The notes below the pieces were generated by a model. That model worked only from the letters and a program-made list of their open reading frames with translations. It did no database searches and was not told where the DNA came from. This document shows, one piece after another, positions 1-34,499 of a stretch of DNA of 34,499 nt. Position 1 is the first letter of the stretch. Every line of letters starts with the position of its first letter. Where the stretch lies: assembly GCA_027292925.1 (NCBI GenBank), contig JAPUGI010000261.1, forward strand, positions 1-34,499, read 5' to 3'. The stretch is from Gammaproteobacteria bacterium (GTDB taxonomy: Bacteria > Pseudomonadota > Gammaproteobacteria > Pseudomonadales > Azotimanducaceae). A program made the position numbers and the translations under genes.

Positions 1-1
1 C

Positions 2-484
2 ATCATGGGTGTTATCCCGTTCGGGATGATAGGAGCCCTGGTCGGTCACATCGTGATGGGTATCCCTTTTAGTTTCCTGTCAGTTTTTGGAATAGTCGCT
101 CTCGCGGGGGTAGTGGTTAATGACAGTCTCATTATGGTTGATTTCGTCAATCGTGGTGTCGAAGACGGTCTGGATCTTGAGTCTTCAGCCGTTCTTGCTG
201 GTACGAAGCGCATACGGGCTATATTGCTGACTTCACTAACGACTTTTTTTGGATTGTTACCGATGTTGTTAGAAACCAGTTTATCAGCACAGATGGTGCT
301 TCCCATGGCGGTTTCCCTGGGTTTTGGAATTCTATTCGCCACTGGCATTACACTATTCCTCATTCCGTGCCTGTACGTCATTCTGGTGGATGTGGATCGA
401 AGCCGTAACGTTTTTTCAACGCACACATACGAATCAGTGTTGGAGCACGAGCGGCAACTGCAACCAAAAACAGACGCTAGCTAG
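2..484 (+). CDS. RND efflux pump inner-membrane subunit, C-terminal part (5' truncated by window)
   Basis: This is the last ~160 residues of an AcrB/MexB-type RND transporter, a proton-driven inner-membrane pump. The frame is open to the window edge, so the start lies upstream. The visible part shows the typical final membrane helices: a GALVGH segment, a helix with VVNDSLIMVDF, which matches the conserved region after the central loop in RND pumps, then LTSLTTFFGLLPM and a last helix before a short polar tail. The family assignment is secure; the substrate cannot be inferred. It ends six bases before the S41 protease gene on the same strand, so the two may be co-transcribed. Confidence 0.9.
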   Translation: MMGVIPFGMIGALVGHIVMGIPFSFLSVFGIVALAGVVVNDSLIMVDFVNRGVEDGLDLESSAVLAGTKRIRAILLTSLTTFFGLLPMLLETSLSAQMVLPMAVSLGFGILFATGITLFLIPCLYVILVDVDRSRNVFSTHTYESVLEHERQLQPKTDAS

Positions 485-489
485 TTGGT

Positions 490-2133
490 ATGAATAAAAC
501 CAAGAGAGTCAGTTTCGTCTCGGCCGTTCCGGCAGTACTTGTAGCGATGCTGGCTGGTTGCAGTAGTGGTGGTGGTGGAGGTAATTCCGCGTCCCCACCT
601 ATAGCAGCCGCTGTGCCTGCGACTGACACAGGAAGCTCTGGCAGTAGTAGCGGCAATACATTTATGTCAGGCGTGTTCCAGCCTTTTTCGAATTTTGATG
701 CCTTGTGTGCGACACCAAGAACAGGAACCGATCCTAGTACTGGTGCGTCTTTTTCGGATTCACAAGGCACCTTTGTCGACGAGAACAACTGGCTGCGTTC
801 CTGGAGTAATGAACTTTATCTCTGGTATGACGAGATCGTCGATATAGATCCACAGGATGAGACGACGCCGGATTATTTTGACTTGATGAAGACATTCGCC
901 ACAACACCGTCGGGTGCCCCGGTGGACAAGTTTCACTTCACCATACCTACCGATGATTTTCAGGCGCTTTCCCAGTCCGGTATATCTGCTGGATATGGCG
1001 CTGTTTTCGCCATTCTGGCGTCGTCACCCCCACGTAGTGTCGTGGTTGCTTACACCGAACCCGATTCCCCTGCCGCCAGTGATCCTGCAAACCTCCTTCG
1101 AGGTGCCAGCATCCTTAACGTTGACGGCGCGGATCTGGTTAATGGGAACAGCAGCGCCGACATAGACACATTGAACGCCGGACTGTTTCCAGCGGACGTC
1201 GGGGAGACGCATCAATTCACGGTTCTCGACCTGGGTTCAGTTGAACCCAGGGAGGTAACATTAACATCCGCTTTAATTACGTCAGACCCGGTACAAAATG
1301 TTGGAACTATTACGACGAACACCGGGGAAGTAGCATACATGTCGTTCAATGATCATATTGCCACGGCCGAGCAGGAGTTGATCGACGCGATTGTCCAGTT
1401 GAATTCCAGCGGTATTACAGACCTCGTTCTCGACCTACGGTATAACGGTGGCGGATTCCTTGATATCGCCAATGAGCTTGCCTTTATGATCGCTGGTCCA
1501 GCAGCAGCCTCGGGTAGGACATTTGAAGAACTTCAGTTTAATGATAAACACCCGGTCTTTGACCCGGTTACCGGTGCGACGCTTTCGCCGATTGTTTTTC
1601 ACACAACATCTGTGGGCTTCTCGGCCACGGCTAATGAACCCCTGCCAAGCCTTGACTTATCACGAGTCTTTATACTGACAGGTCCAGGTACTTGTTCCGC
1701 CAGTGAATCGATCATAAATGGTTTGCGCGGAATCGATGTGGAGGTGATACAGGTTGGCTCAACTACATGCGGAAAACCTTATGGATTCTACGCATTCGAT
1801 AATTGTGGCACGACTTATTTCAGCATTCAGTTCAGGGGTGTCAACGCAAAGGATTTTGGTGATTACACCGATGGCTTTTCGCCGGATAATGTCGTGCAGG
1901 TCGAGGGAACGCAAGTGCCTGGTTGCTCCGTGGCCGATGACTTCACACATCAACTTGGAGATCGTGAAGAAGCGCGATTAGCCGCAGCATTGGCCTATCG
2001 TGTGGATGGAAGTTGTCCTGCAGCGAGCGGTTTTACGGCTAGCCGGGCGGCAGTGTCTTTGGCTCCACTGTCAGCGGTTGATGGCGTTGTACCCAAACCG
2101 ATCTGGCTGCAGAACCGAATCTTGCGCCGGTAA
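490..2133 (+). CDS. S41-family (C-terminal-processing-like) peptidase, lipoprotein
   Basis: A 547-residue exported protease. The N-terminus is a lipoprotein signal with lipobox LAGC (Cys24), followed by a Ser/Gly-rich linker, so the protein should be lipid-anchored. A PDZ-like region spans roughly residues 160-260. The S41 catalytic core follows, with LVLDLRYNGGG near residue 315 and CSASE near 402-406. By analogy with Prc/CtpA, Ser403 and Lys429 (in CGKPYG) would form the Ser-Lys dyad; their spacing of 26 is close to the 25 in Prc. The ATG follows the RND stop by five bases and has no strong Shine-Dalgarno, suggesting translational coupling. Substrate unknown. Confidence 0.88.
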   Translation: MNKTKRVSFVSAVPAVLVAMLAGCSSGGGGGNSASPPIAAAVPATDTGSSGSSSGNTFMSGVFQPFSNFDALCATPRTGTDPSTGASFSDSQGTFVDENNWLRSWSNELYLWYDEIVDIDPQDETTPDYFDLMKTFATTPSGAPVDKFHFTIPTDDFQALSQSGISAGYGAVFAILASSPPRSVVVAYTEPDSPAASDPANLLRGASILNVDGADLVNGNSSADIDTLNAGLFPADVGETHQFTVLDLGSVEPREVTLTSALITSDPVQNVGTITTNTGEVAYMSFNDHIATAEQELIDAIVQLNSSGITDLVLDLRYNGGGFLDIANELAFMIAGPAAASGRTFEELQFNDKHPVFDPVTGATLSPIVFHTTSVGFSATANEPLPSLDLSRVFILTGPGTCSASESIINGLRGIDVEVIQVGSTTCGKPYGFYAFDNCGTTYFSIQFRGVNAKDFGDYTDGFSPDNVVQVEGTQVPGCSVADDFTHQLGDREEARLAAALAYRVDGSCPAASGFTASRAAVSLAPLSAVDGVVPKPIWLQNRILRR

Positions 2134-2137
2134 ATTT

Positions 2138-2506
2138 ATGGTACGGATAGTCGCATTATTTTCGCTCATATTCTTTCACGCCTGCGGAGTTTACAAATTA
2201 GCGAGTGATCTTCCCGCCGTTCGCGAAAAATCCACCCCGGGCAGTCACGCTGAGTTGGTACGGGTAGTATCAAACGCGTTAAATGGTATTGAAGTGATAC
2301 TAGCTGAGGATGTGCTGACGAAATCGAGCAGGCTGGTTATTGAGAGAAAACAGCAGCGAACCCTCCAGGGAAGAATCGACGGTGGGCGAATTATGGAACC
2401 CCCGGAACGATTCAGGCTGGTCATCAACGGTTCTCGATGTGAGTTAGTTCACTTGGCGGACGATGCGCACTATGTCCTAAAGGAAACCAGTTGCAGGCAA
2501 CTGTGA
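2138..2506 (+). CDS. small putative lipoprotein of unknown function
   Basis: The ORF track begins this frame at 2000, inside the protease gene. The ATG at 2138, four bases after the protease stop, gives a sensible 122-residue protein with a short hydrophobic N-terminus (VALFSLIFFHAC) that could be a weak lipoprotein signal, with Cys at about residue 16. The rest is charged and soluble with no motif I recognise. It lies between the S41 protease and nhaC, and its last 16 bases overlap the nhaC start, which supports it being translated. Family unknown. Confidence 0.6.
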   Translation: MVRIVALFSLIFFHACGVYKLASDLPAVREKSTPGSHAELVRVVSNALNGIEVILAEDVLTKSSRLVIERKQQRTLQGRIDGGRIMEPPERFRLVINGSRCELVHLADDAHYVLKETSCRQL

Positions 2507-3885
2507 CCAGAACACCCTCATTCGTACATGCTTTGATCTGTTTTGGCGTTGTCGTCTCTATGATCTCGAGTGGTCTGTTTGTGCTTGGGATCAGTTTACA
2601 CAGCATTATTTTTCTGGGCCTCACCTGGGTTGCCATTAATGCAAGCCTGCTGGGACATTCATATTCTGCGATTCAGGCCATGATGAGTGATGCGATTACA
2701 CGAGCTTTGCCTGCAATTTACATTTTTATCCTGATCGGCATGGTTATCGCCAGTTTTATGCAAAGCGGAACTATCGCCACCCTGATTTATTTTGGACTGG
2801 ACCTGTTGAATCCGGCAACGTTCTTGGTGGTCGGTCTGCTTTTGTGTTGCTTAATGTCCGTCGTGACCGGAACAGCCTGGGGCACCGCTGGCACGTTAGG
2901 TGTGGTGTTCATGGGCATTGGTGCTGCTCTGCAGATACCACTACCGTTGGTTGCGGGGATGGTAATTTCAGGTGCCACCTTTGGCGATAAGCTTTCACCG
3001 ATCTCGGATACAACCAACCTTGCTGCCATGAGTGCCGAAACGGACCTGTACAGCCACATCAGGTCCATGCTTTACACGACGTTGCCCACGTTGATCCTGG
3101 TGGTTGTCATCATGGCCTACTTCGGTAACCGGTATTCAGGGCAACATTTTCCAGAAGCAGATATTGTCACTATCCAGCAAGCCCTTGAGTCTTCCTACTA
3201 TCTCAATCCGGCAGTGACGCTTATCCCCTTGCTGATCATGATAGTGCTGAGTGTGGCTAAATTTTCCCCCCAGGTCAGCATGACCCTGAGCATTCTCTCT
3301 GCGCTGGCGATCGCCGTCCTGTATCAGCAGACTGGTTTTGTGGAAGCGGCGAATTCCTTATGGCGTAACCAGAATGGAACGACGGGCATCGAAAATATCG
3401 ACAGTTTGTTGGGCCGTGGTGGAATTAGCAGCATGAGCTGGACGTTATTTTTGTCGATCATGGCGCTGGCGCTGGGTGGAATTTTATTTAAGGCTGGATT
3501 TCTGGAGGCGTTGCTTGCGGGGGTAGTCAGCCGTGTGAGGCGATCTGCGTCACTTGTCGCCATTACCATCGGGTCTGGCTTTGTCGGTAACCTCGCCATG
3601 GGCGAGGCTTACATTAGCATTATCCTGAATTGTCAGTTATTCAGGAAATCATACATCTCCCTCGGCTTGCGAGAGAGTATGCTGTCGCGTTCAGTGGAAG
3701 AAGGCGCGACCCTCACTACCGGATTGATTCCCTGGACGACTGCCGGTGCATTCTATGCCGTAACCCTGGACATACCTGTACTTGAATATGCACCGTATGC
3801 GTTTCTTAACTATCTGAACCCGGTTGTTTCAATAATAATGGTCTCTCTCGGCCTCGGTTTATTAAGGAAGCCGGCGACCATGTAG
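2491..3885 (+). CDS. nhaC: Na+/H+ antiporter, NhaC family
   Basis: A 464-residue polytopic membrane protein with about 11-12 hydrophobic helices. Segments typical of NhaC antiporters are visible: VTGTAWGTAGTLGVV, SGATFGDKLSPISDTTNLAA around residue 165, and EEGATLTTGLIPWTTAGAFYA near the C-terminus. It would exchange Na+ for H+ across the inner membrane, as expected in a marine cell. The start is TTG at 2491, with AGGAAA just upstream; the next in-frame ATG (residue 24) would cut into the first helix. It overlaps the preceding small ORF by 16 bases. It abuts the convergent NTF2-like gene with no gap, leaving no room for a separate terminator. Confidence 0.85.
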   Translation: MQATVTRTPSFVHALICFGVVVSMISSGLFVLGISLHSIIFLGLTWVAINASLLGHSYSAIQAMMSDAITRALPAIYIFILIGMVIASFMQSGTIATLIYFGLDLLNPATFLVVGLLLCCLMSVVTGTAWGTAGTLGVVFMGIGAALQIPLPLVAGMVISGATFGDKLSPISDTTNLAAMSAETDLYSHIRSMLYTTLPTLILVVVIMAYFGNRYSGQHFPEADIVTIQQALESSYYLNPAVTLIPLLIMIVLSVAKFSPQVSMTLSILSALAIAVLYQQTGFVEAANSLWRNQNGTTGIENIDSLLGRGGISSMSWTLFLSIMALALGGILFKAGFLEALLAGVVSRVRRSASLVAITIGSGFVGNLAMGEAYISIILNCQLFRKSYISLGLRESMLSRSVEEGATLTTGLIPWTTAGAFYAVTLDIPVLEYAPYAFLNYLNPVVSIIMVSLGLGLLRKPATM

Positions 3886-4332
3886 CTAGTCAGAGTCTGC
3901 CAGACCTTGTTTTTGCATCTTTTCCAGCATTGCTTTCATCTGTTCGTGCATGAGATTTACCGCCTGCAGGGGGCGTATCATGACCCTGAATTCGGTGATC
4001 TTGCCTTCTTCATTACATGAAATGATGTCCACACCATTCACATATTTGCCTTCCAGTTCAGTTTCGAACTCAAGAATGGCCTGGTTCCCGCTCAGCACCT
4101 CTTTCGTGTATTTGAATGTCGAGCCAGGTGAACCCGGCGCTTTTTCTTTCTCACCACCACTAAAAGTATTACCTGCCGCACCCAGGTAGAGCTTGGTGAT
4201 GTCCTTGCCTTTCTGCGGCGTAAATACGATAGGGGAAAAGAACTGCACATCATCCGCCAGCAGTTCATCCAGGCCACCAGGGAATTGCCCCTTCAGGTGT
4301 AAATGCCAGTTCTTAATAACCTTTTCTATCAA
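3886..4332 (-). CDS. NTF2/SnoaL-like protein
   Basis: A small soluble protein with an NTF2/SnoaL-like cone fold, inferred from pattern: an N-terminal helix ending in a W/HLHL stretch, DDVQFFSPIVF, then alternating strands with FETELEGKYVNGVDIISCNEEGKITEFRVMIRP. Such proteins bind or isomerise small molecules; the ligand is unknown. The ORF track starts at 4440, but its first 36 residues are unusually basic and unlike the family. A TTG at 4332, preceded by AGGAG at seven bases' spacing, begins exactly at the first fold helix (LIEKVIKNW) and gives 148 residues. I prefer this start. It is divergent from the secreted-protein gene at 4497. Confidence 0.75.
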   Translation of the reverse strand: MIEKVIKNWHLHLKGQFPGGLDELLADDVQFFSPIVFTPQKGKDITKLYLGAAGNTFSGGEKEKAPGSPGSTFKYTKEVLSGNQAILEFETELEGKYVNGVDIISCNEEGKITEFRVMIRPLQAVNLMHEQMKAMLEKMQKQGLADSD

Positions 4333-4496
4333 CGCTGTTCTCCTAAGTTCATTCGAATTGCCTCGTTTTATCCGTTTCCGGCTTCGTTTTACCTCAAAAA
4401 GCCAACTTTGTTCCAACCTTTTCTTAAGATACATCGTCATACCGGTTGAGTGCAGAATTTTTGTGTACTCATAACCAGCAAATGGAGATGAATGTC

Positions 4497-5009
4497 ATGA
4501 AAACGATACTACTAGCTGTATTCCTGGTGATCTCTGGATCAGCCTGGGCTACTGCTGTCGAAGAAAATACGGTTGCTGCTAACAGAACCATTACTAAAGC
4601 AATCAGGGCGCAGCTTGCGCCAAAGATGGCGGAGGCAATACTGTCTGCGACTTACGATGGTTTTTATCAGATTTCAGGCCGCCAGAAACGAAATAATGAA
4701 TTTAGGTTCAACAAGGTGCGAGGAAAGAAATCGTTCCCTGATGCTCGTTGGGAGCAATTGGCTGTGGATGTAACGAAACGGGTCGATTTCAGAGGTGCAT
4801 CCAACAACGTGGGAAGCAAAAGGAAAGCCAGTGCTACTGCTTATGTGGTTTTTTACAAGGGCGGAATTGAAGGAGTCCAAAATCCCGGTGTAGGCGAGAG
4901 TCTGGCTCTGGTGATGATTAACCAGCGAAACGCAATAAATAGAGATATGCCAACGGTTAAGGGCCTTTCCACATCAAAGTTGTATCTACTGGACGTTGGG
5001 CTGAACTAA
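4497..5009 (+). CDS. secreted protein of unknown function
   Basis: Of several closely spaced ATGs, 4497 has the best support: GGAG lies nine bases upstream and the protein then starts with a clean signal peptide (MKTILLAVFLVISGSAWA, cleavage likely after AWA). The mature part is about 150 residues, basic and mixed alpha/beta, with a C-terminal hydrophobic strand (LYLLDVGLN). I recognise no catalytic motif or family. It is monocistronic: divergent from the NTF2-like gene and followed by a stem-loop at 5061-5084. Probably periplasmic. Confidence 0.65.
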   Translation: MKTILLAVFLVISGSAWATAVEENTVAANRTITKAIRAQLAPKMAEAILSATYDGFYQISGRQKRNNEFRFNKVRGKKSFPDARWEQLAVDVTKRVDFRGASNNVGSKRKASATAYVVFYKGGIEGVQNPGVGESLALVMINQRNAINRDMPTVKGLSTSKLYLLDVGLN

Positions 5010-5060
5010 AATAGTGTTACCCCGGTTTTCATGATACTGGCACTCAAGCTCCAGAAAATT

Positions 5061-5084
5061 GGTAGGCCGATTCCCCGGCCTACC
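5061..5084. terminator. stem-loop, possible terminator
   Basis: GGTAGGCCG pairs perfectly with CGGCCTACC across a six-base loop, a strong GC-rich hairpin 51 bases after the stop of the secreted-protein gene. On the plus strand it is not followed by a T-run. On the minus strand it is followed by AATTTTC, so it resembles an intrinsic terminator more in that direction, where no gene is seen. It may still stop or stabilise the plus-strand transcript. Confidence 0.45.
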
Positions 5085-5142
5085 AGATACTAACCAAAAG
5101 AAGTTACCCTCCGGTAGAGCAACGCTGATTAAGTTACTATGC

Positions 5143-5162
5143 TGCTCCCACAATCGGGAGCA
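5143..5162 (+). promoter_or_regulatory. hairpin enclosing a Shine-Dalgarno
   Basis: TGCTCCC pairs with GGGAGCA around a six-base loop. The 3' arm contains GGGAG, which lies eight bases before the TTG at 5169 that I take as the start of the histidine phosphatase. If the RNA folds this way the ribosome site is sequestered, a possible translational control. Confidence 0.4.
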
Positions 5163-5168
5163 CTTGAG

Positions 5169-5852
5169 TTGAAAGAATATCGGCAACATCGATTCGAAAG
5201 ACCGCAAGGCGCCACTGAAATCCTGCTGGTCAGGCATGGCGAATCTCAGCCTGCAAATCCGGATAAACCCTTTCCCCTTGTAGATGGTCAGGGCGACCCT
5301 GCCCTGGGGGAAGTCGGTAAAGCACAGGCGATAAGAGTTGGGCAGAGACTGCAACACCTGCCAATCGATTCAGTCTATGTCACCAACTTGCGCCGCACCC
5401 AGGAAACAGCGGCTCCACTATGTGCTCATATCGGTCTCACTCCCACAGTTACAGCAGATCTAAGGGAAGTCCACCTGGGCGATTGGGAAGGTGGAATATT
5501 CCGCATCAAGGCACAGGAGCAGGATCCAGTATTTATGCGAATGCAGCAGGAACAGCGCTGGGATGTCATTCCCGGGGCTGAGTCCCTGCAGCTTTTACAA
5601 GAACGGGTGCAACGAGGTTTGGACCGGATCGCCGCCAGTCATCCTGACCAGTTGATCGTTGCCGTGGTACACGGCGGGGTCATCGGGCATATCATCGCCC
5701 GAGCGACCGGTGCCGCTCCCTTCGCATTTAACGGTGCAAACAATGGTTCCATCAGCCACATAGTGATGCATGCCGGTAACATAATAGTTAGAGGCTTTAA
5801 CGATTCTTGCCATCTAGAGCCCTCAGCGGTTTTTTCTAAAGAGGGTAGCTAA
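5169..5852 (+). CDS. histidine phosphatase family protein (phosphoglycerate-mutase-like)
   Basis: A branch-1 histidine phosphatase: ILLVRHGES carries the catalytic RHG near the N-terminus, LREVHLGDWEGG is the acid-base loop, and VVHGGVIGHI holds the second His. Such enzymes hydrolyse phosphate monoesters or act as mutases; the substrate is not deducible. The ORF track starts at ATG 5139, which has no Shine-Dalgarno. TTG at 5169, with GGGAG eight bases upstream, gives a protein (227 residues) that begins with a polar segment just before the fold, and I favour it. The stop overlaps the next gene's start (TAATG), so it is probably co-transcribed with the carboxypeptidase gene. Confidence 0.85.
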   Translation: MKEYRQHRFERPQGATEILLVRHGESQPANPDKPFPLVDGQGDPALGEVGKAQAIRVGQRLQHLPIDSVYVTNLRRTQETAAPLCAHIGLTPTVTADLREVHLGDWEGGIFRIKAQEQDPVFMRMQQEQRWDVIPGAESLQLLQERVQRGLDRIAASHPDQLIVAVVHGGVIGHIIARATGAAPFAFNGANNGSISHIVMHAGNIIVRGFNDSCHLEPSAVFSKEGS

Positions 5853-7354
5853 TGCCTGCCTATCAGAATTTGTTCAGGCAATTCAAAAAAATCGCAGACC
5901 TGGAGCATGTGCAGTCCATCAGTTTTTGGGATGAGGCTTCGATGATGCCAACTGGCGGCGGGGAAGCTCGAGGTCAGGCAATGGCAACGTTAGGGGTCCT
6001 GATACACGAATTAAAAACAGATTCCAGGATAAAGGACTGGCTGGAGCAGGCTAACGGCGAAGACCTGGATGAGATGCAGACGGCGAATGTTCGGGAAATT
6101 GCGCGGGAACATCGCGAGGCAACCTGCCTGACAGCAGACCTTGTGCATAGATTGAGGCTCGTTTCTTCGGAATGTGAACAGGCCTGGCGGCAGTATCGTG
6201 GTGACAATAATTGGACAGAAATGCAGCCGCTACTGCAAGAAGTTATCGCCCTGGCTCGAGAAGAGGCCGCAATGAGGGCAGCCTCGACCGGAATGTCTTT
6301 GTACGACGCTATGCTGGATGTTCATGAACCGGGGATGACCGTTAAACAACTGGGTAGCCTGTTTACGGAACTCAAATCCTTTCTGCCCGGCTTTATTGAT
6401 GAAGTATTGGAGCATCAAAAACAGCAGCCCGTTATTTCCGTGGGCGACAATTTCCCGGTGGATAAACAAAGGGAATTGGGAATATCAATCATGGGAACGC
6501 TCTGATTCGATTTTGTCCATGGGCGCCTGGACGTGAGTCATCATCCTTTTTGCGGTGGAGTCCCGGATGATGTGCGAATTACCACCCGCTATTTTGATGA
6601 TAATTTTGTGCAGTCCCTGATGGGGGTTATTCATGAGACCGGTCATGCCATGTATGAGCAGGGTCTACCCAGGGAATGGCGTGGTCAACCGGTAGGTACG
6701 GCCCTCAGTGCGGGAACCCATGAAAGCCAGTCATTGTTGATGGAAATGCAGGCCTGTCGTTCCGTTGAATTTATCCAGTTTCTGACACCCATCGCACAGA
6801 AGATATTCCTTGGGCATGAAAGCGTTGATCCGGCCTGGAGTGTTGATAACCTGCACCGGCTGTATACAAAAGTAGAAAAGAGCTACATCCGTGTGGACGC
6901 AGATGAAGTGACTTATCCATTGCACGTGATATTAAGATTCGAAATCGAGAAAGACTTGATTGAGGGTAGTGCGGAAGTCCGGGATCTGCCGGAAATGTGG
7001 AATACAAAAATGCAGCAATACTTGTCGCTGTCAACAACAGGTAACTTCGCAGATGGATGTCTTCAGGATGTACATTGGCCGTCGGCACTGTTTGGTTACT
7101 TCCCCACTTATTCAATCGGTGCAATGACAGCCGCCCAGTTTTTTTCAGCAGCAAAAGCTCAAGTGCCGGAGATCCTGGAGGAAATCCGAAAAGGAAATTT
7201 CGTCCCCCTGTTAAGCTGGTTACGAAAAAATATACACAGCAAAGGAAAGTTTCTGTCTTTCGATGAGTTGTTAACGAGTGCTACCGGTGAGCCGCTGAAC
7301 GTAGAATATTTTAAGCGTCACTTACAGGAAAGATATTTAGGTCCGCTAGGCTAA
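5852..7354 (+). pseudogene. M32 metallocarboxypeptidase (Taq-type), interrupted by one in-frame TGA
   Basis: The two ORFs 5852-6505 and 6533-7354 are in the same frame and are separated by one TGA at 6503-6505. Read through, they give 501 codons, the usual M32 length. The second half holds the zinc site HETGH (about residues 261-265), HESQS with the third ligand Glu near 291, and the M32 signature HPFCGG before it. The context reads MGTL-stop-FDFVHGRLD, where I expect Gly in relatives, so a single GGA-to-TGA change would explain it. The enzyme would remove C-terminal residues in the cytoplasm. A 217-residue N-terminal fragment without the active site is the only product expected without readthrough or a GTG restart at 6533. 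It could be a recent pseudogene, an assembly error or true readthrough. Confidence 0.85.
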
Positions 7355-8449
7355 TTACTTTTCATCGGTCGAAGAAAGGTCTTTTGATTCAAAAACGGCC
7401 TTGCCTGTCGGGCGCTCTGGAGGTTCTTCCTTGACGGGTTCCTTTTCTACCTTACGTGGCACTACCCGGGGAGTGGCATGCTCTATATCTTTGGCACTGA
7501 ATGACGCTTTTCCGGATGAACTGGAATCTCCTTGCCTGGCTTCGAGCTTCTTGCGTATTTCATCCGGTGTCTGAGCAAAATCTCGTTTCTCAGTTCTTGG
7601 TTTCTTCTCAGCAACGGGTCTGGCAGCTACTGAAGGCATAGGTGGGATGGTTGCGCTCAGCTCCCTTGATTCAAAAGTTGAAGCGCCACCAGTGCGCCGT
7701 ACTGTGCTCTCCAGCTTTTTCCTGATGGCATCCGGAGTTTGTGCGAGATCCTTTTTCTGATTCACCTCCTCGGGGTCGGAGGACTTCCTTTTCGATACCT
7801 TGGGCATACTGTCGGACAGATCCCTGGACTCAAACACCGCTTTGCCGCTGACCGCAGCGTTCATCATGTCCTTATCGTCACCGCGTGTCCGGAACCGTAA
7901 AGCAATTACAGCCAGATGTTGTGCGGCGTAAACACTATCCAGGTAGATCTCAACCTTCTCTTCCCCTGATTCCTCCACCTCGGTGATGTTAATTCCGCTG
8001 CGAGTGGCGCCGTCCGCTGCTGGCTTACCACGGAAAAACTGCATAATGGTTTCAAGAAACCCAATGGGTTCCTCAATCGTAACTTCCGTCTGTGCGACAT
8101 CTTCACTTGATGTTGTTTCTGCTTCACGTAGGGATTCTTCAAGCTCTTCTTGTGCGTCGGCAAGGTAGGCAGTAGGTATTTTTGCATCCAGCAATTTCTT
8201 GACCACGATCATCCTGAACGATATTTTTTCTTGTCGCTCAGTGCGGAGTGTGAGGTGGTTCCTGTCACCAATGTTTTCAAGTTCCTGCCAAAGACCCATC
8301 ACAATTTCATTTAAGGCATTTTGTACGTCGGAATCGAGTGAACTATAGGGTTCTCCGGACAGGGACTTACGGATACGTTCAAATTCTGCAAGAAGTTGCT
8401 CTTCAACTTCTTGCAGTGCGCTTTCCAGTTTGTCCAGTAGGTCACTCAT
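7355..8449 (-). CDS. unknown protein with repeated motifs in a disordered tail
   Basis: A 364-residue soluble acidic protein I cannot assign to a family. Residues 1-115 are helical and charged (probable coiled coil). Residues 125-145 include an amphipathic FLETIMQFFRG stretch. Residues 165-190 look folded (VEIYLDSVYAAQHLAVIALRF). From 200 to the end the chain is low-complexity, Lys/Glu/Ser/Pro-rich and apparently disordered, yet it carries four copies of GKAVFESKDLS-like motifs (about residues 202, 255, 313 and 349) and two near-identical AQTPDxIRKKLE segments (236 and 292). The repeats look like short binding motifs for a partner. It lies downstream of the CBS gene on the same strand, and abuts the convergent carboxypeptidase gene. 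There is no obvious Shine-Dalgarno before the ATG. Confidence 0.8.
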   Translation of the reverse strand: MSDLLDKLESALQEVEEQLLAEFERIRKSLSGEPYSSLDSDVQNALNEIVMGLWQELENIGDRNHLTLRTERQEKISFRMIVVKKLLDAKIPTAYLADAQEELEESLREAETTSSEDVAQTEVTIEEPIGFLETIMQFFRGKPAADGATRSGINITEVEESGEEKVEIYLDSVYAAQHLAVIALRFRTRGDDKDMMNAAVSGKAVFESRDLSDSMPKVSKRKSSDPEEVNQKKDLAQTPDAIRKKLESTVRRTGGASTFESRELSATIPPMPSVAARPVAEKKPRTEKRDFAQTPDEIRKKLEARQGDSSSSGKASFSAKDIEHATPRVVPRKVEKEPVKEEPPERPTGKAVFESKDLSSTDEK

Positions 8450-8464
8450 AATCGTAAGGATACT

Positions 8465-8485
8465 GGGAAATCAGCTCGATTTCCC
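8465..8485 (-). promoter_or_regulatory. leader hairpin upstream of the repeat-protein gene
   Basis: GGGAAATC and GATTTCCC form a perfect 8-bp stem with a five-base loop, 16-36 bases before the start codon at 8449. No T-run follows on the minus strand, so it is not a typical terminator for the CBS gene. It may stabilise the mRNA or affect initiation, since the gene lacks a clear Shine-Dalgarno. Confidence 0.45.
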
Positions 8486-8503
8486 GAGATTGGTCGATGG
8501 AAT

Positions 8504-8520
8504 GTAAACAATTTGTAAAC
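8504..8520. repeat. tandem GTAAAC half-sites, 11-base period
   Basis: GTAAAC occurs twice in direct orientation exactly 11 bases apart (about one helical turn), in the gap between the CBS gene and the repeat-protein gene. The arrangement is like a tandem operator, but no cognate regulator is known and chance is possible. Confidence 0.3.
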
Positions 8521-8536
8521 CTTGTCGGTAAATAGT

Positions 8537-8965
8537 TCAGCTTTTCAGGTCACTTGCGTGATTTTCCTCTGCAAACTCGGTTACAGCTTTTAATATCTGG
8601 CGGCAGGTTAATTGACCTTGAAGCTCCCCATCTTTCACAACAGGTCTTCTGCGATGTTTGTGATCTAGCATGGAGGTAGCCACTGCAAGTATCTCATCTT
8701 CGGGGCTATTCACTTCAACGTTGGCAGTCATTATATCACTCACTAACGCTCCACCCGGGTCCGCACCGTTATAAACGCTGGTTACCATTGCTTGAAGACA
8801 ATCCAGCTCCGAAAGCATACCGACCAGCTTACCGTTCTCATCGGTCACCATCGCCCCTGACACCTGGTTAGCAAGAATTTCATGGGCCGCCTCATACACA
8901 TTCATATCCGGACGAACAGCAACTGGATTGTCCACCATATACTCGGAAATGCTGGTTTTAGTCAT
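8537..8965 (-). CDS. CBS-domain pair protein
   Basis: A 142-residue stand-alone protein made of two CBS domains: residues ~8-60 (MVDNPVAVRPDMNVYEAAHEIL, then GAMVTDENGKLVGMLSE) and ~78-135 (IMTANVEVNSPEDEILAVATSML, then RRRPVVKDGELQGQLTCRQIL). CBS pairs bind adenine nucleotides or similar ligands and act as energy sensors or regulatory modules. The ATG has AGGAT at a suitable distance. It is downstream of the TrmB-like gene (69-base gap) and upstream of the repeat protein (87-base gap), all on the minus strand. A partnership with the repeat protein is my inference from position only. Confidence 0.88.
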   Translation of the reverse strand: MTKTSISEYMVDNPVAVRPDMNVYEAAHEILANQVSGAMVTDENGKLVGMLSELDCLQAMVTSVYNGADPGGALVSDIMTANVEVNSPEDEILAVATSMLDHKHRRRPVVKDGELQGQLTCRQILKAVTEFAEENHASDLKS

Positions 8966-9034
8966 GTTCAGATCCTGCAGAGGCAGATTTTTATTGCGGG
9001 GCAGTTTGCGCTATCGCAGGTCAATCCGCAATGG

Positions 9035-9781
9035 TCACAGGCGCTGCCACAAAGTATCAAAAGAAATCTGCATAACGAGTGCGATCGCGTCAGAGTTCAG
9101 CAGGACCGCGGTTGGGTAGTCTCCCTGGACCAGGGAAATCATGACACATTTCGGGGGGTAGATCGCGACGTAGCTGGCTGCATGATCACTGGCTTCTGTC
9201 TCTATCCACTTGCGTTCTGCAAGCGGGGCATCTTCACCGCCATCGCCAATCGCAATAACATTGACAGAGATCCCTTTGCGTACCCGTTGTCGGGTGAAGT
9301 TAGGGAATGGCCGATATAAATATTTACGAATTTGTTTGGAAGAATAGACCCGGTACCGCTTTTGCGCTTGAGTCTCAACTGTCTTGAGAATGTCCTTTAG
9401 GACAAACTCAATGCCCTCGTCTCCCTCGTAGTGATGTACATTGATGGTGCTCGAGTCGGGTTTGATGTTATTGAGGTCTGGCAGGATGTCGTGGCGTAAT
9501 ACATCGGTTGCCCTCGCCAGGATATCTTGTTTCTCCTCGGCAATTTTCACAAGTTGATCCGGTGGTTCGGCGCAGAAAAACTTTCGTTTACCCTTTGGGA
9601 AGTAGCTCACCAGCGAACGGGTCCGCAGGGTCTTCAGTTCCTCGTAGGTTGTACCGCGATTAAGGCCCGCACCGGTAGCGATGTCTCGAATGGAACCCGG
9701 GCCTTGTTTTAGTAACGTCAGATAGATGTCAGTCTGCCGGTCAGAGAGTCCAATCTGTTTTAAGGTTTCGTGTATTATCAT
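9035..9781 (-). CDS. TrmB-like transcriptional regulator
   Basis: A 248-residue regulator with an N-terminal winged helix of the TrmB type: a helical start (LKQIGLSDRQTDIYLTLL), then DIATGAGLNRGTTYEELKTL as the recognition region and a wing (KGKRKFFCAEPPDQL). A short coiled coil leads to a C-terminal effector-like domain of about 140 residues. TrmB proteins often sense sugars. It is transcribed away from the GlmS-like gene across a 110-base region holding two identical dyads, so it very likely controls itself and that operon. The sugar-phosphate ligand suggested by the target is inference. Confidence 0.82.
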   Translation of the reverse strand: MIIHETLKQIGLSDRQTDIYLTLLKQGPGSIRDIATGAGLNRGTTYEELKTLRTRSLVSYFPKGKRKFFCAEPPDQLVKIAEEKQDILARATDVLRHDILPDLNNIKPDSSTINVHHYEGDEGIEFVLKDILKTVETQAQKRYRVYSSKQIRKYLYRPFPNFTRQRVRKGISVNVIAIGDGGEDAPLAERKWIETEASDHAASYVAIYPPKCVMISLVQGDYPTAVLLNSDAIALVMQISFDTLWQRL

Positions 9782-9798
9782 GCTTCGTCAATGAAAAA

Positions 9799-9817
9799 TG
9801 TCAAATAAATGATGACA
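9799..9817. promoter_or_regulatory. operator dyad 1 (TGTCA-N9-TGACA)
   Basis: A perfect inverted repeat with a nine-base AT-rich spacer, starting 18 bases upstream of the TrmB-like gene's start codon. It matches the second dyad at 9872-9890 in arm sequence and spacer length, and the two centres are 73 bases apart (about seven turns). Confidence 0.65.
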
Positions 9818-9824
9818 ATTAGTA

Positions 9825-9852
9825 TTGATGTCAAAAAAGATATGTATATATT
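9825..9852 (+). promoter_or_regulatory. predicted promoter for the GlmS-like operon, with extra half-site
   Basis: TTGATG (9825-9830) and TATATT (9847-9852) are separated by 16 bases, a reasonable sigma-70 promoter reading towards the GlmS-like gene. A further TGTCA half-site (9829-9833) overlaps its -35. On the minus strand the same place reads TTGACA, a consensus -35 for the regulator gene, so the two promoters appear to overlap back to back. Confidence 0.45.
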
Positions 9853-9871
9853 GCGATTTATTATGTATTAG

Positions 9872-9890
9872 TGTCAATTAGAGTATGACA
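9872..9890. promoter_or_regulatory. operator dyad 2 (TGTCA-N9-TGACA)
   Basis: Second perfect copy of the dyad, ending one base before the ATG at 9892 and so covering the ribosome-binding region. It lies downstream of the predicted promoter, a position suited to repression by roadblock or, with dyad 1, by looping. Confidence 0.65.
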
Positions 9891-9891
9891 T

Positions 9892-11643
9892 ATGTGTGGA
9901 ATTGTTGCTTGTGCGGGTGAGGATGTAGGTGATCTGGCGGTTGCTGGATTGCAACGGCTCCAATATCGGGGTTATGACAGCTATGGATTTGCCTGGGTCA
10001 ATGAAGAAAAAGGCGTAATACAGACAAGGAAGAGTGTCGACTCGCTGGATGACCTGCAGGATCAGCTGCCTCGTTGTAACGCGGTGTTGGGGCATACGCG
10101 CTGGGCAACCCATGGAGGAGTCAGTGTAGAAAACTGTCATCCACATTCTGCACGCAACCTGGAGTTTTCCCTGGTACACAACGGCATCGTGGAAAATTAC
10201 CAGACCTTGAAAGAAACAATCGTAACCCCGGCATACGTAAGTGATACCGATACAGAGGTCATTGTACGGCTATTGGAGATTGCCCTGAAAACGGCCTGTT
10301 CCCGTCCCGAGGCGTTGCGCGATGTGCTTAACAGGCTTGATGGCAGGAATACAATCGTAGTGCTGTTTTCAGATGGTGAGATGCTGGGCGTTCGTGAAGG
10401 TTCCCCGCTAATGCTCGGCAAGGCTAGCAACCAGTATTTCCTCGGTTCCGACGTCTTCAGTTTTGCCAGGACTACAACCGTTTGTTGTCCTGTTGCGCAG
10501 CGGCACATAGTTAGAATCAAGGATCAGCGAGTTGAAATGTTCGATGAAACCGGTGAGCCGTGTGAAATTGAATGGGTCCTGGCAGAGTTGCCTGAAACTG
10601 ATGTTGGCAGAGACGGTTATCCGCACTACATGCTGAAGGAAATTATGGAGCAGTGGCAAACCGTTTCGAGGCAAGGAATGTTGGCTGGAACCGATCTGGA
10701 TAACTTCGTCCAGGAATTAAAACATTGCGGGAATCTGCTGGTAACCGGGGCGGGTGGTGCCTATTTCGCCTGCGTGCAGATCGCCTGGCTGCTTCGCGAA
10801 CTGGCAGGATTCAGGGTTCTTGCAGTACCAGCTTACGAAATCGATTCCATGAAGCCGTTGTATAAGCCAGGCGACTTCCTGTTGGCTATCAGCCAAAGCG
10901 GTGAGACTGCCGATACGATTCAGGCCATCGAAACCGCGACGGCATGGGGTATGCGGGTGGCGTCCCTGGTCAATATGCCCATGTCGACGCTGGCTTTTTT
11001 ATCGGAATTCAGTTTCGCCAATCATAGTGGTCCGGAAATTTGCGTCCTTTCCACTAAATCGGCAACAGCACAGGTAACTTTTGGCTATCTGCTAGCAAAA
11101 TCGTTGGCTGGTCAGAACGATACAGGGGAACATATTGATAAGTTGAGCAGTGCCCTCAGCCGGTATCTAACAGATACGACGTCAAGAGAATTGCAAGAAT
11201 TGGCAGCCAGTCTTTTGCCAACTCACAATCTGTTTATTCTTGGCAGAGGGCTTTTTTACGGAAGCGCATTGATGGCAGCACTCAACATCAAGGAAGCAAG
11301 TTATTTTCATGCGGAAGCCTTCGCCGCGGGGGAATTGAAGCATGGTGTTATCGCGCTGATCGAAGAGGGTGTTCCGGTGATCTTGTTCGTCGACAAAGAC
11401 GATTCCTATATGCTAAATGTCGCGTCAGAAGTAAAGTCACGTGGCGCCCGGGTCATCGGCATCGCTTATGAAAACAACGAGCTTTTTGATGATTTTATCT
11501 GCATGCCGACGCTTTCGGACCCATTGCTTGCGACGGTTTGCGGGATGGTTCCCTGCCAGCTTATTGCCTATCACCTTGGCGTTCATGCTGGGATCAATCC
11601 GGACAAACCCCGAAATCTCGCGAAGAGTGTGACAGTGCAATAA
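9892..11643 (+). CDS. GlmS-like glutamine:sugar-phosphate aminotransferase (isomerising), divergent
   Basis: A 583-residue protein with the full glutamine--fructose-6-phosphate aminotransferase layout. The glutaminase domain starts at Cys2 (MCGIVAC) and contains HTRWATHG and HNGIVENY. Two SIS domains follow, with SQSGETADT, STKSATAQ, AGELKHG and the C-terminal NLAKSVTVQ, whose Lys matches the substrate-linked Lys of E. coli GlmS. Differences: it is shorter than the usual ~609 residues, and the phosphate-binding CGTS loop reads GAGGAY. The product is probably glucosamine-6-phosphate or a related amino sugar. Control by the divergent TrmB-like regulator, and the HEAT/PhyH genes behind it, suggest a specialised role rather than the housekeeping glmS. 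Confidence 0.85.
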   Translation: MCGIVACAGEDVGDLAVAGLQRLQYRGYDSYGFAWVNEEKGVIQTRKSVDSLDDLQDQLPRCNAVLGHTRWATHGGVSVENCHPHSARNLEFSLVHNGIVENYQTLKETIVTPAYVSDTDTEVIVRLLEIALKTACSRPEALRDVLNRLDGRNTIVVLFSDGEMLGVREGSPLMLGKASNQYFLGSDVFSFARTTTVCCPVAQRHIVRIKDQRVEMFDETGEPCEIEWVLAELPETDVGRDGYPHYMLKEIMEQWQTVSRQGMLAGTDLDNFVQELKHCGNLLVTGAGGAYFACVQIAWLLRELAGFRVLAVPAYEIDSMKPLYKPGDFLLAISQSGETADTIQAIETATAWGMRVASLVNMPMSTLAFLSEFSFANHSGPEICVLSTKSATAQVTFGYLLAKSLAGQNDTGEHIDKLSSALSRYLTDTTSRELQELAASLLPTHNLFILGRGLFYGSALMAALNIKEASYFHAEAFAAGELKHGVIALIEEGVPVILFVDKDDSYMLNVASEVKSRGARVIGIAYENNELFDDFICMPTLSDPLLATVCGMVPCQLIAYHLGVHAGINPDKPRNLAKSVTVQ

Positions 11644-11651
11644 TCGGTATA

Positions 11652-12227
11652 ATGTTCTACCCGAACGATAAGGCTTGCCTGGTAATTGCTGTGAGATACT
11701 CCGTCGTTACGATGCTGATAACTGCATTGACCGCCTCGAGTCATCAGGTCCACGCCAGTGATGATGTGGTGCTTGACCTGTTAAAAGGGTATGAGTGGCG
11801 TTTGCAGGAAGACAAGTTGCAGAGTATTGGCCCCGATGCTTACAAGTCGTTACTGAATATTGCTGATGACGCTGGCCAGGTCAATTTTATTCGTGCCAGG
11901 GCAGCACTTGCGTTGACGATGTTTCCCAACGATGAGGTTTGGGATTTTTATGAACGTGAGATCACGATGGGGCAGAACAGAATCAGGCGTAGACAATTGG
12001 TGCAGAATTTTTGTACATCTTTTTTACAGACGAGACCCAATAGAGTCGAATCAGCGTTGATGCCTTTGCTGAGCGCATCAGATGCTCACTTGCGCAGCAA
12101 CACTGCCAGGTGTTTGCAGAAAATCGACAGCGAGCAAGCGAGAGCCGCACTCGAATCCTATCGCAGAACTATATCTGAAGCCTGGGAATTGCGTGCCGCC
12201 GGGTTCGACATGAAGGAAAAAAGATGA
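11652..12227 (+). CDS. exported HEAT-repeat-like protein
   Basis: The ORF track start (11538) is inside the GlmS-like gene; the ATG at 11652 follows that stop by eight bases and gives 191 residues. A GTG at 11691 is an alternative and would give a tighter signal peptide (hydrophobic VVTMLITALTASS, then HVHA-like cleavage before SDD). The mature part is helical, with ARAALALTMFPNDEVWDFYE and LRSNTARCLQKIDSEQARAALESY, the spacing of HEAT-like helix pairs. Such domains are binding scaffolds. Its TGA stop overlaps the PhyH gene's ATG, indicating coupling. No close family recognised. Confidence 0.65.
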   Translation: MFYPNDKACLVIAVRYSVVTMLITALTASSHQVHASDDVVLDLLKGYEWRLQEDKLQSIGPDAYKSLLNIADDAGQVNFIRARAALALTMFPNDEVWDFYEREITMGQNRIRRRQLVQNFCTSFLQTRPNRVESALMPLLSASDAHLRSNTARCLQKIDSEQARAALESYRRTISEAWELRAAGFDMKEKR

Positions 12228-12991
12228 ATGAGGTTCAACTTGATGATATTGAACTCGCGACATTCCGGCGAGACGGTTATGTCGTTTGCCGGGCGTTTGC
12301 AAGCCGAGACCAATGTGATGAGTTAGAGGCAGTCGCCGGGGAACATCTTGCTGCACAACTGGCGCCTATCGAATATGAGATCGATGTTCAGTATCCCGGC
12401 GCGCCTGCCAGTTCGGATGCAGAAGGTGCGGAAACTTCCAGACGTCTGTTGCAGGCCTGTAGCCGTCATGAGGTTTTTCGACACTGGGCAACTTCTGGCG
12501 AACTCGTGTCTGTCCTGCGTGAATTATTCGCCAATGACTCACTGGCACTTTCCCAATGCCACCACAATTGTATTATGACCAAGCAACCCGGTTACAGCAG
12601 TGCCACCTTGTGGCACCAGGACAACCGTTACTGGTCGTTTGATCAGCAAAATCTAATTAGCGTCTGGCTGGCTCTTGGTAATGAGACCCATGAAAATGGT
12701 TGCCTGCGGGTTATTCCAGGGACTCACTTGATGGAAATCGATACCGGCAGGTTTGATGCTGCACTGTTTTTGCGAGCCGACCTGCCGGAAAATCAACCGC
12801 TAATTATGCAATCTGAATTTGTGCCGCTGAACAAGGGGGATGTGCTCTTTTTCCATAGTCGCTTGTTCCATGCCGCAGGACACAATTCCACGGAAAAGAC
12901 CAAGTTCTCGCTGGTGTTTACCTATCACGAATCGACCAATCACCCGATTCAGAACACGAGATCCGCGAAATTCCCGTCTATTGCGGTTTAG
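12224..12991 (+). CDS. phytanoyl-CoA dioxygenase (PhyH) family Fe(II)/2-oxoglutarate oxygenase
   Basis: A 255-residue oxygenase. WHQDNRYW supplies the iron ligands His131 and Asp133, and the third ligand is probably His216 in LFHAAGHN. The typical Arg that binds 2-oxoglutarate may be replaced by Lys (TEKTKFSLVF). The middle reads ISVWLALGNETHENGCLRVIPGTH, strongly typical of PhyH proteins. It would hydroxylate a small molecule using O2 and 2-oxoglutarate; the family includes oxygenases of lipids, phosphonates and natural products. It is the last gene of the GlmS-like operon, overlapping the HEAT gene by four bases (ATGA). Substrate unknown. Confidence 0.85.
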   Translation: MNEVQLDDIELATFRRDGYVVCRAFASRDQCDELEAVAGEHLAAQLAPIEYEIDVQYPGAPASSDAEGAETSRRLLQACSRHEVFRHWATSGELVSVLRELFANDSLALSQCHHNCIMTKQPGYSSATLWHQDNRYWSFDQQNLISVWLALGNETHENGCLRVIPGTHLMEIDTGRFDAALFLRADLPENQPLIMQSEFVPLNKGDVLFFHSRLFHAAGHNSTEKTKFSLVFTYHESTNHPIQNTRSAKFPSIAV

Positions 12992-13079
12992 GTTCCCAAA
13001 TTCCCATGGGTACCGAATACCTGCTTGAATTTAACCGGGGGATCCATAGGCCAGGGTGATATACAGTAATCGTCGATAT

Positions 13080-13101
13080 GGTATTCTGGAAACGGAATAC
13101 C
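13080..13101. repeat. perfect inverted repeat upstream of the FHA-protease gene
   Basis: GGTATTC and GAATACC flank an eight-base spacer. It sits 88 bases after the PhyH stop and 157 bases before the proposed FHA-protease start. No T-run follows, so it is more likely a protein-binding dyad or an RNA hairpin than an intrinsic terminator. Confidence 0.4.
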
Positions 13102-13257
13102 TTCGGCTTGGTGTGAACGAAATCGGTGATCGCGCAAGTGATCTATTTGATCTTTCCAGGCCATTTATTGATTTCGTATCGCTTGAAGCAAGGGTTTGAG
13201 CTCATTGAGTTTTCAACGGTTTTGAGTATAGTAGATTTGAGATTTGAGGACTCGCCC

Positions 13258-14838
13258 TTGTTCGGATATCCCCTGAAATCCAGATACCTTTCCACCATTG
13301 TCAAACTGTTGGTGTGGATATCTTTTCTTTCGTTTTCGCTTTTTTCCTTAACCCTGAATTCTGCAGTGGCGGAGTTGCGTGAGTCATTGTTAAACAGGAG
13401 CATCATCACCGTAAACGCATACCGGGGGAAAAACATAAAAAATCACGGTACCGGATTTATAGTGCAGTCGGATCGATTTAACGGCTATGTGATAACAAAT
13501 TCACATTTTCTCGACGGAAGTGATACGACCACTGTAAATGTTCCCAATTCAGGGGCGGAATTAGTAGCCCAGATACTTCGAAATGAACCGTCTTATGATT
13601 TTGCACTTCTTAAGGTGAATGGCCTAAATCTGCCACCGCTTGAATTTAGTCGAAATCTACCGCAGGTGGGAGAGGTCGTCTGGTCGGCTGTTAAGTGGCA
13701 AGGTGACAACACCTCGGTTGGGCTTGCGCGAGGAATACTGCGTAGCAGTTACGAGATGGCGGCATCTGAAATTGTATTGTTCAGTCACTCGGCCATGCTG
13801 GGAGAAGGGAGTTTTGGGTCGGTCTTATTAAATGAGTGTGGCCATGTAATTGGTCTAAATATGGCCACGCCCGGTTTAGATGCCAGCGTTCGGGCCGTAA
13901 ATGTGGCATCACTGCGATCAGTACTGCTGTCGCAAAACATCAAAATCACGTTTGCCGATGGAGGGTGCATCTCCGAAGTAACCCTGGCGAAAAATATGGC
14001 GGACCTGGCAGCAGTCGAAGCCAGAAAAGCACGGGAGGAGGCAACCAAGGCACAGGTTCTGGCAACCTCACTTGAAAAGAAGTTACAAAAGTCCGACCGG
14101 CGTAGTGATTCACTGCTGAGACAGACTCGTGCAGCAAGAGAAAAAGCTGATGCAGCCTTGCTCGCTGCAGAAATTGCGCAGAAAAATGCAGATGTAAACA
14201 GGATCGAGCTGGCAAGGAAAACCGCCAGCCTGGAAGCAGAAGCACTGGCCATGAAGGAGAGCTATGAAAAAGGTCAGGTTGAATCAGAGCAGCGGTTTAA
14301 AGAGGGGCTGAAAGAACAGCAAAGAGAAGCAATTTTCAGGGAATACATACTGATAGGGACGTCGCTGGTGCTGCTCATCGGTATGGTGGTTGTCTTTTTG
14401 GTTATGCGCCGGCGCGGCAAGTCAACGCCGGACCTGGCCGAAGCATCACCCATTCCTTTGGGCCAGGAGCTGGAGGTAAAAAACGATACGGAACATCACC
14501 ACGAGGAGCTGACTGAGTTTGTGCTTGATGGCCGGGATGATGAGGGGATCCGCTATCTTCTGCGCATATCGGGTGATCAGCTACTTAACGAGGACGGCGT
14601 GATCATTGGCCGCAATCCCAAGGATTCTCCCTACATCATCAATCATGCCGATGTATCCAGAAAGCATGCCCGAATGCGAGTCATGAAGAACCGGGTCTTT
14701 ATCGAAGATCTCGGGTCAACTAATGGCACTTCGGTAAATGGTCAATCGATCGACGAAAAGGGGCCGGTTTCCATCGACAGTGGTGACCAGATAATCATAG
14801 GTTCAGTGGTGATGAATCTCCGCGTTTTGTCAGCCTAA
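13258..14838 (+). CDS. trypsin-like protease domain - coiled coil - TM - FHA protein
   Basis: Numbers are from the ORF-track start at 13126. The real start is probably TTG 13258 (residue 45), with AGGA seven bases upstream; 526 residues. The N-terminal hydrophobic segment (60-80) is a signal or anchor. The protease-like domain (~90-270) has the triad candidates His127 (ITNSHFL), Asp158 (YDFALLKV) and Ser229 (GEGSFGSVLL); the usual SGGP is changed to SFGS. An Ala/Lys/Glu-rich coiled coil covers ~285-405, a membrane span ~407-427, and an FHA domain ~475-570 with IGRNP, VSRKHARM and DLGSTNGTSVNG. This places the protease in the periplasm and the phosphothreonine-binding FHA in the cytoplasm, as if linking envelope state to kinase signalling. 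No kinase is in the window. Confidence 0.85.
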   Translation: MFGYPLKSRYLSTIVKLLVWISFLSFSLFSLTLNSAVAELRESLLNRSIITVNAYRGKNIKNHGTGFIVQSDRFNGYVITNSHFLDGSDTTTVNVPNSGAELVAQILRNEPSYDFALLKVNGLNLPPLEFSRNLPQVGEVVWSAVKWQGDNTSVGLARGILRSSYEMAASEIVLFSHSAMLGEGSFGSVLLNECGHVIGLNMATPGLDASVRAVNVASLRSVLLSQNIKITFADGGCISEVTLAKNMADLAAVEARKAREEATKAQVLATSLEKKLQKSDRRSDSLLRQTRAAREKADAALLAAEIAQKNADVNRIELARKTASLEAEALAMKESYEKGQVESEQRFKEGLKEQQREAIFREYILIGTSLVLLIGMVVVFLVMRRRGKSTPDLAEASPIPLGQELEVKNDTEHHHEELTEFVLDGRDDEGIRYLLRISGDQLLNEDGVIIGRNPKDSPYIINHADVSRKHARMRVMKNRVFIEDLGSTNGTSVNGQSIDEKGPVSIDSGDQIIIGSVVMNLRVLSA

Positions 14839-15174
14839 TAACCACTCTGGCTGTGTCCCGCAAATTGTTAAATAATTGATTTGTCTGCTAAAATCAGGGG
14901 TCAGGTTGGCATCCCGGTGATGTTTGATTGATAAGAACAATGGGGGAAACCGGGTCAGGTTGAGTTACGGGTGAGGCACTCTTAGTAATATAAGAGATAG
15001 AGGTGGGCGAAAATCCTACTACAACTATAAGTGCGTTAACGCAAGTTACGCAAAATTCTTTTGCCAAACGATCATATTAGGGACCGTGATGACATCGACC
15101 GCAAGGTTTGTGTAATTTTGCATGCGTGGATCATGAAGAAGTGTGATTAGGTTGAGAAGAGGGTAAATAATACG
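14839..15174. other. 336-base intergenic region and korA leader, rich in small repeats
   Basis: No gene is seen here. It holds an 11-base direct repeat GGGTCAGGTTG (14898-14908 and 14952-14962), a hairpin CTCTTA-N6-TAAGAG (14979-14996), and a 12-base palindrome TGCGTTAACGCA (15032-15043) followed at once by a related GTTACGCAAA. An AGAGG-type ribosome site lies just before the korA ATG. I recognise no known riboswitch. It may be a structured leader or operator region for korAB. Confidence 0.5.
15032..15043. promoter_or_regulatory. 12-base perfect palindrome, possible korAB operator
   Basis: TGCGTTAACGCA is its own reverse complement and is followed directly by GTTACGCAAA, a degenerate repeat of its right half (GTTAACGCAA). 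It lies 132 bases before korA. Typical of a dimeric regulator's site; the regulator is unknown. Confidence 0.4.
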
Positions 15175-17049
15175 ATGTCCGTTGTTGAAGACATGTCCAA
15201 TGTGGAGTCGCAAGCCAATGTAGTTCAACACGTGGTCGTTCGTTTTGCAGGTGATTCCGGTGACGGTATGCAGCTCACGGGAAACAACTTTACCCAGGCC
15301 ACTGCTATTTACGGAAATGACCTGTCTACATACCCTGATTTCCCCGCAGAGATTCGCGCTCCGATAGGCTCAACTTTTGGAGTGTCCGCATTTCAGATCT
15401 GTTTCGGTTCTGAAGACGTAACCACTGCAGGCGACCAGGTAGATGTCCTGGTGGCGATGAACCCTGCGGCGTTGATTACCAATCTGAAAGACCTGGTTGT
15501 GGGCGGCTTAGTCATTGTCGATAGTGATACGTTTACCGACAGGAACCTGACACGAGCTGGATACAAATCAAATCCTCTTGAAGATGGCGCGCTAGACGCT
15601 TACCGGTTGTTGGCAATCGATATCACAAAACAAGTCGTTGAAGTAGTAAAGCCTCACGGTCTCTCCCATAAATTTGCGGTTCGTTGCAAAAATATGTGGA
15701 CGCTGGGGCTAACAATGTGGCTGTTTGATAGAAGCCGTGATGCAGCGATTCAAGGGTTAAGAACCAAGTTTGCTCACTTACCGGAGATTGCCGAGGCTAA
15801 TGTCGAGGCATTGAATGCGGGGCATACCTATGGCGAAACTGCGGAATTACCCACTGGAATAGAGGTGTACAAGGTACCACCTGCCGACGTTGCGCCGGGA
15901 CTTTACCGGAACACCACCGGTACTGAGGCAATGGCATACGGATTAATAGCGGGCGGCCAATTGGCTGAATTGCCGATAGTGTTCGCCTCCTATCCCATAA
16001 CCCCCGCTTCGGGATTGTTGCACACCTTGTCTACCCAGAAACAGTTTGATGTAGTCACATTCCAGGCGGAAGATGAAATAGCTGCTGTCTGCACTGCGCT
16101 AGGTGCGTCTTTCGCCGGTTCACTGGGAGTGACCTCGAGTTCAGGACCCGGAATTTCATTAAAAGGTGAGGCGATTTCCCTGGCCTGCGCCACGGAGTTA
16201 CCGTTGATCGTCATCAACACCCAGCGTGGAGGTCCGTCGACAGGATTACCGACCAAGACAGAACAATCGGATTTGAACCAGGCGCTGTTTGGTCGCCACG
16301 CCGACACCTCGTTACCAGTGATTTCCGCGTCGACCCCATCGGATTGTTTTGATGTTGCGATCGAGGCAGTCAGGATTGCGACTAAATTCAGGACCCCTGT
16401 GTTGATCTTGAGTGACGGATACATCGCCAATGCATCTCAACCGTGGCGGGTACCTGACTTCAACGACTATGAATCTTTTCCAGTTAAGTTTGAGGAAGAA
16501 CCGACAGGATTTTCGCCTGCCAACCGGGATCCGGAAACTCTGGCTCGTGTTTGGGCGAAACCTGGAACGAAGGGTCTTGAGCATCGAATCGGTGGCATCG
16601 AGAAAAGTTTTGAAACAGGTGATATATCTTATGATCCGGATAATCATCAGAAGATGACGGACGTTCGCAAGGCGAAGATAGATGGCATTGCAAAATACAT
16701 TCCTCAGCAGGATGTCGTTATAGGCAGAGGTAGTGGCAAACTCGCCGTTGTTGGGTGGGGTTCGACCTACGGCGCGATTTACCAGGGCGTAAAACGATGT
16801 CGTGAAGAAGGGCTGGATGTTTCCCATATCCAGGTGCGGCACCTGTGGCCGCTACCCTCAAATTTAGGGGATCTGCTGTCTAAATTTGATTCAATCCTGG
16901 TGCCGGAAATGAACACTGGTCAGTTTGTGGAAGTGATTCGTTCAAGGTTCCTCATCGATGCACAAAGAATAAACAAAGTATCGGGACAACCGTTCAAGAT
17001 CAAGGAAATTGAAGAGGCGATAAAAGCCCAACTGGAGTCACTCAAATGA
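15175..17049 (+). CDS. korA: 2-oxoacid:ferredoxin oxidoreductase, fused gamma-alpha subunit
   Basis: A 624-residue subunit. The N-terminal gamma domain (about 20-190) has VRFAGDSGDGMQLTG. The alpha domain (about 240 onward) carries YPITPAS at ~273, the motif of 2-oxoacid:ferredoxin oxidoreductases, with FQAEDEIAAVCTALGASFAG and SSGPGISLKGE. With KorB it would oxidatively decarboxylate a 2-oxoacid, probably 2-oxoglutarate, making acyl-CoA, CO2 and reduced ferredoxin. The gamma-alpha fusion with one partner is the two-subunit form. The TGA stop overlaps the korB ATG. Substrate choice between 2-oxoglutarate and other 2-oxoacids is inferred from the overall organisation. Confidence 0.9.
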   Translation: MSVVEDMSNVESQANVVQHVVVRFAGDSGDGMQLTGNNFTQATAIYGNDLSTYPDFPAEIRAPIGSTFGVSAFQICFGSEDVTTAGDQVDVLVAMNPAALITNLKDLVVGGLVIVDSDTFTDRNLTRAGYKSNPLEDGALDAYRLLAIDITKQVVEVVKPHGLSHKFAVRCKNMWTLGLTMWLFDRSRDAAIQGLRTKFAHLPEIAEANVEALNAGHTYGETAELPTGIEVYKVPPADVAPGLYRNTTGTEAMAYGLIAGGQLAELPIVFASYPITPASGLLHTLSTQKQFDVVTFQAEDEIAAVCTALGASFAGSLGVTSSSGPGISLKGEAISLACATELPLIVINTQRGGPSTGLPTKTEQSDLNQALFGRHADTSLPVISASTPSDCFDVAIEAVRIATKFRTPVLILSDGYIANASQPWRVPDFNDYESFPVKFEEEPTGFSPANRDPETLARVWAKPGTKGLEHRIGGIEKSFETGDISYDPDNHQKMTDVRKAKIDGIAKYIPQQDVVIGRGSGKLAVVGWGSTYGAIYQGVKRCREEGLDVSHIQVRHLWPLPSNLGDLLSKFDSILVPEMNTGQFVEVIRSRFLIDAQRINKVSGQPFKIKEIEEAIKAQLESLK

Positions 17050-18065
17050 ATGCGCCTGAACAGAAATTAACTTTCAAGGATTTTGCGTCCGACCAGGAGG
17101 TCCGCTGGTGTCCAGGTTGCGGTGATTACGCGATATTAAAAACTATCCAGAAACTGATGCCGGAGTTTGATACTCCCAAAGAGAATACAGTTTTTATTTC
17201 TGGCATTGGTTGTTCTTCCCGCTTCCCGTATTACATGAACACCTATGGCTTCCATACAATCCATGGACGCGCGCCGTCAGTTGCAACCGGGGTCAAACTG
17301 GCCAATCCTGATTTGGATGTGTGGGTAGTTACCGGTGATGGCGATGGGCTCAGCATCGGCGGTAATCACATGTTGCATGTGCTTCGCCGGAATGTGGACT
17401 TGCAATTGTTACTGTTTAACAACGAAACTTATGGACTGACAAAAGGGCAGTATTCTCCAACGTCGAGAGTTGGCACAAGATCGCCATCAACTCCCGACGG
17501 TTCTCTAGATATGCCTCTTCGACCCTGTACTTTTGCAATCGGTGCTGGTGCCAGGTTTGTTGCCAGATCTATCGACACCGAGGCAAAACATTTAGCACCA
17601 GTGCTAAGGCGAGCACACGAGCATGTTGGTGCTTCCTTCGTTGAGATCTACCAGAATTGCCCCGTTTATAACGATGGTATTTTTGAATATATTAAGGACA
17701 AGAAAACCGCAACCGAAACAAGGTTGTTGCTGGAACATGGTAAACCACTGATTTTTGGTCAAGATAATGAAAAGGGTATTCGCCTGAATGCACAAGAGCT
17801 GAAACTCGAAGTCGTTCATATAGATCAAGATGGTGTGTCAGAAGCCGATCTTGTCGTGCATGACGAGACTAACAAGGTTCTTGCACAGATGTTGGCCGAA
17901 CTCAAGTCACCAGAATTTCCGGAACCCATTGGCGTTCTTTACTGTAATCCCGCCAGTGCTTATCACGCGGACGTCTATGAACAGCGAGATGCGATTCGTT
18001 TAAAGAAGGGTCCCGCTGATCTCAATGCATTATTAAGAAGCGGTCACAACTGGACTGTCAACTAG
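17046..18065 (+). CDS. korB: 2-oxoacid:ferredoxin oxidoreductase, beta subunit
   Basis: A 339-residue thiamine-diphosphate and iron-sulphur subunit. The cluster ligands include CPGCG (Cys22, Cys25), GIGCSS (Cys56) and a late Cys in YQNCPVYND. The ThDP/Mg motif is GDGDGLSIGGNH near residue 97. It starts inside the korA stop (ATGA), so the two are translationally coupled. No separate ferredoxin-like delta subunit follows, as expected for the two-subunit class. It is convergent with the MFS gene; both stop codons lie in one CTAG tetramer, so there is no intergenic terminator. Confidence 0.92.
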   Translation: MNAPEQKLTFKDFASDQEVRWCPGCGDYAILKTIQKLMPEFDTPKENTVFISGIGCSSRFPYYMNTYGFHTIHGRAPSVATGVKLANPDLDVWVVTGDGDGLSIGGNHMLHVLRRNVDLQLLLFNNETYGLTKGQYSPTSRVGTRSPSTPDGSLDMPLRPCTFAIGAGARFVARSIDTEAKHLAPVLRRAHEHVGASFVEIYQNCPVYNDGIFEYIKDKKTATETRLLLEHGKPLIFGQDNEKGIRLNAQELKLEVVHIDQDGVSEADLVVHDETNKVLAQMLAELKSPEFPEPIGVLYCNPASAYHADVYEQRDAIRLKKGPADLNALLRSGHNWTVN

Positions 18066-19669
18066 TTTATTGGCTCACCCAAAACCTTGGCTCGATCCAG
18101 CCTCGAGCTTTCATCTGCTTCAATATTCATTGCGCCCATTATCAGCATCGCTAGCGCAACCACGTATGCGGCAATGCCCCACAACATACCACTGGTCAGT
18201 GCATCCGCGCTGGTAGCCCCGCGTGCTACCATGGCATCACTAATTTGACCTATGGTGTAGGGTCCAAGCGCCAGTCCGATGAATGTAATCATCATGATGT
18301 AATAGGCAGAAGCAATGGCTCTCATTCGTGGCATCACCAGGTCGTTGATAGTTGAAGCTGCGGGTCCGATCCACATCGGTGATGTCAGGGCGAACAGGAA
18401 ATTGAATATGTAGGCGACGATCACGTTCTCTGCGAGGAGTAGCATGAAGGCCGAGGGAACCGACAATAAGACCGAAGCTATACCTACATATAGTTTTGCC
18501 TTGATGTTTTTTTCGCGCATTTTGTCTGCGATTACGCCACCAATCGTCACGCCTGCCCAGCCGCCGATTGCGGCGGACAATCCCAGCACCGTTCCGGTTT
18601 CTGACGCACTGACGCCGTGGATTCGTTGGAAAAAGGGCGGCCCCCAAAATCCCAGGCCGTAGGTAACAAACGCGATGCAGGGAAAGCCGATGGCGGTGTA
18701 CATGAGGGACTTGCATTTAAATATCATCGCGAAGGTAGCGGGGTCTCGTAATGAGAGCGACTGTGCCCAGGAAAATCCTGCAAAAAGGCCTATACCGAGC
18801 GCAATCCATTGGGCTGCTGTGCCTGTTTGCAAATACAGGAAATAAGATACCGCGGCTATCATCACACCTACCATGATGTTGATGCTAACGCCTTTTGCAC
18901 CTGCGCCGAGAGAGGCCAGTTTCACAAGATGAATAGGAGGAAGAATCGCGCTCAACTCGTTCCATGCCTCACGGAATGGATGTGGGTGAGGGGGTGTAAC
19001 CAGACCTTCACTTTGCCCGCGCACAGGCTCTTTCAGCGTCCATACCCAGGCTGCCATAAGCAACCCCGGAAGCCCAACCATAAAAAAGGCCACATGCCAG
19101 CCTTTTAATTGCATGGGAGCGAGACTGGTATCGGGATACATTGCAGACCATCCATCCAGGATAACTCCACCTAAAAATATCCCGATACCAGCGCCGATAT
19201 AGACTCCACTGGAATAAACAGCCAACGCTGTCGCCCTGTATTTGGGCGAGAAATAATCTGACAACATGGAAAATGCCGCCGGGGTGGCGCTGGCTTCACC
19301 AATGCCAACGCCGATACGATAAGTGGCAAGTAGTCCAAAGCTACGCGCCGTGCCCGAGAGAGCCGTCATAACACTCCAGAACATCAGACCTATTGAGATG
19401 AGACTTTTTCTTACCCAGGTATCGGCGAGCCTGCCTAGAGGAATCCCGAATACCGCGTAGAAAACAGCAAAAACGGTGCCGTACAAGAACCCGATCTCCG
19501 CATCTGAAATGCCAATATCGGCTTTAATTTCTTCGGCAAGGATGGAGAGGATCTGCCGGTCAATGAAGTTAAATATGTAAACAATGACGAGTACAAAAAG
19601 AACATACTTGGCGTATCTTCCTCCGACCTCGGGCGCAGGGTCATCCCCGTGTTCAGTCGAGTCGCTCAT
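18062..19669 (-). CDS. MFS transporter, spinster-like
   Basis: A 535-residue 12-helix major facilitator. IFNFIDRQILSIL in helix 1, GRLADTWVRKSLI in loop 2-3 and GIGEASATPAAFSMLSDYFSPKYRATALAVY in helices 4-5 are typical of the spinster-like branch, common in marine and xenobiotic-degrading proteobacteria. An extra ~65-residue stretch between helices 6 and 7 is present. It probably imports an organic anion or lipid-like solute; substrate unknown. It is divergent from the phosphotransferase-GST operon and has a GAGGGG ribosome site close to its ATG. Confidence 0.85.
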   Translation of the reverse strand: MSDSTEHGDDPAPEVGGRYAKYVLFVLVIVYIFNFIDRQILSILAEEIKADIGISDAEIGFLYGTVFAVFYAVFGIPLGRLADTWVRKSLISIGLMFWSVMTALSGTARSFGLLATYRIGVGIGEASATPAAFSMLSDYFSPKYRATALAVYSSGVYIGAGIGIFLGGVILDGWSAMYPDTSLAPMQLKGWHVAFFMVGLPGLLMAAWVWTLKEPVRGQSEGLVTPPHPHPFREAWNELSAILPPIHLVKLASLGAGAKGVSINIMVGVMIAAVSYFLYLQTGTAAQWIALGIGLFAGFSWAQSLSLRDPATFAMIFKCKSLMYTAIGFPCIAFVTYGLGFWGPPFFQRIHGVSASETGTVLGLSAAIGGWAGVTIGGVIADKMREKNIKAKLYVGIASVLLSVPSAFMLLLAENVIVAYIFNFLFALTSPMWIGPAASTINDLVMPRMRAIASAYYIMMITFIGLALGPYTIGQISDAMVARGATSADALTSGMLWGIAAYVVALAMLIMGAMNIEADESSRLDRAKVLGEPIN

Positions 19670-19754
19670 GATCCCCCTCAGTAGTAGTGTTATATCCCGC
19701 AGGCTTTGTTTTTGTTAGAACTTCGAGCGTCACTGTAATGGAAAACCAGATAGA

Positions 19755-19787
19755 GTGCCAGGGTGTCCCTGGTGTTGTGCCTGGCAC
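19755..19787 (+). promoter_or_regulatory. nested, mutually exclusive inverted repeats in the phosphotransferase leader
   Basis: GTGCCAGG (19755-19762) can pair with CCTGGCAC (19780-19787), while CCAGGG (19758-19763) can instead pair with CCCTGG (19767-19772) with a three-base loop. Both use the same 5' arm, so only one can form. It lies 43-75 bases before the ATG at 19830. Confidence 0.45.
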
Positions 19788-19829
19788 ACCGCGGTTGAAG
19801 CTGGTACCTTTACTCTTTGCGGAGGATTA

Positions 19830-20891
19830 ATGACAGATTTTCAAGCCCATGAGAACACAGGGACTATTCCCGTGCAGGAGCGACATCAGTTTGATGTCGG
19901 GGCGTTGCGAAATTACATGCAAGAAAATGTCGAAAGGTTTTCGGGTGAACTTCAGGTTGAAGAATTTGCCGGAGGGCAATCCAATCCTACTTATCTGTTG
20001 TCTGCTGGCGATCAACGTTTAGTCCTGCGCCGCAAACCACCGGGAAAATTATTGAAATCTGCTCATGCGGTTGATCGTGAATATCGTGTACTGACTGCGT
20101 TACAGGATACAGATGTACCCACTGCAAAGACTTATGCTTTATGCACGGATGACTCGGTTATCGGTACCTGGTTTTACATCATGGAATATCTCGATGGTAG
20201 GGTGATCTGGGATAGTAGCGCCGGACCTTACACGCCACAGGAGAGAGGTGAGTTCTGGGATGCTGCGAATGATGCAATTGCCAAATTACACAACGTTAAT
20301 TTTGAAAAGGTAGGTCTCTCGGACTTTGGTAAACATTCGGATTACATCGCTCGCCAGATTACCCGTTGGGCAGGCCAGTATGAATACACGAAAACTAACG
20401 ATAATCCTTTCATGGATAATCTCATCGAATATCTCCCTGCCAATATTCCTGTGGACAATTCCTGTTCTATAGTCCATGGCGATCCTCAGATCGCCAACAT
20501 GATGATGCATGTGGAGCGAAATGAGGTCATTGGTATCCTTGACTGGGAACTGAGTACCCTGGGGAGTCCACTCTCAGACTTCGCCTATCTTTGTCGATCC
20601 TATCGCGATGCATTGCGTGACCAAGATTTGAAGGCACTGGGGATACCGAGTGAGGAAGAATTTGTGGAAGCCTACTGCAGGCGAACGGGCCGCAGCGGAA
20701 TAGATAACTGGGATTACTATCTGGCGTTCAACATGTTCAGGTTGGCTGCTATTCTGCAGGGGATCGCTAAGCGTGTAGTGGATGGTACGGCTGCCAGTGT
20801 TCATGCCCAGGCTGCTGGCGAGGGGGCGTTGTACATGTCAAAAGTGGCGTGGGCGCAGATAGACAAATCAGTCGTTCTTGATGAAGGATAA
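19830..20891 (+). CDS. APH-fold phosphotransferase, ACAD10/11-associated type
   Basis: A 353-residue kinase-fold protein. GGQSNPTYLL is the glycine-rich loop, VLRRKPPG has the ATP-binding Lys, VHGDPQIANMM is the catalytic HGDxxxxN motif, and GILDWELSTLGSPLSDFAYL holds the metal-binding Asp. This group is commonly found with acyl-CoA dehydrogenases and is thought to phosphorylate hydroxyacyl substrates in fatty-acid breakdown. The ORF track starts at GTG 19755; the ATG at 19830 has a consensus GGAGG four bases upstream and is the real start. The GST gene follows four bases after the stop, forming an operon. Confidence 0.88.
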   Translation: MTDFQAHENTGTIPVQERHQFDVGALRNYMQENVERFSGELQVEEFAGGQSNPTYLLSAGDQRLVLRRKPPGKLLKSAHAVDREYRVLTALQDTDVPTAKTYALCTDDSVIGTWFYIMEYLDGRVIWDSSAGPYTPQERGEFWDAANDAIAKLHNVNFEKVGLSDFGKHSDYIARQITRWAGQYEYTKTNDNPFMDNLIEYLPANIPVDNSCSIVHGDPQIANMMMHVERNEVIGILDWELSTLGSPLSDFAYLCRSYRDALRDQDLKALGIPSEEEFVEAYCRRTGRSGIDNWDYYLAFNMFRLAAILQGIAKRVVDGTAASVHAQAAGEGALYMSKVAWAQIDKSVVLDEG

Positions 20892-20895
20892 AACA

Positions 20896-21564
20896 ATGCT
20901 GGTACTCGCATCGACAGAAAGAGAATATCCCTGGGGAACCTTGCGTTCGACCAATGCCAGTAAAGTTAAAGTGATCCTGGAAGAAAAGGGGGTTGCCTAC
21001 AAAATGGATAGATTGCGACCAGGGGACTTGTGGAAAAAGCCGGAGTCCATTCTCGCTAAACATCCTCTCGGCAAAGTACCCTATCTTGAGACAGAGGATG
21101 ACGGTGTTGTTTTTGATTCCACAGTCATCAATGAATACCTGGATGACAAATATCCTGATCCTTCTCTGAAACCGGTCGATGTAAGCCTGCTGGCGCGGAT
21201 GAGGATGCTGGAAAATTTTGGTGATGAAGCTTTTCTTGTTGGTGATTTGCCAAAAATCTGGATGCCAATATGGTCCAAACCTGAAGATAGAAATGAAGAT
21301 GCCATGGAAGCGGGCAGAGAGGGGTTGAGAACTAGAGGGTTGCCCTATCTTGAACAGGAGATCGCTGACAGGGAATATCTATGCGATTCATTCACCCTCG
21401 CGGATGCACCTTTTATGGCAACGGCTATGGTGCTGGAAGTTGACGCGATGGATCTATCAGATTTTCCGAATTCCGCGGCTTATATGGATCGTTTGCGAGC
21501 AAGAGATTCATACAAGTCCATTAGTCCGAAAACCTCATTGGATGATTCCGCTGGAAGCAGCTAG
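20896..21564 (+). CDS. glutathione S-transferase family protein
   Basis: A 222-residue two-domain GST. The N-terminal thioredoxin-like domain reads SNASKVKVILEEKG-like sequence early, HPLGKVPYLE with the cis-Pro, and FDSTVINEYLDDKYP, the glutathione-binding Asp-Ser. The C-terminal domain is helical with FTLADAPFMATAMVLE. Of the three possible starts (TTG 20878, ATG 20881, ATG 20896) the last has AAGGA at seven bases' spacing and lies four bases after the phosphotransferase stop. Probably a detoxification or isomerisation enzyme; the substrate is not clear. Confidence 0.85.
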   Translation: MLVLASTEREYPWGTLRSTNASKVKVILEEKGVAYKMDRLRPGDLWKKPESILAKHPLGKVPYLETEDDGVVFDSTVINEYLDDKYPDPSLKPVDVSLLARMRMLENFGDEAFLVGDLPKIWMPIWSKPEDRNEDAMEAGREGLRTRGLPYLEQEIADREYLCDSFTLADAPFMATAMVLEVDAMDLSDFPNSAAYMDRLRARDSYKSISPKTSLDDSAGSS

Positions 21565-21578
21565 CCGTTGAGACCCTG

Positions 21579-22127
21579 CTAAAATCCGGCGATATCCGGG
21601 TCCAGTTGAACGCCGAACGAATTGAGAGCCATAGAGACCAGGTGGTACTGTCCACAGGTGAAGACCAGGTCCATCATCTGCTGATCCGAATAGGTCTTTG
21701 TAAGACCGTTCCAGGTCTCATCGGTGACAAAGGCATCCTTGTGTAGCTCGTCAGCCGCCTTGATGAGTAAACTCTCGTGGCCGGTCCATGAAGAAGCAGT
21801 AGCACCTTCTTTAACGCTGGCGATATCTTCATCTGACAGTCCAGCGTTTTTCCCGATAATGACATGCTGTCCCCATTCGTATTCTGACTGGCAAAGCCAG
21901 CCGATTCTAAGGATCAGAATCTCCCGGTCCCTGGCGATAAGTGTTGATTTAAACAGCACATGGTTGGCGAATACCATCCAGCGTTTGGCTAACTTTTCGT
22001 GGTTGGCGAGCGTTCGAAAGATGTTTGCCACATTGCCCCGAATTTTCTGACGACCCAAAGCTTCATTTTTGGCATCGCTCCAATCGTTTTCATGGATGGG
22101 TTTGATTCGCGGTGTATCCAGTCGCAT
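21579..22127 (-). CDS. carboxymuconolactone decarboxylase/AhpD-like protein
   Basis: A 182-residue helical protein of the AhpD/CMD superfamily: NIFRTLANHEKLAKRWMVFANHVL, then RDREILILRIGWLCQSEYEWGQHVIIGKNAGLS. The usual redox CxxC of AhpD is replaced by CQSE, so it is unlikely to be a thiol peroxidase reductase; the Glu/His of EYEWGQH remain. The function may be hydrolytic or isomerising. AGGA precedes the ATG. It is divergent from the second GST gene across 56 bases, and convergent with the first GST gene. Confidence 0.85.
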   Translation of the reverse strand: MRLDTPRIKPIHENDWSDAKNEALGRQKIRGNVANIFRTLANHEKLAKRWMVFANHVLFKSTLIARDREILILRIGWLCQSEYEWGQHVIIGKNAGLSDEDIASVKEGATASSWTGHESLLIKAADELHKDAFVTDETWNGLTKTYSDQQMMDLVFTCGQYHLVSMALNSFGVQLDPDIAGF

Positions 22128-22137
22128 TGCAGTTTTC

Positions 22138-22167
22138 CTGACATTGATAAAGAATACTCACTATAAC
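22138..22167 (+). promoter_or_regulatory. predicted sigma-70 promoter of the second GST gene
   Basis: CTGACA and TATAAC are separated by 18 bases in the 56-base gap between divergent genes. The predicted start would leave a leader of about ten bases ahead of the ATG, with GAGGA as ribosome site. Confidence 0.4.
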
Positions 22168-22183
22168 CCCCGAAGAGGAAATC

Positions 22184-23128
22184 ATGAGCAATATTATTCT
22201 GCACCATTATCCAGAGTCACCCTTCTCCGAAAAGATTCGTTTGCTGCTAGGGTATAAAAAGCAGTCTTACCAGGCAGTCACAATTCCGATTATCATGCCG
22301 AAACCAGATTTGATGCCCCTGACCGGGGGCTATCGAAAAACACCGGTGATGCAGATCGGTGCGGACATCTATTGCGATACGGCCATTATCTGCAGGGTCA
22401 TTGATCGGTTATGTCCCGATGACACTATTTATCCCACTGGCTCACAGGCGACGACTACCGCCGCTACTCACTGGACGGACACGTTTTTCTTCAGGGTATG
22501 CGTCGCGGTGGCATTCCAACCCCGTGCGCTTGCGAACAATACATTTTTTCAGGATCAGGAAGCTGCAGCGTCGTTTATGGCAGACCGGGCGAAATTCACT
22601 GAAGGCTCAACACAACTCACCATGGACTTCGAAACCGCCCACCCCTATTTCCTGGGTCATCTCAAACGGCTGGATAACCAGCTTGAATCCTCAGAATTTC
22701 TGAATGGTGATATGCCGACGATTATAGATTTCTCGACTTATCACTGCTGTTGGTTTGTTCACAATATTGAAGCCATTCGGGATTCCTTTTCACCTTTTGA
22801 GCGAGTGCTGGCATGGTTCGAGCGAATGAGTGCCTATGGGCAGGGTGACCTGACGGAATTAGAAGGGTCTGCCGCACTGGAAATCGCCAAGAACGCCAAC
22901 CCGTCATCGATAAGCAAATCCGGTGCGTCTGAGATCGACCAGATGCAAGTTGGCGATGAAGTTGAAGTGATGCCGATTGACTACGGTTTTCAACCAGTGC
23001 GAGGCAAATTGCAACTCTCATCGATGGAGGAGCTAGTCGTTGGCCGCGAAGAGGAACAGGTTGGTGAAGTTGCGGTGCACTTCCCGAGATTGGGTTTCCG
23101 GGTGACTCAGCTGGCCCAGCTACGCTGA
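22184..23128 (+). CDS. glutathione S-transferase family protein with C-terminal extension
   Basis: A 314-residue GST. The N-terminal thioredoxin-like domain has HHYPESPFSEKIRLLLGYK, YRKTPVMQIGADIYCDTAII and the cis-Pro in KTPVMQ. A helical domain runs to about residue 220. Beyond it lies an extension of ~90 residues ending in a small beta-rich part (VGDEVEVMPIDYGFQPVRGKL), which is not part of a normal GST. GAGGA precedes the ATG. It ends overlapping the 3' end of the convergent DoxX gene by nine bases. Substrate unknown. Confidence 0.83.
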   Translation: MSNIILHHYPESPFSEKIRLLLGYKKQSYQAVTIPIIMPKPDLMPLTGGYRKTPVMQIGADIYCDTAIICRVIDRLCPDDTIYPTGSQATTTAATHWTDTFFFRVCVAVAFQPRALANNTFFQDQEAAASFMADRAKFTEGSTQLTMDFETAHPYFLGHLKRLDNQLESSEFLNGDMPTIIDFSTYHCCWFVHNIEAIRDSFSPFERVLAWFERMSAYGQGDLTELEGSAALEIAKNANPSSISKSGASEIDQMQVGDEVEVMPIDYGFQPVRGKLQLSSMEELVVGREEEQVGEVAVHFPRLGFRVTQLAQLR

Positions 23129-23539
23129 GTCACCTTCACCACTGTCGACGGAACTCCCTTCACGCATGCTATCTATACTCCAAATCCCACTGCCGGTACA
23201 GGCGATATAGAGATAAACAAAGCAGAACATGATTGCCAGCTCCCCCCGGTTCAATATTGGAAACAGCGCAGAGGTGGCATGAGCCATGAAGTAAGCTGCA
23301 GCCATGAGACCGGCACTTAGAAACGCAGCTTCCCGCGTGAATAATCCAATCATAATAAGGATCCCCCCAACGAGTTCTATAGGTCCAGCGATATAGATGA
23401 TGAAATCAGGTATCCCTTCCGGTGCACCACCGGGGAAGCCGAATAATTTCTGCGCACCGTGAAATATGAAAAGAAAACCGGCTACAATCCGGAGTAGCGC
23501 ATAAGTATAGTCTGTATAGCGATCCAAAAAGCCAAGCAT
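23120..23539 (-). CDS. DoxX family membrane protein
   Basis: A small four-helix membrane protein of the DoxX/DoxD family: LLRIVAGFLFIFHGAQKLFGFPGG, then PIELVGGILIMIGLFTREAAFLSAGLMAAAYFMAH. Roles in quinone- or thiol-linked oxidoreductase complexes are known for some members. The ORF track starts at 23557, but that ATG lies inside a REP-like hairpin; the next ATG at 23539 has GAGGG upstream and starts the family-typical sequence (MLGFLDRYTDYTYALLR), giving 139 residues. It follows the M20 gene on the same strand. Confidence 0.8.
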   Translation of the reverse strand: MLGFLDRYTDYTYALLRIVAGFLFIFHGAQKLFGFPGGAPEGIPDFIIYIAGPIELVGGILIMIGLFTREAAFLSAGLMAAAYFMAHATSALFPILNRGELAIMFCFVYLYIACTGSGIWSIDSMREGSSVDSGEGDSA

Positions 23540-23555
23540 AGTCTTACCCTCGGTC

Positions 23556-23575
23556 ATTCCTGCGGAAGCAGGAAT
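23556..23575. repeat. REP-like palindrome
   Basis: ATTCCTGC and GCAGGAAT form an 8-bp stem with a GGAA loop, flanked by GTC and CCAGT. This resembles the short palindromic repeat (TCATTCCTGC...GCAGGAATCCA) dispersed in many proteobacterial genomes. It sits between the M20 and DoxX genes. Only one copy is visible here. Confidence 0.6.
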
Positions 23576-23581
23576 CCAGTG

Positions 23582-24757
23582 TCAAAGTTTGATGGGAGGA
23601 AGGATATGTTCAACCATCCTCACCCAGTAGGTCGAGCCCAGAGATAAAATCTCATCGTTAAAATCATAGCCTGGATTATGCACCATGCAGGATCCCTCCC
23701 CATCGCCGTTACCAATCCAGATATAGCTTCCAGGTCTTTCCATTAGCATAAACGCGAAATCCTCTGATCCCATGGCAGGTTTCGGCTGTAGGTTAACATT
23801 TTCAGCACCGACTATGTTACTCGCAACTTGTCCAGCAATCTGGGCTTCGAGTTCGGAATTGAGAGTGGGTGGATATCGGCGCTCATAGAAAAATTCACAA
23901 GTGGCACCATAGGCGCTACAGATCTCTGTTGCCATGTGCTGCATCTGTTTTTCCAATCGATCCTGAACTTTGGGGGAAAAGCAGCGGGTGCAGCCGCTGA
24001 TTTCCATATCATTGGGAATCACATTGTAGGCATCACCCGCATGAAATTGGGTCACACTTAATACAGCAGGTTCCTGGGGGTCAGTGAAGCGGCTGATAAT
24101 AGATTGGTAAGCCTCTACAATTTTGGTGCCGATCACGATGGGATCAATGGTGAATTGAGGCATGGCGGCATGGCCGCCGCGTCCGATGATTTTGACCCTG
24201 AATATGTCGAAAGCCGCCATCATGGGTCCGGCCTTAATGGCGAATGTACCAACCGCCATGCCGGGAATATTGTGCATGCCGAAGACCGATTCAACCGGAT
24301 ACTTGTCAAACAGACCCGCTTCAACCATGGCTTTACCACCACCTTCATTTTCTTCTGCCGGTTGGAATATGAAGTGGACAACCCCCTCAAAGTCATCGTT
24401 TTCAGAGAGATACCTGGCAGCACCGAGGAGCATGCAGGTATGACCATCATGGCCACATGCATGCATGAGTCCATCGTATTGAGACTTATGCTCGAAATCG
24501 TTCGCCTCAAGGATAGGTAAAGCATCAAGGTCGGCACGCAGGCCGATTGCCCTGTTACCTCTGCCTTTTTTAAGTGTGCCGACTACCCCCGTCCCGGCAA
24601 TACCTGTTTCGACTTCGATACCAAAGCTTTCCAGTTTTTCTGCAACGATTTTTGCTGTTCTATGCTCGTCGAATGCGATTTCCGGATGGGAATGTATATC
24701 CCGACGCCAGCTGGTCATTTCATTTTGGTATTGTTCGATCGCGGCGATGATCTTCAT
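23582..24757 (-). CDS. M20-family amidohydrolase (hippurate hydrolase-like)
   Basis: A 391-residue M20D peptidase/amidohydrolase. RRDIHSHPEIAFDE opens the catalytic domain, MHACGHDGHTCMLLGAA carries metal ligands, FQPAEENEGGGKAMVEAG holds the catalytic Glu pair, and GSEDFAFML is the C-terminal metal region. The dimerisation domain sits in the middle (IIGRGGHAAMPQFTIDP). It would hydrolyse N-acyl amino acids or similar amides in the cytoplasm. AGGA precedes the ATG. It is 25 bases downstream of the DUF481 gene on the same strand. Confidence 0.9.
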   Translation of the reverse strand: MKIIAAIEQYQNEMTSWRRDIHSHPEIAFDEHRTAKIVAEKLESFGIEVETGIAGTGVVGTLKKGRGNRAIGLRADLDALPILEANDFEHKSQYDGLMHACGHDGHTCMLLGAARYLSENDDFEGVVHFIFQPAEENEGGGKAMVEAGLFDKYPVESVFGMHNIPGMAVGTFAIKAGPMMAAFDIFRVKIIGRGGHAAMPQFTIDPIVIGTKIVEAYQSIISRFTDPQEPAVLSVTQFHAGDAYNVIPNDMEISGCTRCFSPKVQDRLEKQMQHMATEICSAYGATCEFFYERRYPPTLNSELEAQIAGQVASNIVGAENVNLQPKPAMGSEDFAFMLMERPGSYIWIGNGDGEGSCMVHNPGYDFNDEILSLGSTYWVRMVEHILPPIKL

Positions 24758-24782
24758 GTTTTGCTTGTCCTGAAAATTTGAC

Positions 24783-25484
24783 TTAAAATTTGTAAACCAG
24801 CGTGACGGAAGACTCTGTATCGGTTTTTTTCTTCCCGGCTGGTACGTCAGTGTTGTTTTTGATATTAACGGTAAGTTTCATCGCAAGACTACCAGCAATG
24901 TTGGCGCTCAGTGATGATTCCGATCTTGTTATTGTTGATTCATTACCGATTTCCGTGCTGAGGGATTGTTCAAACGTGGCATTCTCACTCAGTTGCCAGA
25001 CGTATTTCGCTGCCAGGCGAACAATGCCTTCATCTACACTTTCTCCGTTTTCCAGTTCTGACCTCCGGTAACCCAGGCCAATATCCCCTGTTAATGACAT
25101 GGTTGATTTTTCCATCAAGAGACGTGAATAGCCGCCAGTGATATCCGTTTGATAATCGAAGCCGTTGAACTTGTCTTCCTCGTGAGCGATTCGGCCAAAA
25201 ACCGATCCTTTCTCCAGTTTGTAATCAACCTGGTAAAACAGATAGGTTTTCTGTGCTGTCTTGATCTTGTCCTTGGATGAATTAAGTACGTCAAGATGCA
25301 CAGTATGCTTGTAACGATCTCCGCTATACACAACTTCGCCGCGAAACTTTATATTCTTCTCATCGGTATTGCCCGATGTAAAAACTGCGCCTAACTCAAC
25401 TTCAGCATCCCAAAAATTATCTTCTGACCCGTGAGCCATCATCGAGAGCCCGAGTAAGACAAAAGCGCCACCTCGTTTCATCAT
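24783..25484 (-). CDS. DUF481 outer-membrane beta-barrel protein (YdiY-like)
   Basis: A 233-residue exported protein with signal peptide MMKRGGAFVLLGLSMMAHG. The mature part is made of alternating beta-strands: ELGAVFTSGNTDEKNIKFRGEV at the start is a typical DUF481 motif. The chain ends in VTLVYKF, a terminal Phe expected for BAM-inserted outer-membrane proteins. AAGGA lies nine bases from the ATG. Function is unknown in the family. It is between ChaC (upstream) and M20 (downstream) on the minus strand. Confidence 0.85.
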   Translation of the reverse strand: MMKRGGAFVLLGLSMMAHGSEDNFWDAEVELGAVFTSGNTDEKNIKFRGEVVYSGDRYKHTVHLDVLNSSKDKIKTAQKTYLFYQVDYKLEKGSVFGRIAHEEDKFNGFDYQTDITGGYSRLLMEKSTMSLTGDIGLGYRRSELENGESVDEGIVRLAAKYVWQLSENATFEQSLSTEIGNESTITRSESSLSANIAGSLAMKLTVNIKNNTDVPAGKKKTDTESSVTLVYKF

Positions 25485-25541
25485 TTTGCTCGTCCTTCGC
25501 TGGTCGACGAAGCTTAGCAGAAATGGAAAAGTCCGCGTTCC

Positions 25542-26078
25542 CTAGGTGTTTTCCTCGATCAGCCGAACTTCCTGCAAAACTGAATCTACATGGGCATCGG
25601 TAGCATTCATTTGTTGCAGCGATTCATACAATTTGTAAACGTACTCGGTATTTGACCCGCTCGGACCATGAGCGGAGGCGATCTGTTTGGCGATATCGGA
25701 GTAGGGTGCCTCACCAAGATAGTTGGGATTCCCGGATGTAGCATGGTAAGTAATACCGGGTGTGAAATTGGTTTCGTCAAAAAAGATGTCAATATTAAGT
25801 CTCTCATAACCGCCTTTTTCCCGATGATCCAAACTTGCAAGCACTTCGTCCCGGTGTTCCTGGCCCACTCGATAGGCACGTCCCCGGCATACTTCGCCAG
25901 GTTGACTGATCAGTGTTACCACCCGGCCAGGGCTCGAAGGTGTGCCTCGATGATCAATAGAACCCTGCCAGAAACGGCGAGACCAGTCTTTGATGTAGGC
26001 TGGTTGTTGTTCAACATAGGGGAAATCCACTCGCCAGATAATAGAACCGTAGCCGAAAACCCAGAGGTCATCGTTCAT
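25542..26078 (-). CDS. chaC: ChaC-like gamma-glutamylcyclotransferase
   Basis: A 178-residue enzyme of the ChaC family that cleaves glutathione to 5-oxoproline and Cys-Gly. The glycine-rich nucleotide-like loop reads WVFGYGSIIWR, and the catalytic Glu is expected in DHREKGGYERL. SPGRVVTLI lies between them. Its start overlaps the HAD gene stop (ATGA), so the two are coupled. It fits with the GSTs nearby as part of glutathione metabolism, although that link is only positional. Confidence 0.88.
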   Translation of the reverse strand: MNDDLWVFGYGSIIWRVDFPYVEQQPAYIKDWSRRFWQGSIDHRGTPSSPGRVVTLISQPGEVCRGRAYRVGQEHRDEVLASLDHREKGGYERLNIDIFFDETNFTPGITYHATSGNPNYLGEAPYSDIAKQIASAHGPSGSNTEYVYKLYESLQQMNATDAHVDSVLQEVRLIEENT

Positions 26079-26938
26079 TGATCGATCTGGTCGTCAATTA
26101 GATCATTGTGCCTGTGAATATACTCAACCACGTCCAGGATGCCGTCTTCATCGTGATTGCCACACACAAATTTAGCGTGGATGTGCAGTGCTTCGTCACC
26201 GTCGCCCATGGCAACACCGTGGCCAACTTCCTTGAGCATGGGCAGATCATTGAGCTGGTCGCCGACGGCACAGATATTGTCCGGGCTGAGGCTAAACAGC
26301 GTGGCGAGCTTACTTAGTCCGTGCCACTTGGTAACGTCTGCAAGTGTGATTTCACAGTAGCAATGTTCGGAGCCAAGGTGAGGGACGACGATGGTGTGAT
26401 AGATTTCAGGAAAAGACTGGTGAATTTTTTTACAGAACGTTTTTAGCTGGTGTTCATCACCGAATGTACCGCAGACCAGGAACTCTGGTTCCTGGTGTAG
26501 CAGGTCACCCTTGCCACTCCAGAGCCTGTTGTCGTCAAAGTACTTTCGAACGACCCTGGACCAGGGAACAGCATCATCAACGACGAAATCCGGACCGCCA
26601 CGATCATGCGCATCCCTCTGCGCGAACAGGGCAAGTTCTGTATCTCGCACGATGTAAACGATGTCACTGAGTTGTGATGTGGAATAAGTAGTTTCGTAAT
26701 GGGTTTCAGCGCTCGGTGTTTTTACAAGTGCGCCGCCATTACAGACCGCATAAACATCGAAGCCAAGATTATCAATAACGAACCTCGTTGTGCGATAACG
26801 TCTCCCGGTTACAATGACCACTTCCACGCCGGTTTCGTGCAGGTTTTTGAGTTCTGTGCGGGTAGCAGGTAACACCTGGTGGTTACCAACGGCAAGTGTG
26901 CCGTCAAGATCAAGGGCAAGCATCTTGATGGGTGGCAT
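26075..26938 (-). CDS. HAD-superfamily hydrolase, Cof/YidA type
   Basis: A 287-residue HAD phosphatase. Motif I is LALDLDGTL, motif II VVIVTGR, and motifs III/IV are in the C-terminal part (VTKWHGLSKL, then GDQLNDLPMLKEVGHGVAMGDG). A type-IIB cap domain lies between. It would dephosphorylate a sugar phosphate or similar metabolite in the cytoplasm. It is the first gene of the minus-strand run HAD-ChaC-DUF481-M20-DoxX and is divergent from the membrane protein gene at 27044. Confidence 0.88.
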   Translation of the reverse strand: MPPIKMLALDLDGTLAVGNHQVLPATRTELKNLHETGVEVVIVTGRRYRTTRFVIDNLGFDVYAVCNGGALVKTPSAETHYETTYSTSQLSDIVYIVRDTELALFAQRDAHDRGGPDFVVDDAVPWSRVVRKYFDDNRLWSGKGDLLHQEPEFLVCGTFGDEHQLKTFCKKIHQSFPEIYHTIVVPHLGSEHCYCEITLADVTKWHGLSKLATLFSLSPDNICAVGDQLNDLPMLKEVGHGVAMGDGDEALHIHAKFVCGNHDEDGILDVVEYIHRHNDLIDDQIDQ

Positions 26939-26992
26939 TGATTAACTCAAGTTTAAAACGTTAGGCTCACTATAGTTTAACAATATGCACGA

Positions 26993-27022
26993 TTGAAATG
27001 CGCTTATTTGCACTGCTACAAT
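26993..27022 (+). promoter_or_regulatory. predicted sigma-70 promoter
   Basis: TTGAAA and TACAAT are separated by 18 bases upstream of the gene at 27044, in the 105-base divergent region. The predicted transcript would start just before the AAGGAG ribosome site. Confidence 0.4.
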
Positions 27023-27043
27023 CAACTAACTGAAGGAGCTACT

Positions 27044-27637
27044 ATGAAGACACTGAGGCATTACTTTATCAGTGATGATTTAGACGATCTGGAATTGCTT
27101 GAAGAACAACTGGAGTCTGCTGGAATTGAAAGTCCGCAAATCCATGTGCTGAGCGAGGACGGTGTCGGCGTTGCCAACCACATTCACCTGCATGCGGTGC
27201 AGTCTCTGTTTACGCGCGATGTCGTGCATTCCGCCGAGGTAGGCGCGTTGGTCGGACTGGCAGGAGTTATTTTAGTGCTCGGTGGTGCATTCGTGCTCGA
27301 CCTACCGGACGAAATAATCGGTTGGATGCCTTATATTTTCCTGTCTATTGTCATCTTTGGATTTTGTACATGGGAAGGTGGTTTGATTGGTATCCAACGG
27401 CCGAATTACCACTTTAAGAAATTTGAAGAAGCCTTAAATGAGGGTAAACACGTGTTTATCGTCGATCTGGATCCGGATCAGGAAGTTGAGTTAAGCGAGG
27501 TGGTTAAGCACCACCCGAATCTGAAAGATATGGGAACAGAAGTGGGCACACCACACTTCATTTTCGCAATGCTGCACTGGTTGTACGCGTTTATCGATCG
27601 CAATCTGTTTAGCCGGGATCAGCTCAAGCAAAAATAA
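27044..27637 (+). CDS. conserved inner-membrane protein with two helices
   Basis: A 197-residue protein. The ORF track starts at 26993; the ATG at 27044 has a perfect AAGGAG upstream and is chosen. Residues 1-60 are soluble and charged (SDDLDDLELLEEQLESAG). Two hydrophobic helices follow (VGALVGLAGVILVLGGAFVL and IIGWMPYIFLSIVIFGFCTW), then a Gly-rich GGLIGIQRPN and a soluble C-terminus. Databases have called such proteins NAD/FAD-utilising, but I see no nucleotide-binding motif and treat the function as unknown. The dihaem cytochrome gene follows by 15 bases. Confidence 0.75.
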   Translation: MKTLRHYFISDDLDDLELLEEQLESAGIESPQIHVLSEDGVGVANHIHLHAVQSLFTRDVVHSAEVGALVGLAGVILVLGGAFVLDLPDEIIGWMPYIFLSIVIFGFCTWEGGLIGIQRPNYHFKKFEEALNEGKHVFIVDLDPDQEVELSEVVKHHPNLKDMGTEVGTPHFIFAMLHWLYAFIDRNLFSRDQLKQK

Positions 27638-27652
27638 TAAGGATAGGTTTCG

Positions 27653-28261
27653 ATGAAAGTAGTAAAGATTTTTCTATGTTTTTTATCATCTATTGTATTT
27701 TTCACAACCGCTGCTGCCCAGGAAATGGGTTATGCGATATGTGTGACTTGTCATGGCGCGGATGGCGCGGGTAATATTGCTCTTAATTCTCCGGCGATTG
27801 CGGGACAGGAGTCGTGGTACGTGGAGACCCAGCTTAAGAATTTCAAAGCAGGTATACGCGGAGCACACAAAGCTGATATATACGGTATGCAGATGCGGCC
27901 CATGGCATTAACGCTCGCAGACGATGCAGCGGTCACTCGCGTATCGGGTTATGTCAGTTCCATGAAGCCCGCAAGAATAACTAACACCGTCGAGGGGAAC
28001 CTAGACACAGGAAAAGCACTCTATGCAGTGTGCGCAGCATGCCATGGTCAGGATGCGAAGGGTCTAAAGGCGATGAATTCGCCGAATCTCACGCTCCAAC
28101 AGGACTGGTATATGGTTCGTCAACTTCAGAACTTTAAGGCAGGGTTAAGGGGTTCTGATCCGAAAGATGTGTTTGGTCAGCAGATGCGACCCATGGCGAT
28201 GATACTTGCCAATGACCAGGCAATAAATGATGTTGTTGCGTATATTAATTCGTTACGCTAG
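27653..28261 (+). CDS. dihaem cytochrome c (c4-like)
   Basis: A 202-residue exported protein with signal peptide MKVVKIFLCFLSSIVFFTTAAAQ and two haem-c sites, CVTCH (30-34) and CAACH (127-131). Each is followed by a WY...QLKNFKAGIRG...QMRPM segment, the second Met being a likely axial ligand. It is a periplasmic electron carrier, most simply the donor to the adjacent cytochrome oxidase. It is convergent with the cox operon, with five bases between stops. Its two halves closely resemble the two haem domains fused to subunit II. Confidence 0.92.
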   Translation: MKVVKIFLCFLSSIVFFTTAAAQEMGYAICVTCHGADGAGNIALNSPAIAGQESWYVETQLKNFKAGIRGAHKADIYGMQMRPMALTLADDAAVTRVSGYVSSMKPARITNTVEGNLDTGKALYAVCAACHGQDAKGLKAMNSPNLTLQQDWYMVRQLQNFKAGLRGSDPKDVFGQQMRPMAMILANDQAINDVVAYINSLR

Positions 28262-28266
28262 CTTCC

Positions 28267-28584
28267 TCAGGACGCGAAAAAGAGCAAGCGTGTAGAAAAA
28301 ATGTATTCTGCTTCCAGGACCATCATGCCAATAAGCACAAGTAAAAGAGCGGGTGGTCCGAGTATTGCGCAGGCGAGCGCCAATCTTTCCCATGCCATAT
28401 GCATAAAAATCGCAATAATGAACCCGGCCTTGAGGAACATAAAAGTAAGGATCAGGCTCCATCGCAATAATCCCTGGAATCCAAGAACATCAACCAAATA
28501 GGACAAGGTGCTTAGTACGAAAAGCAGAAACCAAATCCATAGATAGATTTTGATCGGATGCTGCTGACCTTCTGTCGCTTCCAT
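28267..28584 (-). CDS. cytochrome c oxidase subunit IV (prokaryotic type)
   Basis: A 105-residue protein with three predicted helices, typical of the small subunit IV of bacterial haem-copper oxidases (CyoD/CtaF type): HPIKIYLWIWFLLFVLSTLSYLVDV, then LKAGFIIAIFMHMAWERL and a third helix. It probably stabilises the complex. It is the last gene of the operon and lies nine bases after the upstream subunit III stop. Confidence 0.85.
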   Translation of the reverse strand: MEATEGQQHPIKIYLWIWFLLFVLSTLSYLVDVLGFQGLLRWSLILTFMFLKAGFIIAIFMHMAWERLALACAILGPPALLLVLIGMMVLEAEYIFSTRLLFFAS

Positions 28585-28593
28585 ACTAATTCC

Positions 28594-29280
28594 TCACCAA
28601 AGATAAAATAACGCGAAAATAAAGACCCACACCAGGTCTACAAAGTGCCAATACAGACCGGCAATTTCTACGGCGGCATAACCAGATTTTTCGAAATCTC
28701 CCCGATAGACCTTGAAGGCGACTGTGCACAGATAAATCACACCGATCGAAACATGCGCGCCGTGAAAGCCGGTGATCATGAAAAAACAAGATCCAAACTG
28801 CGCCGCTCCCATGGGGTTGCCCCAGGGCCTGACACCTTCCTCGATGAGTTTGGTCCACTCGAAGGCCTGCATACCGACGAAAGATGCCCCAAAAGCGGCA
28901 GTCGCCAGAATCAGCAGTGCGGTTGTTTTGCGGTCTTTGCGATAACCAAAATTCACCGCCATGGCCATTGTTCCTCTGCTGCTGATCCGGATAAACGTCA
29001 TGATCGCAATCAGGATGAGAGGCATGTGTTGTCCGAACAGCGTCAGCGCGAACACTTCACTGGGGTTGGGCCAGGGGACAGTGGTGGTAGCCCTCACGCT
29101 CATATAACTCGTGAGGAAACAACTAAAAATGAAAGTGTCACTCAGGAGAAAAATCCACATCATGGCTTTGCCCCAGTGCACCTGGAACGTTTGCTTATCA
29201 GCAGACCAGTCTTCGACTATGCCCGGCAGCCCTTCTGCAAGTAAGGTTCCCGCCGGATTAGCGATTACGGTTTCCGTCAT
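28594..29280 (-). CDS. cytochrome c oxidase subunit III
   Basis: A 228-residue subunit III with about five helices: WIFLLSDTFIFSCFLTSYM, GASFVGMQAFEWTKLIEEG, FFMITGFHGAHVSIGVIYL and YWHFVDLVWVFIFALFYLW. The EW and HGxHV motifs are typical. Subunit III shapes proton uptake and stabilises subunit I. This is the second of two tandem subunit III genes and the more canonical one. Confidence 0.9.
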   Translation of the reverse strand: MTETVIANPAGTLLAEGLPGIVEDWSADKQTFQVHWGKAMMWIFLLSDTFIFSCFLTSYMSVRATTTVPWPNPSEVFALTLFGQHMPLILIAIMTFIRISSRGTMAMAVNFGYRKDRKTTALLILATAAFGASFVGMQAFEWTKLIEEGVRPWGNPMGAAQFGSCFFMITGFHGAHVSIGVIYLCTVAFKVYRGDFEKSGYAAVEIAGLYWHFVDLVWVFIFALFYLW

Positions 29281-29307
29281 GATGATGAGTCCCGATCTAA
29301 TAGACAG

Positions 29308-29973
29308 TTAAGTAGACAACAGCAGAGCAAATATCACGATCCATACAACGAGCAGGAAGTGCCAATAATTTCTGCACAACTCAACACTCAGTTTGATTTG
29401 TTCGAGTTCCACACCGGCAAGGACACGGATAGAAGTCCTTGACCATACCCAAAGCCCACCAAGCAAATGCAGTCCGTGTATACCTGTAAACAGGTAAAAG
29501 AATGCATTGGCTGGATTCGAACGCAAGGCGTAGCCTGCTTCATTTAGCTGCTGCCACGCTATCAACTGTCCCGCCACAAATGCGCCAGTAAATATTCCGG
29601 TTGCCAACAACGTAACCTTGACGCCGTTAGCATCCTGGTTTGCCGCTGACCTTGCGCACTTATGAATTGATAAACTGCCCAGGATCAGCAGCAGCGTGTT
29701 GAACCAGAGCAGCCCTGGTTCATCAAGGGGACGCCAGTCGTTCAATTCCATGCGCATGAAGTAGGCACTGATAAACAGCGAAAACATACTGGTAACGACG
29801 GCGAGAAAAACAATCAGGCCGGTTTTAGCAGTAGGGGACTCGCTGGCTAAATCTTCTCGCCTATCGACGCCGGTTCCTTCCGTCAACCAGGGTTTCTCGA
29901 GCACCCGTTGACGCAATAGCCACCAGTACGAGATACCTACCGCAGCGAAAATAAAGATGATGATGGTGATCAT
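29308..29973 (-). CDS. cytochrome c oxidase subunit III-like protein (second copy)
   Basis: A 221-residue helical protein with the subunit III pattern (FLAVVTSMFSLFISAYFMRM, FVAGQLIAWQQLNEAGY, FYLFTGIHGLHLLGGLWVW, YWHFLLVVWIVIFALLL). It differs from the copy at 28594 by an extra N-terminal helix and a different polar loop. It lies two bases from the coxA stop and is in the same operon. It may form a heteromer or have an assembly role; only the family is clear. Confidence 0.87.
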   Translation of the reverse strand: MITIIIFIFAAVGISYWWLLRQRVLEKPWLTEGTGVDRREDLASESPTAKTGLIVFLAVVTSMFSLFISAYFMRMELNDWRPLDEPGLLWFNTLLLILGSLSIHKCARSAANQDANGVKVTLLATGIFTGAFVAGQLIAWQQLNEAGYALRSNPANAFFYLFTGIHGLHLLGGLWVWSRTSIRVLAGVELEQIKLSVELCRNYWHFLLVVWIVIFALLLST

Positions 29974-29975
29974 GG

Positions 29976-31718
29976 CTAGCTTGCCGCTACTTCTACATCG
30001 GCAGGTGGCTCATTCTGCGGCGTAAAGTCCTTGTCTGCGCCTGGCACGCTATATTCATACGCCCATCTATACACCTGGGGCAATTCCGGACCCCAATTAC
30101 CGTGTATCGGAGGTGTTTGAGGTGTCTGCCACTCAAGTGTGGTGGCATTCCAGGGATTGGGACCTGCCGGTTTTCCTTTAAACAAACTCCAGATCATGTT
30201 GACGAAGAAGAGAATTTGCGTGGCCGCAACAAATATAGCGGCTACTGTTATACCGGTATTCATGGCAAGGGCCGATTCGGGAATGAAGTCGATCCCTTCG
30301 TAGGCGTAGTATCTGCGTGGTACGCCCAGGAAACCCAGGTAATGCATGGGTAAGTAGATAGAATATGTGCCTAAAAAGGTAAACCAGAAATGGAACTTGC
30401 CAAGCGTGCTGTTGAACATCTTGCCTGTAACCTTAGGAAACCAGTGATAGATGGCGCCAAACACGACCAGAATGGGTGACACGCCCATGACCATAAGGAA
30501 ATGAGCGACGACGAAATAGGTATCCGAAAGCGGCAAGTCAACGACAACATTCCCCAGGAAAATACCGGTCAACCCGCCATGAATAAAGGTAAAGATAAAA
30601 CCAATGGCAAATAACATGGGCACTGTCAGATGGATGTTTCCCTGCCAGAGCGTCAGTACCCAGTTGTAGACTTTTATCGCTGTGGGTACCGCAATGATCA
30701 GCGTTGTCGTTGCAAAAAAGAATCCGAAGTATGGGTTCATGCCACTGACATACATATGATGAGCCCAGACGATAAAACTGAGGCCGCCAATACCGACGAT
30801 AGCCCATACCATCATGCGATAACCAAAGATGTTTTTTCGGGCATGAACACTGAGCAGATCAGATACGATACCAAAGGCAGGCAAGGCAACAATGTAAACT
30901 TCCGGATGACCAAAAAACCAGAAGAGATGCTGAAACAACACCGGGCTTCCACCACCGTAGGCAGTTTGTTCACCCATGTGAACAATGGCAGGCATAAAAA
31001 AGCTGGTGCCGAGCAGACGATCCAACAACATCATAATGGCGCTAACTAGGAGGGCAGGGAAGGCGAGCAAGCCGAGAATTGTTGCAGTGAATATACCCCA
31101 GACTGACAAAGGCATTCGCATCATCGTCATGCCCCTGGTTCGCGCCTGGAGTACGGTTGTCACGTAATTCAAACCACCCATTGTAAAAGCAACAATAAAC
31201 ACCGCGAGGGAAACCAACATCAGGATGATTCCCCATTCGGCACCTGGTGTACCAAACAAAATTGCCTGCGGCGGATATAGCGTCCATCCTGCACCGGTGG
31301 GTCCACCGGTGACAAAAAAGCTCGCCATCAAAATAATCACCGACACCAGATACACCCAGACACTCAGCATATTCATATAGGGAAACACCATATCCCTGGC
31401 GCCGACCATCAAGGGAATGAGATAGTTGCCAAAACCGCCCAGGAGAAGCGCGGTGAGAAGATAAATCACCATGATCATCCCGTGCATGGTGACGAATTGC
31501 ATGTATTCACTGGGATCAATGATGGAAACGGACTCTGGGAACCCGAGCTGCACACGCATCGTCACAGAAAGCCCCAATGCGACTAGACCTACTGCTATGG
31601 CAATTAATCCGTACTGGATGGCAATGACCTTATGGTCCTGGCTCCAGATGTATTTTGTGATGAAGCTTTTGGGATGTGATAGTTCTTGTCCTCTGTCTGC
31701 GAGTGCGACGTATGTCAT
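29976..31718 (-). CDS. ctaD: cytochrome c oxidase subunit I
   Basis: A 580-residue, ~12-helix catalytic subunit that reduces O2 and pumps protons. The CuB/Tyr site is in WFFGHPEVYIVALP (Glu of the D-channel and the His-Tyr pair), followed by the HH pair in WAHHMYVSGM; VPTAIKVYNW carries the K-channel Lys. DMVFPYMN is the D-channel entrance. These mark an A-family oxidase. It starts in the last base of the subunit II stop (TGATG), so translation is coupled. Confidence 0.95.
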   Translation of the reverse strand: MTYVALADRGQELSHPKSFITKYIWSQDHKVIAIQYGLIAIAVGLVALGLSVTMRVQLGFPESVSIIDPSEYMQFVTMHGMIMVIYLLTALLLGGFGNYLIPLMVGARDMVFPYMNMLSVWVYLVSVIILMASFFVTGGPTGAGWTLYPPQAILFGTPGAEWGIILMLVSLAVFIVAFTMGGLNYVTTVLQARTRGMTMMRMPLSVWGIFTATILGLLAFPALLVSAIMMLLDRLLGTSFFMPAIVHMGEQTAYGGGSPVLFQHLFWFFGHPEVYIVALPAFGIVSDLLSVHARKNIFGYRMMVWAIVGIGGLSFIVWAHHMYVSGMNPYFGFFFATTTLIIAVPTAIKVYNWVLTLWQGNIHLTVPMLFAIGFIFTFIHGGLTGIFLGNVVVDLPLSDTYFVVAHFLMVMGVSPILVVFGAIYHWFPKVTGKMFNSTLGKFHFWFTFLGTYSIYLPMHYLGFLGVPRRYYAYEGIDFIPESALAMNTGITVAAIFVAATQILFFVNMIWSLFKGKPAGPNPWNATTLEWQTPQTPPIHGNWGPELPQVYRWAYEYSVPGADKDFTPQNEPPADVEVAAS

Positions 31719-33121
31719 CAGCGACCCCCTTGCATCGTTGCTTCTGCAACCTGGTTTGTTAATGGTGGTTCTATAGGTGGTAATGTGTTGATATAGGCAA
31801 GGACATCGTTGATGTCTGTGTCGTTTCGGAGCATCTGGGACATGCTAACCATCTGCTGCCCGAACAGATCAAAAGGATGCTTGCCCCTGATACCCTGCCT
31901 AAAGTTTTTCAATTGACGCTTCAGGTACCAGTCTTCCTGGCCATTCAATCGAGGTGCGTTGAGTGCATAATTGCCTTGACCATTTAATCCATGACAGGTC
32001 CCACAAGTGACGTAGAGATTCCTGCCACGATTGCTATCGCCTGTAATCGAGTAATCACCTCGGTGCTCAGGGAGCGTTTTGATATAGGCGCTGACGTTTC
32101 GTATTGCTGTCTCGTCAGCTAACACGGCGGCCATGGGCGCCATTTGCTTGCCATATACATCATCCTCGTGAGCACCACGGATGCCATGTTTGAAATAGCC
32201 TATTTGACGACGCAGGTACCAATCTGCCTGACCGCTAAGCTTCGGTGAATTGAGCGCGACATTACCTTCCCCTTCGGGGCCGTGGCATGCAGCGCATACC
32301 GCATAGAGTGATTGGCCGGCGATAGGATCTCCAGGACCGATCTGCATTGATTCTGCGAAGGTCATCTGACTATCCCGCCAAGCTTCAAAGTCTTCCTGGG
32401 TATCGACAACTACACGACCCCGCATGGTGAAATGTGCCAGACCGCAGAGTTCCTCACACAATATTTCGTAAGTGCCTAATTTGGTTGGCGTAAACCACAG
32501 ATAGGAGACCAGCCCTGGTACCAGATCCATTTTCACTCGAAATTGAGCCACCGCAAAATCATGCAACACATCTTTTGATCGAAGCAAAACCTTTACCGGT
32601 CTATCAATGGGAATATGAACTATATTACTCATGACAATCAGGTCATCCTGACCGTTAGCGTCATTTGGATTCAGGCCAAGAGGGTTATCGATATTAACGA
32701 AACTGGGATCCGAGGTACCGTGCTTGTTGTCTTTACCAGGAAGCCGGAAGGTCCAGCGCCACTGTTCCCCGACAGCCTCTAGTTCCCAGGCTTCCTCCGG
32801 TACATTGACGAATTCGTTCCAGACGTACAATCCTGGTGCAAGCATTGCCGCAACGCCAATCGCTGTGACAACTGTCAACCACACTTCGAGTTTCGTGTTT
32901 TCTGGCTCATACTTCGCCGGTTTACTATTTTCGCCACGGTTTCGAAACCGGAATACCGAATAAGCCATAAATAAGTTGATTGCAACGAACACGGCACCAG
33001 TCACCCAAAAAGTGATTGTGATGGTGTCGTCGATAGCTCCCCAGTTGGAAGCCAGAGGCGTAAACCACCAGGGACTGAGGAAGTGAAATGCTATTGAGCC
33101 GACTACCAATAGCATGAACAC
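31718..33121 (-). CDS. ctaC: cytochrome c oxidase subunit II fused to two cytochrome c domains
   Basis: A 467-residue subunit. Two N-terminal helices are followed by a CuA domain with His187 (VLHDF) and CEELCGLAHFTM (Cys222, Cys226, His230, Met233). Two haem-c domains follow, with CAACH (276-280) and CGTCH (373-377), making a caa3-like enzyme with two fused haems instead of one. It accepts electrons at the periplasmic face and passes them via CuA to subunit I. The start is uncertain: the track uses GTG at 33121, which has no good ribosome site and gives an N-terminus without Lys or Arg. See the finding on the codons upstream. No assembly-factor gene (ctaG/cox11) is in the operon. Confidence 0.92.
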   Translation of the reverse strand: MFMLLVVGSIAFHFLSPWWFTPLASNWGAIDDTITITFWVTGAVFVAINLFMAYSVFRFRNRGENSKPAKYEPENTKLEVWLTVVTAIGVAAMLAPGLYVWNEFVNVPEEAWELEAVGEQWRWTFRLPGKDNKHGTSDPSFVNIDNPLGLNPNDANGQDDLIVMSNIVHIPIDRPVKVLLRSKDVLHDFAVAQFRVKMDLVPGLVSYLWFTPTKLGTYEILCEELCGLAHFTMRGRVVVDTQEDFEAWRDSQMTFAESMQIGPGDPIAGQSLYAVCAACHGPEGEGNVALNSPKLSGQADWYLRRQIGYFKHGIRGAHEDDVYGKQMAPMAAVLADETAIRNVSAYIKTLPEHRGDYSITGDSNRGRNLYVTCGTCHGLNGQGNYALNAPRLNGQEDWYLKRQLKNFRQGIRGKHPFDLFGQQMVSMSQMLRNDTDINDVLAYINTLPPIEPPLTNQVAEATMQGGR

Positions 33122-33234
33122 AACGGCAACGAGCTTACTTCATTCCTTCATTACGTTTTGAAAAAATTCATGTTGAAATGCGGCCCCAAAATAACGTCCA
33201 GGGTGGGGGCCAACCAACGGACGCTAAATTACCC

Positions 33235-33250
33235 TTTGACCCTGGTCAAA
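33235..33250. promoter_or_regulatory. 16-base dyad upstream of the cox operon
   Basis: TTTGACC and GGTCAAA flank a two-base centre (CT), a perfect inverted repeat 114 bases before the cox start and 52 bases after the dehydrogenase stop. The two-base centre argues against a hairpin and for a dimeric-protein operator. Confidence 0.45.
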
Positions 33251-33301
33251 GTCAATATGAAAATACCGGAGCCTCAGCGGTTCTCATAAAGAATGTTGAC
33301 T

Positions 33302-34499
33302 CTATCCCTTCACACGTAATGACTTTGGGTCGTAAAAAGGTGATAACCGGAGTTCGATTGGATAGCGTTTTTTGGCGACTTCTACTGAAAATTCGTCCTG
33401 TTCAAGAAAACTACGATTAACGCCATCCGGATGGCTGATAAGTGCAATCGCCAATGAGCGATTGATTCTGTGACCCCACATGGCCGAGGTAGTGAGACCA
33501 ATCATCTCATTGTTGAGCCAAACGGGTTCATCGTGAATCATTAATGGTGCTTCATCATGCTTGATGGCTAAGTTAACCAGGCGTCGTTTTAGGGGTCGCT
33601 CGAGTGAAGATAGAGCAGATTTGCCGATAAAATTATCTTTGTCCATGTCGACCGCGAAACCCAACCCGGATACATATGGATTGATGTCGTCCGAGATATC
33701 GTGTCCCATGTGTTTGTAACTTTTTTCCAGGCGACAGGAGTTCATGGCGTGGAATCCGGCTAGCGTGAGTCCATGTTGTTGTCCTTCCTCCCACAGCAGC
33801 TCAAAGATTTCTTGGGCTAACCCGGAAGGAATGTAGAGTTCATAGCCAAGTTCACCAACATAGGTAAGTCGGTTGGCGCGAATCGTCGCAGATCCTATCT
33901 GTAGTTCCCGGGATGAAAAAAAAGGCATTGAATTGTTATCAATAGGCATGTCCGTCAGCCGTTGCAACAGTTCCCGTGAATGCGGACCCATCAAACCATA
34001 CATGGCGTAGTCATCGGATACATTGATGACAGATACCCTCAACTCAGACGGTATGTGGCGCCGGAGCCAGAGGAAATCCCGGTTTTCGGTGGCACAACTG
34101 CTGACGACCATAAACTCATCGCTGGCCAATCGCGTAATCGTCACATCTGCTTCTATGCCGCCGCGTTCATTCAACCATTGGGTATAGACAATCCTGTCCA
34201 CAGCGACATCAATATTGTTGGCGCAGATCATGTTTAACGCCATTGTGGCATCTGGACCCTTCACCTGAAAAACTGGATAGCTGGTCTGGTCAAATAACGC
34301 AACCCCATCTCTGACCGCAAGGCATTCCTTTCTACAATTGTCGAACCAGTTCTGTCTTCCATAGGAATACTGGTACTCGGCTGGCTGGTTATCACGGGCG
34401 AACCAATTGGGCCTTTCCCAGCCAGCCAGTTCACCCATGACCGCGCCCCTGTCAATTAGCGCCTGGTGTATCGGGCTGCAACGGATACCCCTGGCAGTT
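33302..34499 (-). CDS. FAD-dependent dimethylglycine/sarcosine dehydrogenase-like protein, C-terminal part (5' truncated)
   Basis: The ORF track starts at 34438, but the frame is open to the window edge and the added residues (TARGIRCSPIHQ...DRGAV) continue the family sequence, so the N-terminal FAD domain lies outside. The visible ~400 residues form a GcvT-like folate-binding domain: GELAGWERPNWF, then VALFDQTSYPVFQVKGPDA, YGLMGPHSRELLQRL, YVGELGYELYIP and a C-terminal aminomethyltransferase beta-barrel. Such proteins demethylate dimethylglycine or sarcosine and pass the one-carbon unit to tetrahydrofolate. It is upstream of the cox operon on the same strand, 180 bases apart. Confidence 0.85.
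   Translation of the reverse strand, partial: TARGIRCSPIHQALIDRGAVMGELAGWERPNWFARDNQPAEYQYSYGRQNWFDNCRKECLAVRDGVALFDQTSYPVFQVKGPDATMALNMICANNIDVAVDRIVYTQWLNERGGIEADVTITRLASDEFMVVSSCATENRDFLWLRRHIPSELRVSVINVSDDYAMYGLMGPHSRELLQRLTDMPIDNNSMPFFSSRELQIGSATIRANRLTYVGELGYELYIPSGLAQEIFELLWEEGQQHGLTLAGFHAMNSCRLEKSYKHMGHDISDDINPYVSGLGFAVDMDKDNFIGKSALSSLERPLKRRLVNLAIKHDEAPLMIHDEPVWLNNEMIGLTTSAMWGHRINRSLAIALISHPDGVNRSFLEQDEFSVEVAKKRYPIELRLSPFYDPKSLRVKG

Follow-up and report, generated by a model that had tools for sequence, protein, structure and literature searches.

The TrmB-CBS-FES Gene Cluster

The window, i.e., the whole analyzed stretch of 34,499 nucleotides, contains a cluster of three genes located on the minus strand and separated by gaps of 69 and 87 bp. 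The first gene (9035–9781) encodes a TrmB-like transcriptional regulator of 248 aa (PF01978, E 1.2e-10). It is followed by a gene for a stand-alone two-CBS protein of 142 aa (8537–8965; PF00571, E 1.4e-21), which keeps the G-x-L-S-x-x-D nucleotide-site motif in CBS1 (GMLSELD). Downstream of the CBS gene lies an open reading frame (7355–8449) for a motif-array protein of 364 aa plus a stop codon, hereafter the FES protein, whose architecture is the same in 12 homologues.

Several other genes should be mentioned. The M32 carboxypeptidase gene (5852–7354, plus strand) is interrupted by an in-frame TGA codon at 6503–6505, with both halves in the same frame, and in its relatives (L025, L026, L030, L032, L033) the frame runs without a break through about 500 codons; the TGA could be a sequence error of the metagenome-assembled genome (MAG) or a real nonsense mutation. 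A GlmS-like glutamine amidotransferase/SIS protein is encoded at 9892–11643 (plus strand), divergently from the TrmB-like regulator, which may regulate sugar-phosphate genes in the window. The gene at 13126–14838 (plus strand), whose synteny is kept in relatives, encodes a protein with an FHA domain at its C-terminus; its other parts are a trypsin-like peptidase domain, a coiled region and a probable membrane segment. The window's own genome also carries a paralogous stand-alone CBS gene (L134:2467–2895, G000:C304; also L130–L133) beside a gene for a proton-antiporter-type subunit (PF00361), with similar gene layouts in relatives. Promoter and terminator scans of the window gave nothing usefully above background, and no RNA family matched within it.

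Structure of the FES Protein

The FES protein is composed of a predicted N-terminal helical bundle (residues 1–117, positions 8099–8449), a variable middle region (residues 118–201, 7847–8098) with a pairwise identity of about 0.19, and a tail rich in S, K, E, A and P that carries two kinds of short elements, all encoded on the minus strand. We designated as F the motif GxAxF-x-[SA]-[KR]-[DE]-[LI] and as H the AQTPDxIRKKLE helix. The four F motifs are GKAVFESRDLS (residues 202–212, 7814–7846; F at residue 206), GASTFESRELS (255–265, 7655–7687; F at 259), GKASFSAKDIE (313–323, 7481–7513; F at 317) and the C-terminal GKAVFESKDLS (349–359, 7373–7405; F at 353). Two H segments, H1 (AQTPDAIRKKLE, residues 236–247, 7709–7744) and H2 (AQTPDEIRKKLE, residues 292–303, 7541–7576), precede the second and third F motifs, whose F lies 21 and 23 residues past the T of H1 and H2, respectively.

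The original prediction had described four FES copies at residues 202, 255, 313 and 349, alternating with two AQTPDxIRKKLE segments 56 residues apart. All four starts are exact in the 364-aa frame, in which positions 7358–7846 of the minus strand correspond to residues 202–364, and the H segments do start at 236 and 292. Two details have to be amended: the third copy, GKASFSAKDIE, is no plain FES motif and represents a conserved KDIE subtype of the penultimate slot, and the two kinds of elements form one module of fixed spacing (see below).

None of 20,000 shuffles of the tail contained four F motifs (the maximum was one) or two H motifs. Both regular expressions were written post hoc, with the motifs already seen, and a pattern-free test therefore carries more weight: the best self-similarity of 11-mers within the tail was 50, as compared with a mean of 24 and a maximum of 37 in 300 shuffles.

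In the AlphaFold2 model, built from a 13-sequence alignment, the bundle comprises helices 2–28, 40–60, 71–88 and 94–119; its mean pLDDT was 79 when it was modelled alone and mostly 74–91 by block within the whole-protein model. The middle region is mostly of low confidence, with a few short helices. The tail had been predicted to be disordered, and pLDDT is indeed below 50 over most of it, the exceptions being helices 239–252 and 295–307, which coincide with the two H segments.

Database Searches

The claim that no known family has such an arrangement was borne out by all searches. For the FES protein there was no Pfam or NCBIfam family above the cut-off, no PHROG match better than E 0.065, nothing usable in a PADLOC scan and nothing in a PDB sequence search (best E 0.52); Foldseek gave no match at E ≤ 0.001 for either the complete model or the bundle alone, and the bundle had no significant structural match in PDB or BFVD. 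FES relatives were not found in viral contigs and plasmids, nor did we find a description of the family in the literature.

A few subthreshold similarities were rejected. Thump_like (PF18096) scored 18.5 bits with the window protein, against a curated cut-off of 26, and covered 21 of 78 positions; the similarity is confined to one helix, which looks like the H motif (in one homologue, E reached 1.5e-4), and was attributed to chance resemblance of helical sequences. A PD-T4-6 match across a helical stretch (E 0.0045) and one-off family matches in single homologues were likewise taken as chance. BAG-like three-helix matches reached a probability of 0.98 (E about 0.3) and were considered generic.

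Homologues, Array Organization and Selection

Scanning of genome contigs with the window protein alone gave nothing, and with an alignment as query it revealed FES homologues at 13 loci, in MAGs whose titles read Gammaproteobacteria, Proteobacteria, Pseudomonadales, OM182 or K189A clade. Among close genomes, 12 of 147 had a homologue; with a module profile, about 15 of 201 genomes of one GTDB family were recognized as carriers. All members of the FES family come from MAGs of gammaproteobacteria that are uncultured and mostly marine, and the homologues are 33–64% identical to the window protein. It should be mentioned that at one locus (L031:1–1152, genome G023) the FES homologue is distributed over two frames that overlap and is cut by the contig end, with no adjacent CBS or TrmB gene.

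In the 13 proteins the array can be written as F-(H-F)1-3-F..., with an F motif first, one to three H-F pairs and an F motif last. In total, they contain 4–6 F and 1–3 H elements, several homologues having five or six F motifs. As predicted for the final copy, a motif lies close to the C-terminus in all 13 homologues: the last F is 8–14 residues from the end in 12 of them, and the thirteenth (L076) has a C-terminal extension, trimmed for the alignment. An F motif follows every H segment at 21.3 ± 1.0 residues (n = 28; range 20–24). In contrast, F-to-H and F-to-F distances vary more widely (26.9 ± 6.3 residues, range 18–43, and 35.2 ± 4.9 residues, range 25–44, respectively). Since the H-to-F spacing is rigid while the other gaps vary, we consider H and F to be parts of one bipartite module.

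The slots of the array keep their identity across species, with a mean BLOSUM score of 41 for motifs of the same slot versus 29 for different slots; the penultimate slot has a G[KR]AxFxxKDIE-like and the last slot a GKAVFESKDLS-like consensus.

Conservation of the short motifs amid variable linkers, claimed at the outset from a single protein, was confirmed by comparison of the regions: pairwise identity is 0.54–0.63 in the motifs, 0.41 in the bundle and 0.17 in the linkers. Against the two nearest homologues, pN was 0.07 and 0.12 in the motifs, 0.18–0.22 in the bundle and 0.32–0.43 in the linkers, and pS (0.67–0.87) was alike in all regions. Thus, at equal synonymous divergence amino-acid changes are about four-fold rarer in the motifs than in the linkers. 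The value of pN was below pS in every region, and as synonymous sites are near saturation, pN/pS can be read only as a comparison of one region with another. Across the 13 proteins the motif copies proved to be conserved, the opposite of what the original prediction had named as grounds for its rejection. As judged from these sequence comparisons, the motif conservation in the FES family is real.

Co-occurrence With CBS and TrmB Genes

In most carriers the same TrmB-CBS-FES order is flanked by a GlmS-like/HEAT-like/PhyH block and a His-phosphatase/M32 peptidase block. A CBS gene is present at the locus in 11 of 15 FES carriers (Fisher p 1e-11 over 201 family genomes, with shared ancestry ignored) and a TrmB gene adjoins FES in 10 of 15 (Fisher p 1e-10 over the same genomes, again with shared ancestry ignored). 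At three loci the CBS stop codon and the FES start codon overlap: the overlap is 4 bp in L139 and L142 and, going by the annotation, 1 bp in L028.

The association is not strict in either direction. G003 has a contiguous TrmB-FES locus in which the intervening gap encodes no CBS protein, and no CBS homologue at E ≤ 1e-10 was found in this MAG (91% complete); three H-F modules, with five F motifs in all, are nevertheless retained in its FES protein. G041 has no CBS gene at the FES locus, and in three genomes (G037, G048 and G170) CBS and FES genes occur without TrmB. Conversely, five genomes (G028, G090, G174, G055 and G181) have the CBS gene at the locus and no motif gene, and at least three have TrmB alone. 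These data rule out the CBS protein as an obligate partner; a frequent co-component or a regulator would be the better interpretation. The suggested check of whether the CBS protein co-occurs with the motif protein thus had a divided outcome, with presence in most carriers and absence from G003 (at E ≤ 1e-10) and from the G041 locus. As carriers exist both without CBS and without TrmB, the partner of the modules is unlikely to be either neighbour exclusively.

H-F-Like Modules Outside the FES Family

When 392 genomes of the order were searched with the module profile, very small proteins of one further family, f29, were matched (E 1.6e-6, 3.8e-5 and 2.7e-4). They are unannotated proteins of 52–108 aa without the N-terminal helical bundle and have a single IRxKLxxYxxxxGxAxF core (L147–L149, L157–L166, L182–L196), in which the H core with its IRRKL helix is followed by GxAxF about 20 residues past the start of H. 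Conservation does not extend to the [KR][DE][LI]S half of F, where these proteins have FGSAEL, FGAARI or FGGAQL. In a single profile-profile comparison, the f29 small proteins matched the FES module with a probability of 96% (E 1e-9).

A profile seeded with f29 sequences found one to three small module proteins per genome in 13 f29 genomes, although the scores within f29 are not independent evidence, as the profile was partly built from the same sequences; outside f1 and f29 it gave essentially nothing (one weak match). A class-wide module search yielded a single fragmentary match. About three paralogous types can be distinguished among the f29 proteins, and their loci (DegP/Bfd/bacterioferritin, DnaJ-like and methyltransferase) are unrelated to each other. 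In one example, MKLSFFSRFSRKK...TPEDIRRKLENYQKREGPANFGSAELY, the gene is located between genes for a DegP-like protease and Bfd/bacterioferritin; the DegP neighbour is confined to this one of the three types. No adjacent CBS gene was seen in the f29 stretches read. Common descent of the f29 modules and the FES array and convergence are both possible on the basis of these similarities.

One more occurrence was found in G002, which has no FES protein. Here (L034:6596–7421) an F-H-F stretch ends at an in-frame TGA, and the same frame beyond it encodes a Tle1-like (PF09994) hydrolase of the phospholipase-effector type, cut by the contig end. Possibly, this is a fusion interrupted by a stop codon.

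Discussion

In the FES protein, a head predicted to fold is joined to a tail predicted to be disordered; the bipartite motifs repeated along the tail are rigidly spaced within modules and flexibly spaced between them, and one peptide is terminal. On these grounds we propose that it is a multivalent docking scaffold, a reading to which we assign a probability of roughly 0.55. Docking, multivalency, a common receptor and the roles of the CBS and TrmB proteins are inferred. The N-terminal bundle would anchor or oligomerize the protein, and the disordered tail would display the docking peptides as the ordered array. The TPxxIRRKL segment of each H-F module may fold into a helix on the surface of a partner, and the GxAxF[ES][KR]D[LI] peptide about 21 residues past the start of H may anchor that partner chain or an adjacent one; at the free C-terminus, the last F peptide would provide a final binding site. 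One FES chain could thereby gather several copies of a receptor, which is probably a protein common to all carriers and not the adjacent CBS or TrmB protein. The CBS protein, adenylate-sensor-like and often co-expressed, would probably modulate the scaffold, and TrmB would regulate the cluster.

The occurrence of single modules in bundle-less proteins (f29; L034) argues for a separable docking unit, and the variable valency is expected of a multivalent binder. The narrow distribution, with carriers making up about 15 of the 201 family genomes, is odd for a core-hub scaffold and counts against this reading, and the distinct slot identities could reflect different partners or an intramolecular role.

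To our knowledge, few bacterial multivalent scaffolds are built from short motifs, CsoS2, CcmM and similar proteins being among them. The FES protein resembles such motif scaffolds in having repeated short motifs under stronger selection than the linkers, as seen in the pN comparison. Some docking peptides, such as the FtsZ C-terminal peptide and the SSB C-terminal tail, are single and terminate a variable disordered linker. FES likewise has a conserved short peptide at the end of such a linker but differs in having four to six peptides, most internal ones preceded by a paired helix. The f29 small proteins share with it the IRRKL helix and GxAxF and differ by having one module, no bundle and no KDLS half.

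CsoS2, the scaffold of the alpha-carboxysome, is disordered and contains short conserved repeats, and its helical repeats bind an enzyme multivalently (Turnsek et al., 2024, PMC11365436). The FES tail is also disordered, with repeated conserved motifs amid variable sequence, but FES starts with a folded bundle and its motif (GxAxFESKDLS) is different. CsoS2 models were absent from the Pfam matches at E ≤ 1 for the window protein and at E ≤ 0.1 for the 13 homologues. Shell proteins of bacterial microcompartments (PF00936) were found in none of nine carrier genomes, while the E. coli and Synechococcus elongatus controls were positive, and a carboxysome or microcompartment role was rejected on this basis. 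FES would work like CsoS2-type scaffolds without being one of them, as an undescribed family with a new motif.

Other explanations have to be weighed against the docking scaffold. The array might bind its own N-terminal bundle in cis or in trans, forming a homotypic network, a condensate or an autoinhibited form. Every complete copy has the bundle as its sole other element, a peptide groove could be made up of conserved bundle residues, and persistence in the absence of CBS or TrmB would be understandable if the system were self-contained. However, sequence change is faster in the bundle than in the motifs (identity 0.41 versus 0.54–0.63), the low AlphaFold2 confidence of the motifs gives no supported placement on the bundle, and small module-bearing proteins lack a bundle altogether. 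We regard self-binding as rather unlikely.

Docking onto the neighbouring CBS protein, implied by the original prediction, fares poorly and we regard it as distinctly unlikely. It supposes that the tail clusters CBS dimers and that adenylate binding switches the assembly. The frequent adjacency (11 of 15 carriers, Fisher 1e-11), the stop/start overlaps in L028, L139 and L142, suggesting coupled translation and often a complex, and the nucleotide-site motif of CBS1 speak in its favour. But G003 keeps its array with no CBS homologue at E ≤ 1e-10, the G041 locus is devoid of CBS, five genomes have CBS at the locus without the motif gene, and in the f29 stretches read, sequences resembling the module have no CBS gene beside them; moreover, inspection by eye revealed no obvious CBS sites that separate genomes with and without the motif gene.

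Processing or degradation signals, i.e., repeated recognition sites for a protease or adaptor, would account for short repeated motifs near a free C-terminus and for single f29 modules on very small proteins, some of them beside a DegP-like protease gene. Since one signal would suffice, four to six slot-specific copies with a fixed helix spacing make this very improbable, and the DegP neighbour is limited to one of three paralogous types. Non-functional low-complexity expansion, suggested by the composition of the tail and its varying copy number, can practically be dismissed in view of the strong purifying selection on the motifs and of slot identities kept across proteins with 33–64% identity. 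We also dropped the idea that the conserved T in TPEEIRRKL is a phosphothreonine read by the FHA protein (13126–14838), because S and T substitute freely for one another and T/S-P-E-E is known as a classic helix cap.

The docking scaffold can be extended to a broader, speculative picture that we hold to be improbable as a whole. The H-F module might be an order-wide docking signal read by one conserved hub, used mostly in single copy by very small adaptors (one to three of them in each f29 genome) and perhaps attached to a Tle1-like hydrolase in one genome; FES would then be the poly-module version, clustering the hub under adenylate (CBS) and TrmB control.

The case of the CBS protein cautions that gene order alone is no ground for naming a neighbour as the partner. 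FES represents an undescribed family built on a helix-plus-peptide module of fixed spacing, and its array is made up of slots that each conserve a sequence of their own. If the f29 proteins use the same signal, the hub that reads it would be common to unrelated loci.
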